Position numbers and translations under genes: made by a program
In this document: piece after piece, positions 1 to 64,000 of the stretch
Layout: every line of letters starts with the position of its first letter
Numbering within the stretch: the stretch's first letter is position 1
NCBI RefSeq assembly: GCF_000934755.1
Contig: NZ_KN882175.1
Location: 455,736-519,735, forward strand
Source: Desulfonatronovibrio magnus
Lineage (GTDB): Bacteria > Desulfobacterota > Desulfovibrionia > Desulfovibrionales > Desulfonatronovibrionaceae
DNA: 64,000 bases
Direction: 5' to 3'
The notes under the pieces: generated by a model
The model's input: the letters and a program-made list of their open reading frames with translations, nothing else
Database searches by the model: none
What the model was told of the DNA's origin: nothing

Positions 1-1970
1 TCAGTTCTGAGCAGGAAGAATACGTAAAAATGGCTGCCATGTCTTCTGAAACACTGCTGGCCATTATTAACGACATCCTTGATTTTTCCAAGATTGAAGC
101 CGGCAAGCTGGAATTGACCGAAAGAGAATTTGACCTGGAAAATGAAGTGGCGGATCTTCTGTCAGTGCTGGCAGGCAAAGCAGGGGAAAAGAAACTGGAA
201 GTGCTCATGCACTATGACTTTGATGCTCCAAGATTTATCAAGGGAGACAATCTGCGACTCAGGCAGGTGCTGTTCAATATTGCAGGCAATGCAGTAAAGT
301 TTACAGACCAGGGCCATGTCCTGCTGGAGGTTAAATGTCTGCGAAGAGACCATGAGTCCGCACTCTTGAGAATCTCAGTAAAAGATACCGGCATTGGAAT
401 CGCACCGGACAAACAAAGGGAAATCTTCGAACACTTCACCCAGGCTGACTATTCATCAACCCGAAAGTATGGTGGAACCGGTCTTGGTCTGGCCATAAGT
501 AAAGAAATTGTGAAACTCATGGGAGCAGAACTCAAGCTTGAAAGTACCCCTGGCCAGGGATCAGAATTCTACTTTGAAATCCGGTTTGAAATACCGAAGG
601 AGCAAGCCCAGCAAACATCTGAATTTCATATGGACAACATGAAAATCCTGGTGGTGGATGACAACGAGGTCAATCAGTCCATAATATCAAGATATCTTTG
701 CGATATTGGAGCAGAGTGCCATCTCGTGGAAAACGGCTATAAGGCCATGGTCAACCTTGAAGAAAGCATCAAGTCCGGAACCCCCTATCAACTGGCTGTA
801 ATCGACTATGCCATGCCGGGTATGGATGGGCTGGAGCTTACACAGCATATTCGCAGAAAAAAGGATTTTGATCAGATGCCCATTGTGATGCTCAGTTCAT
901 TCTGGGGACATATCCCGGCCAGGGATCTGTATGACGCTGGAGTGGACTCATATCTTCCCAAACCAGTTCGAAGAGGCCACCTTCTTCAGGCCATCCAGGG
1001 TGTGCTTGAAGGCCGCAGGGAAAAATCAGCCGGTGCTGACTCACCCCATGAACCATTGGATAGCATACACGATTCCAACACTCATGAATCCAGGAAGCAA
1101 CCGGATGCTGACCAAAAATCATCCGGATCTTTGAAAATCCTTCTTGTTGAAGATAATCCTGTCAACAGAAAGTCTGTAAAGTATATGCTCAGCAAAATTA
1201 CTGATAACATCGCAGTCGCTGAAAATGGACAACAGGCTGTAGAAATGTTTCAGTCACAAGATTTTGACCTCATTCTAATGGATGTGCAAATGCCGGTAAT
1301 GGACGGTCTTGAGGCCACCAGGCAAATCAGAAAGATAGAAAAGACTGAAAATGCAGACATGAACAACCCCCTGACTGACTCAGATAATTCAAGTCCTGCT
1401 GGAGTGCCCATAATTGCTCTTACAGCCAATGCCATGATCGGTGACCGGAAAAAATGCCTTGAAGCGGGCATGAACGACTACCTGTCCAAGCCATTGCGCA
1501 AAAATGATCTGCTGAGTATTATTGAAGGCATGATCCCTGACATGCTGTCTGCTTCAAAAGCACAGAAACCTGGAAAGCCTGACCAGGCAATTTCTGATGA
1601 AAACTGCGATGTTCCTGAACATATGTCCATCTTTAATGAGAAGGACTTTATGACGCGCTATGAAAATGACTATGAAATTGCATCAGAAATATTAAAAGAC
1701 TTTCTTGAGGATCTGCCCCTCAACCTGTCACAGATCTTGGAGTGTGTTCAGTCTGCCGACCCTGTCAGCACAGACAAGTCAGCCCACAAGCTCAAGGGAT
1801 CTGCCGGTTATATAGGGGCGGAAATACTTCAGCACCTGTGCTCCTCCATCATGAAGCATGCCCGTCAGGATCATTGGGAACAGGTAAGTATCGATTCCAT
1901 GCAACTTAAGGATCATGTGGAAAAATTTGTCCACGCAGCCAATGCCTTTTTAGCTCAACATAACAATTAG
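1..1970 (+). CDS. Hybrid sensor histidine kinase, 3' part (5' end outside window)
   Basis: The reading frame is open from base 3, so the N-terminal sensor and the phospho-accepting His of the DHp domain lie upstream of the window; the first ATG (position 30) is internal. Visible in order: the end of a HisKA helix (LLAIINDILDFSKIEAGKLE), an HATPase domain (N box NIAGNAVKFT, G1 DTGIGI, G2 [10 protein letters not shown], to about base 590), a first receiver (KILVVDD, acceptor Asp in VIDYAMPG, Lys in PKPVRR), a second receiver from about base 1130 (ILLVEDN, LILMDVQMP, SKPLRK) and a C-terminal Hpt domain (HKLKGSAGYIG). This is a multi-step phosphorelay kinase with two receivers. The input signal cannot be judged. 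The stop is at 1968-1970 and a repeat-rich gap follows. Confidence 0.93.
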   Translation, partial: SSEQEEYVKMAAMSSETLLAIINDILDFSKIEAGKLELTEREFDLENEVADLLSVLAGKAGEKKLEVLMHYDFDAPRFIKGDNLRLRQVLFNIAGNAVKFTDQGHVLLEVKCLRRDHESALLRISVKDTGIGIAPDKQREIFEHFTQADYSSTRKYGGTGLGLAISKEIVKLMGAELKLESTPGQGSEFYFEIRFEIPKEQAQQTSEFHMDNMKILVVDDNEVNQSIISRYLCDIGAECHLVENGYKAMVNLEESIKSGTPYQLAVIDYAMPGMDGLELTQHIRRKKDFDQMPIVMLSSFWGHIPARDLYDAGVDSYLPKPVRRGHLLQAIQGVLEGRREKSAGADSPHEPLDSIHDSNTHESRKQPDADQKSSGSLKILLVEDNPVNRKSVKYMLSKITDNIAVAENGQQAVEMFQSQDFDLILMDVQMPVMDGLEATRQIRKIEKTENADMNNPLTDSDNSSPAGVPIIALTANAMIGDRKKCLEAGMNDYLSKPLRKNDLLSIIEGMIPDMLSASKAQKPGKPDQAISDENCDVPEHMSIFNEKDFMTRYENDYEIASEILKDFLEDLPLNLSQILECVQSADPVSTDKSAHKLKGSAGYIGAEILQHLCSSIMKHARQDHWEQVSIDSMQLKDHVEKFVHAANAFLAQHNN

Positions 1971-2031
1971 GCGCTTAGTGGAAATTTCAAACAAACATGT
2001 TGGTTGTTAAAAATCCTTGCTTTCATGTTTG

Positions 2032-2115
2032 TGGGGACAGGCACCCCGGCACTTATTTTTTATTGAGCAAGAAACAAATTAGAAAAATAAATGCCGGGAG
2101 AGCCAGTCCCCGTGC
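2032..2115. repeat. Family-A palindromic repeat, copy A1 (core)
   Basis: The left end ggggacaggcacc and right end gagccagtccccgtgc are shared with the copies near 21.3, 46.3, 54.2, 54.9 and 63.0 kb. The inner arms here are ccggcacttattttt and its near-perfect complement aaaaataaatgccgg, so the element can fold into a long hairpin. The outer 14-bp inverted repeats seen in A2 and A3 are not recognisable here. The look is that of a MITE or REP-type element; no transposase is encoded nearby. Confidence 0.7.
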
Positions 2116-2162
2116 TCAATCCGTCATTCATAGGTTTACCTGAAGCTGCCCCGAAGGGGCCA

Positions 2163-2190
2163 CTTTTTCCGTGCAAGGTCGCGGAAAAAG
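2163..2190. other. Stem-loop, 9-bp stem
   Basis: CTTTTTCCG and CGGAAAAAG pair perfectly around a 10-base loop, immediately after a short GCCCC-GAA-GGGGC hairpin. It lies about 190 bases after the hybrid-kinase stop codon. No T-run follows, so a terminator role is only possible. Confidence 0.4.
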
Positions 2191-2276
2191 CTTAGTAACT
2201 TACTGTTTGAATCCTGTGGAAATAGCAAAAAAGTATTTTAATCTTGAAATAGCAACGATGCCCAGCATGCTTATTC

Positions 2277-2333
2277 TTCAGACTTCAGACTTCAGACTTC
2301 AGTCTTCAGCCTTTAGTCTTCAGCCTTCAGTCT
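2277..2333. repeat. 7-bp tandem array (CTTCAGN units)
   Basis: About eight consecutive 7-base units of the type cttcaga, cttcagt, cttcagc occur in strict register. The array directly abuts the conserved 73-bp element C1. Related arrays are at 21434-21494 and 59962-60157. Confidence 0.75.
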
Positions 2334-2404
2334 GAAAAGTACGGTTATCGCCCCAACTTAACGATCTTTGTTTAAGTTGGGCTGTGGACACAGCCCTCAT
2401 TAGA
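2332..2404 (+). promoter_or_regulatory. 73-bp conserved element C1 with two hairpins
   Basis: It matches 21493-21565 at 63 of 73 positions with no gaps. It holds a 10-bp stem (cccaacttaa with ttaagttggg) and a second stem (ggctgt with acagcc). In the other copy the second stem survives through G-U pairs. It ends about 48 bases upstream of the HD-GYP start codon. Function is unknown; leader-RNA element, promoter-linked repeat and mobile-repeat component are all possible. Confidence 0.5.
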
Positions 2405-2451
2405 CACATACTTAAAACTTATAACTTGCAATTAAAATACAAGGTCCCACC

Positions 2452-3453
2452 ATGCAGGTACTAATAGCAGAAGATGACAAAATCAGTCGCAAGACTCTGG
2501 CCCTGTACATCAAAAAACTGGGCTATACCCCTTTGACAGCAGCCGACGGAGAGGAAGCTCTTCAGCTCTGGGCGGAAAACAGACCCCGCATCATCCTTAC
2601 AGACTGGAACATGCCTGGACTGGACGGGGTCGAGCTGTGCACTAAGGTGCGTGAAGCGGAAATGGATGAATATACATATATTATCATGATAACGTCCCGG
2701 GATGATTCTGATGACCTGATCCACGGCTTTGAATCAGGCGTCGACGATTACCTCACCAAGCCGGTCAATAAAGCTGAGCTGGCAGTAAGGCTCAAATCCA
2801 GTGAAAGAATCTTCAGCCTGCAGAGTAAGGATACAGTCATATTTGCCATGGCCAAACTCGCGGAAACAAGAGACCCGGAAACCGGCCTGCACTTAGAACG
2901 AATCCAGAGCTACTGCAAGCTGATTTCGGAATTTCTCCTGAAAAACTCCATCTACCCTCAAGCAGTCACCAGAAGATTTATTGATGATATTTATGCCACC
3001 AGCCCGCTGCATGACATCGGCAAGGTAGGCATTCCCGACCATATCCTGCTCAAACCGGGCAGGCTGGATGAAAGGGAGTTTGAAATCATGAAAACCCACA
3101 CTACCATTGGTTACGATACTCTGCGCAGCACCATTGCCCAGAATCCCAAGGCGAACTTTCTAAAAATGTCTGCTGAAATAGCAAAGTACCATCATGAAAA
3201 ATGGGACGGCAGCGGTTACCCGGACGGACTTAAAGGCGAGGACATCCCCTTAGCAGCAAGAATCCTTGCTGTGGCTGATGTCTATGATGCTCTGGCATCC
3301 AAAAGAGTCTACAAGGATGCCTTTTCCCATGAAAAAACCAGGGCCATAATCACTGAAGGCAAAGGCAGCCATTTTGATCCGGCTCTGGTGGATGTTTTTC
3401 TAACTTGTCAAGACGATTTTGCCAAAGTGCTGGAAAAATTCAAAGAAGCATGA
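2452..3453 (+). CDS. Response regulator with HD-GYP cyclic-di-GMP phosphodiesterase domain
   Basis: This 333-residue RpfG-like protein has an N-terminal receiver (acidic pocket EDD at 7-9, acceptor Asp51 in LTDWNMPG, Lys in LTKPV at about 101-105) and a C-terminal HD-GYP domain. The catalytic HD pair is His187-Asp188 (HDIGKVGIPD), followed by HHEKWDGSGYPDGL with the GYP triplet at 255-257 and VADVYDAL. All signature residues are present, so it should hydrolyse c-di-GMP in the cytoplasm under control of a cognate kinase, possibly one of the neighbouring hybrid kinases. The ATG follows a weak aagg site. A long repeat-rich 5' region precedes it, and it converges on the kinase at 3510. Confidence 0.93.
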   Translation: MQVLIAEDDKISRKTLALYIKKLGYTPLTAADGEEALQLWAENRPRIILTDWNMPGLDGVELCTKVREAEMDEYTYIIMITSRDDSDDLIHGFESGVDDYLTKPVNKAELAVRLKSSERIFSLQSKDTVIFAMAKLAETRDPETGLHLERIQSYCKLISEFLLKNSIYPQAVTRRFIDDIYATSPLHDIGKVGIPDHILLKPGRLDEREFEIMKTHTTIGYDTLRSTIAQNPKANFLKMSAEIAKYHHEKWDGSGYPDGLKGEDIPLAARILAVADVYDALASKRVYKDAFSHEKTRAIITEGKGSHFDPALVDVFLTCQDDFAKVLEKFKEA

Positions 3454-3509
3454 CCGACAGGGGATCATCATATTGTCTCTGTTATTCAGACCAGTTATTT
3501 ACTCAAGTG

Positions 3510-6500
3510 TTAGGGTTTTGAAAAAGTATCCCGGTAGCCTTTTAGTTCTTCCAGGGCACCAAGCAAATCCGTTGTCAGTCCCGCGACGCTGTGATGATCA
3601 CCGTCTTTGACAGCAGAGTCCAGTTGCACTGCGAGGTATTCAGCCCTGTCCGCCCCGAGAAGCCCAAGAGATCCCTTGAGGGAATGAGCGGTTTTTCCAA
3701 GTTCCTGAACCTGATTGGCAACAGAATGTTTTTGCAGACTTTCCATATACCTACTCATGTCCCGTTCCAAAAAACTGGAAAACATCTTGTTCCAGAACTG
3801 CTCATCACCTGAAAAACGCAAACGAACTATATCAGGATTGATTATTTCATAATGATTATATTTATGTTTTGTATCTTTTGAAGACAAGCCGGAATCCTGA
3901 GATCTTTCAGAAGATAACGCCAGCAATCTGGACATTTCCTGAAACAGCTCACCTTCATTAACCGGCTTGGAAACAAAACCATCCATGCCTGATTTAAGAA
4001 ACTTTTCCCTGTCTTCTGCCATGGCATAAGCTGTTAAAGCAATAATGGGCGTCCTGGACCCTCTGCCTTGCATCTGGGAGTTGTTGTCACTTTGTGCCTG
4101 ATGCTCTTTTTCAAATGCAGGACTATGGTCATCTTCAATTTCTCTTATCTGCCTGGTTGCTTCAACACCATCAATCTGAGGCATCTGGATATCCATTAAA
4201 ATAATGTCGTACTTCTTTTCCCTGAACCTCTGAACTGCTGTGCTGCCATTATCAACAATATCTGCTGTGCATCCCATGCGCTTCAAAATAAACTCAATAT
4301 AATGCTGATTAACCTGGACATCTTCGGCCACCAGCACCTTCAAAGGCATTTCAAACTGTCCATCCCTGGTCAGCTTGAGCTCTGATCCTGGTACGGATCT
4401 ATCAAAAGCCTGTTGCTGAGTATCTGATTCAGGCAATATAAAGCTCAGATGGAAGCTGAAAATACTCCCGTATCCTGGTTCGCTCTGTACTTCAATCTTT
4501 CCTCCCATAAGCTTTACAAGCTTGTTGGATATGCTGAGCCCCAGTCCGGTACCCTGTTTGCTTTTACTGTATGAAATGTCTGCCTGAGAAAAACTTTCAA
4601 AAAGCCGGGGCATAAACTCAGCATTGATGCCAACACCAGTATCCTCGACCTCAAAAACAAGTTCCGCTTTTGCTCTGGAGATATTTCTTGAAGACAGTCT
4701 AACATTAACCTCGCCCTGGGGCGTGAATTTTATGGCGTTGTTGATAAGGTTGCGCAGGACCTGACTTATCCGATGTGCATCTCCTATTAGAAAACGGGGT
4801 ACGTCGTCAGCAATCCAGCTTTTAAGCTCAATATTTTTTTCACGGGCCTGGAAAGAGTAGAGACTGACCGCCTTATCCAGCAAAGCTGCAATGTCAAACT
4901 GCTCACTGCATATTTCAAGCTTTCCGGCCTCCACCTTGGACAGATCCAGTATGTCATCAATGATCTGCTTCAGAGAATTGGCTGAATCTAAGGTCATGTT
5001 GATGATTTTTTGGGACTCTTCATCTCGGGTCAAAGCAGACATCATTTCCAGGGCCCCCATAATACCCGCCATGGGCGTGCGTATTTCATGGCTCATATTG
5101 GCCAGAAATTCACTCTTGGCCCTGCTGGCCTTTTCAGCCTCATCCCTTGCCTTGACCAGATCCTGTTCAATGGCTTTTTCCTCTGTTTTATCAGCAAGGT
5201 ATCCATGCCAGATCACTGTATTATCCGACATCTTTTCCGGTCTGGCTATGCCTTTCAGGTACCTTTCTCCTTTTGCAGGAAGATTGACCCAGTACTCACA
5301 ATGCCAGATGGATAAATTCTTTGAAGACTCCTCAATGGACTCAGCAACTCTGTCATACTCATGTGGCTGGATTCTGGAATAAACCTTGGTTGCGTCTAAT
5401 CGTACCTCTTCCGGAGAGACTTCATAGACATCCCAGATACCTGCACTGGCAAAGGGAAAACAGCTGGTTCCATCAGGGTTTATCTGAAACTGGTATATTG
5501 CTCCGGGAACCTGCTCGGAAAGTTTGCTCAAAAGTCTGTCCCGGGCTGCAAGTTTTTGTTCAGCATCAACCCGGTCAGTTATGTTTCGTGCCACCGCGTA
5601 AATCATATCGTCTTCCGGCCTGGCTCTCCACTCTATCCAGCGGTATGACCCATCCTTATGCCGGTACCTGTTCACAAACTGCAGTACTTCTTTCTGCATG
5701 GACAGGTCCTTAGCTTTCTGCATCGTATCCTCCCAATCATCAGGGTGGACAAAATCCAGGAAAGGCCTGCCTTTGAGCTCTTCTACATTATATCCCAAAA
5801 CATCCTCCCACTGGGGATTCAGCCTGACAAACTCACCACTTGTATTGGCAATACACAAAAGATCCAAACTGGAAGTGAAGTAATTTTCCAGCTCTTCACT
5901 TTTTTCCTTCAGTGCATATTCAGTTTTTTTTCTGTCAGTTATGTCAATTATTCCAGCCAGTGCGCCAAGGTAATTTCCATGGTCATCCATAAGTGGCGAG
6001 GCAGAGGTATAAACATAAACCGGGTATCCCTGCTTGTGCAGAAGTGTAAACTCATGCTGTTCTTTTTGTCCCTGTTTTCTGCGCTCTGATTTTTCATAAT
6101 ACATTTCTCTGTCCGGCTCATCGCAGAAATCAACAACCTTCTTTCCCATCATTTCATCCGGAGCATAACCGAGCATATCAGCCATTACCTGATTGACAAA
6201 AACAGTCTTTCCATTGTGATCGATCTGCCATATTCCTTCATTAAGGTTGTCCACAAGCAGACGATATCTGGACTCACTTTCAAGCAAGGCTGCTTCAGCC
6301 TGCTTCTGTTCTGAAACATCGCGAACAAGAGCTATGGCCCTGTCTTCTCCCAGTGGAGAAAATCTGCATTCGAAGCTATGAATTTTACCATGTATGGGCA
6401 ATTGATACTGAATGCTCTGTAAGCTGCGGGTCCTGAACATCTCAGACATGGAACTGTTGATTTTTTCTGCCAGGTCCTTATGGATAATTTCAGCAATATT

Positions 6501-7028
6501 TTTGCCCATGAACTGCTCTACAGGCATGTATAGCTGTTTTTCAGATCCAGCCTTAAAATCAAGAATATCCCCTTGACTGCCAAGTACAAAAAGCAAATCC
6601 GGCACAGCATTAAGCAGGGATGAAGTATACTCGTGCTGATTCTTAAGCTGACGCATGCCTTTTATTTCTTCGGAAATATCTGTAAATACCACTGCGAAAT
6701 GATACTTTTCAGGCGAAAAGGCATGCCCTTTATACCACTTGCTTAAAGGTTCGGAATACTGCTCAAAATCCTTTTGCCGCTGGTTTATGGCTATATCTCC
6801 ATAAAACGATATCCAATTGAAGCCTGAAGAAAAAAAATCCGGCACACACTCTGTAATTTTCTTGTTGAGGATATTTTCCGCCTTTAGACCTGTAAGTCTT
6901 TCAAAGGCTTGATTGACCTCTAAAAAAATATAGTCCACAGGCCTGTCCTGATCATCCAGTACAATGCGGTGATAGGCATAACCGAAAGGTGAAGACTGGA
7001 GTAACCTTTTATAACTATCTTCTTTCAT
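3510..7028 (-). CDS. Multi-PAS hybrid histidine kinase (PAS-HisKA-HATPase-REC-Hpt)
   Basis: This soluble hybrid kinase of about 1172 residues has no membrane segment. Four or five PAS/PAC units fill the first 620 residues (linkers end in DISEE, DVSEQK, DITDRK, NITDR). Then come HisKA with the H box [14 protein letters not shown] (about bases 5040-5100), HATPase (NLINNAIKFT, DTGVGI, GTGLGLSIS), a receiver (acceptor Asp in IILMDIQMP) and a C-terminal Hpt (TAHSLKGSLGLLGA). The start is placed at ATG 7028 because an aaagg site lies about 7 bases upstream; a TTG nine codons earlier (7055) has no such site. It is the last gene of the GTPase/kinase operon, 28 bases after its paralogue, with which the HisKA-HATPase core is nearly alignable residue by residue. 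Confidence 0.93.
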   Translation of the reverse strand: MKEDSYKRLLQSSPFGYAYHRIVLDDQDRPVDYIFLEVNQAFERLTGLKAENILNKKITECVPDFFSSGFNWISFYGDIAINQRQKDFEQYSEPLSKWYKGHAFSPEKYHFAVVFTDISEEIKGMRQLKNQHEYTSSLLNAVPDLLFVLGSQGDILDFKAGSEKQLYMPVEQFMGKNIAEIIHKDLAEKINSSMSEMFRTRSLQSIQYQLPIHGKIHSFECRFSPLGEDRAIALVRDVSEQKQAEAALLESESRYRLLVDNLNEGIWQIDHNGKTVFVNQVMADMLGYAPDEMMGKKVVDFCDEPDREMYYEKSERRKQGQKEQHEFTLLHKQGYPVYVYTSASPLMDDHGNYLGALAGIIDITDRKKTEYALKEKSEELENYFTSSLDLLCIANTSGEFVRLNPQWEDVLGYNVEELKGRPFLDFVHPDDWEDTMQKAKDLSMQKEVLQFVNRYRHKDGSYRWIEWRARPEDDMIYAVARNITDRVDAEQKLAARDRLLSKLSEQVPGAIYQFQINPDGTSCFPFASAGIWDVYEVSPEEVRLDATKVYSRIQPHEYDRVAESIEESSKNLSIWHCEYWVNLPAKGERYLKGIARPEKMSDNTVIWHGYLADKTEEKAIEQDLVKARDEAEKASRAKSEFLANMSHEIRTPMAGIMGALEMMSALTRDEESQKIINMTLDSANSLKQIIDDILDLSKVEAGKLEICSEQFDIAALLDKAVSLYSFQAREKNIELKSWIADDVPRFLIGDAHRISQVLRNLINNAIKFTPQGEVNVRLSSRNISRAKAELVFEVEDTGVGINAEFMPRLFESFSQADISYSKSKQGTGLGLSISNKLVKLMGGKIEVQSEPGYGSIFSFHLSFILPESDTQQQAFDRSVPGSELKLTRDGQFEMPLKVLVAEDVQVNQHYIEFILKRMGCTADIVDNGSTAVQRFREKKYDIILMDIQMPQIDGVEATRQIREIEDDHSPAFEKEHQAQSDNNSQMQGRGSRTPIIALTAYAMAEDREKFLKSGMDGFVSKPVNEGELFQEMSRLLALSSERSQDSGLSSKDTKHKYNHYEIINPDIVRLRFSGDEQFWNKMFSSFLERDMSRYMESLQKHSVANQVQELGKTAHSLKGSLGLLGADRAEYLAVQLDSAVKDGDHHSVAGLTTDLLGALEELKGYRDTFSKP

Positions 7029-7056
7029 AATACTACCTTTGCTCAGCAGTGGCAAT

Positions 7057-10000
7057 TCAGCCGGTCCTGAAGTCCTTAAGTTCTTCCAAACAATTTATCA
7101 GTTCCCCTGCCAGAGTCCGGGAACTGGAATGTTGACCATGCTTTGCCTCAGAATCCAGCCTCCTGGCCTGATACTCCGCCCTTTCAGCCCCAAGAAGCGC
7201 CAGCACTCCTTTAAGCTTGTGCGCAACCTTTCCCAGTTCTTCCAAGTCATCACCTTCCATGACTTCCTTAATATCCTTAATATATTCAGGTAAATCATTT
7301 TCCACAAACTCGGTGATCATTACTTTCCATAAATCCTCGTCATCAGCGTAGCGTTCCCTGATGGAATCAAAATTGATTAGAGGAGTATTTCCTTGATCTG
7401 CTGTTTCCGGATCAGGAGGCACATTAACCAGTACATTGGATATTTCCTTAAGTAATTCTTTCTCATTGACCGGTTTGGATACATATCCGTCCATGCCGGC
7501 ATCAAGAAACTTCTTTTTTTCCTCAGCCATGGCGTAAGCAGTCAGAGCAATAATGGGAATGCAGCCCTTAACCGCATTTATCTCACCATATTCAGCGCAA
7601 TGCTGCTCCTCCAGCTTTCTTATCTGCCTGGTTGCCTCTACTCCATCCATTTCAGGCATTTGAATATCCATCAGAATAAGGTCATATTTTTTCTGCTGAT
7701 ATTGTTTAACCACTTCCACTCCGTTTTGCACAATATCAGCACTGTGTCCATTTCGTTGCAGCACAAAATTAATATATTTCTGGTTAACTCTCACATCTTC
7801 TGCCACAAGAATATTTAATGGCCTTTCAAGTACAGTTGTTCTGGTGTGAATTTGTTTTGGTCCCTGATCATCTTCATCCTGCGAAGGTTGGCTTAATTCA
7901 AATTCAGGAACATCAAAAGTCAGGCTGAAGCTGAAGGTGCTGCCCTTGCCCTTTTGACTTTCAACATTGATAACACCACCCATCAACTTAACCAGATTCT
8001 GGCATATGGCCAGCCCCAGTCCTGTACCCTGGGTCTTTTTGCTGTAAGAAGCATCTCCCTGGGAAAAACTGCCAAAAAGTCTTGGCATGATCTCCTGACT
8101 GATGCCCACGCCCGTATCCTCAACCTTGAAAAAGAGCACGGACTGTGAGTCAAGGTTCTGCAAAAGATTAACCCTGACTTCCACCATTCCTTTATTAGTA
8201 AACTTGATGGCATTATTTACCAGGTTGCGCAAAACCTGGGTTAACCGGTAGCTGTCTCCAAGAAGGGTTGATGGAACATCTCTGCTCACACTGGTCTTCA
8301 GGATAATTTTTTTTTCTCTGGCCTGAAAAGAATAAAGATCATTCACCTGCTCCAGCAAACTTCGAAGATCAAAAGGCTCATGCTGCAGTGTCATGCCTCC
8401 TGCTTCGACTTTTGACAAATCAAGAATGTCATCAATTATCTGCTTCAGGGAGTTGGCTGAATCCAAGGTCATATTGATAATTTTCAGGCATTCTTTATCC
8501 TTTATTAAAGCAGACAGCATCTCAAGAGCTCCCATTATTCCAGCCATGGGTGTGCGGATTTCATGACTCATATTGGCCAGAAATTCGCTTTTAGCCATAT
8601 TTGCTTTTTCAGCCTCATCCCTGGTCTGAATCAGGTCAATCTCGATGCTCTTTTTTTCGGTTATATCCATGATCAGCCCATCAATATAGGCCAGATTACC
8701 GTCATCATCAAAAACTCCCTGCGCATTTTCCTCAATCCAGCGAAGAGTACCATCTGCATGGGTTATCCTGTACATTATCGAGTATGGCTCTCTAATTTCA
8801 AGCCCGGTGGACACTATATCATTCACCAGGCTTGAATCTTCCGGATGTATTATTGCTGAGTAGGCCATATCCCTGTTGTTGATAAACATATCAGGATCAT
8901 ACCCGGTAATGGACTTAAAAGCATCACTTATGAACAGCATGGTCCAGTGCTCATCTTTGAGACATCTGAATATGGCACCTGGCGAATTTGCAATAAGATT
9001 GTTTATCCAGGAGTTGGCTTTTTGCAATTCTTGATTGATCTTTTGTATTCTGTCCTGAGCAAGTTTCTGCTCAGTAACATCCTTGCCCACTGACTGCAAT
9101 TCCGTCACCCGTTTTTGAGAATCTAAAATGACATAGTCAGTCCACTCCTGCCATGCTTTAGTTCCATCTCTGTAAATTACGGGATGAGCATAAGTCTGCG
9201 TTGGGTTTCGAGCATTGAGCGCAGCCAGTTTTTTTAAAACGGACTCATGCTGGTCTTGAGGCAGAAAATCCAGAAACTTTCTGCCCACCAGACTTTCTGC
9301 ATCCATGTTAAATGCCCTGCAATAGGCTTCATTGACAAATGTAAGAGTAGTATCAGGAAGAAACCTGCAGATCATTTCCTTCTGCGACTGAACCACAGAA
9401 GCCATACGCTGCCTCTCTGCAAACAATTCTTCTGATTGATCAACTATCTTCTGATTGAGGAAGTTTCTTCGCCTTAAAATCCATCCTGACCCTGCGGTCA
9501 GAAATCCAAGAAACACAAAGAAAGTTGCAGGCAAAACAGCTGAACCTGCCACAATTTTTCTCCACTCTCCGGCATCCAAATCCAACCCGAGAACAGCTAT
9601 TATCTCTCCTGTATTATCATCAAATATGGGGACAAAGGCCGATATCCATGTTCCCCATTGATCTGTCAACGGACCTTCTACAAAGGCAATCCCGGTATCA
9701 AAAAGATCAACCAGTCTTTGAGAGGCTTCAGTGTACACTTCCCCGGGTCGAGCATGATCAATATCTGAGTCTTCAGGTTCCAGAAAAGGAGTATCCACAA
9801 GAAAATAAACCCGTCCCTGTTCATCTCTTGCCATGAGATACAGATCAAAATAAGAATAAATATCTTGTTCGTAATATTTTTCCAGCTGGAAAAACTGGCG
9901 GACAAGAGAATGGTAGGAGGGATTGAATTCATCCCTTGCGTCTCCGAACAGAGAAAAGACTTGATGAAGATCAATAGTATGCTTTATGATGGAGGCCTCA

Positions 10001-10146
10001 AACAGAAGATTGTCCCTGAGCTCTCTTTCTGTTTTGTGGACTGTCCACCAGGTAAAGGCAATGCCAGTCAGTAAGACCGTAATCAGGGCAGATAAAATCC
10101 AATAGCTGAAAAAAAATCGTCTGGACTTCTTGTTAGTGTCTGTCAC
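7057..10146 (-). CDS. Membrane hybrid histidine kinase with extracytoplasmic sensor (PAS-HisKA-HATPase-REC-Hpt)
   Basis: This 1029-residue protein has a transmembrane helix at about 12-34, an extracytoplasmic sensory region at about 35-205 (ending IAVLGLDLD, Cache-like in style) and a second helix at about 206-226. Two PAS/PAC units follow (ending VTEQK and ITEKK), then HisKA ([19 protein letters not shown], about bases 8525-8580), HATPase ([25 protein letters not shown]), a receiver ([13 protein letters not shown]) and Hpt ([14 protein letters not shown]). The start is GTG 10146, with gagg 7 bases upstream. It is 9 bases downstream of the second GTPase gene and upstream of its cytosolic paralogue, so the four genes are probably co-transcribed. 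Confidence 0.92.
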
Positions 10147-10155
10147 ATCAAAACC

Positions 10156-11700
10156 TCAAACATCATCTTTTTTGTAAACACTTTTAAACAGTGATGATGC
10201 TGACTTTTTAAATCGTTGAAAAGCCTCACTTAGATCAGCCTTGCCTGTGCTCTCCAGTCTTCTGCGGTTCAACTGGGTATGCAGTGCTGCGTCATAGGCT
10301 GAAGCCATTGTCAGACTTAATTCATGTACATTATAATGCGTTTTGTCAGAAGCAACACATACTGGAACCCATTTATCCAGCTTAAGCAGCCCCTTGTTGT
10401 ACTCCAGTGCGTCCCTGATAATTCTGTCTCCGGGATTATCAGGTGACTCAGGGTCATAAGGAGGCTGCCAGGCACCCCCAAGTCTGAGGCGGTCAATATG
10501 TGTAAGCACGCCTATGAAAACGGGCTTTTTCCTGGAACGATTGGCAGGTTCCATAAAAAACGAATTGATCCTGGCATATAATGAAGTATCCAGTTCTTTG
10601 GAGGATTGACTGGCTTTGACCACCCAAAGCACCATATCGCTGTTAACAATCTGGTTCAGTATAAATTTTTCATTTTCTTCCTGTCCATCAAGACCAGGAA
10701 GATCCACAAGATGCATCACATCATATCCATCAATTCCACATCCATATGTTAATGCCCTGTCTGTGGAGGGCAGCCTGCTCACCTCTGCCCTGATGTGCCC
10801 TGTCAGGGCGTTGATGACAGCTGATTTGCCTGCGCTTACCTGACCAACCACACAGACTCGCAAAGGATGAGGATCAGGTGCGTGTTCGTCCTTATCCCTG
10901 CCTGAAAAATCTTTATCAGATTGTTCATCAAATCTGAATCTTCCGCTGTATAGATCAATAGCAACTGAAGCAACCTCCTGAAGAAATGAGGCTTTGAGTC
11001 GGAACTGCAGTTCCTGACTGACTCCGGAAAACATTTTGCCAATAATCAATCCCCTGGCTTCAGCAAGAAGTCCATAAGGTGTAAATACCCTGTATGTACG
11101 GTAAATATTCCAGATTTTACCTGCTTTTGTAGCCTTGTCCTTGTGGTCATACAGCATTTTCATGGTGGATATATTGAACTTTTCAATATATGGCACATGT
11201 TCCTTGAGAGTGATCCTGTATCTTCTGCTGACTTCCTCCATCATTTTCAGAAGCTCAATAGCTGAAAAGCTCAGCTCTTTTCTGCTGCCTTGGCCATGAT
11301 ACTTTTGCGCGATATACACTGCTGTTTCCCTGACATGCAGTCCCATGGACGACCAGAGGGAATTATCCCTGAGCATTGCCAGGATAAGTTCATTGACTTC
11401 CTCCCAGACTGTCAGATCAAATTCGGACCATTCCTTAGAGGGCTGCACCATGGACTCATCCACCTGCTCCAGGACTGCGGAGCCTGCTCTTCTTTTCATG
11501 AGCCAGAGCGCTGCTGCGCCAATTACAGCGCAAACACTTAAAAGCCCGGTAAAATAAAGCATATAGCCATACTTGAAAAGAGCATAGCAGCCAAAACCCA
11601 CAACAACCACAACAGGCAGGATGACTGCCAGTAGAACAAGAGGTGCCAGACCAGTGGAAAGCCGGTTTAAAAAACTGAAACTATCCTTTGCCGGTTTCAT
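10156..11700 (-). CDS. Membrane-anchored Era-like GTPase
   Basis: From ATG 11700 this is a 514-residue protein. An agagg site lies 9 bases upstream of that ATG; a TTG at 11727 would overlap the preceding gene more deeply and has no clear site. Two membrane segments are predicted by eye at about 18-42 and 47-68. A helical region of about 200 residues follows, then a GTPase domain: P-loop GQVSAGKS (about 286-293), switch II DLPGL (from 333) and THID (400-403) in place of NKxD. The layout recalls YfjP/DUF697-associated GTPases. It overlaps the upstream GTPase gene by 20 bases and is followed closely by two hybrid kinases. Function and partner are unknown; a pairing with the first GTPase is inferred. 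Confidence 0.85.
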   Translation of the reverse strand: MKPAKDSFSFLNRLSTGLAPLVLLAVILPVVVVVGFGCYALFKYGYMLYFTGLLSVCAVIGAAALWLMKRRAGSAVLEQVDESMVQPSKEWSEFDLTVWEEVNELILAMLRDNSLWSSMGLHVRETAVYIAQKYHGQGSRKELSFSAIELLKMMEEVSRRYRITLKEHVPYIEKFNISTMKMLYDHKDKATKAGKIWNIYRTYRVFTPYGLLAEARGLIIGKMFSGVSQELQFRLKASFLQEVASVAIDLYSGRFRFDEQSDKDFSGRDKDEHAPDPHPLRVCVVGQVSAGKSAVINALTGHIRAEVSRLPSTDRALTYGCGIDGYDVMHLVDLPGLDGQEENEKFILNQIVNSDMVLWVVKASQSSKELDTSLYARINSFFMEPANRSRKKPVFIGVLTHIDRLRLGGAWQPPYDPESPDNPGDRIIRDALEYNKGLLKLDKWVPVCVASDKTHYNVHELSLTMASAYDAALHTQLNRRRLESTGKADLSEAFQRFKKSASSLFKSVYKKDDV

Positions 11701-12880
11701 TGCGGGCAGCCTCTTTAATGCCTTCAAAGGCTTTTTTGTATGTTTTCATGAGCTCTTCCCTTGAAACTTCCTCGCCTTTGCTCTTATGATAAATATATTT
11801 GCAGGCCACACGGCCTAAGGCATAAGTAGCACTGAAACTTACGACAGCTGCAGTAGCACTGCCTACAGTCTGTCCGTAACCTGGTATCAGTTTGGCAAGC
11901 TGACGGATTCCAAGCCGGACAGCAAAGTTAGCTCCAAAACCTGCTCCGAGAGCTGCGGCAAACTCGGCCATGGATCGCCTGTTCCATTCCAGACCGTATT
12001 TTTCTGCAATAAAATAGAGCATTCGGGCCTGCACAGCCGGTACCGTCACTGTACCGGTAACCGGCACTGCATCACTGGCGCCTGCTATCCCTGCATGCCA
12101 CAGAATATCTTTTTTCAGCTGGACAAACAGTTTTTTCTCCAGGTCAAGATGTCCCCGGTCTTCCATTAGCTCTGATATTATGGGCATAAGATAAGATAAC
12201 TTCTCGGTAAGCTTCATGATTCCAAAAGATGAACCGTCATTCAGCTCAAAATCTACCTCTACAAAGTCAAGTTTGCTCCCCCAGGCCTTTTCAACCTGAT
12301 CCTGGTTGTACTTAACGCACTGAAAGCGCTCATGCTCACTTTCAATAAGACAGACAGCAGTGTGAACCACAAGTGCATGCTCAATTCGTGCATTTTTTTT
12401 GATAAGACTAAGTGCTTTAAGCACATGGCTCTGCTCAGGCTCTTCAGCCTTCATTACCACAATGAGGGCATTGGATCTGTCCTGACAGGCCCTGATATCT
12501 TCACCAGGATCATAATCAGATTCACCCAGTCCTCTGGTATCCAGAAAACGCATCAAGGGTTTGTCCTCTGGAAAATCATAGCTCAGGGAAGTGCGGGTGC
12601 ATGGCGCAAAACCATTACCTGTCTCAATCGTAGTGTTTCCTGTGACAGCCTGAATAAGGGAAGACTTTCCAGCCCCGGTCTTCCCGAGAAGCCAGAGAGT
12701 GGGCAGGGTTTGTCTATGCTTTGTAAAGGCTGCTGACAGGTCAGGCTCATTAGGAGTACTGAATATATTTTTAAAATCCGGAAAAAATTTCATGGGATTG
12801 CGTATTGTTATGGCAGGATACAAGAAGTTCATGTTTACATGCTGTGCACTTTCCCTGGAAGAAGAGTCAGTCTGCAGCAT
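11681..12880 (-). CDS. Era-like GTPase with C-terminal DUF697-like hydrophobic region
   Basis: This 399-residue protein has the P-loop GKTGAGKSS at 66-74 and switch II DTRGLGE at 114-120. A clear NKxD is missing; the equivalent strand reads ALVVHTAV. The C-terminal part (about 255-365) is Ala/Gly-rich and hydrophobic, with GAGFGANFAVRLG and IPGYGQTVG, as in DUF697/YcjF-type proteins that associate with membranes. It starts the four-gene minus-strand operon; its 3' end overlaps the second GTPase gene. The start at 12880 has only a weak ribosome site, and ATG 12832 is an alternative. The exact role is not known for this family. Confidence 0.85.
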   Translation of the reverse strand: MLQTDSSSRESAQHVNMNFLYPAITIRNPMKFFPDFKNIFSTPNEPDLSAAFTKHRQTLPTLWLLGKTGAGKSSLIQAVTGNTTIETGNGFAPCTRTSLSYDFPEDKPLMRFLDTRGLGESDYDPGEDIRACQDRSNALIVVMKAEEPEQSHVLKALSLIKKNARIEHALVVHTAVCLIESEHERFQCVKYNQDQVEKAWGSKLDFVEVDFELNDGSSFGIMKLTEKLSYLMPIISELMEDRGHLDLEKKLFVQLKKDILWHAGIAGASDAVPVTGTVTVPAVQARMLYFIAEKYGLEWNRRSMAEFAAALGAGFGANFAVRLGIRQLAKLIPGYGQTVGSATAAVVSFSATYALGRVACKYIYHKSKGEEVSREELMKTYKKAFEGIKEAARNETGKG

Positions 12881-13458
12881 AGCAACTGTTTACCAGCTTT
12901 TTTTGATATACTTGAAACAATTTTTCGTCAATCTTTATGCAGGTAAAATCCATTAGCCAGCATAACATTACCAATGCTCAAAAATGCGACTGACTTACAA
13001 GTAACTATAATCGTTTTGCTAATAAAATCAGACGTTTATAATTTTCATACTTTTACGATTTTTGCTCATGATTGATGCACATTTGCCTGAAAAGTTCCGT
13101 CAAAGATGGGAACTTTGCGCCTGGCACAGGGACTGTCCCTCGCTGTGTAAATTTTATCCTTTAAGCAAATTTTTTCCCGGAACCAATGCAGCATCAATCT
13201 TTTTTATATTACCTCGCGGGGACTGTCCCAATTTCCAAAAAAGTGACAGACTCTTAAAGTTACTCGCAGGTTCGGTCCCGGTATTCCCGCTTCTCTTCAA
13301 GAGGTCAACCCACTTCTTGACCTCAGACACAAAAACAAGTAACCCTCAAGTGAAAATATATAAGCATCAACAGGCATGAGGCATTCATCATCATTTCTTA
13401 TCAATATTATTTCAAAGCACTAGAGAGCCAAGGCGATCCAAAGTAAAGGCAATAAACT
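12881..13458. other. Intergenic region with short palindromes
   Basis: No credible gene is seen in these 578 bases. The region contains an AAAGTTCC/GGAACTTT hairpin (about 13090-13115) and two exact copies of gggactgtccc (13129-13139 and 13219-13229) 90 bases apart, the second inside a longer palindrome-like context. It should also carry the divergent promoters for the GTPase operon and the MBL gene, but no convincing -35/-10 pair stands out. Confidence 0.5.
13129..13229. repeat. Pair of gggactgtccc direct repeats
   Basis: Two copies of the 11-base interrupted palindrome gggactgtccc (13129-13139 and 13219-13229) bound a 79-base AT-rich segment. The motif resembles the outer ends of family-A repeats (ggggacaggc and gccagtcccc) but the rest does not align, so it may be a separate or decayed family. 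Confidence 0.45.
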
Positions 13459-14304
13459 ATGGACATCAAATGCTGGGGGGCCAGAGGTTCAGCCCCTGTC
13501 TCTGGAAGGGAATTTACCAGGTACGGAGGTCATACAAGCTGCCTTGGGGTCAGCGCCGGCAATCCAGCCCAGGCAGTGATGCTGGACTTTGGTTCAGGAG
13601 CCTTACCATTAGGTCACACCCTGCTTGAATATAACATCTTTGAAATTGATGTTTTCGTCACCCATTCCCACTGGGATCATATCATGGGCTTTCCTCTTTT
13701 CCCACTTATTTTTCAGCCTGAAGCCAGCATAAATTTTTACTACAACCCCAGATATCAGGGGCATCCTGAAAAACTTATCTGCCAGAGCTTGATGAAACCG
13801 CCCCACTTTCCTGTAAGATATGAAGACCTGCCATGCAGCATAAATTTCATACAAACAGACACAACTTTTAACTTTGGACCTTTCAAGGCCTCTACTATTC
13901 CACTCTCCCACCCCAATGCCGGCCTTGGCTGCAGACTGGAATACCAGGGCAAAAGCCTGGTTTTTCTTACTGACAATGAACTCGGCCTCAAAAACAAACC
14001 GGGACGTACCTATGAAGAATATGTCCACTTTTGCCATCAGGCAGACCTTCTAATTCATGACGCAGAATACCACACTATCAAAGAGTATCAGGCCGCCAGA
14101 GGATTCGGTCACTCTCTTGCCAGTGATGTAATCAGACTGGCTCACGATGCTCAAGTCCAGTCCCTGGCTTTTTTCCACCACAACCGTAATCGGACTGACA
14201 GGCAATTAGACGATTCCCTGCGCAGGCTTCAAAAGGAATTTTCCCATCTTATCAGATTTCATTTTTTTGCCTTTGCCGAGGGCCAGACCGTCAGCCTGAA
14301 TTAA
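13459..14304 (+). CDS. MBL-fold metallohydrolase
   Basis: This 281-residue metallo-beta-lactamase-fold protein has the metal motif HSHWDH at 69-74, a later His in PLSHPNAGLGC, an Asp-containing strand FLTDNELG and a C-terminal HDAEYH plus HHNR. The N-terminus KCWGARGSAPVSG and the conserved RYGGHTSC are typical of the branch close to cyclic-nucleotide or phosphoribosyl-cyclic-phosphate phosphodiesterases. No signal peptide is seen. It stands alone, 83 bases before the ABC permease gene. The substrate cannot be inferred. Confidence 0.85.
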   Translation: MDIKCWGARGSAPVSGREFTRYGGHTSCLGVSAGNPAQAVMLDFGSGALPLGHTLLEYNIFEIDVFVTHSHWDHIMGFPLFPLIFQPEASINFYYNPRYQGHPEKLICQSLMKPPHFPVRYEDLPCSINFIQTDTTFNFGPFKASTIPLSHPNAGLGCRLEYQGKSLVFLTDNELGLKNKPGRTYEEYVHFCHQADLLIHDAEYHTIKEYQAARGFGHSLASDVIRLAHDAQVQSLAFFHHNRNRTDRQLDDSLRRLQKEFSHLIRFHFFAFAEGQTVSLN

Positions 14305-14387
14305 TCCTTGACCATGGGGATGATTTAATATATAAGCATCATAATTAATATATAAATTTTAATTTCTAACCAACCTTAATTCACCCC

Positions 14388-15254
14388 ATGAAAAAATTCA
14401 ATTGGCAACCATGGGCACTGCTTGCGCCTTCGGTCAGCGCTATTTTTTTCCTGCTTGTTGTTCCTGTTCTGTTTGTTGTTGTTTACAGCTTCTGGCTCCG
14501 GGCCCCTACTGGTGCTGTTATTCCAGACTTTCAGTTCGGTAACTATGCCAGATTCTTTGAAGACTTTTTTTATCCCAGCATCCTCATCAGAACCATTCGG
14601 GTTTCGTTAATCTGCGTTTTTTTATGCCTGATTTTCGGATACATTCCCGCCTATTTTTTTCACCGCAGCAAGTCACGCTACCGCCAGGCCATGATCCTGC
14701 TCATCATGCTTCCCTTCTGGATTAGTTTTATCATCAGAACCATGAGCTGGGTCAACATTCTGGGAGCCAATGGTTTTGTCAATCATGCCCTTATGAAAAT
14801 AGGCCTCATATCCGAGCCGCTATCCCTTCTCTACAATGAAGGTGCTGTTCTTATGGGGCTGATTCAATTCCTGCTGCCCTTTATGATCCTTAATATCTTT
14901 GTCAGCCTTGAGGGAATTGACAAAAATTTGCTGGAAGCCGCAAGAAGTATGGGCTGCAATGAATGGCAGGCTTTCAAGGAGGTGACACTGCCTTTGAGTC
15001 TGCCCGGAGTGAGTGCCGGATGTCTTCTGGTATTTGTGCTCACCGCAGGGACCTATCTGCCGCCAATGATTCTTGGCGGTGCCGGCAACGAAATGATTGC
15101 CAATCTGATATTCAACAGGGTTATCGGCACTCTTGACTGGCCTTTCGGCTCGGCCATCAGTGTCATTCTGCTCATTCTTCTTGGAACCATTGTCTGGACA
15201 TACAACCGTTATCTCGGCATCAACCAGCTTTTCAACGCCTTCAAAGGAACTTAG
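14388..15254 (+). CDS. potB: ABC transporter permease, spermidine/putrescine type (PotB-like)
   Basis: This 288-residue inner-membrane protein has about six hydrophobic helices and the EAA loop LLEAARSMGCNEWQAFKEVTLPLSLPG, which docks on the ATPase. The N-terminal WALLAPSVSAIFFLLVVPVLFVVVYSF is characteristic of PotB/PotH-type permeases. The next permease gene starts 2 bases after the stop, so the two are translationally linked and should form a heterodimer. The substrate is uncertain: the family covers polyamines but also many amino-acid-derived compounds, and downstream genes point to a proline-type or N-acyl compound. Confidence 0.9.
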   Translation: MKKFNWQPWALLAPSVSAIFFLLVVPVLFVVVYSFWLRAPTGAVIPDFQFGNYARFFEDFFYPSILIRTIRVSLICVFLCLIFGYIPAYFFHRSKSRYRQAMILLIMLPFWISFIIRTMSWVNILGANGFVNHALMKIGLISEPLSLLYNEGAVLMGLIQFLLPFMILNIFVSLEGIDKNLLEAARSMGCNEWQAFKEVTLPLSLPGVSAGCLLVFVLTAGTYLPPMILGGAGNEMIANLIFNRVIGTLDWPFGSAISVILLILLGTIVWTYNRYLGINQLFNAFKGT

Positions 15255-15256
15255 TC

Positions 15257-16051
15257 ATGCTGAAAATTTCAGGCTGGTCTCTCATCAGGTTGTTCACCAT
15301 CATGGTCTATGTATTCATGTTTCTGCCCATTGTGGTGGTCATCATCCTGTCCTTCGACACCCAGCAGTTTGCCAGCTTCCCCATGCAGGGTTTCACTTTG
15401 CAATGGTATTACGAACTGGCCCAGAATGAATCCATCATCAGGGCCTTTAAAAGCTCCATTATGCTTGGGGCCCTGGCTGCTCTTATCTCTACCAGTATTG
15501 CAATACCGGCAGCCATGGCCTTTGTCCGCTACAGCTTCAGAGGTAAAAACTCCATCAATACCCTGCTTCTGGCTCCAATAATGGTGCCTGAAGTTGTCTT
15601 GGGGGTAGCTCTTTTACTGTTCATGCGCTGGCTTCAACAGCCCAAAAGCTTTGCCATGCTTCTGCTGGGTCATGTTATGCTTACCTTGCCTTATGTGCTG
15701 CTCATTGTGCAGGCCAGAATGGTCAGCATCAATAATGTCTATGAGGAAGCAGCCAAGTCCCTTGGAGCTAATCCCCTGCAGACCTTCAAGGAAGTAACCC
15801 TGCCTCTGCTGCTGCCGGCAATTCTGGCAGGCATGCTCTTTGCCTTCACCATTTCTTTTGACAACATAACTGCAACTCTGTTCTGGGCTACTGCTGAGCA
15901 CCAGACCGTACCGGTCAGAATCTTTGGAATGCTGAGACACTCCATAAGTCCGGAGATAAACGCTCTCGGTACAGTCATGATCTTTTTCACCATTATGACA
16001 CCTCTGATTGCTGCGCTCAGCATCAGATACTTTTCCAGGAAAAGTGCCTGA
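15257..16051 (+). CDS. potC: ABC transporter permease, spermidine/putrescine type (PotC-like)
   Basis: This 264-residue permease has about six membrane segments and the cytoplasmic EAA loop YEEAAKSLGANPLQTFKEVTLPLLLP. The start TIMVYVFMFLPIVVVIILSF and the motif FTISFDNI are typical of PotC/PotI. It follows potB by 2 bases and precedes the binding-protein gene by 83 bases. It should be the second half of the membrane channel. Confidence 0.9.
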   Translation: MLKISGWSLIRLFTIMVYVFMFLPIVVVIILSFDTQQFASFPMQGFTLQWYYELAQNESIIRAFKSSIMLGALAALISTSIAIPAAMAFVRYSFRGKNSINTLLLAPIMVPEVVLGVALLLFMRWLQQPKSFAMLLLGHVMLTLPYVLLIVQARMVSINNVYEEAAKSLGANPLQTFKEVTLPLLLPAILAGMLFAFTISFDNITATLFWATAEHQTVPVRIFGMLRHSISPEINALGTVMIFFTIMTPLIAALSIRYFSRKSA

Positions 16052-16134
16052 TCTGCACCAGGAATATTGATATGAGCATTACACATTTTTTGAACCATTA
16101 CTTTTTTTAACTCTTAAGACGTGAGGAGGATTTT

Positions 16135-17280
16135 ATGAAAGAAAGGCTTAATGAAGTGAAGCATCAGTATGAAAAGGGCAATCTGTCCCGAAGGGATTTT
16201 GTTAAATACCTTGGCATTGCCGGTGTTGCTGCCGGCCTGGCTGGAGGCCCTTTTGGAATGATTCGTCAGGCCATGGCCGCCGGACGGATTCGCTTTGACG
16301 GATGGGGAGGGACCACATCTCAGGCCTTCAGAAGATACGCCTTTGATCCATTCACTGAAGCAACCGGAATCAGGGTTATTGACGGGGAATTCGGCGATAT
16401 GGACTCCTACCTGACCAGAGTTATAGCATCATTTCCTCCGGGTGGAGAATTCAATCTGGCCCATTTAAGTGGTGTATTCGACTATGCCAGATACGTAGGT
16501 CTTGAATTTCACACCAAACTTGATGAAAGCAAAATCACCAATCTGAGTCTGGTTATGAATGCCATGATTGAGCCTTACCGCAAAATAACTCCTGATGGGC
16601 TGTCAGCAGTACCCTACAATCTTGGTCAGACCGGCATTGCCTATAACACAAAATATATTTCCAGGGACAAGGCTGAAAATCTGGGAGCATCCCTGCTCTG
16701 GGACGATGAAATCAGTGGACGCCTGGGAAGCTGGGGAGACTGGAGGACCAATATATGGTATGCAGCCCTGCATACAGGCCAGAGCCCCAATGATATTCAG
16801 GATATGGATGCAGTCTGGAACGCTCTGAGTGCACAGGTGCCCATGGTCCGAAAATACTGGGCTTCAGGTGCTGAACTTATGAGTCTTCTGGCCAATGAGG
16901 AAATCCATGCCACGGTTGCCTGGTCCGGACGGGTTGCCCATTTGCAGGATCAGGGTTATCCCATTGCCTTTCTGGCTCCGAATGGCTGTTATTCATGGCA
17001 GGAATGTATTTTCGTCATGAAGGGTACTGATATTGACGTAGCTCATCAGCTTCTTGACTTCATGCTTGCACCGGAAGCCTCAATAGCCGTTGCTGAAGGT
17101 CAGATGTACCCGCCAAGCCTTGATCCCAGCAAAGTTGAACTTACTGACAAAATAAAACAACTGCCTGCTTTTGATCCCACAGGAAAACTTGAAGGTTATC
17201 TCTTTGCTGATCCTGAATACTGGAATGCCAACCAGCTGGCATGGGCTGAAAGATGGGACAGAATCAGAGCCAGAGGCTAA
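16135..17280 (+). CDS. potD: Tat-exported ABC substrate-binding protein (PotD-like)
   Basis: This 381-residue extracellular solute-binding protein has a twin-arginine signal: SRRDFVKYLG with Arg pair at about 19-20, then a hydrophobic stretch and a likely cleavage after AMA near residue 48. Export in folded form by Tat is less usual than Sec for PotD but occurs in this family. The mature part starts RIRFDGWGGTTSQAFRRY and contains VPYNLGQTGIAYN, both typical of the fold. A strong site (gaggagg) precedes the ATG. The binding protein for the neighbouring permeases; ligand not predictable from motifs. Confidence 0.9.
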   Translation: MKERLNEVKHQYEKGNLSRRDFVKYLGIAGVAAGLAGGPFGMIRQAMAAGRIRFDGWGGTTSQAFRRYAFDPFTEATGIRVIDGEFGDMDSYLTRVIASFPPGGEFNLAHLSGVFDYARYVGLEFHTKLDESKITNLSLVMNAMIEPYRKITPDGLSAVPYNLGQTGIAYNTKYISRDKAENLGASLLWDDEISGRLGSWGDWRTNIWYAALHTGQSPNDIQDMDAVWNALSAQVPMVRKYWASGAELMSLLANEEIHATVAWSGRVAHLQDQGYPIAFLAPNGCYSWQECIFVMKGTDIDVAHQLLDFMLAPEASIAVAEGQMYPPSLDPSKVELTDKIKQLPAFDPTGKLEGYLFADPEYWNANQLAWAERWDRIRARG

Positions 17281-17346
17281 TTTTTATCTGTTCATCATGC
17301 TACTCTAAGTGCGGAACTGTGATTTACTATCTCTCCGCATTCAAAC

Positions 17347-17378
17347 TTGACTCCCGGCAACAGTTTGCCGGGAGTCAA
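17347..17378 (+). other. Perfect 14-bp stem-loop between potD and potA
   Basis: TTGACTCCCGGCAA and TTGCCGGGAGTCAA pair perfectly around a CAGT tetraloop. No T-run follows, so it is unlikely to be a full terminator. Position after the binding-protein gene of an ABC operon fits a 3'-end stabiliser that raises binding-protein mRNA over the rest; this is inference from position. Confidence 0.75.
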
Positions 17379-17405
17379 CATTAAAAATCAGGAGTTTTTC
17401 TTACA

Positions 17406-18506
17406 GTGGAAACCACACAAGACAACCATGTGGTCCGTTTGAGGGGCATTGTCAAAAAATTTGGCAAGCTGCAGGCCGTGAAAAAAATTGATCTGAATAT
17501 TGAGCAGGGATCACTTGTCACCCTTCTGGGGCCTTCAGGCTGCGGAAAAACAACCATACTGCGCATGATAGCCGGTCTGGAACATCCCACCAGCGGAGAA
17601 ATTTTCATCAAAGGCCGACTGGTCAACAATATCCCCATTCACAAACGAAATCTGGGCATGATTTTTCAGAACTATGCCCTTTTTCCCCATAAGACCATTT
17701 TTGATAATGTAGCGTTTGGTCTCAAATACCGTGATGTTCCCAAGATAGAAATTAAGGACAGGGTCCGAAAAGCTCTGGAAATGGTTCGTCTGCCTGATGT
17801 GGGCAAGCGATATCCATCACAGCTTTCCGGGGGTCAGCAGCAGCGCATAGCCCTGGCCAGAGCTATTGTTATCGAGCCTGATGTTCTGCTTATGGACGAG
17901 CCATTGTCCGCACTGGACGAAAACCTCAGAGAAGACATGCGCCGTGAGATTGACAACCTTCAGCAGATGCTGGGCGTAACCACCATATTTGTCACTCATG
18001 ACCAGCGTGAAGCACTGAGCATGTCCGATAAAATCATTGTCATGAAGGATGGTGTTCTGCAGCAGGAGGGACCACCTGAGGAGGTATATAATTTTCCATC
18101 CAACCGCTTTGTGGCTGACTTTCTGGGCTCATCAAATTTTTATCCTGCCAGGGTTGAGGATGTGGAAAACGGTCAATATTCCATCCGCCTGGACTCGGGT
18201 CATGTCATCACTTCCGAGCACCCTTCCCAGTGGAACCAGGGTGATCGGGTAGAACTGGTGATAAGGGCACAGAAATTTTACATTTATGCTGAGAACGAAG
18301 CACCGGAAGAAAATCACGGTAACCAGTTCAAGGGAGTTATAAAGGACCGCAGTTATATGGGGGGCGAAGTCAGCTATTTCGTAGATTTGGAAGGCGGACT
18401 GTCCATTCACGTCATAAGTATTGTCAATTTGCGGGCCCTGAAAATCGGCGACAAGGTTGTTGTGGATGTAGCACCGAGGCATTGCGGACTTTTACCGGGC
18501 AACTGA
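17406..18506 (+). CDS. potA: ABC transporter ATPase, spermidine/putrescine type (PotA-like)
   Basis: This 366-residue ATPase has Walker A GPSGCGKTT (42-50), Q-loop at FQNYALFPH, signature LSGGQQQRIALARA (140-153), Walker B LLMDEPLSALD and the switch His in VTHDQREA. The C-terminal 120 residues form the TOBE-type regulatory region common to PotA/MalK-like subunits. Translation starts at GTG 17406, about 11 bases after ggag. It energises the potB/potC channel. The epimerase gene begins 2 bases after the stop. Confidence 0.92.
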   Translation: METTQDNHVVRLRGIVKKFGKLQAVKKIDLNIEQGSLVTLLGPSGCGKTTILRMIAGLEHPTSGEIFIKGRLVNNIPIHKRNLGMIFQNYALFPHKTIFDNVAFGLKYRDVPKIEIKDRVRKALEMVRLPDVGKRYPSQLSGGQQQRIALARAIVIEPDVLLMDEPLSALDENLREDMRREIDNLQQMLGVTTIFVTHDQREALSMSDKIIVMKDGVLQQEGPPEEVYNFPSNRFVADFLGSSNFYPARVEDVENGQYSIRLDSGHVITSEHPSQWNQGDRVELVIRAQKFYIYAENEAPEENHGNQFKGVIKDRSYMGGEVSYFVDLEGGLSIHVISIVNLRALKIGDKVVVDVAPRHCGLLPGN

Positions 18507-18508
18507 TT

Positions 18509-19549
18509 ATGATACCTGAACATATACTTCAAGCATTTAATAATTGTTTTTCACAAGGCATTACCACCATAGATTCTCATACAGCAGGAGAATACACCAG
18601 ACTTGTGGTCAGCGGCATTGAACCTGCAACAGGCAGGACCATGGCGGAAAAAAGAGTGGCTTTCATGTCCCGTTATGACCATGTAAGAAAACTGTTGACC
18701 ATGGAACCTCGCGGCAACCGGGATATTGTGGCAGCCCTTGTTACAGAACCAGCGACCCCTGAAGCAGTTCTGGGACTAATATATATGGACGCACGAAGAT
18801 ACCCCTACCTTTGTGGGCACGCCACCATCGGAGCTGTCACTACCTTAGTGCAGACAGGACTTATACCGGCTGAACCTGATGAAAACGGTCTGGCCGAAAT
18901 GATTGTGGACACCCCTTCCGGCCCCATGCCTGTTCAGGCTGAAATCAAGGCTGACAGGGTCATTTCCGTATCCTTTACTTCAGTTCCGTGCTTTGTTCTC
19001 ACAATGAACCAGGGCCTGACCATTCCCGGAATCGGGAGGGTGACCATTGACCTTGTATTTGCCGGTGGTTTTTTTGCCATGGTGGATCTTGATCAGCCGG
19101 TTTTGCAAAAACTGTCATTGGACAACAATCAACTCATTGCCCTGGGCATGCAAATTACAGAACAGTCCTGTTCAGAATTCAAAGTCAGTCATCCGGAAAG
19201 GCCTGAAGTGTGCACCATTGACGTTACCGAATTTTACAGGCATGAAAATCCGGATGAGGGCATCAGCTATGTGGTTTACGGCGATTCACATCTGGACCGC
19301 TCACCCTGCGGTACCGGAACATCCGCCAAAATAGCCCTCCTGCACCACAAGGGGCTCATATCGAGACATACTGAATATATCAATAAAGGCCCCCTGAAAA
19401 CCAAATTCAAGGCACGTATTGTCCGCGAAGTCATGGTTGGCAGCCATCAGGCAGTCGAGGTCTGTATTACCGGCAGCGCCAGCATTACCGGACTGCACCA
19501 TTTTGTCCTGGATGAACATGATCCTTTCCCCAACGGTTTTTTAATCTAA
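18509..19549 (+). CDS. Proline racemase / 4-hydroxyproline epimerase family protein
   Basis: From ATG 18509 the protein is 346 residues. It has both catalytic cysteines of the racemase/epimerase branch: Cys102 in LCGHATIG and Cys267 in SPCGTGTSA. In trans-3-hydroxyproline dehydratases one of these is replaced, so epimerisation of proline or 4-hydroxyproline (two-base mechanism, no cofactor) is the better guess. It also has IDSHTAGE near the N-terminus and DxSHLDRSPCG. The start follows potA by 2 bases; an upstream in-frame TTG (18482) would overlap potA and lacks a ribosome site. The context suggests the imported compound is, or releases, a hydroxyproline-like amino acid. Confidence 0.88.
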   Translation: MIPEHILQAFNNCFSQGITTIDSHTAGEYTRLVVSGIEPATGRTMAEKRVAFMSRYDHVRKLLTMEPRGNRDIVAALVTEPATPEAVLGLIYMDARRYPYLCGHATIGAVTTLVQTGLIPAEPDENGLAEMIVDTPSGPMPVQAEIKADRVISVSFTSVPCFVLTMNQGLTIPGIGRVTIDLVFAGGFFAMVDLDQPVLQKLSLDNNQLIALGMQITEQSCSEFKVSHPERPEVCTIDVTEFYRHENPDEGISYVVYGDSHLDRSPCGTGTSAKIALLHHKGLISRHTEYINKGPLKTKFKARIVREVMVGSHQAVEVCITGSASITGLHHFVLDEHDPFPNGFLI

Positions 19550-19559
19550 TGCCAATCAT

Positions 19560-21197
19560 ATGCGCAAACCCGACCTTATTCTGGAAAATGCCCGGATCCA
19601 TACCATGGATCCGGAGATTCCCCTTGCCTGCTCAGTAGCAATTGCCGGCAGAAGGGTTATGCATGTCCAAAGGGATGCAAAACCTGAAATTGCAGGCGGT
19701 CCCCGTACAAAACGCATTGACCTGGAAGGCAGGCTTCTCATGCCGGGCTTCTGGGATTCCCATTTTCATTATTATCAATGGGCCATGGGGCGCATGGACA
19801 TTGCCCTGGACCAGGCAAAATCCTTTACCCACTGCATGCAGATGATCCGCGCCAAGGCTCTGGAAATCAAGACGTCCAACAAACTGCTCTGGGTCCAGGG
19901 ACAGGGTTTCAATGAATCAGACTGGCCTGACAACAGAACTCCCCTTCGTCAGGACCTGGATGATGCATGTCCTGATATCCCGGTCCTTATCTGGAGATGT
20001 GACCTGCACCTTGCCGTTGCCAACAGCATGGCTCTGGAACTGAGCGGGCTGGCTGATGACAGGCCTGATCCCATCAAGGGACTGATAGGCAGGGATGAGC
20101 GAGGCAGGTTAGACGGCATTCTCAGAGAAGAAGCTATAAACATTGTCAAAAGAGTGGCTCCTGAACCGGACCTTACAACCACAACAGCCATTATGGGCCA
20201 GGCTCAGTCAGGCCTTCACGCCCTTGGCATTACCGGTGTTCATGATGTGCGGCTGGCTGGCAACCAGTCTGAATCAGCCCTTACATTCAGAGCCTGGCAG
20301 GCTCTGCGCCAGAACACACAACTCAAATTGCGCTGCTGGACCAGCCTTCCTGGAGAGGAAAGGGAGTCTGTTCAGAGACTCGGCCTGCGGACAGGGCTTG
20401 GAGATGAATATCTGCGAGTGGGTCACCTCAAATATTTTATGGATGGAGGCATGGGTGCCAGAACAGCCTGGATGCTTGAACCCTATCTTGACACAGGAAC
20501 AAACGGTCTGTGCCTCATTTCTCCAGAGGCCATGCTCAGAGAGGTTATTGCCGCTGATCAGGCAGGTCTTGCTGTTATGGTTCATGCCATAGGAGACAGG
20601 ACATGTCATGAACTGATTACTGTTTTTGAAAATGCTGCCATGGCCATGCCCAAAAAAAACATTGAACCTGCTTTGAGCCACCGTATAGAGCATGTCCAGG
20701 TTATCCGCGAAAATGATCTGACAAGACTGGCGCGTCTTGGCATGCCGGTATCGGTACAGCCGGCTAATATGCTGCTGGACATCAATATGATTGATCAGTG
20801 CGCGGGAAAAACAGGAAGATATGCCTATAACTTCGGATCCATGACTGATGCCGGCATAGATGTCATGTTCAGTTCGGACTGCCCTGTCTGCACCCCCAAT
20901 CCTCTTGTTGGAATACAGGCCGCTGTTACCAGGGCCAGAAATGATAAAAGTCCTGATGGAGGCTGGTACCCTGAACAGAAAGTATCCCTGGACCAGGCCC
21001 TTGCAGCATACACTTCCACCCCGGCCAGGGCTTACAAATCATGGAACATCCACGGAAGCATCACTGCGGGAAAGTTTGCTGACATGGTGGTGTTTGAGGA
21101 CAATCTGTTCAAGGCCGATGTCCATCATATTCACCGCGCCAGGGTGGCCATGACCATCTTTGATGGAAAGATTGTTTACCAGGCAGACCATAGCTGA
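19560..21197 (+). CDS. YtcJ-type metal-dependent amidohydrolase
   Basis: This 545-residue amidohydrolase-superfamily enzyme has the first metal motif HFH within WDSHFHYYQW, the strand motif VHAIGDRT, RIEHVQ, and a late Asp in FSSDCPV. The C-terminal part returns to the N-terminal beta-sandwich (GKFADMVVFEDN). YtcJ-family members hydrolyse N-acyl or N-formyl bonds; the natural substrate here is unknown. It starts 10 bases after the epimerase stop and ends the operon. Being in one unit with an importer and a proline epimerase-family gene, it may release an amino acid from an N-substituted precursor; this is inference. Confidence 0.88.
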   Translation: MRKPDLILENARIHTMDPEIPLACSVAIAGRRVMHVQRDAKPEIAGGPRTKRIDLEGRLLMPGFWDSHFHYYQWAMGRMDIALDQAKSFTHCMQMIRAKALEIKTSNKLLWVQGQGFNESDWPDNRTPLRQDLDDACPDIPVLIWRCDLHLAVANSMALELSGLADDRPDPIKGLIGRDERGRLDGILREEAINIVKRVAPEPDLTTTTAIMGQAQSGLHALGITGVHDVRLAGNQSESALTFRAWQALRQNTQLKLRCWTSLPGEERESVQRLGLRTGLGDEYLRVGHLKYFMDGGMGARTAWMLEPYLDTGTNGLCLISPEAMLREVIAADQAGLAVMVHAIGDRTCHELITVFENAAMAMPKKNIEPALSHRIEHVQVIRENDLTRLARLGMPVSVQPANMLLDINMIDQCAGKTGRYAYNFGSMTDAGIDVMFSSDCPVCTPNPLVGIQAAVTRARNDKSPDGGWYPEQKVSLDQALAAYTSTPARAYKSWNIHGSITAGKFADMVVFEDNLFKADVHHIHRARVAMTIFDGKIVYQADHS

Positions 21198-21256
21198 GCC
21201 GTAATGAATCTTAGTAATTTGCCGCCTCAATCCCGTAGCAAAAAACAAGGTTTTTT

Positions 21257-21397
21257 GTAATAGTTAAGCCCTTTTCTAAGGAAAGCAGGGGACAGGCACC
21301 ACAGCCCTTGTTTTTTGTTGATGTAAAACACAGACTTAATAAAACAAGGGCTGGGAGAGCCAGTCCCCGTGCCACATGCAAATGGCTAAACTGTTAC
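21257..21397. repeat. Family-A palindromic repeat, copy A2
   Basis: This 141-bp copy is bounded by imperfect 14-bp inverted repeats gtaatagttaagcc and ggctaaactgttac (12 of 14 paired). The second layer is ggggacaggcac and gagccagtcccc. The inner arms cagcccttgtttt and aaaacaagggctg are perfectly complementary over 13 bases. No coding capacity. Confidence 0.8.
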
Positions 21398-21433
21398 GAT
21401 TTTTTTAACCCTGACAAGAACAATAATGCTCTG

Positions 21434-21494
21434 GATCCTAATTCTTCAGCCTTCGGACTTCAGCCTTCAGCCTTAAATCTTAAGTCTTAAGGCT
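21434..21494. repeat. 7-bp tandem array
   Basis: Units of cttcagc, cttcgga, cttcagc, cttaaat and cttaagt keep a 7-base period. The array runs directly into element C2, as at 2277-2333. Confidence 0.65.
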
Positions 21495-21565
21495 GAAAAG
21501 TACGGTTATCGCTCCAGCTTAACGATCCTTGTCTAAATTGGGTTGTGAGTACAGCCCGCGTTAGA
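21493..21565 (+). promoter_or_regulatory. 73-bp conserved element C2 with two hairpins
   Basis: It is identical to C1 (2332-2404) at 63 of 73 positions without gaps; the first 20 bases match exactly. The second hairpin is kept by G-U pairs (ggttgt with acagcc), while the first stem is weaker (ccagctta with taaattgg). It ends 9 bases before the mrpF ATG and so would be part of the mrp leader. No known riboswitch consensus is recognised. Confidence 0.5.
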
Positions 21566-21574
21566 GGTTTGCAA

Positions 21575-21850
21575 ATGAATACATTTTACCTGTGCATGGC
21601 ATTGTTTCTCGTCATTAATATTCTGGCCGGCTTGTGGAGAGTTGTGGCGGGTCCCCGGCCTGAAGACAGAATGGTAGCAGCCCAGCTTTTCGGCAGCACG
21701 GGCGTTGCTACCCTGCTTTTACTGTCTCAGGCCCTTGACTCTCCATATATTAAAAACGCAGCTCTGGTTTTTGCCCTGCTTACGGTCATGGCTGTGCTGG
21801 CCTTTGTACGCAATACATCCCATGGATTGAAGCAGGATATTGAAAAATGA
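21575..21850 (+). CDS. mrpF: Mrp-type Na+/H+ antiporter subunit F
   Basis: This 91-residue protein has three hydrophobic helices and the MrpF/MnhF core VAGPRPEDRMVAAQLFGSTG. ATG 21575 is chosen because agagg lies 7 bases upstream; a GTG at 21545 inside element C2 gives an artificial extension. It is the first gene of the mrp operon and overlaps mrpG by 4 bases (ATGA). Confidence 0.9.
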   Translation: MNTFYLCMALFLVINILAGLWRVVAGPRPEDRMVAAQLFGSTGVATLLLLSQALDSPYIKNAALVFALLTVMAVLAFVRNTSHGLKQDIEK

Positions 21851-22161
21851 ATATTTTTGAAATTTTGTCCATTATCTTCTGCCTTTGTGGCGGCATCTTC
21901 TTCCTGGGAGGGACTGTTGGCCTGATACGTTTTCCAGACACCTACAGCCGGCTGCATGCTCTGACCAAGGCCGATAATCTGGGGCTTGGATTTACTGTTC
22001 TTGGCTTGACCCTGGTCAGCAGCTCTGTTCCGGAGATTCTCAAGCTTGTACTTATCTGGACCCTGGCTCTGATAAGCAGCTCCAGTGCCTGTTACTTCAT
22101 CGGCAACCACATGTTTCAAATTAAAAAAACAGTCAGCAGACAAAATGAATCTAATTTTTGA
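21847..22161 (+). CDS. mrpG: Mrp-type Na+/H+ antiporter subunit G
   Basis: This 104-residue membrane protein has three helices and the MrpG signature GTVGLIRFPDTYSRLHALTKADNLG. It starts in a 4-base overlap with mrpF and overlaps the next gene by 17 bases. It belongs to the hydrophobic Mrp complex that exchanges Na+ for H+. Confidence 0.92.
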   Translation: MNIFEILSIIFCLCGGIFFLGGTVGLIRFPDTYSRLHALTKADNLGLGFTVLGLTLVSSSVPEILKLVLIWTLALISSSSACYFIGNHMFQIKKTVSRQNESNF

Positions 22162-23068
22162 TTTATTCATCGCCATTTGTCTCATAGCCGTATCAGTTAG
22201 AATTATCCTGGTTAGAGAACACTTTCAGACCATCGTCCTTTTCATCACTTTTGGACTGTTTCTCGCTCTGGCCTGGACCAGACTGCAATCTCCGGACATA
22301 GCCATAGCAGAGGCAGCAGTAGGCGCCGGTCTGACCGGGGTACTGCTCATGGACAGCCTGGGGGCAATTAAAACATCCAGAAAACCTGCCCGCAACCGGA
22401 TTCCTCTGAAACTGGTTTTTCTAACCATTGCACTAATTATTGCCCTGAGTTATTCTGCTGTGCATATTCCCTATGACTTTTCAGGACTCAGCCAGGCAGC
22501 CCATGATGCCATGCCCGCATCAGGACTTGAATATCCTGTGACTGCAGTCCTTCTGGATTTTAGAGGCTATGACACGTGGTTAGAACTTGGAGTACTTCTT
22601 GCTGCGGTAACCGGAGTGCTGGCCTTGCGCCGCAGAACCAACCTTACCGGATCTTTGCTCCCAGCACCTGCCGAGCCTGTGGGCCGTTGGATAATCAAAA
22701 TTCTTCTGCCCTTCATGGTCTTGATTGGCGGCTACCTGCTCTGGCTTGGTGCTTATGCCCCTGGCGGAGCTTTTCAGGCCGGGGTTGTTCTCGCTGGAGC
22801 CGGAGTCATGCTCTGGCAGGCAGGACACCCTTCCATTGCTGTACTGCCCGGTATATGGTGGAGAATATTATTATGCTCAGGATTTAGCGCTTTCCTTATT
22901 CTCGCTGTATTGTCTTTATTTTATGCAGATCAAATGCTTACCCATCCGCAATCCAAAGCCTGGATCCTGGGAATTGAATATGCGGCCACCATCTCCATTG
23001 CAATTTGCCTTGTCAGCCTGATTCAGGCATCTCCGGGCTCAAAACCGGACTCAACGATCCCCAATTAA
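22145..23068 (+). CDS. mrpB: Mrp antiporter MbhD/DUF4040-MrpB fusion subunit
   Basis: From ATG 22145 this is a 307-residue membrane protein. The first 80 residues are MbhD/DUF4040-like (LAWTRLQSPDIAIAEAAVGAGLTGVLL), a segment that in classical Mrp systems sits at the C-terminus of MrpA. The rest is MrpB-like (YPVTAVLLDFRGYDTWLELGVLLAA; GAYAPGGAFQAG). The ORF also reads back to 22085, deep inside mrpG, but that part is out-of-family. The fused arrangement recalls Mbh-type and split-MrpA loci. Confidence 0.88.
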   Translation: MNLIFDLFIAICLIAVSVRIILVREHFQTIVLFITFGLFLALAWTRLQSPDIAIAEAAVGAGLTGVLLMDSLGAIKTSRKPARNRIPLKLVFLTIALIIALSYSAVHIPYDFSGLSQAAHDAMPASGLEYPVTAVLLDFRGYDTWLELGVLLAAVTGVLALRRRTNLTGSLLPAPAEPVGRWIIKILLPFMVLIGGYLLWLGAYAPGGAFQAGVVLAGAGVMLWQAGHPSIAVLPGIWWRILLCSGFSAFLILAVLSLFYADQMLTHPQSKAWILGIEYAATISIAICLVSLIQASPGSKPDSTIPN

Positions 23069-23089
23069 CTTCTGTGAAAAAACATAGCC

Positions 23090-23398
23090 ATGACATCATT
23101 AGTAATTTATCCAATAACAGCAGTCATCCTTTTTTCTGTCGGACTTCTCGGCCTTGTAAGCCATCCAAATCTGCTGAGAAAGATTGTCTGCCTTAATATA
23201 ATGGCCGGTGGAGCGTTTCTTTTTCTCATCAGCCTGGCTTACCGCGCCGGTGATCCTGCAATGGATCCTGTACCCCAGGCCATGGTCCTGACAGGTATTG
23301 TTGTCGCTGTCAGTGCTACGGCCTTTGCCCTTTGCCTGGCCCGGCTCATCAAGGAAAAGACCGGACACTGCAGTTTCGATGATAACAGCGAACAATAA
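23090..23398 (+). CDS. mrpC: Mrp-type Na+/H+ antiporter subunit C
   Basis: This 102-residue NuoK-like protein has three helices, with GLLGLVSHPNLLRKIVCLNIMAGG near the start and PVPQAMVLTGIVVAVSATAFALCLA in the third helix, both MrpC hallmarks. It is 21 bases after the MbhD-B gene and 8 before the first D subunit. Confidence 0.92.
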   Translation: MTSLVIYPITAVILFSVGLLGLVSHPNLLRKIVCLNIMAGGAFLFLISLAYRAGDPAMDPVPQAMVLTGIVVAVSATAFALCLARLIKEKTGHCSFDDNSEQ

Positions 23399-23406
23399 CT
23401 TATCTG

Positions 23407-24879
23407 ATGCCTGAACTGCTTATTCTAATTCCATTTTGTGCGGCTGTTGTGTGCTTTTTTATTTCCGGCAAGATTCAGGCGTGGACAGGTCTGACTGCTG
23501 CACTGCTCATTGTGACTGCTGCACTGAAGCTGAGCAGAGATATCTATACCAGCGGTATTCAACGCCTGAACCTTGGAGGATGGGATGCTCCTTTAAGCAT
23601 TGGACTGAAGATTGACGGGCTTTCCATAATCTTCATCCTGCTTACTGCTGCAGTGGGCCTGATGGTCAGCCTTTACAGTGTCTGGTATTTTTCAAAAGAG
23701 GATGAAGCTAAGCAGGCAACATACTTCTGGCCTTTATGGTTTCTGCTCTGGGGCGCTCTGAACTCCCTGTATTTTGTTGCTGACATCTTCAATGCCTATG
23801 TAGTCCTGGAACTGATCAGCATCAGCTCCGCTGCTCTAAGTGCCCTGACCGGAACAACAGCATCCCTCAAGGCAGCCCTGCGTTATTTCCTGGTGGCCAT
23901 GGCCGGGTCCATGTCTTTTCTGCTTGGAGTGGGCTTTGTTTATGCTCATACCGGCGCGCTGGACATGCAGACCATAGCTCAGGCCGCAGATCATGGCCCT
24001 CTCATGTTTTCAGCTCTGGGACTTATGACCGTGGGTCTGATAATGAAAGCAGCTCTTTTTCCATTTCATTTCTGGCTTCCTCCAGCCCATGGCCAGGCTC
24101 CTGCTCCTGTAAGCGCCATTTTGTCCGCCCTTGTTACCAAAGGTTCTTTTTTTCTGATTTTAAGGCTCTGGTTCTCTACATTTCCCATGGACGCCTCAAT
24201 GCACTACCCGGCGCTCTTCATGGGAACAGCAGGAGTTATGGCTGTACTGTGGGGTTCATACCAGGCTGTAATTCAGACCAGGATAAAACATATCATCGCT
24301 TATTCCAGCATTGGACAGCTCGGCTACCTGTTCATAATCTTCCCTCTGATGTTCATTAATTCCGATCCCTATTGGCAGCTGGAAGCCTGGACCGCGTGTA
24401 TTTTTCAGGTAGTATCCCATGGACTGGCCAAAGCAGCACTGTTTCTTGCAGCCGGAAATCTCATTCTGTTTTGCGGTACCGACCACATAAAGTCCATGCG
24501 TAATATTGCCGGCTCACTGCCTATGACTACCTTCACCCTGGGCCTGGCCGGAGTAAGTCTCATGGGACTGCCCCCCAGCGGAGGTTTTGTGGCCAAGTGG
24601 ATGCTTTTGCAGTCCATCATCATTAGTGGTCAATGGTGGCTGATCATTGCCCCGGTTATGGGTGGTCTGCTTACAGCTGCTTACATATTTAAAATCCTGT
24701 CCAGCACATTTGTTTCCGACCGCAATGTGCTAAAAAAAAACAATATTTCATTTTTTATGGAAAAATCAGCTCTGATACTGGCTCTTCTTGCCATGCTTAT
24801 GGGCTTCAGAGCTGAAGAAGTAATCTTTCTGCTCCAGGAAAGGATGAGCTTCGAGCTTTCAGGGGGATATCTGCCATGA
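23407..24879 (+). CDS. mrpD: Mrp antiporter subunit D-like protein (first of three)
   Basis: This 490-residue NuoM/NuoN/MrpD-family protein has about 14 helices. The conserved Glu of the proton path is present (YVVLELISISS), as are the lysines in GLIMKAALFPFHFWLP and ALVTKGSFF. PAPVSAILSALVTK and AYSSIGQLGYL are typical of the family. It overlaps the next gene by 4 bases. It should be an ion-translocating subunit of the complex. Confidence 0.92.
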   Translation: MPELLILIPFCAAVVCFFISGKIQAWTGLTAALLIVTAALKLSRDIYTSGIQRLNLGGWDAPLSIGLKIDGLSIIFILLTAAVGLMVSLYSVWYFSKEDEAKQATYFWPLWFLLWGALNSLYFVADIFNAYVVLELISISSAALSALTGTTASLKAALRYFLVAMAGSMSFLLGVGFVYAHTGALDMQTIAQAADHGPLMFSALGLMTVGLIMKAALFPFHFWLPPAHGQAPAPVSAILSALVTKGSFFLILRLWFSTFPMDASMHYPALFMGTAGVMAVLWGSYQAVIQTRIKHIIAYSSIGQLGYLFIIFPLMFINSDPYWQLEAWTACIFQVVSHGLAKAALFLAAGNLILFCGTDHIKSMRNIAGSLPMTTFTLGLAGVSLMGLPPSGGFVAKWMLLQSIIISGQWWLIIAPVMGGLLTAAYIFKILSSTFVSDRNVLKKNNISFFMEKSALILALLAMLMGFRAEEVIFLLQERMSFELSGGYLP

Positions 24880-26375
24880 ATCTGGACTTCTGGCTGCCCG
24901 TTCTTGTCTTGTCCAGTTCCCTTTTCACCGGAATAGTCATCTTCTTCCTCAAGGAAGAAAGCACCAGACTTAGAACAGCGCTTAACCTGCTCGGGGCGTC
25001 CATAAAAGTAGTTGCGGTTCATTATATGGCTTACAGATTGCTGGTCCTGGACATTATCCATGAAATCAGCTTCAGCATGGGCCTTGGTTTTGACTTTATT
25101 ATCAGGGTTGACTTTCTATCCCTTATGTTTGTCAGTCTGTCCAGCAACCTGTGGCTGGTTACCACTCTCTATGCTGTGGGTTATCTTGAGGAATCGCCCA
25201 ACAGAAGCAGATTCTTCGGATTTTTCAGCTTGTGCGTGACAGCAAGCACCGGCATCGCCATGGCCGGAAACCTGATTACTTTCTTCATGTTTTACGAATT
25301 TCTGACCCTGACCACCTACCCCCTTGTAGTGCACAGAGAAACGAGACAAGCCCTGGATGCTGGACGAACATATCTCTGGTACACCATTCTTGGCGGAGCC
25401 ATCCTTTTTGTAGGCATAGTCTCGCTGCAGGTTCTGGCCGGTCCTGTGGACTTTGTGGACTCGGGATTCATGCAGTCCCTGGGGCATGAACATCACCTTA
25501 CCTTGAAAATAATTTTTGCATTGCTCATTATCGGTCTCGGAGTAAAGGCAGCCTTAGTCCCCCTGCATGGCTGGCTTCCTGTAGCCATGATTGCGCCTGC
25601 CCCGGTATCAGCCCTGCTCCACGCCGTAGCAGTGGTCAAAGCTGGAGCGTTTGGAATCGTCAGGGTGGTATTTGATGTATTTGAAAGAGATTTTGCAGGC
25701 AGTCTCGGCCTGCTGGGACCTCTTACCGGCATTGCCGCCATTACCATTATCTATGGATCCATAAGAGCCCTGACCCAGACAGATCTAAAAAAACGACTGG
25801 CCTATTCAACAGTCAGCCAGGTATCCTACATTACTATTGGAGCTGCCCTGATTGCGCCTTTTTCCACAGTGGGAGCCATTGTCCACCTCGTGCATCAGGG
25901 AGTGATGAAAATCACCATGTTTTTTTGTGCGGGAAATATTGCCGAAACCCTGGGGCTGCATAATATTCGCGAACTTAAAGGTGTTGCACGGCGCATGCCT
26001 CTTACAGCCATCATGTTTACCCTGGCGGCCTTTGGCATGATAGGCGTTCCCCCCATGGCCGGATTCATCAGCAAATGGTATCTGGGATTGGGCGGGTTGG
26101 ACAGCAATAATGCCTGGGTGCTGGGTGTTCTGGTGCTAAGCAGTATCCTCAATGCTGCTTATTTTTTACCCGTTATCCACACCATGTGGTTTGAAAAGCC
26201 GGACCGGGAATGGAAAACCATCCGCTCCAGCAGACTCGAAGCCCCCTGGATGCTGCTTACTCCACCTGCTATAACTGCCCTGGCAGCTTTACTTGCCGGT
26301 TTGTTTGCCAATTGGGAATGGAGTCCCCTGGGGGTTGCCAGACAAATTGCTGTGGGCATGGGGGTTTACCCATGA
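24876..26375 (+). CDS. mrpD: Mrp antiporter subunit D-like protein (second of three)
   Basis: This 499-residue MrpD/NuoL-M-family protein has all key charged residues: Glu in MFYEFLTLTTYPLVVH, Lys in GVKAALVPLHGWLP and AVVKAGAF. IAYSTVSQVSYI-type motifs and the amphipathic GVPPMAGFISKW are present. It starts in an ATGA overlap with the previous D gene and ends in one with the next. It may stand in for the ND5-like part of MrpA, which is not otherwise encoded here. Confidence 0.92.
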   Translation: MNLDFWLPVLVLSSSLFTGIVIFFLKEESTRLRTALNLLGASIKVVAVHYMAYRLLVLDIIHEISFSMGLGFDFIIRVDFLSLMFVSLSSNLWLVTTLYAVGYLEESPNRSRFFGFFSLCVTASTGIAMAGNLITFFMFYEFLTLTTYPLVVHRETRQALDAGRTYLWYTILGGAILFVGIVSLQVLAGPVDFVDSGFMQSLGHEHHLTLKIIFALLIIGLGVKAALVPLHGWLPVAMIAPAPVSALLHAVAVVKAGAFGIVRVVFDVFERDFAGSLGLLGPLTGIAAITIIYGSIRALTQTDLKKRLAYSTVSQVSYITIGAALIAPFSTVGAIVHLVHQGVMKITMFFCAGNIAETLGLHNIRELKGVARRMPLTAIMFTLAAFGMIGVPPMAGFISKWYLGLGGLDSNNAWVLGVLVLSSILNAAYFLPVIHTMWFEKPDREWKTIRSSRLEAPWMLLTPPAITALAALLAGLFANWEWSPLGVARQIAVGMGVYP

Positions 26376-28096
26376 TCTGGATCCTTGCTGTTTTTTTTCC
26401 TCTTGTGGCTGCATTTTTCTGCCTTTTGCCCGGTAAAGGCTTTCTCTCGGGCAGACTGCTCATGGTCTGTGCGCCCTTGCCTGCCCTTTTCATGGCCCTG
26501 AGCGGACAACATGACCAGGGGATTGAACTGAATAATTTTCTTTTGCAGTCTCGCCTTGGATTCACCCCCTGGGGCAGGGAACTCCTTACAGCCATATCCA
26601 TTGTCTGGGCTGGAAGTTCCATTTATGCCGCCTTTGGCAGATGGAACCTGACCAGATCCTTTGCAGTAATGTTTCTTTTGAGCATGTGCGGCAATCTGGG
26701 GCTGATTGTGTCCCTTGATGCCATCAGCTTTTATCTGTTTTTTGCTCTTATGACTTTCTCATCCTACCCGTTGATCATCCATTCAAGAGAGGAGCATACC
26801 ATAAGGGCGGGCAGAATCTATCTGATCATGGCTGTACTTGGTGAAGGACTGCTTCTCGCAGGTTTGATGACCTCTGTTGCTCTGACTGGCAGTCATTACT
26901 TCAGCGACATACACCTGACTATGGCCACTGTCCCCGAGACTCACCCTGTCTTTGCAATGCTCTTTGCTGGATTCGGCATCAAGGCAGGTCTTGTCTTTTT
27001 GCATTTCTGGCTGCCCCTGGCCCATCCTGCTGCTCCTGTGCCGGCCAGTGCAGTGCTGAGCGGGGCCATGATCAAGGCCGGACTTGCCGGATGGATGTTC
27101 TTTTTTCCGCTGGGAATGGCTGACTTTGGTCTCTGGGCAATCATTCTGTCTGTCATGGGTATTACCGGCACATTCTGGGGGGTTCTGGCCGGAATGGCAG
27201 AAACAAGGCCAAAAGTTATTCTGGCCTTTTCCAGTATAAGTCAGATGGGTTTGATGACCTTCTGTTTTGGCCAGGGCCTTTTTATGGAATCTTTGTGGGT
27301 AATGGCCGGACCAGCCATGGTTTATCTGATTATGAATCATGCCCTGTGCAAGGCAACACTTTTCCTGCAGACAGGAATCTCAATGCGCATATCATCCGGA
27401 TATGCCGGACTTATAAAAGTTCTAAGTATTATTCCGGCTCTGAGCCTGGCCGGAGCACCATTTACAGCCGGCATTCAGGCCAAGTATCTGCTCAAGGACG
27501 TTGCAGGACAAGGTCCATTTGGATCCATCAGTTCATGGATCCTTTCCCTGTCATCTGTTTTGACAACTATCCTTCTTACCCATTTTTTCAGCTGCCTTGA
27601 AAAAACCAGCATCTCTGGAAAATCTGATGCAGCAAAATACTCATCATGGTTAGTAATGATACTAACTGTTCTTGTGCTGCCCTTTACTATTCATCATTTT
27701 CAACCCGATCTCCGGCCGTATCTGCTTAACTCTTCAACTGTTATATCAGGGCTATGGCCTGTCATATCAGGCATTGCCATCTACATATTCTTCAGCAGGT
27801 TTATCAGCCGGAAAGCAGCACGCACAGTGAATGCGCTCCCAGTATTAGCCGAACTTCTGGAAAAAGCCTGGTATCATCTCAATTCAAGGATCAGGCAAAG
27901 CAGGGTTTTGGGATCAGAACAGGTCAGCATGAATTTTTCACAATATACAGATATGATTATCAGCAGCAGACTGGCCGTAAAAATTTCCAGAGGACTTGAA
28001 AAAAAATTTTATTCCTGGACAGTGTTTGGTCTGTTTTTCATGGTATCCATCCTTTTTTTTATTTTTCTTGCCTGGATCGGTCAATTTAATTCATAA
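26372..28096 (+). CDS. Mrp antiporter subunit D-like protein (third of three), conserved Glu replaced by Ala
   Basis: From ATG 26372 (ATGA overlap with the previous gene) this is a 574-residue MrpD/NuoN-family membrane protein; the longer frame from 26210 runs inside the neighbour and is not real. Aligned with its paralogue (MFYEFLTLTTYPL), this protein reads LFFALMTFSSYPL, so the proton-path Glu is Ala125 (codon 26744-26746). The lysines in GIKAGLVFLHFWLP and AMIKAGLAGW remain. The C-terminal 150 residues are longer and end in a further helix. It may be a structural or modified channel subunit. Confidence 0.88.
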   Translation: MIWILAVFFPLVAAFFCLLPGKGFLSGRLLMVCAPLPALFMALSGQHDQGIELNNFLLQSRLGFTPWGRELLTAISIVWAGSSIYAAFGRWNLTRSFAVMFLLSMCGNLGLIVSLDAISFYLFFALMTFSSYPLIIHSREEHTIRAGRIYLIMAVLGEGLLLAGLMTSVALTGSHYFSDIHLTMATVPETHPVFAMLFAGFGIKAGLVFLHFWLPLAHPAAPVPASAVLSGAMIKAGLAGWMFFFPLGMADFGLWAIILSVMGITGTFWGVLAGMAETRPKVILAFSSISQMGLMTFCFGQGLFMESLWVMAGPAMVYLIMNHALCKATLFLQTGISMRISSGYAGLIKVLSIIPALSLAGAPFTAGIQAKYLLKDVAGQGPFGSISSWILSLSSVLTTILLTHFFSCLEKTSISGKSDAAKYSSWLVMILTVLVLPFTIHHFQPDLRPYLLNSSTVISGLWPVISGIAIYIFFSRFISRKAARTVNALPVLAELLEKAWYHLNSRIRQSRVLGSEQVSMNFSQYTDMIISSRLAVKISRGLEKKFYSWTVFGLFFMVSILFFIFLAWIGQFNS

Positions 28097-28213
28097 TAAA
28101 CTTGTATTGAAACTGCATGTAAAATCAGTCTTGCCCACAGCTATGTCATATGTTATTTTTATCTCTGTCATATCTTTATAGAGTTTGTAAAACATGATAA
28201 CAAGGAAACACTC

Positions 28214-28915
28214 ATGGAACTTAAAGATGCCATAAAAGCCGCATTACAAGAGTTGATTATCCCTGAAATTAAAACACTCAAGGCAGAATCACTGCAACTA
28301 AAAGTTTCCCTCGAACATACCAATAAAAGGCTCGATGATATTAATATCCATCAGGCCGATCAAAGCAGACGGATAGATGACACAAACAAATGCATCGAAT
28401 CGATGCGTACTGAATTCAGCCATAAATTTGACGGAATTAATAAAAGATTCGAGGACGTAAACAAAAGATTTGATGACGTAAACAAAAGGTTTGATGACGT
28501 AAACAAAAGATTCGATGACGTAAACAAAAGATTCGATGAGGTTTACAAGCGATTTGATGATCAACGTAGTGAATTCAGCCAAAAGCTTGATGACCTAAGA
28601 GCCGAACTCAGCCAAAAAATTGATGACTTAAGAGCCGAACTTAGCCAAAAAATTGATGAACAGAGAGCCGAATTTAGTTTAAAATTTGAAGAAGTTTATA
28701 AAAAATTCGAAGCTGTTAACAGTCGTTTCGACAATATGAACAACAGATTTGAAAAAATGACATCCGAATTCCACAACAGATTTGATGCGCTGAACAAACG
28801 CATTGATGACCTGCAGGCGGCAATGGTCCGTCGGGAGGAGCACAGTGACATTATTGAAAGAATACATCGTCTGGAGCTTGACATGTCCGAGATTTACCGA
28901 AAAGTGGCAGCCTGA
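28214..28915 (+). CDS. Repetitive coiled-coil protein
   Basis: This 233-residue hydrophilic protein is almost wholly coiled coil. From about residue 78 it has five exact heptads of the type KRFDDVN, encoded by near-identical 21-bp units, followed by three 11-residue (hendecad) units such as ELSQKIDDLRA encoded by 33-bp units. No membrane segment or enzyme motif is visible. It resembles DUF1640-like or long-coiled phage/chemotaxis accessory proteins only in composition. It sits between the third mrpD and mrpE on the same strand, so a link with the antiporter is possible but unproven. Confidence 0.75.
   Translation: MELKDAIKAALQELIIPEIKTLKAESLQLKVSLEHTNKRLDDINIHQADQSRRIDDTNKCIESMRTEFSHKFDGINKRFEDVNKRFDDVNKRFDDVNKRFDDVNKRFDEVYKRFDDQRSEFSQKLDDLRAELSQKIDDLRAELSQKIDEQRAEFSLKFEEVYKKFEAVNSRFDNMNNRFEKMTSEFHNRFDALNKRIDDLQAAMVRREEHSDIIERIHRLELDMSEIYRKVAA
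28445..28549 (+). repeat. Five 21-bp tandem repeats (coding)
   Basis: Five consecutive 21-base units start at 28445, 28466, 28487, 28508 and 28529; each encodes one heptad of the coiled coil. The middle three are nearly identical, which suggests recent slippage expansion or contraction. Confidence 0.85.
28571..28669 (+). repeat. Three 33-bp tandem repeats (coding)
   Basis: Three 33-base units (28571, 28604, 28637) each encode 11 residues of the type E-L-S-Q-K-I-D-D-L-R-A. The switch from 7-residue to 11-residue period occurs within one gene. Confidence 0.85.
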
Positions 28916-28992
28916 GATCTAACCTTTTCAAAAAAATAATGAAAATCAAAAATAATTTGTAATCATCTATTTTTATTACATTTTTTGATAGG

Positions 28993-29062
28993 TCAATATG
29001 TCTTTGGAACCAGACCAGGTATCTATCCAAATTTATGAACTTTATTTCTTGCAACCAGGAAC
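28993..29062 (+). repeat. 70-bp direct repeat, left copy (before mrpE)
   Basis: It matches 29654-29723 at 55 of 70 positions with no gap; both copies start with tcaatatgtctttg and end with tcaaccaggaac or gcaaccaggaac. It overlaps the apparent 5' end of the mrpE reading frame. Confidence 0.7.
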
Positions 29063-29615
29063 TTTCAAAATATTATACACCATGTCCATAAATGAAAAAA
29101 GCAATTCTGAAAATGAAGACTTTAGACTGTTTACCGGTCTTTCCAGGCATCCGGTTAAACTACTCCCTGGTCTAACAGTCAGAATTGTCATCTTTTCCAT
29201 TATATGGTGGGGGCTTTCTGCCGGGGTAATGGACCAGATCATTCTCATGCTTTTCCTGATCCTGGCTTCAGCCCTTATAAGCATCCTTCTAATTCCACCT
29301 CAGAAGGTAAACATAACCGGCATGATACTTTTTATCCCTTTTTTTATTCGTCTATCTGTGATGGGCGGAATTGATGTAGCCTTCAGGGCCTTCAGACCAT
29401 CCATGCCTCTGAAAACAGGATTTGTAAAATATCCATTAAGCCTCTCTCATCAAACAGCCAGGGTGCTGTTTGTCTGGGTGGTGAGCCTTTTGCCTGGTAC
29501 AGCTTCGGTCTGTCTCAAAGATAATGTCATGAACATTCATGTTCTGGACCGCAATATTAACCATACTTCAAACTTAGAGAAACTTGAGCATAAAATTGCA
29601 CTGATTTTTGGTTAA
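28998..29615 (+). CDS. mrpE: Mrp-type Na+/H+ antiporter subunit E
   Basis: This MrpE-family protein is 205 residues from ATG 28998 or 177 from ATG 29082. The family part begins near KLLPGLTVRIVIFSIIWWGLS and includes RPSMPLKTGFVKYPL and SLLPGTASVCLKDNVMNIHVLD, typical of MrpE. Two or three hydrophobic helices are visible. The first 22 codons from 28998 lie in a 70-bp repeat also found after the gene, which favours ATG 29082; however only 28998 has an agg-type ribosome site. It is separated from the other mrp genes by the coiled-coil gene. Confidence 0.85.
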   Translation: MSLEPDQVSIQIYELYFLQPGTFKILYTMSINEKSNSENEDFRLFTGLSRHPVKLLPGLTVRIVIFSIIWWGLSAGVMDQIILMLFLILASALISILLIPPQKVNITGMILFIPFFIRLSVMGGIDVAFRAFRPSMPLKTGFVKYPLSLSHQTARVLFVWVVSLLPGTASVCLKDNVMNIHVLDRNINHTSNLEKLEHKIALIFG

Positions 29616-29653
29616 AACAGGACAGTCATTTTTTTATCAGCTTTTCTAACAGC

Positions 29654-29723
29654 TCAATATGTCTTTGAGCCCATGCCAGTAGTCTATCGAAGTATATTGA
29701 CCTTATTTCTTTCAACCAGGAAC
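29654..29723 (+). repeat. 70-bp direct repeat, right copy (after mrpE)
   Basis: This is the partner of 28993-29062. It is non-coding here (an in-frame stop follows within a few codons). The pair brackets mrpE, as after a gene insertion or a local duplication. Confidence 0.7.
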
Positions 29724-29843
29724 AAATAACAAAGAACCACGAACCACGAACCTCTTTCTGCAATTAAATTAAACCCAACCCTTGACAATCGGCCAAAGAT
29801 CAATCAATAAGAAATATTTCGTGTTGGTTTTCATTTGTCTGTA

Positions 29844-29849
29844 TATAAT
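29844..29849 (+). promoter_or_regulatory. Candidate -10 box (TATAAT)
   Basis: A perfect TATAAT lies at 29844-29849. The -35 region is poor (gtgttg at 17-base spacing). A ttgaca at 29782 has no matching -10 at 17 bases. Transcription from here would begin near 29856, just before the structured stretch. Confidence 0.4.
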
Positions 29850-29855
29850 GAACCT

Positions 29856-30062
29856 CCACCTGAATTTCATAAACAGTTCATAACTAAAGACAAAACTTTA
29901 TTGTCTGAATGCCTGCACTGTGAAATTCAAAAGAGTGGGCACTGCTCATCCTGATAAATACCAGATCGGAACAAGCTCCGTTCTGGACAGGGAACAGCTG
30001 TCCGCTCCACTCCAAGCTATACTTAATTTACTGGGGTGGGCCTTTGGGTCCACTTTTTTTTT
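29856..30062 (+). ncRNA. Candidate structured RNA (about 205 nt) or terminated leader of the rimP-nusA-infB operon
   Basis: Several nested stems can be read directly: TGAATTTCA (29861-29869) with TGAAATTCA (29921-29929), enclosing AGACAA/TTGTCT (29888-29893 with 29901-29906); GAGTGG (29933-29938) with CCACTC (30007-30012), enclosing CCAGA/TCTGG plus CGGA/TCCG (29961-29986) and GACAG/CTGTC (29986-30002). An intrinsic terminator closes it. UCCACC near the 5' end could also pair with GGUGGG of the terminator stem, an alternative fold. No known RNA family consensus (6S, SRP, tmRNA, RNase P) is recognised. Confidence 0.45.
30036..30062 (+). terminator. Rho-independent terminator upstream of rimP
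   Basis: A 7-bp stem GTGGGCC / GGTCCAC (one G-U pair), loop TTTG, is followed by nine T residues. It ends about 140 bases before the rimP ATG, so it either ends a small RNA or attenuates the operon. Confidence 0.75.
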
Positions 30063-30204
30063 GACTCTAAGCATCTCACCCTGCCCTGAGGACTGTTGAG
30101 CACATTGAGACTCACCTTTGTAAAACCGTTTAGTACTTACATGGACTGCAGGCAGACAGTGAGTACGCCGGGTACTGAAAGTCACCTGTTTGTGGAGCTT
30201 TGTT

Positions 30205-30669
30205 ATGAGTAAAGAACAACAATTAAGCAAACTAACCGAGCTTGCTGAAATATATTGTCGGGCCCTGGGCGTTTATCTGTGGGGCATTGAGTACCATCCC
30301 GGTCCTGGTGGAAAAAAAGGCATACTGCGCATCTATATAGAAGCTGAAAATGGAGTGACCATTGATCACTGCGCAGAACTCAGCAGGCAGATAAGCGTTG
30401 CTCTTGACGTTGAGGATATAGTGCCCGGTGCTTATAATCTTGAGGTGTCTTCACCAGGTCTTAACAGGCAGTTTTTTCATATTGATCAATTGCCTGATTA
30501 CCTGGGACAAAAAGTTAAAGTTGTTCTCAAGACACCGAGGGACAACCGCAAAAAGTATTCCGGCACTTTATTGAGAGTGCAGGATCATGAAATAATAATT
30601 GAATCGGACTCCAATGCACAATGGACTTTTCCATGGGACGAAATCCATAAAATAAATCTTGCGGGTTAA
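30205..30669 (+). CDS. rimP: Ribosome maturation factor RimP
   Basis: This 154-residue protein is needed for 30S subunit maturation. It shows the RimP core: GIEYHPGPGGKKGILRIYIE, GVTIDHCAELSRQISVALDVED and YNLEVSSPGLNRQF. ATG 30205 is chosen, with ggag 9 bases upstream; a TTG at 30190 only adds five codons. It opens the conserved rimP-nusA-ylxR-infB operon. Confidence 0.95.
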   Translation: MSKEQQLSKLTELAEIYCRALGVYLWGIEYHPGPGGKKGILRIYIEAENGVTIDHCAELSRQISVALDVEDIVPGAYNLEVSSPGLNRQFFHIDQLPDYLGQKVKVVLKTPRDNRKKYSGTLLRVQDHEIIIESDSNAQWTFPWDEIHKINLAG

Positions 30670-30749
30670 GCGCATGAATGTCCTCAACTGTTTTTTCAAA
30701 AATTAAGTAATGCTCCCATACAATACCACCATTTTTACGGAGGAAGGCA

Positions 30750-32249
30750 ATGAGCCTTGATTTAAAGAAAGCCATAGATCAGATCAGCAAAGACAAGGGG
30801 ATTGACAGAGACATGCTCATTGACACCCTTGAAGAAGCTGTCCGCGTCTCTGTTAATAAAAAATATTCCAACATGCTGGATATTGAAGTTAATTTTAATG
30901 AAGATACCGGTGAAATCGATGTGCATCAGTACAAAATCGTTGTGGACGAAGTATATGACCCTGAAAATGAAATTAACCTGGAAGATGCCCTGGAGCATGA
31001 ACCCAACTCGCAGATTGATGACGAACTGGGCTTCAAGTTGGAAATAAAAGATCTGGGCCGAATAGCAGCCCAGTCCGCCAAGCAGGTTCTAATCCAGAAA
31101 ATGCGTGATGCAGAACAGGAAATCATTTATGAAGAATATAAAGACCGCATTGGTGAAATAACCAGCGGCATTATTCAGCGCCGGGACCGATCAGGCTGGA
31201 TTATCAATCTGGGAAGAACCGAGGCCGTGTTGCCGCGCTCAGAACAGATTCCCAAAGAGCGCTTCCACAGGGGAGACAGAGTTGAAGCCTTTATTATCGA
31301 TGTGCGCAAAGAAAGTCGAACTCCACAAATCGTTGTATCTCGGTCACATCCTGACTATATGTCCGCACTTTTCAAGCGTGAAGTTCCCGAGGTATCCGAC
31401 GGCACCATCAAAGTAATGAATGTGGCCAGAGATCCGGGCAAAAGAGCCAAAGTTGCGGTGCTGTCCAAAGATTCAGACGTTGATCCTGTAGGTGCATGCG
31501 TTGGTGTCAAGGGATCTCGTATTCAAAATATTGTTCAGGAACTCAGGGGCGAAAGAATTGATATAGTTGTCTGGAAACCGGATATTGCTGCTTATGCTGC
31601 CAATGCCCTTTCTCCGGCGAGAATCTCACGCATCACTGTGGATGATGATGACAAGACCCTGGAAGTGGTTGTTCCCGATGATCAATTGACTCCAGCCATT
31701 GGTAAAAAAGGCCAGAATGTTAAACTTGCCTCAACCCTTCTGGGCTGGAAAATAGATGTTTACACTGAAACAAGATACGGACAGATCAACGAACACCAGC
31801 AGATCATTGATCAGCTGGCCAGTGCAGCTGAAATATCAGCCAGTGAATTCGCTAAGCAGGGCTTTGAAAGTCTGGATCAGCTCCTGCAGGCTTCTGATGA
31901 AGAACTTATGGACAAACTCGGGCTGAACCAGGAAAATCTTCAAAATCTTAAAAGCGCCATCAACTTCCTGATTCCCAAGGAAGAGAAAACCGAGGAGCAT
32001 GATCATGAACAATCTGCTCAAGAGTCTGCAGATGATGCTGAAGTTAAAGATTTAGCACCAGAAGCTGATCCGGTCATTGAGGGAAAAGAGCCAGACCAGA
32101 TGCCGGATGACAGCAGCCTGCCTGATTCAGATGATGACCAGACCATGGAGCAGGGTGAGCATGATCAGGAAAAGCTGAGCGATGAAACAGCACACAACAC
32201 TGATCCACTCCAGGTGGAATCAGAGCCCGATAATCAGGAAAATAAGTAA
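30750..32249 (+). CDS. nusA: Transcription termination/antitermination factor NusA
   Basis: This 499-residue protein has the N-terminal RNA-polymerase-binding domain, S1 (about 135-200, GIIQRRDRSGWIINLGRTEAVLP) and two KH domains (VGACVGVKGSRIQNIVQELRGERIDIV; PAIGKKGQNVKLAS). A helix-hairpin-like segment near 370-405 is followed by an acidic tail of about 85 residues rich in E, D and S, longer than in many NusA proteins. The ATG has ggagg upstream. The stop codon overlaps the ylxR start by 1 base. Confidence 0.96.
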   Translation: MSLDLKKAIDQISKDKGIDRDMLIDTLEEAVRVSVNKKYSNMLDIEVNFNEDTGEIDVHQYKIVVDEVYDPENEINLEDALEHEPNSQIDDELGFKLEIKDLGRIAAQSAKQVLIQKMRDAEQEIIYEEYKDRIGEITSGIIQRRDRSGWIINLGRTEAVLPRSEQIPKERFHRGDRVEAFIIDVRKESRTPQIVVSRSHPDYMSALFKREVPEVSDGTIKVMNVARDPGKRAKVAVLSKDSDVDPVGACVGVKGSRIQNIVQELRGERIDIVVWKPDIAAYAANALSPARISRITVDDDDKTLEVVVPDDQLTPAIGKKGQNVKLASTLLGWKIDVYTETRYGQINEHQQIIDQLASAAEISASEFAKQGFESLDQLLQASDEELMDKLGLNQENLQNLKSAINFLIPKEEKTEEHDHEQSAQESADDAEVKDLAPEADPVIEGKEPDQMPDDSSLPDSDDDQTMEQGEHDQEKLSDETAHNTDPLQVESEPDNQENK

Positions 32250-32482
32250 TGACCAAGCATGTGCCGGAAAGAACCTGTGTAATCTGCAGATCAAAAAAAC
32301 CCAGGCACTTGCTTCTAAGATACACATGCCCCGAAGATGGCCAGGACCAACTCATGCCGGACCCGGACAAAATCGCTCAGGGGCGGGGTTTTTATACATG
32401 CGCTGACACGGAATGCGCTGAAAAAATTATTAAATTCAGGGGATGGATTCATAAGTGCAAGGGGGTAGAAAAGAATGTCTGA
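32249..32482 (+). CDS. ylxR: YlxR-family (DUF448) RNA-binding protein
   Basis: This 77-residue protein has the family motif [18 protein letters not shown] near the N-terminus and GRGFYTC in the middle. YlxR proteins sit between nusA and infB in many bacteria and bind RNA; a role in regulating RNase P activity or rRNA processing has been proposed for homologues. It overlaps nusA by 1 base and infB by 8. Confidence 0.92.
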
Positions 32483-35162
32483 GAAAATAAGGGTAAGGGA
32501 ATTGTCCCAGGAAATGGGCATTTCCAATAAGGAATTAATCCATCTGCTGAGGGATTTGGGCATAACAGTTAAAAGTCATATGAGCAGTCTTGATGAAGAT
32601 CAGGCCCGGCAGGTTCGTGAGTACTATTCAAGTCAGCCTGTGGAAAAAGTTACTCAGAAGGTCACCAAGTCCGGGGTCATTTTACGACGCAGAAAGCGGG
32701 TAGCGCCCGAACCGGAGTCTGAAGAAGAACCTGATGTAAAACCTGAAGAAAAACCTGAAGAAACAGAGCAGGATAAGGCACTCGTATCTCAGGAGACGGC
32801 TGAACCCTCTGTTGTCCAAAAGGCAGATACCGAGGCAACCCTGCCCGATGATACTCCTGCTGAACAGGAGCCGATTGATGTACAGGCTGAACCACCTGTC
32901 AAGGAAGACCCTTTGCAGCCTTCAGAAACAGCCCCTGAAGCCATTGCTGAAGAAGATCTGAAAAAACAGCCCCCCAAAACCATTCCAGAAGATAAGCCTG
33001 AAAAACCGGTCAAGGAAAAAAAGCCTGCCCGTAAAAAGAAAGCCCCTGCAGAAGCACAAGTAAGAATCATCTCCAAACCTGATCCTGTCCCTGAAAAGCC
33101 TGCAGCTCCTGTTGATCAGGTTAAACCAGCAGCACCTGCAGTCACCGCAGCCCCCAAGCCTGCAGACTCGGAAGAGGATGATGGCAAGAAAAAACGCAAA
33201 AAGAAAAAGGGGCGCAAGGATAAACGAGTGGTGGACTTCAAGGAATACTATAAAGATAGCGAAGAAACCAAGAAAGCCTCCATCAGCTTTAAAAAACAGA
33301 AGTCAACCAAGGTTGCTGATAAAACCGGTGGAAAATTAAAGCTCTTAAAGGATAAGAAAAACAAGCTTGATGAGAAGGCCAAGGCCCAGACTCAGCCCAT
33401 AAAGACATCCAAGAAAAAGATTAAAATTGATGAAGCCATCCGCCTTGCGGATATGGCCAGACAAATGGGCGTTAAGGCTCAGGATATCATCAAGACGTTG
33501 CTTGGACTTGGCATAATGGCCACCATCAACCAGTCCATTGATTTTGATACAGCAGCTATTGTAGCGGCTGAGTATGGTTATGAAGTTGAGAAGACCGGAT
33601 TTTCAGAAGATGAATTCATGATACCCAAAGAGCAGGATGCACCTGAAGATCTTAAGCACAGATCTCCTGTGGTCACCATCATGGGACACGTTGACCACGG
33701 CAAAACTTCTCTGCTTGATGCCATACGCGAGTCCAAAATTACTTCAGGCGAGGCAGGCGGCATCACCCAGCACATAGGAGCCTATTATGTTGAGACTCCG
33801 CGTGGTGACATGGTATTTCTGGATACTCCCGGCCACGAAGCATTTACTGCCATGCGTGCCAGAGGAGCACAGGTTACGGATATTGTAATCCTGGTAGTTG
33901 CTGCTGATGATGGTGTTATGGATCAGACCAGGGAAGCAGTAAGCCATTCCAAGGCGGCAGGAGTTCCCATAGTTGTTGCTGTCAACAAGATGGACAAGGA
34001 AGGAGCAAACCCTGACAGAGTTATGCGCGAGCTGGCTGAACTGGATCTGGTGCCTGAAGACTGGGGTGGAGATACCATCTATACCCAGGTTTCCGCCAAA
34101 CAGCAGACCGGGCTGGACAATCTTCTGGAGATGGTTCTCCTTCAGTCTGAGGTGCTGGAACTCAAGGCCAATCCGGATAAAAGTGCTGTGGGTCACATTG
34201 TTGAAGCAAGGTTAGACAAGGGACGTGGAGCCATTGGAACCCTGCTGGTTCAGGACGGTACCCTGAAACAGGGCGATGCATTTGTCTGTGGCCTTTACCA
34301 TGGCAAGGTCCGGGCTATGTTCAATGACAAAGGTCGCAAAATTGACATTGCCGGTCCATCCACCCCTGTAGAAGTACAGGGGTTTGAAGGCGTGCCCGAG
34401 GCTGGAGATGAGTTTGTTGTAGTAGCCGACGAAAAGGTAGCACGCAAAATTGCTGAAACAAGACAGACCAAACAAAGGGAAAAGGACCTGGCCAAGGAAT
34501 CCAAAATCACTCTGGAAAGTTTTCTTGCTGCCAAGGCTGACGGGGAAGTGCTGAATCTTAACCTTGTTCTCAAGGCCGATGTTCAGGGTTCTCTCGAAGC
34601 CATTTCCGAAGCCCTTCACAAGCAGTCCACTGATACTGTCAAGATTAACATTATCCATGCCGGAGCAGGTGGCATATCAGAATCCGATATTCTCCTTGCT
34701 TCAGCGTCCAATGCCATCATAATCGGATTTAATGTCCGGCCAACTGCCAGAGTCAAGGATGTAGCCGAGCGTGAAAGCGTTGAAATCAGGTTCTATGACA
34801 TCATCTACAACCTGGTAAATGATATCAAGGATGCCATGACCGGTATGCTGGCCCCCATTATCAAGGAGCAATACCTTGGGCAGGCAGAAGTTATCCAGAC
34901 ATTCAGCGTACCCAAAGTGGGCACTGTGGCAGGCTGCATGGTCTCTGACGGAAAACTTACCCGTAATGCCAAGGTCAGGCTCTTGCGTGACGGTGTTGTC
35001 ATCTTCACCGGCAAGCTTGATTCCCTCAAAAGGTTCAAGGATGATGTCAAGGAAGTAACCAAGGGTTACGAATGCGGGGCAGGTCTGGAAAAATACAATG
35101 ATATCAAAATCGGTGATATCATAGAAGCTTTTGAAGAAGTTGAAGAAAAGGCTACGTTGTAA
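32475..35162 (+). CDS. infB: Translation initiation factor IF-2
   Basis: This 895-residue protein delivers fMet-tRNA to the 30S subunit. It has an N-terminal IF2_N unit ([24 protein letters not shown]), a long charged low-complexity linker (about 75-310; Glu/Pro/Lys-rich), a second IF2_N-type unit ([22 protein letters not shown]), the G domain ([22 protein letters not shown]) and C-terminal domains ending [20 protein letters not shown]. It starts 8 bases before the end of ylxR. Length fits a delta-proteobacterial IF-2. Confidence 0.96.
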
Positions 35163-35165
35163 AGT

Positions 35166-35453
35166 ATGATAGTTGGAACCCTGCAGATTAATTTTCGCCT
35201 GTATGGAGTCACATCTCTCAAGGCCAAAAGAAAGATCAGCAACAGCCTCAAACAAAAACTGAAGAATAAATTCAACCTGGCAGTTGCTGAAACAGGATTT
35301 ATTGATAATCTTGACTATCTTGAAGTGGCCATGGTCACTCTGGCCAATGAGAAGGTAAGGGTTGAAGAAATACTTAACAAGGCCCTGGCCATGGTGGAAG
35401 CCATTACTGCCGATGAAATTATTGAAGTTAAAATAGACGTGTTTGGAGCCTGA
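35166..35453 (+). CDS. DUF503 (YlxP-like) protein
   Basis: This 95-residue protein has the DUF503 pattern LYGVTSLKAKRKISNSLKQKLKNKFN followed by AETGFIDNLDYLEVAMVTLAN. Such genes commonly lie between infB and rbfA. The function is not established. It begins 3 bases after the infB stop. Confidence 0.9.
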   Translation: MIVGTLQINFRLYGVTSLKAKRKISNSLKQKLKNKFNLAVAETGFIDNLDYLEVAMVTLANEKVRVEEILNKALAMVEAITADEIIEVKIDVFGA

Positions 35454-35454
35454 A

Positions 35455-35781
35455 ATGCGAAGATCAACAACAAGAAGGTCATCCCGAATGGCCGATGAAA
35501 TTATGCGCGAACTGGGCCGGATTATTGTCCAGGAAGTTCAGGACCCCAGACTGGAGCTTCTGACCATAACAGGAGTCCGCATGAATAAAGACTTCAGTAT
35601 TGCTGAAGTTCTGTATACCCATTACAATGGACAATCCAGCGAACTTGAAGACAGCCTGCAAAAAGCCAGGGGGTTCATGCGCACAACTCTGGGAAAAAAT
35701 CTCAGACTGCGCTACGTGCCAGACCTTCGTTTTACATGGGACTCATTTGTTGAGGAAATGGTATATGATGGAAAGTCTTGA
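35455..35781 (+). CDS. rbfA: Ribosome-binding factor A
   Basis: This 108-residue protein acts in 16S rRNA 5'-end maturation. Features are the N-terminal basic RRSSRMADEIMRELGRIIVQEVQDPRL, VRMNKDFSIAEVLYT and the end LRLRYVPDLRFTWDSFVEE. ATG 35455 (ggag 7 bases upstream) is preferred to a TTG four codons earlier. It overlaps nrnA. Confidence 0.94.
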   Translation: MRRSTTRRSSRMADEIMRELGRIIVQEVQDPRLELLTITGVRMNKDFSIAEVLYTHYNGQSSELEDSLQKARGFMRTTLGKNLRLRYVPDLRFTWDSFVEEMVYDGKS

Positions 35782-36724
35782 TAAAATTATCCAGGTTCTG
35801 AAGCAAAGCAACAATTTTCTCATTACATCCCATGTCAACCCGGATGGTGACGCCATAGGCTCCATGTCTGCCATGGCATTTATTCTGCAGACCCTGGGCA
35901 AAAAATTTTGTGTGTACAATGAAAGTCCCATACCCGACAAGTTCAACTGGGTTAAGTGGCCGGCTTCAGTTTCCCATGAATATGAGCCTGGCAAGCACGA
36001 GTGGATGATTGTCCTGGACTGCGGGGATCTGGACCGGGCCGGAGAAAAATTAGCAGGCAACGCTTCAGGCAGAATAATCAACATCGATCATCACCTTGGC
36101 AACCCTGAGTTTGGTGATATAAACTGGATCAAAACCGATGCTTCATCCGTTGGGGAGATGGTAGCCACCATCGCTGAAAAACTTGACATTGAACTTTCCG
36201 GCCCTCTGGCTCAGGGCATATATCTTGCCCTGGTTTCTGATACAGGCTTTTTCAGCTATGGCAATACCAGTGTTCACTCATTGGAGCTGACAGCCAGGCT
36301 TATTAACAACGGCCTTGTTCCCGGACGCATCAATCCGGTTATCCTCAACCAGTGGACTGTAGGCAGACTGCACCTGCATGGACTGGCCATGCAACAGTCA
36401 TCATTTCATCTTGATAACCGCATCGGATTAGTCAGTGTTACTAAGGAAATGCTGGACAAAACAGGAACAACCCCTGATGATTGCGAGGGCTTGGTCAGCG
36501 CTGTAAGGAATGTCAAATCCGTTGATGTGGCCATATCGGTACGTGAAGACGAACCAGGGAAAATCAAGTTCAGCCTGCGCTCTTCAGGTGATATAAATGT
36601 ACAGTCCATGGCCCGGGAACTGGGTGGCGGAGGCCACAAGAATGCCTCGGGCGGGATAATTTACGGTTCCATGGATCATGCCACCAGTCAACTTTTAGAT
36701 GTTGCCATGAAACAGCTCTCATGA
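35765..36724 (+). CDS. nrnA: DHH-family phosphoesterase, NrnA-like
   Basis: From ATG 35765 this is a 319-residue DHH/DHHA1 protein; the frame runs further back through rbfA but a gagg site fits this ATG. Metal motifs are HVNPDGDAIGS, DCGD, the DHH triad in NIDHHLGN and the DHHA1 motif GGGGHKNASGG. NrnA enzymes degrade nano-RNA and dephosphorylate pAp. It overlaps truB by 4 bases, consistent with coupling in the translation/RNA operon. Confidence 0.93.
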   Translation: MMESLDKIIQVLKQSNNFLITSHVNPDGDAIGSMSAMAFILQTLGKKFCVYNESPIPDKFNWVKWPASVSHEYEPGKHEWMIVLDCGDLDRAGEKLAGNASGRIINIDHHLGNPEFGDINWIKTDASSVGEMVATIAEKLDIELSGPLAQGIYLALVSDTGFFSYGNTSVHSLELTARLINNGLVPGRINPVILNQWTVGRLHLHGLAMQQSSFHLDNRIGLVSVTKEMLDKTGTTPDDCEGLVSAVRNVKSVDVAISVREDEPGKIKFSLRSSGDINVQSMARELGGGGHKNASGGIIYGSMDHATSQLLDVAMKQLS

Positions 36725-37626
36725 ACAGCGCAGTCATTGTTCTGAACAAGCCCCATGGCCCTACTTCTGCTGCTTGCCTCAACAAGATCAAAAAAAAATT
36801 TAAAATTAAAAAACTGGGGCATGCCGGCACCTTAGATCCCATGGCCACTGGCGTTCTGGTGGTATTGGCGGGTCAGGCCACCAAACTGGCTGATTATATC
36901 ATGGATGGACGCAAAACCTACTACGGAGAATTGCGTCTTGGTTTAGAGACAGACACCTATGACATTCAGGGCATAGTTCAACAGGAGTATGATTATTCCC
37001 ACGTACAGCCGGATTTGATCAAAAAAACTGTCCTGGAATGGGAATCCCTCCTGTCCCAGCAGGTTCCGCCTGTTTCAGCAGCCAAACATAAAGGCAGGCC
37101 CTTACATGCCCTGCAAAGAGCTGGACAAAAGGTTCCAGTAAAGTTTAAGGATATTAAAGTTTTCAGAGCGGAAATCATTAAAATTGATATTCCCTCAATA
37201 TTTTTTCGGGTAACCTGCTCAGCAGGCACCTACATACGTTCCCTGGCCCACAGCCTGGGGAAACGACTTGAGTGCGGTGCCGTACTGACAAAGCTTATCC
37301 GGGAAAAAAGCCATCCCTTCAGCCTGGGCCAGGCAGTTGAGCTTGACAGACTAATGGAGGCAGATTCCTGGCAGGACTATGCCCTGTCCATCAGTCAGGC
37401 CCTTGCACACTGGCCAAGACTGAAATTAGACAGCAACAATGCTCGCCAGGTTCGCCACGGACACCCCATTGAGGCATCATCTTTTCCTGAAGTCAAAGCT
37501 CAGGAAAATGAAATGGCCCTGATGGTGGATTCCAGTGGTGAACCTCTGGCTCTGACTGCTTTGGAACACTCCCGGGATGGTCGTTGGATGTGGACCGTTA
37601 AACGCGGTTTGTGGACCAGCCATTAA
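36721..37626 (+). CDS. truB: tRNA pseudouridine(55) synthase
   Basis: This 301-residue enzyme makes pseudouridine 55 in the T-loop. The catalytic Asp39 lies in GHAGTLDPMATGVL; VLNKPHGPTS at the start and SAGTYIRSLAHSLG are also diagnostic. The C-terminal region ends in a PUA-like segment (ARQVRHGHPIE). It starts in an ATGA overlap with nrnA. Confidence 0.95.
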   Translation: MNSAVIVLNKPHGPTSAACLNKIKKKFKIKKLGHAGTLDPMATGVLVVLAGQATKLADYIMDGRKTYYGELRLGLETDTYDIQGIVQQEYDYSHVQPDLIKKTVLEWESLLSQQVPPVSAAKHKGRPLHALQRAGQKVPVKFKDIKVFRAEIIKIDIPSIFFRVTCSAGTYIRSLAHSLGKRLECGAVLTKLIREKSHPFSLGQAVELDRLMEADSWQDYALSISQALAHWPRLKLDSNNARQVRHGHPIEASSFPEVKAQENEMALMVDSSGEPLALTALEHSRDGRWMWTVKRGLWTSH

Positions 37627-37755
37627 ACTGGCTGACATCGTTAACCTTGAGATGCATCATAACTTCATGTTCTGCTGACATGGCAGACTATAAGTCAGAT
37701 GAACCAGGGCTGCGGTAAGGTTTAAAAAAACAGTCAAACTCAGGAGGATAGCGCT

Positions 37756-38025
37756 GTGGTTATGGAGCCCCAGGAAAAGGCCCGAATTATTGATGATTAC
37801 AAAAAACATGACAACGATACTGGATCACCAGAAGTGCAGATTGCGCTGCTAACAGAGAGAATCAAGTATCTAACCGAGCATTTCAAGACCCATAAAAAGG
37901 ATTTTCATTCCAGAACAGGCCTGCTCAAGCTTGTAGGAAAAAGAAGAAACCTTCTCAACTACCTGAAAAACAAGGATGTTGAACGGTATCGCGACATTAT
38001 CTCCCGCCTGGGTCTTAGAAAGTAA
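37756..38025 (+). CDS. rpsO: 30S ribosomal protein S15
   Basis: This 89-residue protein has the S15 signature [32 protein letters not shown] and ends [13 protein letters not shown]. The start is GTG 37756, 8 bases after a full aggagg; the ATG two codons later is too far from it. In many bacteria S15 represses its own mRNA; the 130-base leader after truB could hold such a site, but I see no defined structure. Confidence 0.96.
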
Positions 38026-38038
38026 ATTCAGCATCGGA

Positions 38039-38068
38039 TGCGGGCCACAGATACATTCTGTGGCCGCA
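38039..38068 (+). other. Stem-loop between rpsO and pnp
   Basis: GGCCACAGA (38043-38051) and TCTGTGGCC (38057-38065) pair perfectly around TACAT, extended by TGC/GCA with one bulged G. No T-run follows. In enterobacteria an RNase III-cleaved hairpin sits at this place and controls pnp; a similar role here is inference. Confidence 0.65.
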
Positions 38069-38236
38069 CCCATGCTCCAGCCTTTTCAGACCGTGCGCGT
38101 GACATCCCTTTGAAGGATCCTGATGAGAATGCTTCGGTTCTTACATCCCGATTGCTCCTGAATGAACTTTTTCAAGATTAAACCCCGCTTTAACACCACA
38201 CTTAAAAAACAAACCTATAATTAAGGATTATTTAAC

Positions 38237-40438
38237 ATGGCAAACAAATTTAAAACTATTCAAACCAGTACCACGGCCGGAGACAATGAAATTGTTTTTG
38301 AAACCGGCAAACTGGCTAACCAGGCAGACGGTTCTGTTGTTGTCAGAGCCGGAGACACTGTTGTTCTGGTCACAGCAGTGACCCAGGCCATGCAGCACGA
38401 CCCCGGATACTTTCCATTAGTCGTAAATTACCAGGAAATGTCTTATGCTTCCGGCAGAATTCCCGGCGGCTATTTTAAAAGAGAAATCGGAAGGCCCAGC
38501 GACAGGGAAACACTGGTTTCAAGACTCATTGACCGCCCCATTCGCCCGCTTTTTCCAGGAGAATTTCGTGATGAGGTGCAGGTCATTGCCACAGTTCTGT
38601 CTGCGGATTCTGAAAATGACCCTGATGTCCTGGCCATCAGCGCTGCTTCAGCCGCTCTGCATATTTCCAAAATACCTTTCAGCGGACCCATCGCAGGAGC
38701 CAGAATCGGGTATATTGATGAACAATTTGTTCTCAATCCCAGTGAAAAACTTCTTGAACAAAGCGATCTCAATCTTATAGTTGCGGCCACGAGAGATGGA
38801 GTGGTCATGGTGGAAGGTATTACTGACTTTCTGCCGGAAAAAATCATAGCTGATGCTATAAACTGGGGACAGGAAAAAATAATCCCCATTATTGAGGCTC
38901 AGGAAAAATTGCGCGAGCTGTGCGGAAAGGAAAAGATTATCCTGAACGTTGAGCCTGACACGGATCCAGAGCTTGAAAAAATTATTTCTGATCTAACCTC
39001 TGATGAGCTTTCCAAAGCCTTGTCCATTCCAGATAAAATGGAGCGCAAAGAAGCCAAAAAACTTTGCTTTTCCAGAGTCAAAGAGGATCTATCCACCCAA
39101 TTTTCTGAAGAACCGGACAGGCTAGATAAGGTTGGCAAAATTCTTGAAGAACTGGAAAAGTCCATTGTGCGCGAAAAAATTCTGCAGACCAGAACCCGCA
39201 TTGATGGACGTGATCTTACCACAGTCAGACCCTTGACCATGGAAATAGGGCTGCTTCCCAGGACCCATGGTTCAGCCCTTTTCGCCAGGGGAGAAACCAA
39301 ATCCCTGTGCGTGGCCACTCTTGGCAGCAGTTCTGATGAACAGCGCATTGAGACCCTGACCGGAGACAGCACTAAAAGATTCATGCTGCATTACAATTTT
39401 CCCCCCTATTGTGTAGGTGAGGTAAAGTTTCTGCGCGGTCCCTCAAGAAGGGAGATCGGTCACGGCATGCTGGCTGAAAGAGCCATCACTCCAGTACTGC
39501 CCTCTGCAGAAGAATTTCCATTCACCATCCGCATAGTCTCTGAAGTCATGGAGAGCAATGGTTCATCATCCATGGCTACTGTTTGCGGCGGCACCCTGTC
39601 TTTGATGGATGCCGGAGTACCCATCAAAGAACCTGTTGCCGGTATTGCCATGGGACTTATCAAGGAAGGAGACGAGTATCTCGTTCTAACAGATATTCTT
39701 GGCGATGAAGATCATCTTGGTGATATGGATTTCAAGATTGCCGGAACCTATGGTGGTGTGACAGCGGTTCAGATGGACATTAAAATTCCGGGCATTCCCA
39801 TGGATGTAATGTATAAGGCGCTTGAGCAGGCTGGAGAAGCTAAAAAGGTTATTCTTGACGGCATGAAAGAAACCATAGCTGAACCGAGATCAGAGCTTTC
39901 ACAATATGCTCCCAAGACTGAAGTTGTCTATGTGGATACAGATAAAATCAAAGATGTTATTGGCCCTTCAGGCAAAAACATTAAGGCCATTACAGCTGAA
40001 ACCGGCTCATCCATAGATATTGAAGACACTGGAAAAATCACCATTTTCTCCGCCACCCACGAAATCCTTGAAAAAACCAAGGAAATGATCATGGTATTTA
40101 ATCAAAAGCCGGAACTTGGCAAGGATTACCTTGGTGAAGTAAAACGAATTCTGGACTTTGGTGCAGTAGTCGAGATCCTTCCTGGAGTTGACGGACTGGT
40201 TCATATTTCACAGCTTGATACCAAACGCATTGATAAGGTCGGTGATGTAGTCAAGATTGGTGACCAAATAAAAGTCAAGGTTATTGAAGTTGGGGATCGC
40301 GGCAAGATTCGTCTGAGCAGGATGGCTGTAATTATGGAAGAAAATGGTGAAAAGTTTGATATAGACTCTGCAGCCTTCAAGCCTGGTCCCAAAGGACGAA
40401 GCTCAGACAAGGGGCGTCCCCCGAGAGGCCGCAGATAA
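38237..40438 (+). CDS. pnp: Polyribonucleotide nucleotidyltransferase (PNPase)
   Basis: This 733-residue protein is the phosphorolytic 3'-5' exoribonuclease of the degradosome. Two RNase PH-like halves are visible (FKREIGRPSDRETLVSRLIDRPIRPLF; RTRIDGRDLTTVRPL and FLRGPSRREIGHG), then a KH domain (IKDVIGPSGKNIKAITAETG) and an S1 domain (YLGEVKRILDFGAVVEILPGVDGLVHISQL) with a basic tail. It ends the translation/RNA gene run. Confidence 0.96.
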   Translation: MANKFKTIQTSTTAGDNEIVFETGKLANQADGSVVVRAGDTVVLVTAVTQAMQHDPGYFPLVVNYQEMSYASGRIPGGYFKREIGRPSDRETLVSRLIDRPIRPLFPGEFRDEVQVIATVLSADSENDPDVLAISAASAALHISKIPFSGPIAGARIGYIDEQFVLNPSEKLLEQSDLNLIVAATRDGVVMVEGITDFLPEKIIADAINWGQEKIIPIIEAQEKLRELCGKEKIILNVEPDTDPELEKIISDLTSDELSKALSIPDKMERKEAKKLCFSRVKEDLSTQFSEEPDRLDKVGKILEELEKSIVREKILQTRTRIDGRDLTTVRPLTMEIGLLPRTHGSALFARGETKSLCVATLGSSSDEQRIETLTGDSTKRFMLHYNFPPYCVGEVKFLRGPSRREIGHGMLAERAITPVLPSAEEFPFTIRIVSEVMESNGSSSMATVCGGTLSLMDAGVPIKEPVAGIAMGLIKEGDEYLVLTDILGDEDHLGDMDFKIAGTYGGVTAVQMDIKIPGIPMDVMYKALEQAGEAKKVILDGMKETIAEPRSELSQYAPKTEVVYVDTDKIKDVIGPSGKNIKAITAETGSSIDIEDTGKITIFSATHEILEKTKEMIMVFNQKPELGKDYLGEVKRILDFGAVVEILPGVDGLVHISQLDTKRIDKVGDVVKIGDQIKVKVIEVGDRGKIRLSRMAVIMEENGEKFDIDSAAFKPGPKGRSSDKGRPPRGRR

Positions 40439-40492
40439 TAAAGACAACAAAAGCTGAATCCTGAATAACAGGCCTCAAGCATGGATGACTTG

Positions 40493-40523
40493 AACGCGGA
40501 GGCAGTCATGCTGCCTCCGTGTT
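40493..40523. terminator. Bidirectional terminator-like hairpin between pnp and lipA
   Basis: AACGCGGAGGCAG and CTGCCTCCGTGTT form a 13-bp stem with one G-U pair and loop TCATG. It lies between two convergent genes, but there is no T-run on either side, so the assignment rests on position and stem strength. Confidence 0.6.
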
Positions 40524-40525
40524 CA

Positions 40526-41434
40526 TCACTGGTTCATAATCCTGTCAGCATGGTAACTGCTTCTGACCAAAGGACCGCAGACCATTTTCAATCCCATTTC
40601 TTCACCTGCTTTTTTATACCCTGCGAATTTTTCCGGAGGCACGAAACGTTTTACAGAAACTTTCTGCATTGATGGCCTCAGATACTGACCAATCGTCACC
40701 ACATGAACTCCGGCTGCTGCTGTATCTTCGAGAACCTGCAGTATCTCATCATCAGTTTCTCCCAACCCTGCCATTATACCTGTTTTAACAGCGATTCCCC
40801 CACCATGTCTGTCTACATGACGCAAAAGCCCCAGGCTCTGTTCATAATCAGCTCCGGGCCTTATTCTCAAATACAGACGTCTTATGGTTTCCAAATTGTG
40901 CCCGATAACATCAGGTTTCGCAGCCATAACTGTTTCCAGAGCATCAAGGCTGCCCTGAAAATCAGGTATCAATACCTCAAGGGTTGCTCTGGGATGATCC
41001 TGCTTAAGTCTATGCAGTACCGCTGCAAATTGTCCTGATCCGCCGTCCTTCAGATCATCGCGGGTAGTGGATGTAATTACAATATGCTTCAGCCCGAGCT
41101 TGGACACAGCCTGAGAAATCTTTTGAGGTTCTGAAGGGTCCACTGGTTCGGGCTTAGCCTGGCCTACATTGCAAAATGTACAGCCCCGGGTACACTTGTC
41201 CCCCAGGATCATAAAGGTTGCCACTTTTCTGCTGAAGCACTCATAAATATTTGGACAGGCTGCGTTTCTGCAAACCGTGTGAACTTTTGCATCGGCAAGC
41301 ATCCTGTCCACTTGTGTGAATTCGCTTTTAACTGGCAAAGGCACACGCAGCCATGGTGGTTTTCGTGGAAAATTATTATTTTTCACAGGTTTTCGCTGAT
41401 AGTTTTCTGAGCTTTTGAGCAAGCACTGCTGCAT
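40526..41434 (-). CDS. lipA: Lipoyl synthase
   Basis: This 302-residue radical-SAM enzyme inserts two sulfurs into octanoyl groups on lipoyl domains. It has the auxiliary-cluster cysteines C55-x4-C60-x5-C66 (CRNAACPNIYEC), the radical SAM motif C81-x3-C85-x2-C88 (CTRGCTFC) and the C-terminal Ser ligand in RSSYHADR. Length is normal. No lipB or lipoate-protein ligase is adjacent. It converges on pnp. Confidence 0.95.
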   Translation of the reverse strand: MQQCLLKSSENYQRKPVKNNNFPRKPPWLRVPLPVKSEFTQVDRMLADAKVHTVCRNAACPNIYECFSRKVATFMILGDKCTRGCTFCNVGQAKPEPVDPSEPQKISQAVSKLGLKHIVITSTTRDDLKDGGSGQFAAVLHRLKQDHPRATLEVLIPDFQGSLDALETVMAAKPDVIGHNLETIRRLYLRIRPGADYEQSLGLLRHVDRHGGGIAVKTGIMAGLGETDDEILQVLEDTAAAGVHVVTIGQYLRPSMQKVSVKRFVPPEKFAGYKKAGEEMGLKMVCGPLVRSSYHADRIMNQ

Positions 41435-41600
41435 GTTTTCTTTTTGATAACAAAGGCAAGTTCATAATAACTCCCAGGCCTTCGGTCAACTCATGAAACA
41501 CTATGTCATTGAGAGAACTGAGTACTGCTGTATTGACCATGGCATCCACACTCATAATATCCCTGATCAATTCTATGGGGCCTGAGTGGTTTAAAGACTA

Positions 41601-43352
41601 ATGGAGTACTACCCTGTAAGCATAAGTCCTCTGCAGATTTTGACTACTGGCTGCCCGCAAAAATCCGACATTCACTATGGAAGGAAAAACCGTCCTTACC
41701 AGGACTTGTCTTTCATGTTGCATTTTTTCACCAAACTGATAAAAAATCGTCCTATGATAGCCATGTTGTTTAAGCTTGTGGGTGGAATCGGCCTGTTTGT
41801 GCTGGGAATGATACTGCTTACCGACGGACTGAAATCATTTGCCGGACAGTCTCTTAAAAAAGCTTTAATGCGTTTTACCGGCACCCCTCTCAAGGCGTTT
41901 GCCTCCGGTACACTGGCCACCATGATGGTCCAGTCATCCAGCGCCACCACAGTAACAGTTATCGGGTTTGTCAGTGCCGGCCTGCTGGCTTTTCCCAATG
42001 CAGTGGGTGTGGTCCTCGGGGCAAGTTTTGGAACAACAGGCACCGGCTGGATTGTTTCCGTATTAGGCCTTAAGATCAGCGTTGGTTTTTACGCTCTGCC
42101 GCTTGTAGGGATTGGAGCCTTTTTGAAGCTCCTGGCTCAAAGCCGCTGGAAATATTTTGGAATGGCTATGGCTGGATTCGGACTCATATTTATTGGAATA
42201 GAATCTCTTCAGGAAGGTATGGGGGTTATATCCACTCAGTTCAATCTGGCTCAGCTTCCTTCATTTGGTCTGTGGGGTCACCTGCTGGCCATGACCATCG
42301 GCGCCCTCATGACTGTAGTCATGCAGTCATCCAGCGCTGCTGTCGCCACAACTCTGACTGCCTTGCATACTGGAGCTGTAAGTTTTGATCAGGCAGCATC
42401 ACTGGTCATTGGAGCTGCTGTCGGAACAACTGTAACCGGTGCTCTGGCGGCAATTGGTGCCAGTGTCCCTGCCAGGCGTACAGCCCTGGCTCATGTGCTC
42501 TTTAATCTTGCTACCGGCCTCATAGCAGTTATTTTTCTGCCTGGACTTTTGTGGATCATTGGTCTTATGCAGTCATATCTCGGTCTTGATCCCGGAGCTG
42601 TCAGCCTGGCCGCATTTCATACTTTTTTCATTGCTGTGGGGGTTGTGATCTTTCTGCCTTTTGCCGGCAGGTTTGCAAGATTTATCGAGAAAACCCTGCC
42701 GGACAAAGGTCCAGAGCTTACCAGGCACCTTGACGATTCGTTGCTGCATGCCCCTTTTGTGGCCATGGAAGCAACCAAAAGGGTCATGAAGAAGAGCGCG
42801 ATACTTTTACTGCAGGGAGTCTATGCTGGAATGTACAATCACAGACACAATGCAGGGCGCTCTCTAATTATGGTCCAGGAAGCTCTTGATAAAACAAGGG
42901 AGTTTTTTGCACGGATTCCAAATGCATCAGAAGAAGAACCCTTATCAAATAACAGGGTTAACCAGATGCATGCTCTGGATCATCTCATGAGGTTGACCAC
43001 CCATTTTTACCCTCCTGCGCGTGTAAGATTCATGTTGACCAGGCAGGAACTTCAGCCAGCTTTAAAAATTGCCGGAGAGCTTCTGGAACTGGCATTGTCC
43101 GGACTACAGGACAAACAGGGGGGCGACTGGACTGCAAAGGTGGAACAAAAGGCCGGAGAACTTGCAGAATTACGCAGGCAGGAACGTCCACTGGTCATAG
43201 GTCAGACAGCAGGTGGGACATGGGAACCTTCTCTCGCACTGGAATTTCTGGACGCCATGCGCTGGTTGGACAGGGTCTGCTACCATATATGGAGGATCTG
43301 TCACTACCTTGGCAGTGATCAAAATGACACTATGCTTTCCAGCAACTCTTAA
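41601..43352 (+). CDS. Na+/phosphate cotransporter family protein with PhoU-like tail
   Basis: This protein of up to 583 residues carries two inverted-type repeats with the NptA/PNaS signature QSSSATT (VQSSSATTVTVIGFVSAG; MQSSSAAVATTLTALH) in about eight to nine membrane helices, then a soluble helical PhoU-like region from about residue 390. It likely imports (or exports) phosphate or another anion with Na+. The first 50 residues look unlike the family, and ATG 41715 or 41754 is more likely the true start; none has a strong ribosome site. Confidence 0.87.
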   Translation: MEYYPVSISPLQILTTGCPQKSDIHYGRKNRPYQDLSFMLHFFTKLIKNRPMIAMLFKLVGGIGLFVLGMILLTDGLKSFAGQSLKKALMRFTGTPLKAFASGTLATMMVQSSSATTVTVIGFVSAGLLAFPNAVGVVLGASFGTTGTGWIVSVLGLKISVGFYALPLVGIGAFLKLLAQSRWKYFGMAMAGFGLIFIGIESLQEGMGVISTQFNLAQLPSFGLWGHLLAMTIGALMTVVMQSSSAAVATTLTALHTGAVSFDQAASLVIGAAVGTTVTGALAAIGASVPARRTALAHVLFNLATGLIAVIFLPGLLWIIGLMQSYLGLDPGAVSLAAFHTFFIAVGVVIFLPFAGRFARFIEKTLPDKGPELTRHLDDSLLHAPFVAMEATKRVMKKSAILLLQGVYAGMYNHRHNAGRSLIMVQEALDKTREFFARIPNASEEEPLSNNRVNQMHALDHLMRLTTHFYPPARVRFMLTRQELQPALKIAGELLELALSGLQDKQGGDWTAKVEQKAGELAELRRQERPLVIGQTAGGTWEPSLALEFLDAMRWLDRVCYHIWRICHYLGSDQNDTMLSSNS

Positions 43353-43414
43353 CACTGCAGCCAAACTTGTAAAGTACAGGCTGCAGCGAACTGGTTCCCT
43401 GTCAGCAGGCTAAG

Positions 43415-43531
43415 CAGTTATTACTTTCGCCCCTTTCCAGGAAAGCAGAAAATAATTTCAATCTCAATTACAACCAGATTTACTGCCGGGGAAGCAGTCC
43501 TTCCTTGCCTCAAGCAGGTGGCTTAACTGTT
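43415..43531. repeat. Degenerate family-A repeat (A7)
   Basis: The left part gcccctttccaggaaagcag resembles the shoulder of A2 (gcccttttctaaggaaagcag), and the right edge ggcttaactgttac matches the family terminus ggctaaactgttac at 13 of 14 positions. The centre has drifted. It fills the gap between two convergent genes. Confidence 0.45.
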
Positions 43532-43533
43532 AC

Positions 43534-45669
43534 TCATAACCTTACAAACACAAGACAGACAACATCATTAACATAGCCATCTTTGACCTTGTATTCACGG
43601 TAACCTTCACTGACCTGACACCCAACCGCATAAGTATTGCCCTGCAGTTCTATACTTCCTGAATACTGCCTGCCTCTTTCCATGCTGAAAAAAAAATCAT
43701 CCAGAGGAATAATATCTCCGGGACTGAATTGGGAACTTGTGGATGAGATAATCATTTTATTGCGATTACAGAAAATAGCAAAGCTGTTTGCCAAGACCTC
43801 TCCGGACTTATCTCTGGGAAGAGTGTCCTCCAGCATGGACTTAAACTGCGGTTCAGAATCAAATACAATCTGTATGACACCTACTGGTCTGCTCAAATCA
43901 TCAGGATGCCTTACTGCTGTTGAATAAATATATGTCCTGCGCCCGCCATAAAGCTCGGAAGGATTAAATTCAGATACACAATATTCCTTGCTGCTTTTAA
44001 GTCCCATGGCTGCATTCACCAGCTGATGATCAAGGTTTTTACCAACAAATTCCTGCCCTCGTGGAAATTCCTGATTGACAAGACGCTCTTCAAGCTCTTC
44101 AGGAGGATTGGATACTGCTGTAATTTTACCTTTGGTGTCAGCCAGGACCAGACGCAGGTAAGGTGTATAGAGGTTGTTTATATATTGCAGATTTTTCGTC
44201 AGTTTATGCAGATCATCACGGTCAAGGCTTTTACGTTCTTCCTGTAAAGCCAGAAGGCTGCGAAACATTGGTGTCAAAGCCCACCAGCATACATCATTGG
44301 CCCGTTCATAAAGGTTTCTATCAGCAATATTGTTGGCCTGAAAAGCTCTGAATGAAAGTTCGGTGAAGAGTGTGGAGACAATCTTTTCCTGCATGCTCTG
44401 AATAGAATTTGAAAAAATATTGTTTATTTCATCACCAATTTCACCAACAAAACGAAGCACTTCCACAAAACCGTCAGCCTGAAACCTTGCCGCCTTGACC
44501 TGACCATTCATACTGTCATTTTTCATGTCGTCGAGAACTTCTTCAGCCTCACGCTTAATCGTTGTGAGGCCTGGCGCGAACTGGTCCAGTCTGGATATAA
44601 TGGATTCATGTTCCTGTTTATCCTCTTTACTTTCATTGAGTGCCTTGTCCAGACCAATCATGGCATGACCATACCAGGGCAGCCCGAAAAATCCCTGGTA
44701 CCCATCAGTAACAACAGTAGTGCTTAAATAGGGACTACCCTGATAGCTTACCACCTTGAAATCATCATCCAGAACCCGCTGCACCCTGTTTCCAACTGAC
44801 ACGAGATCCTGATTACTTGATGCTATCACCACATCCTGTTTATCAATTATACATAAAAGGGGTTTGTCAGCACGGTCCTGCCCCAGGAGGTCATTAAAAA
44901 TTCCTTCCATTTCTTCCTCGAAATTAAAGCACAGGCAAAGCACTCCCAAGGCCTCTTTTGTTGATGGGTGTTCAATTTTCTGGGCATAAATCAACACATT
45001 ATCTCTTTTGGGAAACAGATCGCAAGGTCTGAAAACTTCTACATATTTATCAGGATTCCTGTCATCTTGCAGATCTACGGATAGAGTCTGCCCCACAATC
45101 GGATCTTTCGAGTATTCAACATGCTCATTTTCATCAAACCGTGCCATAACCCTGCCATGAACATCCATGATAATGATATCAAAATAAACAGTGTACTCAT
45201 ACTGATAGTCCTTGAGTCTGTCATGAATTAAAAGGCTGCAGTCATGGTAATCATCTGATTCATCAAAGCCTGCAGCACACCTGTAAAGAAAATCAATAAT
45301 CTCTGAGTCCGTGGCGAGATAACCAACATCTGCTGTTCTTTCAAAAAGATTGCGCATTAATATGTTAATAGCAAACTTTGCCTGATCTGTAAGACTGCTG
45401 ACAGACTTGTTCACAGCCTCATGCACCAGGGCATCAACAAGCTGATCCTGAATTTCAGTAAATTTATATTTTGTAGCACGCATGTCCTTGATAAGGGGTG
45501 AAAAAAGCATGGTCGCCTCTGCAGGCATGTGAGCAGTTTCTATAAGCCCGGCAGTAATGGCGCCTTCCCAGCGCTTGTTTACAGAAAAAAACTTCTGGGT
45601 ATAGTTGTTTATTTCCCGCATATTGGCCAGCAGAATGGTTTTATAACGTTCAACAGAGTTATCAGACAT
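43534..45669 (-). CDS. Soluble protein with two duplicated Cache-like sensory modules
   Basis: This 711-residue protein lacks signal peptide and membrane helices. It appears to be an internal duplication: RNLFERTADVGYLATD in the first half aligns with RNLYERANDVCWWALT in the second, each followed by a Cache-like ligand-binding fold (YFDIIIMDVHGRVMARF; YLRLVLADTKGKITAVSN). The sequence GYQGFFGLPWYGHAMIGL recalls N-terminal regions of some CheW-fused cytosolic sensor proteins, but no CheW, MCP, kinase or GGDEF output is visible here. It may bind a small molecule and act through a partner. The gene stands alone. Confidence 0.65.
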   Translation of the reverse strand: MSDNSVERYKTILLANMREINNYTQKFFSVNKRWEGAITAGLIETAHMPAEATMLFSPLIKDMRATKYKFTEIQDQLVDALVHEAVNKSVSSLTDQAKFAINILMRNLFERTADVGYLATDSEIIDFLYRCAAGFDESDDYHDCSLLIHDRLKDYQYEYTVYFDIIIMDVHGRVMARFDENEHVEYSKDPIVGQTLSVDLQDDRNPDKYVEVFRPCDLFPKRDNVLIYAQKIEHPSTKEALGVLCLCFNFEEEMEGIFNDLLGQDRADKPLLCIIDKQDVVIASSNQDLVSVGNRVQRVLDDDFKVVSYQGSPYLSTTVVTDGYQGFFGLPWYGHAMIGLDKALNESKEDKQEHESIISRLDQFAPGLTTIKREAEEVLDDMKNDSMNGQVKAARFQADGFVEVLRFVGEIGDEINNIFSNSIQSMQEKIVSTLFTELSFRAFQANNIADRNLYERANDVCWWALTPMFRSLLALQEERKSLDRDDLHKLTKNLQYINNLYTPYLRLVLADTKGKITAVSNPPEELEERLVNQEFPRGQEFVGKNLDHQLVNAAMGLKSSKEYCVSEFNPSELYGGRRTYIYSTAVRHPDDLSRPVGVIQIVFDSEPQFKSMLEDTLPRDKSGEVLANSFAIFCNRNKMIISSTSSQFSPGDIIPLDDFFFSMERGRQYSGSIELQGNTYAVGCQVSEGYREYKVKDGYVNDVVCLVFVRL

Positions 45670-46048
45670 GCACTACCTCCAGCATATAAAACTTGAGCAT
45701 TTCAGAGAAATTTTGAACACTATCCCCATTAAGGTTAAGTGAATACCGATTTATAGCTCGCCCAGCCCGAGATACGCTAAAAAATAACCAAAATGTCAAA
45801 AAAGACATGAAAAAATGCCCAACATATCAAATAAATTATTTTTTTGTAAATATACTCAACCCGTCAAGCCTGTATAAAATAATCTTTGCTGTCCATCAAC
45901 TACAAAATTTGCTTTTTTGTAACAGTTTAGCGAGCTGCTTTCACCTCAGCCTTTTCGTCACTCGAAAAATGCCACTCCTTTTTGCAAAGAACTACAATCT
46001 TATTGGAAATAAAACCATATACTTACACATTTCAGTATATTTTCTCTT

Positions 46049-46162
46049 GTTTCCCGGCTCCAGCCTGGGGATACCTCTTTTTTTTTGTGGCTCCAGCCAC
46101 ATTTTGAAGAAGCGGCTGGAGCCGCAAGAACTAAACGCCCCCAGGCTGGAGCCTGGGAACGA
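46049..46162. repeat. Inverted-repeat element with ggctccagcc/ggctggagcc palindromes
   Basis: The outer arms are tttcccggctccagcctggg and its approximate complement cccaggctggagcctgggaa. Inside are two small hairpins, gtggctccagccac and gcggctggagccgc, that are near reverse complements of each other. This type of cccaggctccagcctggg element is common in many bacterial genomes as a dispersed REP-like unit. Confidence 0.7.
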
Positions 46163-46253
46163 TTGGTGGATGTGCCAATTGTAAACTTTGGAAAATTTAG
46201 GCTTGATATGACTTGATGTTTGTGCTTTTGTGAAAAACGAAACAAAAGAAAAC

Positions 46254-46404
46254 GTAATAGTTTAGCCCTTTTTCAAGAAAGCAGGGGACAGGCACTCCGG
46301 GCTCCACTTGAGGGTCAACCGATGATTTAAACGTCTCACTTTTGAGACAAGTGGGTCCCGGAAGAGCCAGTCCCCGTGCCACATGCAAATGGCTAAACTA
46401 TTAC
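46254..46404. repeat. Family-A palindromic repeat, copy A3 (best-preserved ends)
   Basis: This 151-bp copy has perfect 14-bp terminal inverted repeats gtaatagtttagcc and ggctaaactattac. The second layer is ggggacaggcactcc and gagccagtccccgtgcc; the inner arms are ccgggctccacttg and caagtgggtcccgg. It ends 35 bases before the alcohol dehydrogenase start codon. Confidence 0.85.
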
Positions 46405-46438
46405 AAGAAAACAATCTTGCCCTTTACAGGAGAAGCTT

Positions 46439-47602
46439 ATGCCAGGCACCCAGACCTCACTCAGAAAATTTGTTGCTCCTGAATTCATCTATGGTCCAGG
46501 AGCAAGGCACCTGACCGGCAATATTATATCCCGTCTCGGAGTAGAAAGGGTAATGGTGATCTCTGACCCAGGGGTTGAAAAGACAGGTCTGGTCAAGGAC
46601 ATTTGCAAGACCCTGGACGCCCATAACATAGAATATTCATATTTTGATCAGGTTTCTCCAAATCCCAGGGATGTTGAAGTAATGCAGGGTGTGGATTTTT
46701 ACAGATCTCATGGAGCTGAAGCCATCGTTGCCGTAGGAGGTGGAAGTCCTATGGACCTGGCCAAAGGGGTAGGGATCGCAGCCTCCAATAACCGTCACAT
46801 CCTTGATTTCGAGGGAATAGATCAGGTAGAGCTACCATCTCCCCCTCTTGTATGTATTCCCACAACAGCAGGAAGTTCAGCCGATGTATCGCAATTTGCC
46901 ATCATCAATGACACTATACGCAAGATAAAAATTGCCATAGTCAGCAAGGCTGTTGTGCCCGACATGGCACTTATCGATCCAGAAACCACCCTCACCATGG
47001 ATCCTGAACTCACTGCAGCCACAGCCATGGATGCCCTGACCCACGCTGTTGAGGCCTATGTTTCCAAGGCTTCTTTTTCCATAACCGATGCCCACGCCTT
47101 AGAAACCATCAGACTGGTCAGGGCAAATATCATTGAGGCTGTTAAAAACCCCGATGATATGTTTTATCGGGACAAGCTCATGCTGGCCAGTCTGCACGCT
47201 GGACTGGCTTTTTCCAATGCCATTCTCGGTGCGGTGCATGCCATGGCCCACAGTCTGGGAGGTTTGATGGACTTTCCTCATGGATTGTGTAATGCATTGT
47301 TGCTGTCGCATGTTGTCCGCTATAACTTCGACAGTGTGCCGGATAAATATTCTGATATCGCACAGGCTCTGGGGCTTGAAACCCAGGGCCGTTCCTCTGA
47401 TGCCATCCGGGACAGCTTAAGCAAAAAACTGTATGACCTGCATTTTGAAGCAGGCCTGACCAAAACCTTTGGCCAGCTCGGCTTAGATCCAAAAGCCATC
47501 CCTCAACTGGCGCAAAACGCTGTAAATGATCCATGCATGCTTACAAATCCCAAGGAAATGAGCGCTACTGATGTCGAAAAAATATTCATCAAATCCATCT
47601 AA
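46439..47602 (+). CDS. Iron-containing (group III) alcohol dehydrogenase
   Basis: This 387-residue NAD(P)-dependent dehydrogenase has the dinucleotide motif GGGSPMDLAKG (about 100-110), TTAGSSADVS, and the metal ligands in DALTHAVEAY, HAMAHSLGGLMDFPHGLCNA. It should interconvert a primary alcohol and aldehyde in the cytoplasm; sulfate reducers often use such enzymes for ethanol oxidation. An ATG at 46439 follows aggagaagctt. The next gene overlaps its last 32 bases. Confidence 0.93.
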   Translation: MPGTQTSLRKFVAPEFIYGPGARHLTGNIISRLGVERVMVISDPGVEKTGLVKDICKTLDAHNIEYSYFDQVSPNPRDVEVMQGVDFYRSHGAEAIVAVGGGSPMDLAKGVGIAASNNRHILDFEGIDQVELPSPPLVCIPTTAGSSADVSQFAIINDTIRKIKIAIVSKAVVPDMALIDPETTLTMDPELTAATAMDALTHAVEAYVSKASFSITDAHALETIRLVRANIIEAVKNPDDMFYRDKLMLASLHAGLAFSNAILGAVHAMAHSLGGLMDFPHGLCNALLLSHVVRYNFDSVPDKYSDIAQALGLETQGRSSDAIRDSLSKKLYDLHFEAGLTKTFGQLGLDPKAIPQLAQNAVNDPCMLTNPKEMSATDVEKIFIKSI

Positions 47603-49571
47603 GTTAAATGGAAGTCAAGACGCTTTAAACAGGCTCATTGGACTTGGACCCAGGTCCATGCAAAAAAGCTATTACCCTGAACTCAAGGCCAGATTAGATG
47701 AGCTTACCCGTTTTCGTAACCTTCTGGACAATATAAATGATCTCATAATTCTCATTGATATACACTCCGGCCTTATTATTGATACCAACAAGGCCACTGA
47801 AACCCTTCTCGGTCTGCATTCAGGGCAAATCCTAAAAAATCCCCTGTCCACATTCATGGATAAAAGTGAAGCAGACAAGATCCTTAACTTTTTCCAGCAA
47901 GAATATATCTGCTCAAAATTATTCCGGGTACAGCTCATCACAAGCAACAGAAAACTTATTCCTGTGGAAATTAATTGCAAAATTGTCAAACTGAAGCCCA
48001 ATGGTTATGGCGTGCTCATAGCGAGAAACATGACAGCTCAAGAAGAGGCCAGACAGGAGATAGAAATCCAGAGGGCCTTTTTCAGGCAACTCTTTGACAA
48101 CTCCCCCAAAGCCATTGTCATGGAGGATGAATTATTTTGCGTAGCAGATGTTAACAAGGCCTTTGTGTCCCTTTTTGGTTATACTATTCAGGAAGTTGTG
48201 GGTACAGACATAAACAGCTTCATTACCCCTGATCATCTCTCGGAAGAGGTTACCGGCATCAAGCAGCAAGCATATAAAGGCATAACCCAGAACATGCAGA
48301 CCCGCAGAACAACCAGTTCCGGTCAGACCATTGACGTTGACATTCTATGCATTCCTGTCACCTTTGGAGGAAGATTTAATGGTCTTTTCAGCATTTTCAC
48401 AGATATCACCCAGAAGCTGCAAATTGAAATCAACATGTCCAGACAGCAGAAACTGGAGTCCATTGCCCTGCTTGCCGGCGGTCTTGCCCATGACTTTAAC
48501 AATATCCTTTCGGTCATTTTGGCCAATACATCCTTAAGCAAGATTCACGCTGCACACAATAAACCCCTGAAAGAAAGCCTGAACCGCATTGAAAATGCTT
48601 CCAGCAGAGCAAAAGATCTGACCATGCAGCTTCTTACCTTTGCCAAGGGAGGTGAACCTGTCAAAAAGACCATTGATCTGCGCAAGGTGCTTCAAGAGAC
48701 TGTCAAGTTTGCTCTAAGCGGTTCATCCACAAGAGTGGTCTTTCATATTGATGATGATCTAATGCCCATCTATGCTGATGAGGGTCAAATCTCCCAGGTC
48801 GTACAGAACTTGACCATAAACGCCTCTCAGGCCATGCCGGAAAAAGGTCTGCTGAACATTTTTGCCGGCAACATGGCTCTGGGTAAAGAGAATGACTTCA
48901 ATCTGGCTTCCGGTAAGTATGTATACATTAAATTCAAAGACACCGGACCAGGCATTACAGCAGAGGATTTGACTCGCATTTTTGATCCATATTTCACCAC
49001 CAAGAAGAAAGGCAGCGGTCTGGGACTGGCTATAACTTATTCCATAATCAGAAAACATCAGGGCCACATTCATGTTAGCTCCACTCCTGGTGAAGGAGCT
49101 GAATTTTTCATTCTCATTGAAGCATCTGACAGTCTTCCTGAAGACTCTGCCAGCTATTGCCCTCTAAAAAAAGTCCAGGCCAGGGTCATGATTATGGACG
49201 ATGAATCAGATATCCTTGAAGTAACGTCTGAATATCTTGAGGCCATGGGATACGAGGTTGTGACAGCCAGGGATGGACATCAGGCCATGCGCAAGTTTGA
49301 ACAATATCTATCAAACAGGGCACCCATTGACATACTGGTCACTGATCTTACAATTCCAGGCGGGATGGGAGGCAGAGAACTGAGTGAAAAACTGCTTGGC
49401 AATCATCCGACTCTACCCATTATTGTCACCAGCGGATACGCCCATGATGAAGCCATGGCTGATTATTCAAAATTTGGCTTTGCTGCAAGAATTATCAAAC
49501 CTTTCAGCATTGAAGAGCTTGACCATTTAATCCGGCAGTGTCTCGCAGCCAAGTCAGTAAAACAGCCATAA
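47571..49571 (+). CDS. PAS-domain hybrid histidine kinase with C-terminal receiver
   Basis: This 666-residue soluble kinase has two PAS domains (about 45-155 and 165-285), a DHp domain of the NtrB-like type with phospho-acceptor His307 in GGLAHDFNNILS, HATPase (NLTINASQAMP, DTGPGI, GSGLGLAI) and a C-terminal receiver with Asp592 (VTDLTIPGGMGG). The proposed ATG lies inside the dehydrogenase gene; ATG 47658 is an alternative. Overlap with the dehydrogenase implies co-transcription, so the kinase may report on alcohol metabolism; no output regulator is adjacent. Confidence 0.9.
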   Translation: MSKKYSSNPSKLNGSQDALNRLIGLGPRSMQKSYYPELKARLDELTRFRNLLDNINDLIILIDIHSGLIIDTNKATETLLGLHSGQILKNPLSTFMDKSEADKILNFFQQEYICSKLFRVQLITSNRKLIPVEINCKIVKLKPNGYGVLIARNMTAQEEARQEIEIQRAFFRQLFDNSPKAIVMEDELFCVADVNKAFVSLFGYTIQEVVGTDINSFITPDHLSEEVTGIKQQAYKGITQNMQTRRTTSSGQTIDVDILCIPVTFGGRFNGLFSIFTDITQKLQIEINMSRQQKLESIALLAGGLAHDFNNILSVILANTSLSKIHAAHNKPLKESLNRIENASSRAKDLTMQLLTFAKGGEPVKKTIDLRKVLQETVKFALSGSSTRVVFHIDDDLMPIYADEGQISQVVQNLTINASQAMPEKGLLNIFAGNMALGKENDFNLASGKYVYIKFKDTGPGITAEDLTRIFDPYFTTKKKGSGLGLAITYSIIRKHQGHIHVSSTPGEGAEFFILIEASDSLPEDSASYCPLKKVQARVMIMDDESDILEVTSEYLEAMGYEVVTARDGHQAMRKFEQYLSNRAPIDILVTDLTIPGGMGGRELSEKLLGNHPTLPIIVTSGYAHDEAMADYSKFGFAARIIKPFSIEELDHLIRQCLAAKSVKQP

Positions 49572-49619
49572 GTACAGATCTTTCTTGAATTTACCTGTAA
49601 CCGCTCGACCCGCACTCCC

Positions 49620-49716
49620 CGGCACAAGCTTACAGGTATCGGCCTTCAAGACTGGAGCCTGCAGCCTGCAGGCTATTGAATGACACGGCTTAAAGCCGCC
49701 TCAATTTTGCAATTTA
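49620..49716. repeat. Degenerate palindromic repeat
   Basis: Between the kinase and the HMA gene are gcctgcagcctgcaggc and cggcttaaagccgcc palindromes. A related stretch with catcctgcagcct and ggcgactggaagccgcc is at 61255-61310. Both look like decayed relatives of the 46049 element. Confidence 0.4.
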
Positions 49717-49774
49717 TTTGATGCACTGCAGGCAAGCCATGCAGTTACAAAAATTACAACAAAAGGAGATAACA

Positions 49775-49975
49775 ATGATGCACAAAATTACAATTGAAGG
49801 AATGAGTTGCCAGCACTGCGTACGCGCGGTCACAGATGCACTTAAGGCCATTGATGGCATTACAGACGTTGAGGTCAGTCTGGAAAATAAAGAGGCTGCC
49901 TTCCAGGCGCCCGACAACCAGGACATGGAACAGGTCAAAAAGGCTGTTTCTGATGCGGGTTACAAGGTAGTATAA
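49775..49975 (+). CDS. HMA-domain copper chaperone-like protein
   Basis: This 66-residue protein has the heavy-metal-associated fold with the Cu(I)-binding motif GMSCQHCVRAV near residues 10-20. It resembles CopZ. ATG 49775 follows aaaggag with good spacing; the open frame upstream to 49718 is not needed. No copper ATPase or regulator is nearby, and the next gene (74 bases on) has no metal motif. Confidence 0.88.
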   Translation: MMHKITIEGMSCQHCVRAVTDALKAIDGITDVEVSLENKEAAFQAPDNQDMEQVKKAVSDAGYKVV

Positions 49976-50048
49976 GTCTCTATCTGAAAGTATTTTTCCT
50001 GCAGGATTCAAAAAAACAAACTGCTAACCTTAAAACTGGAGATTATAA

Positions 50049-50549
50049 ATGTCGGATCAAACCCTTGAAGCCCTCAAGGATATTTCAGAAGTATTCAAAT
50101 TCGAACTTTGGCTGAGGTTTTACTTTATCCAGGAAAATGATGGAAAAATTATGCTCAAAATTGAAGATCAAGTTCTGCAAAAAATGAAGGATGAGTACGA
50201 ACATCTTGCAGGACTGGCTGAGCAGCTCAACAACACAGAGCTAAGTCCTGCAGAGTGCCAGAAAGCCATTGTGGATCATGTTTTTAAACAGTTTGACGGA
50301 AAAAAATATGAAATGGGCTATGTACCCAAGATATTGGATATGGCTCCATTTAAGGCCGAAATTCAACTCTTCAATACATGGGCTCACCTGCATGAGGATC
50401 AGCTGGATAAAAATCTTTTGAGCTTTACAAAATGGAATGAGCTGTATGACGAATGGAAACGTTCAGAAAACGCACAGAAGATGGAAGTATCATTAAGCAT
50501 GCAAAATATCCAAAATACCACCCAGCCAGCCTCCAACAGCACCAATTGA
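50049..50549 (+). CDS. Conserved-looking protein of unknown function
   Basis: I do not recognise this 166-residue protein. It is acidic, soluble and mostly helical, with an aromatic-rich start (FKFELWLRFYFI) and a segment YEHLAGLAEQLNNTELSPAECQKAIVDHVFKQFDG. There is no Cys pair or membrane segment. A ggag-type site precedes the ATG. It follows the HMA gene and is followed by a hairpin. Confidence 0.7.
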   Translation: MSDQTLEALKDISEVFKFELWLRFYFIQENDGKIMLKIEDQVLQKMKDEYEHLAGLAEQLNNTELSPAECQKAIVDHVFKQFDGKKYEMGYVPKILDMAPFKAEIQLFNTWAHLHEDQLDKNLLSFTKWNELYDEWKRSENAQKMEVSLSMQNIQNTTQPASNSTN

Positions 50550-50557
50550 ACAGTATT

Positions 50558-50592
50558 GTATGCCAGCTCCCATGTCCGCCATGGGAGCATAC
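50558..50592 (+). terminator. Terminator-like hairpin after the 166-residue gene
   Basis: CTCCCATG and CATGGGAG pair around TCCGC and can be extended by GTATG/CATAC across a bulge. It begins 9 bases after the stop. The downstream bases are AT-rich but lack a proper T-run. Confidence 0.5.
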
Positions 50593-50738
50593 ACTAAATT
50601 TGCATTTACATAATTCAGTTGGATCATCATATTTCATTAATAACTGTTGGGGGGAGTGTGATTTCCTGCACCTCTGGCTCAAGCATCCTGGCAGCATCGA
50701 CAAGCATTCTGGTGTAACGGCCAGGCAGAACCTTTCCC

Positions 50739-51269
50739 TTACGCGCTATGAAGGTTGCCTTTCTGACTTGCTATTGCTTGCTCTATTGACCTGACCACTT
50801 CCTGGGGTTCAAGATCATCACCGCGTTCAACAAGAGCAAGAGTCAGATTGATCTCTCGCTGAATATGAGGGGTCTTGATATTAAAGTATTTTCTCCAGGC
50901 TGCTGCAGCTGCCTGAATATCTCCGTCTATGGCGTGGCTGAGTCCAGTATAAAGCACCGCGTAATCATCACCGGGTTTAATAGTTAAAAGCCTCTCCCAT
51001 ACCTTTCTGGCCTCATGACTATCTCCCAGGCGCAACCTGCAAAAACCCAGTTTTCGCAGGGCCTCCTGATGCAAGGGCTCCTTTAAAAGACATGCTTCAT
51101 AGCTCTGTGCTGCAAGCTCATAATCCTTTTCCCTCAATAATCTATCCGCCTGGACAATATCCGGATCAAAGCCCGATGATTCCTCCTCCATATCCTGGCC
51201 GCGAACATGACGCATAAAACCGCGAAACAAATCTCTGCGTGAAAACTTATTTAACTTTTTAGCTTGCAT
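50739..51269 (-). CDS. TPR-repeat protein of the chemosensory cluster
   Basis: This 176-residue protein has about three tetratricopeptide repeats (DRLLREKDYELAAQSYEACLLKEP; ALRKLGFCRLRLGDSHEARKVWERLLTIKP; AVLYTGLSHAIDGDIQAAAAAWRKYF). Its ATG begins one base after the cheA stop codon, so translation is coupled. It may be a scaffold for the CheA complex. An SRRDLFRG near the N-terminus is not a Tat signal because no hydrophobic core follows. Confidence 0.85.
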   Translation of the reverse strand: MQAKKLNKFSRRDLFRGFMRHVRGQDMEEESSGFDPDIVQADRLLREKDYELAAQSYEACLLKEPLHQEALRKLGFCRLRLGDSHEARKVWERLLTIKPGDDYAVLYTGLSHAIDGDIQAAAAAWRKYFNIKTPHIQREINLTLALVERGDDLEPQEVVRSIEQAIASQKGNLHSA

Positions 51270-54149
51270 TTAAAATCTGCTGGTTGCCATTTTATATATT
51301 TCATGGGGATCAAGAATAAGGACTACACTTCCATCTCCCATGATGGTGGCTCCGGAAATACCAGGCTGCTCTCCCATATACTCCCCAAGCGACTTAATGA
51401 CGACTTCCTGCCTTTCCAGTAAAGTATCAACCACAAGACCAAGTCTGCGATCCCCCACAACAATAATAACTACGGGCAAAACTTCCCTGTCTTCATTATT
51501 GACCGGCAATTCAAGAAGTTCGCTTAATTCAGCCAGACCAAGGACTTCACCACGCAAAGTAACTGCTTTACGATTGTTTATTTCACTGAGTTTTGCCGCT
51601 TCAATCTTGGTGGTTTCCGAAACAGCATCTAAAGGGATGGCATAGGTCTGTCCAGCCATCTTAACCATGAGCGCATCAATAATGGCCAGAGTCAAAGGCA
51701 GGGTTATGGAGAATTTTGAGCCCTTGCCCAGAGTGGAGTGAACCAGCACGCTTCCTTTGAGGTTTTTTATATTATTTTTAACCACGTCCATGCCAACGCC
51801 ACGCCCGGAAATGTCAGTCACCTTCTCTGCAGTGGAAAACCCAGGAGCAAAGATAAGATCAATGGCTTCCTGATCTTCCATGGACTGGGCCTTTTCCTGT
51901 GTTATTATTCCCTTTTCCAAGGCCTTTGACTTCATTTTTTCCGGATCTATACCCCTGCCATCATCCTCCACTTCAATCACTACTGAATTGCCACGATGCG
52001 CTGCACGAAGCCACACAGTGCCTAAAGGGTCTTTGCCGGCCTTGACGCGCATATCTTCCTGCTCAAGTCCATGATCAAGAGAATTGCGGATCAGGTGCAC
52101 CAGAGGATCGCCAATAAGTTCTACAACGCTTTTATCAAGCTCTGTATCCTCACCTTCAGTAATAAGCTGCACTTTTTTGTTGCTTTTGCGGCTGAGATCG
52201 CGCACCAGTCGGGGAAACTTGGTAAATACAGTCTGCACCGGTACCATGCGCACGTTCATTATGGTTACCTGGAGGTCGTCAGATATCCTGGCCATGGAAT
52301 TGGTGGTTTCTGTAAGCTGCTGGGCTATCTCCTGCACATCATGGCCTTCTTCAAGAGACTTGGACAGCATGGCAAAGCGATTACGATTGATAATAAGCTC
52401 ACCAATGAGGTTCATGAGATCATCTAACCGTGAATGATCCACTCTAATGGTAGAGGCAATGGTAGGCTTGGTTCTGTCCTTTTTGGAAGGAGGCTGATTA
52501 GACTTGGAGGCAGGCGCGCTCTTGTCCGGCTCCTTTGGGCAGGCCTGGTTATCCTGGGTTTCTGCTTGAGAAGGCCCTGTTTGAACTCCGACATCAGAAT
52601 CTTTTTCAGGCTCGGTCTGCTTTGATTCAACCTCCCGGGACGCATTCTCAGGTTCAGTATCGACTGAACCCGGACCATTGGAAGCCTGGTCTGATTCAGC
52701 TGTTGTTTCTGAATCATGTTCGGGTTCAAGACCTGGATCGGGTTTAGAATCAGAAGAACTTGCAATGCTTGTCAGCTTATTATCCACCATGGACTGCAGG
52801 ATACTTGTTTCCTGCTTGAGAAGGTCACCCATCAGCTCAAAATCCAGATCAGATTTGCGGCCCTGATCTACTAATTCAGCAGTCCTGGCTGCATAAGTCT
52901 TTAAATCATCAAAACCCATGTAACCCGTGGAATTCTGGATGGTCACCAGAGATCTGTACAGACCATCGATAATTTCCTTGTCAGCCTCACCAGAATTTAT
53001 TTTTTCCAGCGCCAGCTTCAGGTTTTCAAATTGCTGCGCCACTGCCTGTTCAAAAATCTGGAGATCCTCTGGATCAAAGTTTTCCTGATCGCTTGCAACA
53101 GACTCAGATCCGTTGTCTTTATGGTCTGCCTGGCTTTGAGTGTTTGACTTTTCAGACTCAGCAGGCGAGTCATCCTGTTTTTGAGACTGGACTTCCGGCT
53201 TATCAGGTACAGAATTCACCTCTTTTTTAAACTTAGGCTGATTTTGAAGAGCCTTGTCAACTTTTTCCAGAACATCTGATATATCATACCCGGTGACTTC
53301 AGAGCTTTCCCTGTCAACATTATTCAAAACTGTTTCCAAAGTATCGGAAATAGTCAAAAGAACATCAATAAGTTCGTGAGATATTTCCAGTTCATTATTC
53401 CTGACTTTATTCAGGATGGATTCAGCCTCATGAGAAAGCCTGTTTATTTCCTTAAACCCGATAATGGCACTGTTGCCCTTTATGTTGTGAAAGCTGCGAA
53501 ACAGATCATTGATAACTTCCCTGTCAAAATCTTCGTTACTCTCCAAAGTGATAAGCATGGAGGTGACTTCTGCCAGAATCTCCTGAACCTCTTCAATAAA
53601 ATCATTGAGATGATCCTGGCTGACCATGGTCAAGGCATAACTTTCTTCGGTTTTAAACAGTCCCGCATCCCCGGCCTCAGCCTTAGATGTCTGGTCTGAC
53701 TGCTGCTCAGCCTCATCTGAAGATGGCTTTTCTGATGCAGGTGAATCCACACCACCGGATTGCATCAGTTCTTCAATATGCTTGATTATATGTGCAGTAT
53801 CAACCTCACCTTCATTACCCTGGGCTTCAAGATTTTCCACCATTTCCCTGAGAGCATCTGTAGCTTCCAGTATAAGATCCATGATGCCGGAGGTAACTTT
53901 CATCCGACCTCTCCTGAGCTCATCTAAAATATTTTCGCCCTTATGAGCCAGAGAGTTCATAAGCTTGAGCCCAAGAAAACCTGAAGCACCTTTCAAAGAG
54001 TGCATGGGCCTGAAAATATCATCCAACAGGGAAAGATCGTCCGGATTCTTTTCAAGCTCAAGCAGCTTGGGCTCAATGGTCTCCAGATGTTCTCGTGCTT
54101 CTACCACAAAGTCAGCGTATACTTCAGGATCGTAAAAGTCTTGATTCAT
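51270..54149 (-). CDS. cheA: Chemotaxis-type histidine kinase CheA with three Hpt units
   Basis: This 959-residue kinase has Hpt1 with His50 (PMHSLKGASGFLG), Hpt2 with His221 (SFHNIKGNSAIIG) and a third Hpt-like unit in which the His position is Val402 (SLVTIQNSTGYMG) and so cannot be phosphorylated. An acidic Ser/Glu/Pro linker (about 460-565) follows, then the dimerisation domain, HATPase (LVHLIRNSLDHG, GRGIDPE, GRGVGMDVV) and a CheW-like regulatory domain (about 825-955). It is longer than classical CheA (about 650) and recalls ChpA/FrzE-type kinases of surface-motility or alternative chemosensory systems. Confidence 0.94.
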   Translation of the reverse strand: MNQDFYDPEVYADFVVEAREHLETIEPKLLELEKNPDDLSLLDDIFRPMHSLKGASGFLGLKLMNSLAHKGENILDELRRGRMKVTSGIMDLILEATDALREMVENLEAQGNEGEVDTAHIIKHIEELMQSGGVDSPASEKPSSDEAEQQSDQTSKAEAGDAGLFKTEESYALTMVSQDHLNDFIEEVQEILAEVTSMLITLESNEDFDREVINDLFRSFHNIKGNSAIIGFKEINRLSHEAESILNKVRNNELEISHELIDVLLTISDTLETVLNNVDRESSEVTGYDISDVLEKVDKALQNQPKFKKEVNSVPDKPEVQSQKQDDSPAESEKSNTQSQADHKDNGSESVASDQENFDPEDLQIFEQAVAQQFENLKLALEKINSGEADKEIIDGLYRSLVTIQNSTGYMGFDDLKTYAARTAELVDQGRKSDLDFELMGDLLKQETSILQSMVDNKLTSIASSSDSKPDPGLEPEHDSETTAESDQASNGPGSVDTEPENASREVESKQTEPEKDSDVGVQTGPSQAETQDNQACPKEPDKSAPASKSNQPPSKKDRTKPTIASTIRVDHSRLDDLMNLIGELIINRNRFAMLSKSLEEGHDVQEIAQQLTETTNSMARISDDLQVTIMNVRMVPVQTVFTKFPRLVRDLSRKSNKKVQLITEGEDTELDKSVVELIGDPLVHLIRNSLDHGLEQEDMRVKAGKDPLGTVWLRAAHRGNSVVIEVEDDGRGIDPEKMKSKALEKGIITQEKAQSMEDQEAIDLIFAPGFSTAEKVTDISGRGVGMDVVKNNIKNLKGSVLVHSTLGKGSKFSITLPLTLAIIDALMVKMAGQTYAIPLDAVSETTKIEAAKLSEINNRKAVTLRGEVLGLAELSELLELPVNNEDREVLPVVIIVVGDRRLGLVVDTLLERQEVVIKSLGEYMGEQPGISGATIMGDGSVVLILDPHEIYKMATSRF

Positions 54150-54470
54150 ATATCTGCCTGATGATTGTTAATAAACTAATATCATTTCAAGGAAAACATG
54201 GGACAGGCACTCCGGGAGCCACTTGAACATCAACCAGTGATTTAAATGGGTCATTTTGAAGGCAAGTGGGTCCCGGAAGAGCCAGTCCCCCTCCGGGCTG
54301 TATGCCTCCGGGCAGGAAGCCATGCTGCATGCAAAGGGCTGTTGCAAAATAATATTATATCCCCCGGGATAAGTGAAAGATCGAAAAACAAACTCAATGA
54401 TTACTGAAATGCACATGCAGGTATTATATGAGTTCTATGCTACCTGCCTGGAAACTTCTGGCCCAGAGCG
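54150..54470. other. Gap between cheY and cheA holding repeat A4
   Basis: No gene. About half of it is the family-A copy A4 (54185-54345). The rest contains no motif I can name. Confidence 0.55.
54185..54345. repeat. Family-A palindromic repeat, copy A4 (with extra segment)
   Basis: The core gggacaggcactccgg and gagccagtccccc is present with arms ccgggagccacttg and caagtgggtcccgg. A 30-base extra segment containing cctccgggc twice lies after the right end, as in A5 and A6. The outermost terminal repeats are poor. It separates cheY from cheA. Confidence 0.75.
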
Positions 54471-54839
54471 TCAGCCCAGTAACATTTTGACATTTTTAAC
54501 CAGCTTGTCCGGCTGGGCTGGTTTGACCATATATAAATTGGCTCCCAGCCCGAGACCCTGCTGAATATCGCTGTCCCTGCCCTCTGTAGACAGGATTACT
54601 ACCGGGGTATCCCTGAACATCTCTTGTTCACGAAGATTTTTGATAAAGGTAAAGCCATCCATTCTCGGCATATTAACGTCTGAAATAATCAGATCTATAC
54701 CTGATATGGAGTATAGTTTCTCTAAGGCATCCAATCCATCCTCGGCTGTAGTCACCTGAAATCCCTCTTTTTTTATAATAAAGGCTATCAGGTTGCGCAC
54801 GGTTTTGGAATCATCAACCACTAAAATATGCTTAGACAT
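54471..54839 (-). CDS. cheY: CheY-like single-domain response regulator
   Basis: This 122-residue receiver has the acidic pair in ILVVDDSKTVRN, acceptor Asp in LIISDVNMPRMDG, Thr/Ser in VVILSTEG and Lys in MVKPAQPDKLV. It should be the direct phospho-target of the neighbouring CheA. A strong ggagg site precedes the ATG. Repeat elements lie on both sides of it (A4 and A5). Confidence 0.93.
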   Translation of the reverse strand: MSKHILVVDDSKTVRNLIAFIIKKEGFQVTTAEDGLDALEKLYSISGIDLIISDVNMPRMDGFTFIKNLREQEMFRDTPVVILSTEGRDSDIQQGLGLGANLYMVKPAQPDKLVKNVKMLLG

Positions 54840-54912
54840 GACCCCTCCGAAAAAAAGGTCTCAAGTGACGTTGCAGTTTAGCTCTATGTGTATGACGCAC
54901 GGTTTTTTATTC

Positions 54913-55082
54913 GTAATAATTCAGCCATTTTTAAGTAAGCAGGGGACAGGCACCCCAGTCCTTTTTTTTTGTTGATGTAAAACACAGACTTAATAAAACA
55001 AGGGCTGGGAGAGCCAGTCCCCCTCCGGGCTGTATGCCTCCGGGCAGGAAGCCGTGCCACATGCAAATGGCTAAACTGTTAC
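54913..55082. repeat. Family-A palindromic repeat, copy A5 (with extra segment)
   Basis: This 170-bp copy ends in gtaataattcagcc and ggctaaactgttac. The inner right arm aaaacaagggctgg is identical to that of A2, but the left arm is degraded to ccagtccttttt. It carries the 30-base cctccgggc segment. It lies between cheW and cheY. Confidence 0.8.
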
Positions 55083-55103
55083 CTCATATATTTTTAAGCG
55101 TCT

Positions 55104-55835
55104 CTATTCATTCAAGAGACGTCCGACTATAGCGTCAATGGACAGAATAGAAATAATCTTTTCTCGATTTTTTATCAATGCGGCCACATAGCTTGAATTC
55201 ATGGCCAGGGCAGACTCAACACTCCATTCTATGTCTTCTCTCGGCATACGATACATGGTGGCTATTCTTTCCACAAGCAGACCAACCTGAAAGTTATCCT
55301 TTCTACAGACCACAATAAATCTGTTCTCAACATCTTTGCCTTTACCGGGATTAAGAAGCTCTGCCAGCCGGACTATGGGGGTAACCTTTTGTCTGAGATT
55401 GATGACACCTTCAAGATAAACTGGAGCTGCAGGCAACTTGGTGGGCTGGATAAATTTAATAACTTCATTGACCGTTTCTATAGGAAGAGCATACTCTTGT
55501 CTGCCCATGAAAAAACTGACCAGTTGAACATCATCCATGGCCTTGAGACGCTCTTTATCTCCCAGGGCAGGCGCCTGATCCTTGCTGGTATGTTTTACCT
55601 GATCGTTTCTAACCTGGACCTCTGGTTCAGACTGTTTCTGATCCTGATCTGCTGAATGTAGTACAATAGTGTGCCCGGATTCGGTCTCATCAGCAAGTGC
55701 GGATTTTATACCCGCAGTATCACCGTTGAGATATTTATCGATAAACAGCTGTTCTGAATCAGATAATTTTGTGCCTTTATCAGCATGGTCAGCATCAAAA
55801 TTCTGTTCAACAAAGTATTCTTCAGGAGTTTTCAT
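55104..55835 (-). CDS. cheW: CheW-domain coupling protein
   Basis: This 243-residue protein has an N-terminal variable region (about 1-95) and a C-terminal CheW domain (VSFFMGRQEYALPIETVNEVIKF, YLEGVINLRQKVTPIVRLAELL, LLVERIATMYRMPREDIEW). It should couple receptors to CheA. It starts in a 4-base overlap with parA. The N-terminal extension is absent from minimal CheW and may bind another partner. Confidence 0.92.
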   Translation of the reverse strand: MKTPEEYFVEQNFDADHADKGTKLSDSEQLFIDKYLNGDTAGIKSALADETESGHTIVLHSADQDQKQSEPEVQVRNDQVKHTSKDQAPALGDKERLKAMDDVQLVSFFMGRQEYALPIETVNEVIKFIQPTKLPAAPVYLEGVINLRQKVTPIVRLAELLNPGKGKDVENRFIVVCRKDNFQVGLLVERIATMYRMPREDIEWSVESALAMNSSYVAALIKNREKIISILSIDAIVGRLLNE

Positions 55836-56617
55836 AATTTTTTTATGCCTCTATCAATCTCTCTCGCCAGCCTTGTGTATTCCTGAGCGCCTCTCGATTT
55901 GGGGGCATAGTCATGAATAACCCTCCCCCTGGCACTGGATTCCCTGAACTTGGTATCTGTATTGATTACTGTTTCAAAAAGCCTTGGCCCCATTTTTTTG
56001 CGCAGAATATTGAGTATCCTGCGACATGCTCCTGCTCTGCGGTCAAACATTGTTGGCAGCACTCTATACTTTATCGGACTTTTCAGAGCTTTGTTTAACA
56101 ATCGCATAGTGTCAAAAATCAATTTAAAACCGTGTAGAGCCAGAAAGTCAGTCTGAGTTGGTATTATTACCTCATCAGCAGCTACGAGGGCGTTGACCAG
56201 AATTACTCCCATTTGCGGAGGGCAGTCAATAATGATAACTTCATAGCCTCTTCTGGTCTGCGCCAGCCATTTTTTCAGGATCAGCCCTTTTCCTGGAACA
56301 TCTTTCAGATCTGCATCCAGCTCTGAAAGCTGAATACTGCTTGGTGTGAAGTCGAATCTGGGTTCAGAGTGAGTAGGATATATGGGACTGTTTTGCTGAT
56401 CTGGAAAATTGGGATAACTCTTAAAGATATCTAATGCAGTCCGCTGTGTTTTTTCAGGAAAAAAGGCCATATGAATTGACGCACATGCATGCGGATCCAG
56501 GTCCATGACCAGAATTTTCCTGCCCATTCGAGCAAAAGATCCACCAAGGCTCAATGCCGTGGTGGTTTTACCCACACCGCCCTTTTGATTGGCTACAGCT
56601 ATTACATAAGCGGACAA
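55832..56617 (-). CDS. ParA-family ATPase of the chemosensory cluster
   Basis: This 261-residue deviant Walker-A ATPase has KGGVGKTTTALSLG near residue 12, Walker A' DLDPHA, and VIIIDCPPQMG. ParA/ParC-type ATPases in chemotaxis clusters position chemosensory arrays, which fits the cheW overlap here. Translation begins at TTG 56617, supported by a strong gggagg site 5 bases upstream. It is not next to a parB, so chromosome partitioning is unlikely. Confidence 0.92.
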   Translation of the reverse strand: MSAYVIAVANQKGGVGKTTTALSLGGSFARMGRKILVMDLDPHACASIHMAFFPEKTQRTALDIFKSYPNFPDQQNSPIYPTHSEPRFDFTPSSIQLSELDADLKDVPGKGLILKKWLAQTRRGYEVIIIDCPPQMGVILVNALVAADEVIIPTQTDFLALHGFKLIFDTMRLLNKALKSPIKYRVLPTMFDRRAGACRRILNILRKKMGPRLFETVINTDTKFRESSARGRVIHDYAPKSRGAQEYTRLAREIDRGIKKL

Positions 56618-56706
56618 ATCCGCCTCCCTTTGGGAATAATGAGTTCGAGTATCTGCTTAGCGCATTTTTAACCTTAAACCTCCAGCCCTCAGAACACCCT
56701 TCTCTG

Positions 56707-57102
56707 TTACCGATAGTTTAAAATCATTTTTCTAAGGGCCTGCCAGTCATCCTCGTATAGATCTACAAAACGCAGCCCGACTTCATAGCTGGTAAGAGGA
56801 ATTCTTTCCTTTACCCAGGCCACTTCTGCCACAGCCTGCAGATATTGCCCGAGATCACTTTCAAAAACCTTAAAAAAGCCAGGATGATACTTGTTAAAGC
56901 TGGCTATGAAAACCCTGACCTGGACCTGCTGATTTTCCTGAAAACGCCGATTGCATATAACTCTCAATCCGCCAACACTGATATCAGCAGATTCAACTTC
57001 AGTCTTTTTCTGCCCTTTCAGAGGAAAAATAAAGTCCTGGACCTCCACCCTGAATTTCTTAGGTATTCTGGCATATTCCCGTCTGTCATTATCCTTGTTA
57101 AT
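56707..57102 (-). CDS. PilZ-domain (c-di-GMP-binding) protein, probable ATT start
   Basis: The longest ordinary frame starts at GTG 57048 (113 residues) and lacks the first PilZ motif. The same frame is open upstream and reads RREYARIPKKFRV, giving the RxxxR motif (Arg8, Arg12), before meeting the cheR stop. The only plausible start there is ATT at 57102-57100, exactly 7 bases after aaggaggg inside the cheR end. From it the protein is 131 residues with DxSxxG at Asp40-Ser42-Gly45. This would bind c-di-GMP and link the cluster with the HD-GYP enzymes. Confidence 0.82.
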   Translation of the reverse strand: MNKDNDRREYARIPKKFRVEVQDFIFPLKGQKKTEVESADISVGGLRVICNRRFQENQQVQVRVFIASFNKYHPGFFKVFESDLGQYLQAVAEVAWVKERIPLTSYEVGLRFVDLYEDDWQALRKMILNYR

Positions 57103-57105
57103 AAC

Positions 57106-57987
57106 CTAACCCTCCTTCAGATAAACAAGAGCTCCTGGATGATGAATCGGTCTGAAAGCTCTGGAAATATTGTGCAGTGATTCAGAATGCCCGATAAATA
57201 GATAGCCTCCCGGAAGCAAATTATCGTAAAAAGAATTTATAACATTTTTCTTCATTTCATCATCAAAATAAATGACTACATTCCGACAGAAAACAATATC
57301 TGATCTGGGTACTTTCTTGAGCTGGAAGCGATCACTCAGGTTAATCTGACCAAAATCCACCAGCTGCTTGACACTGTCCTGCACAACAAATCTGCCCGGC
57401 TTTTCTTCATTGAAATATTTCCTGACAATCTCAGGCGGTGTTGTCCGCAGGGCATATTGGGAGTAAATCCCTCTTCTTGCTGCAGCAAGCACTGATTGTG
57501 AAAGATCATTGGCGGTAATGCGAATCCGCCACAAAGGAAGCTCCGATCCCAGAAGCTCATGCAAAACTATGGACATGGTATAGGGCTCCTCTCCGGTGGA
57601 GCAGCCAGCGGACCAGATATGCATGTACTTCTGGGCCTTGCTTCTTTTGGTCTGTATCAGCTCCTTGAGAATTATATCCTGAAAGACCTTGATCTGTGGA
57701 GGATTGCGAAAAAAGCTGGTTTCATTAGTGGTAATCACCTCAAAAAGTTTATTGAGTTCAATCTTGCGGTTAACATCATAACGAAGAAAGTAGAAATATT
57801 CCCCGAAACTCTTGAGATTGTGCTCTTTAAGCCTGTTGGCAAGTCTGTTTTCCAGAAGATACTTGCGATTATCACCAATATAAATTCCACTTTGTTTGTA
57901 AATAAAATCACGCAGCTGCAAAAACTCATCATCCTGAATCTTGAAATCTTTTTTCAGAGTTATGCTTTTGGAAAATGAAGCACTCAT
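57106..57987 (-). CDS. cheR: Chemoreceptor methyltransferase CheR
   Basis: This 293-residue SAM-dependent enzyme methylates receptor glutamates. The N-terminal helical domain is followed by ITTNETSFFRNP, the SAM motif IWSAGCSTGEEPYTM, NDLSQSVLAAARRGIY and FCRNVVIYFD. The last codons carry the ribosome-binding site of the following PilZ gene. It is 8 bases downstream of the HEAT gene. Confidence 0.95.
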   Translation of the reverse strand: MSASFSKSITLKKDFKIQDDEFLQLRDFIYKQSGIYIGDNRKYLLENRLANRLKEHNLKSFGEYFYFLRYDVNRKIELNKLFEVITTNETSFFRNPPQIKVFQDIILKELIQTKRSKAQKYMHIWSAGCSTGEEPYTMSIVLHELLGSELPLWRIRITANDLSQSVLAAARRGIYSQYALRTTPPEIVRKYFNEEKPGRFVVQDSVKQLVDFGQINLSDRFQLKKVPRSDIVFCRNVVIYFDDEMKKNVINSFYDNLLPGGYLFIGHSESLHNISRAFRPIHHPGALVYLKEG

Positions 57988-57995
57988 CTATTATT

Positions 57996-59924
57996 TTACT
58001 CCATACCCTGTTCCTGCAAAATATCAAGTGCGCGCTCTGCAGCATCCTGAATCTCGGTATCAGGATCGTCAAGAATATCTAACAGCGCCCTGAAACATAC
58101 CTGTCCGCCTATGGTGCCCAAGGCTTCGATTATTTTAATTTTCTGCAACTTGGAACTGTTGTCCCATAGAGATATAATCTCTGAAGTGACCCTGCTGGAT
58201 TTTTTGTCGCCAAGGGCTTCAATAGCCCTGATCCTGACCCATTCATCTTGATCCTCGAGAGACTCGAGAAGGTAGGCCACTGTTTCCTCGTGTGGACATT
58301 TGCCCAGCAATTCCACAAGAGCAAGGCGAACTTCCCTGTTTTCATCATTTATGACCTTAATGGCTGCGGGAATGATTTCCTTATCATCCGGGCACACCGT
58401 AGCCATGGCATCCAAAGCCATTTTTCGGACATCCGGGGAATCATCTGTCAAAGCCTTTTTCAAAATATCAAGGTTTTTCCCTGCGCCGAGTCTGCCTACA
58501 GCATAAACCGCCATCAGCCTTTTCATGGGGTCAGCGCTGGTTATCATGGGACGAAACTGTGCAGCCACAGCCTCTCCGCCGATGGTCAGCACTGAATCCA
58601 GCGCCGTCTCCTTGACATCATTCCAGGGATGATCCAGGAAAGACATAAGTTCGCTGATGCATTCATCATCTTTAAGCTTATAACCGATAAATTTCAGGCT
58701 GTTTTTCAATACGTCGCCGTCTTCATGAGTGCGCAGGATATGCAGAAAAAAATCTCTGGCCTCTGAACCGCCGGTATTGTAAATTTCCCGAGTAATGGCT
58801 CTTTGCAGATCACGGCTTTGCACCTCAAAAGCATGGGTAAGTCTGTTAATGGCATCCTTTCCTCCTATCCTGCCCAGAGCCCGCACCGCTACAAATGCCT
58901 TGGATTCATCTTCCGCTGTCAACCCATCGGCCAGGGCCTGGGAGTAACCAATGGAAACCAGCGCATTTTCTGCTCTTTCCAACCTCTCAGAATCCCTGTC
59001 TGAATCAAGTTCTGCCGCAATAGTAATAATTTTGGCTGAAGCCTTTTCACCCCCCACATAACCAAGGCCGGCCATGGCTACATCCTGAGTTTCAGGATCA
59101 TTATCCTCAAGAGCAACCAAAAGATAGTCATTGAGTTTATCTCTTTCTTTTTCACTTAAAAAAGCCAGTGCCTTACCGCCAAGAACCTTTATGATGGACT
59201 TGACAATCTTGTTGCGTAAAGCTGTCGGTGAGGTTTCGGTTTTTTTCAGGAGCATGGGTACGGCTTTAACATTGCCCAGTTCTCCCAGAGCATCCACAAT
59301 CATGGAAGTAACCAGTTCTGAACTGTCAGCAAGAGCTTTGATCAGAGCCTGAATTGAAGATTCATCTCTGAGTTTGGCGAGCGCTTCCACCACAGCGTAT
59401 TGAACCCACTCTTCATCCTTAAAGGCCTTGTTCAGGCATGAGGATGCTTCAGACCTGCCCAACTCTCCCAGACTGACTGCAGCCTGGTACCTGACATTGA
59501 CGTTTTTATCTTGCAGCAAAGCGTTGCATAAAGGACTGACAGCAAGGTATGATCCTGACGATCCAAGAATATCCGAGGCGAAAATACGCATATCCTCATC
59601 TTCATCATTAAGCAGCTCAATTAGTGAGTCCAGATCCTGGTGACCAATATGGCGAAGAATATCCATTGCCAGATTTCGAACCTGGGGCAAATCACTTCTA
59701 AGCAGCGGGATCAATGCCTGCACGCATTCTTCTCTGCCAATCTTGCGCAAAGCCATGTCGGCAGCTTCCTGGACCCCGAGACTCTCACTTTTCAAAAGCT
59801 CGACAAGTTGCGGAGCAGCATCGATCAAGCCTTTATCCCGAGCCGCAAAAGCTCCTTCTCTTTGTTTTTCCGGATCACCACTTTTTAGAAATACCATGAT
59901 CTCAGAAATGCTCATCTCGTCCAT
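57996..59924 (-). CDS. HEAT-repeat protein of the chemosensory cluster
   Basis: This 642-residue protein consists almost wholly of about 18-20 HEAT repeats of about 31 residues (for example VQALIPLLRSDLPQVRNLAMDILRHIG and AVAAQFRPMITSADPMKRLMAVYAVGRLG). No enzyme motif, signal peptide or membrane helix is seen. HEAT proteins are binding scaffolds; the place between cheB and cheR suggests one for the chemosensory complex. The acidic start MDEMSISEIMVFLKSGDPEK is typical of cluster homologues. Confidence 0.9.
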   Translation of the reverse strand: MDEMSISEIMVFLKSGDPEKQREGAFAARDKGLIDAAPQLVELLKSESLGVQEAADMALRKIGREECVQALIPLLRSDLPQVRNLAMDILRHIGHQDLDSLIELLNDEDEDMRIFASDILGSSGSYLAVSPLCNALLQDKNVNVRYQAAVSLGELGRSEASSCLNKAFKDEEWVQYAVVEALAKLRDESSIQALIKALADSSELVTSMIVDALGELGNVKAVPMLLKKTETSPTALRNKIVKSIIKVLGGKALAFLSEKERDKLNDYLLVALEDNDPETQDVAMAGLGYVGGEKASAKIITIAAELDSDRDSERLERAENALVSIGYSQALADGLTAEDESKAFVAVRALGRIGGKDAINRLTHAFEVQSRDLQRAITREIYNTGGSEARDFFLHILRTHEDGDVLKNSLKFIGYKLKDDECISELMSFLDHPWNDVKETALDSVLTIGGEAVAAQFRPMITSADPMKRLMAVYAVGRLGAGKNLDILKKALTDDSPDVRKMALDAMATVCPDDKEIIPAAIKVINDENREVRLALVELLGKCPHEETVAYLLESLEDQDEWVRIRAIEALGDKKSSRVTSEIISLWDNSSKLQKIKIIEALGTIGGQVCFRALLDILDDPDTEIQDAAERALDILQEQGME

Positions 59925-59961
59925 ACTATCTCACCTTGATTTGATATATCGCAGGTATTTT

Positions 59962-60157
59962 CAACATTCAGCCATCCCCCAGCCTCCAGCATTCAGCCTC
60001 AAACCTTCCGTCTTCATCCATAAGCCTTCCGTCTTCAACCTTCAGTCTTCAAACTTCCGTCTTCACCCTTCCGTCTTCCGTCTTCCGTCTTCAACCTTCA
60101 ACCTTCAGCCTTCCGTCTTAAGCCTTCAGCCTTCAACCTTCAACCTTCAGCCTTCCT
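59962..60157. repeat. About 26-unit 7-bp tandem array between cheB and the HEAT gene
   Basis: On the minus (coding) strand the units read TGAAGGT, TGAAGGC, TGAAGAC and GGAAGAC in unbroken 7-base register from the cheB stop for about 195 bases, degrading towards the HEAT gene. On that strand it is purine-rich with an AAGG in most units. It fills nearly the whole gap. Confidence 0.85.
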
Positions 60158-60159
60158 AT

Positions 60160-61239
60160 TCACCTGTCTGTTTCAACATAAAGACTCGAATTTATGGCAT
60201 TTGCCATTGCCTCAAGTTCAACAACCTGATCTGCCAGACCATCATCCACAACTGCCTTGGGCATGCCGTATACAACGCATGTATCTTCGCTCTGGGCCAG
60301 AACCAGCCCTCCCTTGAGCTTGAGGTCTCTTGCGCCCAGCAGTCCATCATTGCCCATACCTGTGAGTATGACACCCACCGCGCGCTTTCCTACACCCTGG
60401 GCAGCAGAAGTGAAAAGAACATTGGCTGATGGCTTGTAAAGGGCATCCACCGGTTCAAGACCAACACCCACTTCAATGCGGTAAACTTTCTGGATGATCT
60501 TTAAATGCTGACCACCCGGGGCTATATATACCCATCCCGGCTTTAGAACATCTCCTGATTCCGCCTCTTTGACATTAAGTCCGGTTGAATCATTGAGACG
60601 TCTGGCAAAAGGGCCTGTAAAAGCAGCAGGCATGTGCTGGGCAATAAGAATAGAAGCCGGAAAACTGGCTGGTAATTCAGCAAGGATTTTTTGCACAGCA
60701 GGCGGTCCACCTGTGGATACACCAATAACAACTACATCACGGACAACTTTTCCTGAAACAGAGTCCGGTATTTCCCTGACTACTCTGGGCACTCTTTTGG
60801 GGCGCTGTATAGCCGCAAGTCTGACAGTTCTGGCTTTTTTCCGGGCCACGGCCTTAACCTTGGCCTGCAAATCATTTTCAATTTTGACAATATCCAGACT
60901 GACCTTGGAAAGTTGCTTGGAAATAAAGTCCACAGCCCCGTATTCCATGGCTTTAAGAGTCGCTTCAGCACCATCCGTGGTCAATGAGCTGACCATGATC
61001 ACCGGCCTTGGCATCTCCATCATGATATGCTTAAGGGCAGTCAGCCCGTCCATGACAGGCATCTCAATGTCCATGGTCACAACATCAGGATCAAGCTTGC
61101 GCACCAGTTCAAGCCCTTCCTGACCATTGCGGGCCATACCCACTACATCAATTTCAGGATCTTTTTTAAGCATAGTGCTGATGGCTTTGCGCATAAACGC
61201 TGAATCATCAACAACTACGACTTTAATGACTTTATTCAT
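60160..61239 (-). CDS. cheB: Chemotaxis protein-glutamate methylesterase CheB
   Basis: This 359-residue protein has a receiver (Asp57 in VTMDIEMPVMDG) joined by a basic linker (about 125-165) to the methylesterase domain with catalytic Ser175 (GVSTGGPP), His202 (AQHMPAAFT) and Asp298 (TGMGNDG). It should demethylate receptors when phosphorylated by CheA. No good ribosome site is seen before ATG 61239. The stop codon directly abuts the heptamer array. Confidence 0.95.
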   Translation of the reverse strand: MNKVIKVVVVDDSAFMRKAISTMLKKDPEIDVVGMARNGQEGLELVRKLDPDVVTMDIEMPVMDGLTALKHIMMEMPRPVIMVSSLTTDGAEATLKAMEYGAVDFISKQLSKVSLDIVKIENDLQAKVKAVARKKARTVRLAAIQRPKRVPRVVREIPDSVSGKVVRDVVVIGVSTGGPPAVQKILAELPASFPASILIAQHMPAAFTGPFARRLNDSTGLNVKEAESGDVLKPGWVYIAPGGQHLKIIQKVYRIEVGVGLEPVDALYKPSANVLFTSAAQGVGKRAVGVILTGMGNDGLLGARDLKLKGGLVLAQSEDTCVVYGMPKAVVDDGLADQVVELEAMANAINSSLYVETDR

Positions 61240-61254
61240 ATTATTTTGACTTTA

Positions 61255-61330
61255 AATGGATCCTGCATCCTGCAGCCTATTTAAATACAGGCGACTGGAA
61301 GCCGCCTCCACTTTGAAGAACAGTTCCATA
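61255..61330. repeat. Degenerate palindromic repeat
   Basis: The stretch contains tggatcctgcatcctgcagcc and ggcgactggaagccgcc, similar to 49640-49710. Probably a decayed REP-type unit; no other feature is seen between cheB and the HD-GYP gene. Confidence 0.35.
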
Positions 61331-61416
61331 TTTGGAAATAGAGACATCCCCCGCGAGGTACACTAATTATCTGTAACTTACCTGTAAGCTCCTACCAGCT
61401 AAAAGCCAGGAACCGC

Positions 61417-62922
61417 TCATCTTTGACTCGTTCTTAGCGGCATTGTCTGCATATCCTTCTGAATATTCTCAAAACCATCGCGGTTAAGTAAATCCACCCA
61501 GCTGTCAACCAAATCACTTTCCCATTGGCTTCCTTTTCCACTTAACAGGATATCTCTGGCTTTTTCCCATGGCAGGGCCTTGCGGTATGCACGGTCCGAA
61601 GTCATGGCCTCAAAGGCATCCACTACACTGATTATCTTGGCCAAGCCTGGAATCTGACCATTGGAGATGCCTTCAGGATAACCCTTGCCGTCCACGCGTT
61701 CATGATGATGAAACACCACCGGCAAAGTCTCTTTCAGAGACCAGACTTGAGAAAGTATGTCCCTTGCAATGACAGGATGGGACTTCATTACCTCAAATTC
61801 TTCGTCACTGAGTTTGTCCGGCTTGTTAAGGATATGATCAGGAATGCCGATTTTGCCAATATCATGCAACACACCTGCAGTATAAAGGGCATCAAGTTCT
61901 TTGGAGTCAAGTTTGAGATAACTGCCAAGTTTGACAGCATAGACTGCAACCCTCTCAGAATGGCCCTTGGTATAATAATCCTTGGCTTCAACCGCCTTGG
62001 CATAAGAACGGATTATATCAATGTTCTGATCTCGCATGCGGGTGTACATCTTGGCATTTTGAATGGCAGTTGCCACATGAGCAGCAAAAACACTAAGCAA
62101 CTGCAGGTCATCATTGGAAAAGAGGCTGCTGTCTTTTCTCAGGAGGACCACGGCACCAACCCGGTTCTGCTGAGAAAAAAGAGGAACCACCATCAGGGAG
62201 TAAGGAAATTCCTGGTCTGCGAACATGGGTAGCTGACGGGCAGTATACTTATCAAGCAAGTATGACTTGGATTCATTCAATGATTCCTGAGCCAGCCTCT
62301 GAACCCTGGCAAAAAATTCAGGATCTTCACGAAAAAGCCTGCCTCTGATCACTGATTTGGTCAAATTGCTTTTACCATCAGCTCTGGTGAACAGAACAGC
62401 ACTGTCCGGAGAAAAATTACGCTGAACCTGCAAAACAAACTCATAACATATGGATTTGAGATCAAGCTGGGCATTAAGAGCATTGCTCAGATTGAGCATA
62501 CGCACTATGTTGCTTAACCTGTTGCGCTCCAGCTTGGCGGTTCTGTCCCTGATCACCTTGCTGACCTTGACCAGAAGGTGATTTATATTAAATGGTTTGG
62601 GCAGATAGTCTGCTGCCCCCTTTTTCATGCACTCTACAGCAGTTTCAATGGTGGCGAAACCGGTCATGATCAAAAAATCAATATCAAGCTGCTTTTCCTT
62701 GATTTTCTCCAGCAGCTCCAAGCCATTCATCACCGGCATCCGAAGGTCTGAGATGATAACATCAACATCTTTATTGGCTGAAACAACCTCTAAGGCCTGC
62801 TGCCCGTCTCCAGCCTGCAATACATTATAACCTTCATCCTTCAGTGCGTCTCTGCAGATTTCCCGCAGGCTTTCCTCATCGTCCACCACGAGAATTTTTA
62901 CTGTTTCATTGCTGATATCCAT
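61417..62922 (-). CDS. Response regulator with GAF-like and HD-GYP domains
   Basis: This 501-residue protein has a receiver (Asp59 in VIISDLRMPVMNG, Lys in LPKPF), a central GAF-like segment (about 145-290, SLMVVPLFSQQNRVGAVVLLRK) and a C-terminal HD-GYP domain with His353-Asp354 (LHDIGKIGIPD) and GYP at 414-416 (DGKGYPEG). It should degrade c-di-GMP. It is 177 bases upstream of cheB on the same strand and so may be the first gene of the cluster; the PilZ gene in the same cluster is a plausible c-di-GMP effector. Confidence 0.93.
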   Translation of the reverse strand: MDISNETVKILVVDDEESLREICRDALKDEGYNVLQAGDGQQALEVVSANKDVDVIISDLRMPVMNGLELLEKIKEKQLDIDFLIMTGFATIETAVECMKKGAADYLPKPFNINHLLVKVSKVIRDRTAKLERNRLSNIVRMLNLSNALNAQLDLKSICYEFVLQVQRNFSPDSAVLFTRADGKSNLTKSVIRGRLFREDPEFFARVQRLAQESLNESKSYLLDKYTARQLPMFADQEFPYSLMVVPLFSQQNRVGAVVLLRKDSSLFSNDDLQLLSVFAAHVATAIQNAKMYTRMRDQNIDIIRSYAKAVEAKDYYTKGHSERVAVYAVKLGSYLKLDSKELDALYTAGVLHDIGKIGIPDHILNKPDKLSDEEFEVMKSHPVIARDILSQVWSLKETLPVVFHHHERVDGKGYPEGISNGQIPGLAKIISVVDAFEAMTSDRAYRKALPWEKARDILLSGKGSQWESDLVDSWVDLLNRDGFENIQKDMQTMPLRTSQR

Positions 62923-62973
62923 TTTGCTACATAAACCTTCCTGTTGATTTTCAATTCATCGTAAGATATATTA

Positions 62974-63157
62974 GTATCTATTGCGCTTCTATGGAAAGCG
63001 ATGGAAAGCGGGGACAGGCACTCCGGGACCCACTTGAGCATCATTTTGTGTTTAAAACAATTTTTGGGACAAGTGGGTTCCGGAAGAGCCAGCCCCCCTC
63101 CGGGCTTTATGCCTCCGGGCAGGAAGCCATGCCACAAGCAAAGCGCTAATCAGATAC
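62974..63157. repeat. Family-A palindromic repeat, copy A6 (with extra segment, different termini)
   Basis: The core is ggggacaggcactccgg to gagccagcccccc, with arms ccgggacccacttg and caagtgggttccgg and the 30-base cctccgggc segment. The outer ends differ from A2/A3: gtatctattgcgctt on the left and aagcgctaatcagatac on the right, again inverted to each other. It lies 22 bases before tRNA-Pro. Confidence 0.75.
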
Positions 63158-63179
63158 GATATATTTATTTTTATCAAGT

Positions 63180-63256
63180 CGGGATGTGGCTCAGTTTGGT
63201 AGAGCGCAGCGTTCGGGACGCTGAGGCCCGGGGTTCGAATCCCCGCATCCCGACCA
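63180..63256 (+). tRNA. tRNA-Pro (anticodon CGG), CCA encoded
   Basis: The cloverleaf is complete: acceptor CGGGATG/CATCCCG, D-arm GCTC..GAGC, anticodon stem CAGCG/CGCTG with loop TTCGGGA (anticodon CGG), T-arm CGGGG TTCGAAT CCCCG, discriminator A and encoded CCA at 63254-63256. It reads CCG codons. The gene converges on ugd. Confidence 0.97.
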
Positions 63257-63268
63257 ATGCTTCCGGTA

Positions 63269-64000
63269 TCAGGAATATTCAGCCTGCATTTTTATGGCTC
63301 CAGGGTCTTCACCCCTTTTTGTGTCCACCTCAGGACGCCCCACACATAAGTAAGCAAACCCCATTTCTCCAAGTATCCTTGGAGAGTAGAGATTCCTGCC
63401 GTCAAATATTATGGGAGAAGTAAGTTCCCCTTTGATTCTTTTGAAATCAGGATTTCTAAACTGATTCCATTCTGTGACAACAGCCAGTGCATCTGCACCT
63501 GACAAAGGTTCATACTGATCATTGACAATTTCAACCAGAGCATTGTCTTTAAGCTCCTGTGCGGCATTTTCCCCTGCTTCTGGATCGTAGGCCCTGATTC
63601 TCATACCATTGGAAGTTAGTTGACGGATGATTTCCAAAGCAGGAGCCTCTCTTATATCATCTGTATTGGCCTTGAAGGCCAGGCCCCACAAAGCCAGAGT
63701 TTTATCTTTAACGCCGCCTTGAGGCTCAAAATAACTCAAAATTTTTCGGGCAATCACCTGCTTCTGCTGTTTATTGAGTTCTTCCACAGCAGTCAGAACC
63801 CCGGGTGAATATCCATAGTCTAAGGCTGTACCAATAAGCGCCTTGACATCCTTGGGAAAACATGACCCTCCATAGCCTGCCCCCGGGTATATAAAGTGAT
63901 AACCAATGCGGTGATCAGAACCTATTCCAGTCCGTACATCGCCAATATCAGCCCCGACTTTTTCACAAATATTGGCTATTTCATTAATAAAAGATATCTT
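63269..64000 (-). CDS. ugd: UDP-glucose 6-dehydrogenase, C-terminal part (5' end outside window)
   Basis: The frame is open to the window edge. It includes the catalytic Cys in PGAGYGGSCFPKDVKAL (bases about 63830-63890), the central helix TAVEELNKQQKQ, and the C-terminal UDP-binding domain (LWGLAFKANTDDIREAPA, IRAYDPEA, IFDGRNLYSP). The enzyme oxidises UDP-glucose to UDP-glucuronate for exopolysaccharide or LPS. The NAD-binding domain lies beyond the window. A Met at 63787 is internal. Confidence 0.95.
   Translation of the reverse strand, partial: KISFINEIANICEKVGADIGDVRTGIGSDHRIGYHFIYPGAGYGGSCFPKDVKALIGTALDYGYSPGVLTAVEELNKQQKQVIARKILSYFEPQGGVKDKTLALWGLAFKANTDDIREAPALEIIRQLTSNGMRIRAYDPEAGENAAQELKDNALVEIVNDQYEPLSGADALAVVTEWNQFRNPDFKRIKGELTSPIIFDGRNLYSPRILGEMGFAYLCVGRPEVDTKRGEDPGAIKMQAEYS

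Follow-up and report, generated by a model that had tools for sequence, protein, structure and literature searches.

The glutamate in transmembrane helix 5 (TM5) has been called conserved, or even strictly conserved, among antiporter-like subunits (PMC7613608, PMC9474812), and its job is debated, being regarded as that of a gate, a pKa tuner or a point of coupling with the neighboring subunit. Two ion pairs were reported for NuoL, Lys229/Asp178 and Arg175/Glu144 (PMC13144422), and two for Nqo12, Lys216/Asp166 and Arg163/Glu132 (PMC11496545), and in simulations the proton affinities of Asp178 and Glu144 of NuoL were inversely correlated (PMC13358369). In the isolated Nqo12 module, the E132Q substitution strongly increased proton conduction in liposomes, and more liposome proton conduction was likewise reported for isolated Nqo12 or Nqo13 with a neutralized TM5 glutamate (PMC11496545). 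DabB2 was described as keeping the Lys235/Asp185 pair and having Ile151 in place of the TM5 glutamate, and its I151E substitution halved the growth yield (PMC13144422). In an Mrp structure, GluTMH5 of MrpA was located 7 Å from LysTMH12 of MrpD and was proposed to be part of a coupling point (PMC7419157).

The initial annotation of the locus described here referred to the TM5 glutamate as essential in MrpA/MrpD and NuoM. A review agrees with this as regards antiport in Mrp (PMC5703873), whereas, as reported in PMC4938563, a B. subtilis mrpA deletion supplied with MrpA E113Q grew about as well as the wild type, and NuoL E144Q showed only a slight difference. Since the E113Q substitution in B. 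subtilis was nearly silent, the TM5 glutamate may, judging from that report, weigh less in Mrp than assumed. In the operon analyzed here, the third antiporter-like subunit, D3, has alanine at this position and glutamate in TM6, and it is regarded below, with a probability of about 0.62, as a distal, NuoL/MrpA-N-shaped, proton-conducting subunit in which Glu158 would replace the TM5 glutamate as the partner of Lys204.

Organization of the mrp-Type Operon

The window, i.e., the whole analyzed stretch of 64,000 nucleotides of Desulfonatronovibrio magnus, contained an mrp-type operon with the gene order F G B C D1 D2 D3 E, all eight genes being located on the + strand. Pfam matches in the window revealed the MrpB, C, D, E, F and G genes together: MrpF (21545..21850, PF04066), MrpG (21847..22161, PF03334), an MbhD+MbhE+MnhB fusion corresponding to the C-terminal part of MrpA plus MrpB (22085..23068; PF13244, PF04039 and PF20501, the latter with 24.5 bits, under the cut-off of 27), MrpC (23090..23398, PF00420), the two MrpD-type subunits D1 (23407..24879, PF00361) and D2 (24876..26375, PF00361), D3 (26372..28096, 574 aa) and MrpE (28998..29615, PF01899). 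A coiled-coil ORF (28214-28915) was located between D3 and MrpE. The ORF of the fusion overlaps MrpG, so its true start is probably later than 22085. From MrpF to D3, adjacent genes overlapped or were at most 21 bases apart, and there was a 4-base overlap between the ATG of D3 and the stop of D2.

A single MrpA with both NuoL-like and MbhD/MbhE-like parts, as in canonical Mrp (groups 1 and 2), was not found; these parts were encoded here by separate genes, namely, D3 and the MbhD+MbhE+MnhB fusion. Irregular (group 3) mrp clusters were described in PMC5703873, and D3 occupied the "A" slot of the mrpFGBCDDAE order given there for Microbacterium TS-1. The genes E, F, G, B, C, D1, D2 and D3 were all present in the examined stretch of 30 of the 60 related loci, and the other 30 stretches start no more than about 5 kb before D3. 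The last recognized gene before D3 was D2 in 54 of the 60 loci; among the remaining six, D3 was the first recognized gene of the stretch in four, and a D1-labelled ORF preceded it in two.

Conservation of Acidic and Basic Residues

The only Pfam match of D3 at E ≤ 0.001 was PF00361 (E = 7.2e-34), and D3 combined this domain with the TM7 and TM12 lysines by which the family was recognized. In place of a TM5 glutamate facing the TM7 lysine, it had Ala125 and, in TM6, a glutamate. The alanine at residue 125 and the retained lysines noted in the initial annotation were confirmed: codon 125 in TM5 (26744..26746, + strand) was GCT (Ala), the alignment column of both D1 and D2 was Glu (surrounding motifs FFALMTFSSYPL in D3 and FYEFLTLTTYPL in D2), and the conserved lysines remained in D3: Lys204 in TM7 (26981..26983), the mostly conserved Lys235 in TM8 (27074..27076) and Lys371 in TM12 (27482..27484), all on the + strand with coordinates calculated from the residue numbers. 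However, the acid had been regarded as merely lost, and codon 158 (GAA, Glu; 26843..26845, + strand), which lies within TM6 (helix 141-172 of the AlphaFold2 model), had been overlooked.

Homologues were taken from named genome contigs (45 loci) and from relatives of the genome of the window. They were labelled D1, D2 or D3 by the best BLAST match among the three subunits of the window, so the D1 and D2 labels include some other paralogues. In the first alignment, built with MAFFT from 180 antiporter-like subunits, the TM5 column was Glu in 39 of 39 D1-labelled and 63 of 63 D2-labelled rows (102/102 together), whereas the 62 D3-labelled rows had Ala (57), Ser (3), a gap (1) or Glu (1). The lone Glu row, L078, had Val in TM6 and grouped with HyfB in the tree; it was counted in the 180-row alignment and removed from the final D3 set of 73 rows, in which the fragment L071, lacking TM5 and TM6, and 11 D3 sequences from the phylum search were included. 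L027 contributes two D3 rows, L006, L012, L058 and L099 duplicate the gene in the window, and L055 and L056, located at contig ends, were kept out of the counts (L055 had Ala125 and Glu158; L056 had Ala125 and ended before TM6).

In the 73-row set, residue 125 was Ala in 64, Ser in 4 and Thr in 4 rows (72/73), with a gap in one fragment, and was never acidic, whereas residue 158 was Glu in 72 rows, with a gap in the same fragment. K204, H323, K327 and K371 were each found in 73 of 73 rows, while residue 235 was Lys in 61, Asn in 10, Gln in 1 and Leu in 1. Residue 155, the counterpart of NuoL Arg175, was V, I, L, M or F in all 72 readable rows. The state at residue 125 therefore extended through the relatives, and a strain mutation there was rejected by this alignment; the probability that the TM5 glutamate is absent because of faulty sequencing or a mutation private to this strain is negligible, since 71 of the 72 readable rows with the same state came from other loci.

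The TM6 column was Ser (37) or Thr (2) in the 39 D1-labelled rows and Gly (50), Ala (7), Ser (3), Thr (2) or Asp (1) in the 63 D2-labelled rows, the single Asp belonging to the NuoL-type row L057; in E. coli NuoL, it was also Asp. Both MAFFT and a profile–profile comparison of D3 with five NuoL-type sequences by hhalign, in which VLGEG was paired with SVGDM, placed E158 opposite this NuoL Asp. Because Glu occupied the column of NuoL Asp178 in every readable D3 row, the acid in D3 is, on the alignments, relocated from TM5 to TM6 and not lost. No second acid was found in TM6 of D3 (residues 146-168) in the 72 rows. Within TM5 (residues 117-135), an acid was present in five of the 72 rows, in each case Asp119 near the helix start and together with Glu at residue 158; a glutamate elsewhere in the same helix, which the initial annotation had considered, was not observed. 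It should be noted that Glu144 of NuoM has reportedly been moved along its own helix.

An acid was present at the TM5 or the TM6 position in 180 of 180 subunits, and none lacked both: the acid was confined to TM5 in 115 rows, present at both positions in two, and found in TM6 without a TM5 counterpart in 63, one of which has a gap in TM5. Together with the invariance of the TM7 and TM12 lysines in D3, this is what would be expected if the swap were neutral, i.e., if the TM6 glutamate did the job of the TM5 glutamate and both gating and coupling were ordinary. Such a swap is nevertheless rather improbable: in the Mrp structure cited above, the TM5 acid is near the TM12 lysine of the neighbor, which may be out of reach for an acid in TM6; neutralization of the TM5 acid by itself raised the reported proton conduction of Nqo12; and fixation throughout the readable D3 rows would not be expected of necessity. 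Preference was given to the reading of D3 as a proton-conducting subunit with an altered ion pair.

Phylogeny, Distribution and Divergence of D3

In the phylogenetic tree, D3 formed a single clade of 61 rows (SH-aLRT 100, stem of 1.2 changes per column), separate from D1, D2, NuoL/M/N and HyfB/HycC; the tree was constructed by a quick method with a midpoint root, has many long branches, and included every second D1- and D2-labelled row and no DabB sequence. Thus, D3 grouped neither with the MrpD-type rows nor with NuoL. The top NCBIfam match of D3 was hydrogenase 4 subunit B, with a score of 148 of 667 bits, far under the cut-off. Origin of D3 from HyfB/HycC, considered because of this match, was rejected, as the tree sets them apart; moreover, unlike D3, HycC and HyfB of E. 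coli keep the TM5 glutamate, and it is the TM7 lysine that HycC has lost.

The D3 clade was found in eight named phyla. The 42 named loci L013-L054 belonged to Pseudomonadota (14), Thermodesulfobacteriota (10), Gemmatimonadota (9), Myxococcota (3), Kiritimatiellota (2), Binatota (1), Nitrospirota (1) and Campylobacterota (1), with one unplaced, and a truncated copy from Phycisphaerales also had Ala125 and Glu158. In the phylum search, D3 was sparse, being detected in at least 12 of 395 genomes at E ≤ 1e-60, the window's own genome counted; this is a lower bound, because at most three candidates were scored per genome at that threshold. The carriers included Thioalkalivibrio, Nitrincola alkalilacustris, N. 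lacisaponensis and Aliidiomarina haloalkalitolerans, which, by their names, we take to be soda-lake or alkaliphilic organisms. Myxococcus and Rhodoferax likewise carried D3, so a link between D3 and alkaline habitats is a mere impression.

That several carriers are named as haloalkaliphiles would suit a D3 specialized for Na+ instead of H+, as would one published model in which the Na+ path is assigned to MrpA/NuoL (reviewed in PMC5703873). Such a specialization is very unlikely, since two Mrp structure papers (PMC7419157 included) place Na+ at MrpA-C, MrpC, MrpF and MrpD, outside the NuoL-like part of MrpA.

Mean identity to the window in 32 loci was 43% for D1, 57% for D2 and 34% for D3, and the identity of D2 exceeded that of D3 in all 51 loci with both. 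D3 thus diverges faster than D1 and D2, which could partly reflect relaxed constraint elsewhere in its sequence. The rapid divergence and the absent TM5 acid might be explained by a D3 that transports no ions and closes the distal end of the complex, and the initial annotation had mentioned a subunit that is only structural. However, because D3 diverges fastest, the residues that stay fixed in it are more telling, and Glu158, Lys204, His323, Lys327 and Lys371 were maintained across the eight phyla. A purely structural role is unlikely on this pattern of conservation.

Predicted Fold of D3

The AlphaFold2 model of D3, obtained with an input alignment of 42 D3 sequences from which L027 was excluded, had a mean pLDDT of 87.6 and a pTM of 0.89; it was weak at residues 515-530 and at the end, the last 50 residues being of low confidence. 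Additional helices were predicted past residue 445, and the model had a NuoL-like fold beyond the 14-helix core. The best matches found by VIA-align were E. coli NuoL chains (Z 38.3–40.5, 479–507 residues). For NuoL 7p61_L, Z was 40.2 with an rmsd of 2.9 over 483 residues (model 1-512, chain 2-562), for MrpA 7d3u_A it was 39.4 over 496 residues, and for MrpD 7qru_D it was 39.0 over 434 residues, with the match stopping at model residue 445; the three proteins are tied or nearly tied in Z, and only the aligned length sets them apart. In the Foldseek ranking, MrpA-MrpD entries were on top. The DAB2 structure entries named in PMC13144422 were absent among the matches listed for D3, which is no evidence of distance.

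The predicted fold of D3 thus matches NuoL and MrpA over a greater length than MrpD. The description of D3 as MrpD-like in the initial annotation holds for the shared superfamily and core fold and is otherwise imprecise, because the modelled fold tracks NuoL further than MrpD; in addition, D1 and D2 hold the TM5 glutamate and fall outside the D3 clade. The aligned length also suggests that D3 may sit at the tip of the complex.

Comparison with Known Systems and Proposed Role of D3

D3 resembles NuoL/ND5/Nqo12 in its fold over model residues 1-512, in the TM6 acid (Glu158 opposite Asp178) and in the TM7 and TM12 lysines. In contrast to D3, which has Ala and a hydrophobic residue at the respective positions, NuoL has the TM5 glutamate and Arg175 in TM6, and NuoL/ND5/Nqo12 belong to complex I, whereas D3 belongs to an mrp-type operon. 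As the counterpart of Arg175 is missing in D3, its ion pair need not act like that of NuoL. The N-terminal part of MrpA is alike in fold (7d3u_A), but its C-terminal part corresponds to a separate gene in the D3 operon, and MrpA of A. flavithermus, unlike D3, has the TM5 glutamate and Gly at the TM6 position, so the comparison with NuoL does not extend to all Mrp. DabB2 of the DAB2 inorganic-carbon complex, as described in PMC13144422, is similar to D3 in having no TM5 glutamate and in keeping the TM6 acid and TM7 lysine; it differs in its partner, DabA2, and in its TM6 Asp, whereas the D3 gene belongs to an mrp-type operon and the TM6 acid of D3 is Glu. No match to DabA (PF10070) was found in the genome of D3 itself (97.5% complete, 134 contigs), and a DabA search of genomes for a DabB locus yielded a single fragment of DabA, lying at the end of a contig.

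By analogy with the pairs reported for NuoL, Nqo12 and DabB2, Glu158 (TM6) in D3 would partner Lys204 (TM7) in place of the TM5 glutamate. The natural state of D3 is like that of DabB2 and of Nqo12 E132Q, with the TM5 acid absent and the TM6 acid and TM7 lysine present, and we infer that D3 probably conducts protons with the pair resting "open", as proposed for DabB2 and mimicked by the E132Q substitution. Since the TM5 glutamate of MrpA adjoins the TM12 lysine of the neighboring subunit in the published Mrp structure, the coupling point between D2 and D3 would be weakened or changed. D3 would in this way supply an easily opened additional H+ route through which more H+ could drive one Na+ out, and a raised H+:Na+ ratio might be of use to cells at high pH that rely on the membrane potential to import H+.

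Neither a TM5-to-TM6 move of the acid nor the occurrence of three mrpD genes within one mrp operon was found to be reported in the literature searched, most of it from outside subscription journals, and no description of the D3 clade was found there. It may tentatively be suggested, although this goes beyond the preferred reading and is the less probable proposal, that D3 represents a new class of antiporter-like subunits, in which the shift of the acid from TM5 to TM6 leaves a natural "open ion pair", and that the antiporter thereby gains a single proton path that is fast and weakly coupled, together with an increased H+/Na+ ratio.

The D3 clade can be regarded as a natural counterpart of the E132Q and I151E experiments, and it would allow a test of whether neighboring subunits can be coupled only by a pair located on TM5. 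The operon encodes three pump subunits of an Mrp-type antiporter, the H+:Na+ stoichiometry of which could be measured.

Additional features of the mrp-type operon

The mrp-type operon of the window contained a coiled-coil ORF of 233 aa with RFDDVNK repeats (28214-28915), located between the gene of D3, the third antiporter-like subunit, and that of MrpE; searches of this ORF against Pfam and NCBIfam returned only coiled-coil look-alikes. According to Pfam, the single ORF at 22085-23068 combined the C-terminal part of MrpA with MrpB, and its MbhD part carried an AIAEAAVG motif, the Glu of which, judged by eye, seems to lie approximately one helix turn away from the MrpA Glu. Two tandem D3 genes were found in the related locus L027 (6391-9617); the open frames of both extended upstream beyond the expected start, and both copies retained Ala at position 125 (TM5) and Glu at position 158 (TM6).

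NuoL-like subunits with a TM5 Lys and their operons

Two NuoL-like subunits encoded in the same genome as the window, on contigs C116 (57757-59919, i.e., 7758-9920 of locus L115) and C118 (9986-12121 of locus L116), had, according to the alignment, an Asp in TM6, and in both the TM5 Glu was replaced by Lys (motif FIGWKLVGLCSY). A motif search of the 11 fetched loci detected the TM5 Lys in 10 (two from this genome and eight from relatives), with no match in locus L114.

The C118 gene belonged to what was, judged by eye, a second Mrp-like operon (L116 4861-13626), in which one MrpD-like and one NuoL-like subunit occurred together with two other antiporter-like subunits, both similar to an additional NuoM/HyfF-like subunit of C116. 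The latter was located upstream of NuoL in a complex I-like operon (L115 1269-13067; gene identities assigned by eye), and its addition therefore brings the number of antiporter-like subunits to four. In this respect, the C116 operon is reminiscent of the "2M" complex I of Nitrospira (PMC9040806).

Follow-up and report, generated by a model that had tools for sequence, protein, structure and literature searches.

Translation of a PilZ-domain gene behind cheR in Desulfonatronovibrio magnus very likely starts at an ATT codon

The locus studied here raises a simple question: where does translation of the PilZ-domain gene (pilZ) that follows cheR begin? In the window, that is, the whole analyzed stretch of 64,000 nucleotides, the pilZ frame on the minus strand continues after the cheR TAG as GTT ATT AAC AAG GAT AAT GAC AGA CGG GAA TAT GCC AGA ATA CCT AAG AAA TTC AGG GTG, the last codon beginning at 57048. 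The first-pass annotation had claimed that no canonical start precedes the RxxxR half of the c-di-GMP site, and direct reading of the frame confirmed this: ATG, GTG and TTG are all absent between the in-frame stop (the cheR TAG) and RxxxR, and the first of them to appear is GTG 57048. It had further placed an ATT at 57102, 7 bases after AAGGAGGG, which agrees with the sequence. The features concerned are the following.

56707..57102, minus strand: PilZ-domain gene, from ATT (57102-57100) to TAA (56709-56707), 131 codons plus stop.
57100..57102, minus strand: proposed ATT start codon of pilZ; ATC in G001 and G054, ATG across most of the order.
57110..57117, minus strand: Shine-Dalgarno (SD) sequence AAGGAGGG (read 57117-57110), within the 3′ end of cheR, with a 7-nt spacer (57109-57103) to ATT.
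57046..57048, minus strand: GTG, first canonical start codon in the pilZ frame; encodes Val19 and is rejected as the start.
57106..57987, minus strand: cheR (Pfam CheR, 6.3e-56), whose TAG (57108-57106) ends 3 nt before ATT.
55832..56617, minus strand: ParA/MinD-type ATPase gene (Pfam AAA_31, 6.4e-43), downstream of pilZ in the same operon.

The encoded protein matches the PilZ profile PF07238 over positions 1-100 of 102 (E 2.3e-11, 44 bits, cut-off 22.5) and carries both c-di-GMP motifs, namely, RxxxR (residues 8-12, RREYAR) and DxSxxG (DISVGG, residues 40-45). Its AlphaFold2 model (pLDDT 77.6) matched PilZ structures in Foldseek. As judged from its sequence, the gene product is a stand-alone PilZ protein and a predicted c-di-GMP receptor. 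A gene caller would choose GTG 57048, the first canonical start, which is present in the congeneric genomes G001 and G054 as well; the upstream frame would then be untranslated, and the resulting 113-residue protein would still match the Pfam PilZ domain over profile positions 20-100. However, RxxxR is present only with a start upstream of this GTG, as the first-pass annotation had noted, and R8 and R12 do not vary among the 28 aligned sequences (27 orthologues were aligned). The GTG corresponds to residue 19, a valine inside the predicted strand beta1 (residues 17-23), so that a start there would also cut this strand, and the congener G066 has GTC at the same position. Given also its poor SD and the purifying selection on the codons ahead of it, both described below, we regard a start at GTG 57048 as very improbable.

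Duplex energies against the 3′ end of 16S rRNA were computed for both candidate starts. The SD at ATT 57102 has an energy of -12.2 kcal/mol, a value reached by 0.13% of 1500 random sites and by 1.3% of 316 first-ATG sites of long ORFs, and it beats approximately 99% of the first-ATG sites sampled on the contig (median energies of -2.7 kcal/mol for random sites and -5.0 kcal/mol for first-ATG sites). In contrast, the value at GTG 57048 is at random level (-1.3 kcal/mol, reached by 74% of random sites). At the homologous ATC, the energies were -12.1 kcal/mol in G001 and -8.4 kcal/mol in G054, the SD of G054 being ordinary, unlike those of G001 and of the genome of the window (G000). When the three start regions were folded as single sequences, no common mRNA structure was evident.

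An orthologue search across 150 genomes of the order yielded matches in 41, four of which belong to the same genus, including the window's own; no pilZ match was found in the congeners G046 and G060, the latter being 96% complete. As to whether orthologues carry ATG at the same place, most order-level relatives do have ATG at the codon homologous to ATT (e.g., L007-L010, L014, L016-L018, L020-L025), as do members of other genera of the family (G027, G017 and G007, at exactly this position), and four loci have GTG (L011, L015, L028 and L031). Within the genus, G001 and G054 have ATC at exactly this codon, with no canonical start ahead of RxxxR, and G066 has an ATG two codons upstream of the ATT position, overlapping the cheR stop (TAATG). 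An ATT or ATC start of pilZ was thus found in only three species (G000, G001 and G054), all of one genus. The first-pass annotation had named a sequencing error hiding an ATG as a finding that would refute the ATT start. A single base change would indeed restore a canonical start at ATT, but ATC occupies this codon in the separate assemblies of two congeners, neither of which offers a canonical start; this effectively excludes a sequencing or assembly error.

The codons preceding Arg7 are GTT ATT AAC AAG GAT AAT GAC in the window, CTT ATC AAA GAG GAT CAA GAC in G001 and CTT ATC AAA GAA GAC CAG GAA in G054, and ATT/ATC/ATC is the sole aligned position at which the codons of all three genomes differ from ATG by a single base. 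Over the 18 codons between this position and GTG 57048, no second-position change was observed among the three genomes and changes were mostly in the third position; between G001 and G054, codons 2-19 differ by 11 synonymous and 1 nonsynonymous codon differences. From this substitution pattern, we infer that the stretch from ATT to GTG is coding and under purifying selection. Readthrough of the cheR TAG or a frameshift could yield a CheR-PilZ fusion, wholly or partly, and CheR and PilZ do lie in one frame in the window with TAG alone between them. In G001 and G054, however, PilZ is in a different frame relative to cheR (TAG G CTT ATC), where a +1 slip at GGA or GGT has no re-pairing option, and PilZ in the relatives has its own ATG or GTG, at times 20-200 nt from cheR. 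We therefore give a fusion only a slight chance. The SD strength, the ATC conserved in two congeners, the ATG of distant orthologues, the purifying selection seen near the N terminus and the structural prediction together support the start proposed in the first-pass annotation, and translation of pilZ very likely begins at ATT 57102.

To our knowledge, only a handful of bacterial genes starting with AUU, AUC or AUA are known, and gene callers miss such starts by design. To assess how unusual pilZ is, approximately 0.8 Mb of this genome was compared with 0.74 Mb of G001. Among 97 non-shadow pairs, pilZ provided the sole convincing instance of conservation extending well ahead of the first canonical start in the two genomes, with 14 of 19 residues identical before that start; what remained were residual shadow ORFs and short extensions that matched poorly and ended at an ATG. 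Published reconstructions likewise found that 1 of 61,358 ancestral AUG starts became AUU (PMC5622118). The pilZ gene is a further case of a known, rare class of genes with non-AUG starts. It adds a signaling gene, with its start kept in three species, to the very short list of those starting with AUU, AUC or AUA, and it is a case in which the homologous ATG is visible in relatives. Automatic annotation in the genus probably gives a truncated PilZ protein without its c-di-GMP motif, hiding a predicted receptor in a chemosensory operon.

We then considered how such a codon might be read. IF3-autoregulated infC genes of other bacteria start with AUU, AUC or AUA. The infC gene of this genome (L044, G000:C5:8378-8872, minus strand) starts with AUA, as is the case in all 16 readable loci of the family (L035-L050; L051 was left out), behind GGGAGGA, a strong SD resembling that of pilZ. 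In nearly all loci, an in-frame stop, usually TGA, lies just before this AUA and is taken to be the end of thrS. Because infC starts with AUA, IF3-discriminated initiation very probably operates in this genome. When initiator tRNAs were sought by their signature of three G:C pairs, a single one came up, with anticodon CAU; an initiator with another anticodon was considered and rejected, since this tRNA (CAT in the DNA) was the only one matching that signature. Given the AUA start of infC and this anticodon, the simplest reading for pilZ would be formyl-methionine at AUU or AUC with discrimination by IF3, the latter as proposed in the first-pass annotation. The yield of pilZ is probably well below that of an AUG start, and regulation of the gene through changing IF3 levels seems unlikely.

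Known systems resemble pilZ to varying degrees. Like pilZ, infC combines an ATH start with a strong SD and a position just behind the stop of another gene, but it is autoregulated by its own product, whereas pilZ is a signaling gene without feedback on IF3. Control by IF3 is established for infC and for Streptomyces sigR, whose GTC start is repressed by IF3 (PMC5472188). In sigR too, a rare start that responds to IF3 holds one protein below its operon-mate (PMC5472188), although the codon is GTC rather than ATT or ATC and the genes form a sigma/anti-sigma pair. Staphylococcus aureus has conserved AUU and AUA starts with extended SD sequences, yielding approximately 10% of AUG (PMC13009471). 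Among these, cvfC1 (AUU) and ccpN (AUA) share with pilZ the conserved non-AUG start and the extended SD (PMC13009471), but have other functions, belong to another phylum and show no coupling to a proven upstream partner gene. In Escherichia coli pcnB, an AUU start limits translation (Binns and Masters 2002, as cited in PMC13009471); it has the start codon in common with pilZ, but the gene and its setting are unrelated, and a search for pcnB with NCBIfam gave no match above cut-off.

The distribution of the start within the genus bears on whether it was selected. In a tree of CheR plus PilZ proteins, G054 branches deepest, followed by G001 and then by G000 with G066 (supports of 78 and 91, which are modest), and the shortest account is one origin of the ATH start in the genus with one loss in G066. 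A real ATT start may have no regulatory role, being a slightly deleterious replacement offset by the strong SD and by coupling to cheR. Such an outcome would fit G066, which has a canonical start and has kept the gene order, and Belinky et al. treat start switches of this kind mainly as purged or compensated (PMC5622118); moreover, retention in three species is statistically not compelling. Since the ATH start occurs in three species of one genus and G066 has ATG, its retention may reflect drift rather than selection. Against this, one change would regain AUG from ATT or ATC, yet the ATH codon stays in three species while neighboring synonymous positions have largely turned over, a retention that is suggestive of selection, albeit in three species. 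We hold a start without regulatory role to be a serious possibility, somewhat short of even, and would say the same of a selected dosage role for the weak pilZ start.

If dosage matters, CheR is a candidate partner. The operon around pilZ encodes CheB, a HEAT-repeat-like protein, CheR, PilZ, the ParA-type ATPase, a CheW-domain protein, a CheY-like protein and a CheA-like protein, with Pfam support for CheR, ParA and CheW and the others named from their translations. These matches and translations, together with gene order in relatives, bear out the chemosensory setting assigned in the first-pass annotation. Upstream of pilZ and on the same strand, cheR was found in 30 of 31 distinct loci (32 entries, L005 and L033 being one contig; L032 lacks cheR), and a parA gene lies near pilZ on the same strand in nearly all of these orthologous loci. 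In a structural comparison, MapZ chains, alone and complexed with CheR1, were among the best matches of the PilZ model (5y4r_D, Z 13.3 over 99 residues at 2.4 A; 5xly_B, Z 12.4), although MotI/YpfA 5vx6 scored higher (Z 14.2) and similarity to the MapZ fold is common to many PilZ domains. MapZ did not appear in a profile search of solved structures, in which the best real match was YpfA 5vx6_A (E 0.0025).

MapZ (PA4608) of Pseudomonas aeruginosa inhibits CheR1 when c-di-GMP is present (PMC6370697). It shares with the protein studied here a single PilZ domain, RxxxR and D/NxSxxG motifs, a similar structure (Z 12-13) and a connection to CheR, but identity by structure is about 18%, and the CheR connection of our protein comes from gene order only. 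We know of neither adjacency to cheR1 nor a rare start for mapZ. That CheR is the partner of PilZ is nearly an even bet. Gene order and fold would be consistent with a role as a CheR adaptor in which the ratio to CheR is important and the weak start keeps the amount of PilZ small; because PilZ resembles MapZ, an inhibitor of CheR1, in these respects, it would likely be kept below CheR.

Taken together, these observations suggest the following mechanism. The ordinary initiator tRNA would decode AUU 57102, inserting formyl-methionine, and the protein would begin Met-Asn-Lys-Asp-Asn-Asp-Arg-Arg. The near-perfect SD in the 3′ end of cheR would enable initiation at the mismatched AUU, and ribosomes finishing cheR 3 nt upstream may assist it through translational coupling. 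By analogy with E. coli, Streptomyces and Staphylococcus, IF3 would destabilize initiation at AUU and hold PilZ at a small fraction of the AUG yield. PilZ would thereby be kept fewer than CheR, as might suit a MapZ-like adaptor inhibiting the methyltransferase when bound to c-di-GMP, and this dose of a c-di-GMP adaptor versus CheR offers a plausible reason for the weak start. As a whole, the account of an AUU-started PilZ c-di-GMP receptor, initiated with the help of SD and coupling, limited in yield by IF3 and kept below CheR, is in our view likely. It is doubtful that the AUU or AUC start and the coupling to cheR go further and let the IF3-to-ribosome ratio set how much of a MapZ-like c-di-GMP/CheR adaptor is made, alongside the AUA-started infC; if true, chemoreceptor methylation would be linked to the condition of the translation apparatus.

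Other features of the locus were also observed. The cheR-pilZ-parA block is kept through the order. The chemosensory cluster spans 50739-62922 on the minus strand; its CheA-like protein contains several Hpt-like segments, and its CheW-domain protein has a long extension at the N terminus. Elsewhere in the genome, L002 (G000:C8:47000-47130) has 73% identity to the 3′ part of cheR and is probably another cheR gene. Finally, the first possible start of the ParA-type ATPase gene (55832-56617, minus strand) is a TTG (MSAYVIAVANQKGGVGKT) with GGGAGG ahead of it and may be a further weak start in this operon.
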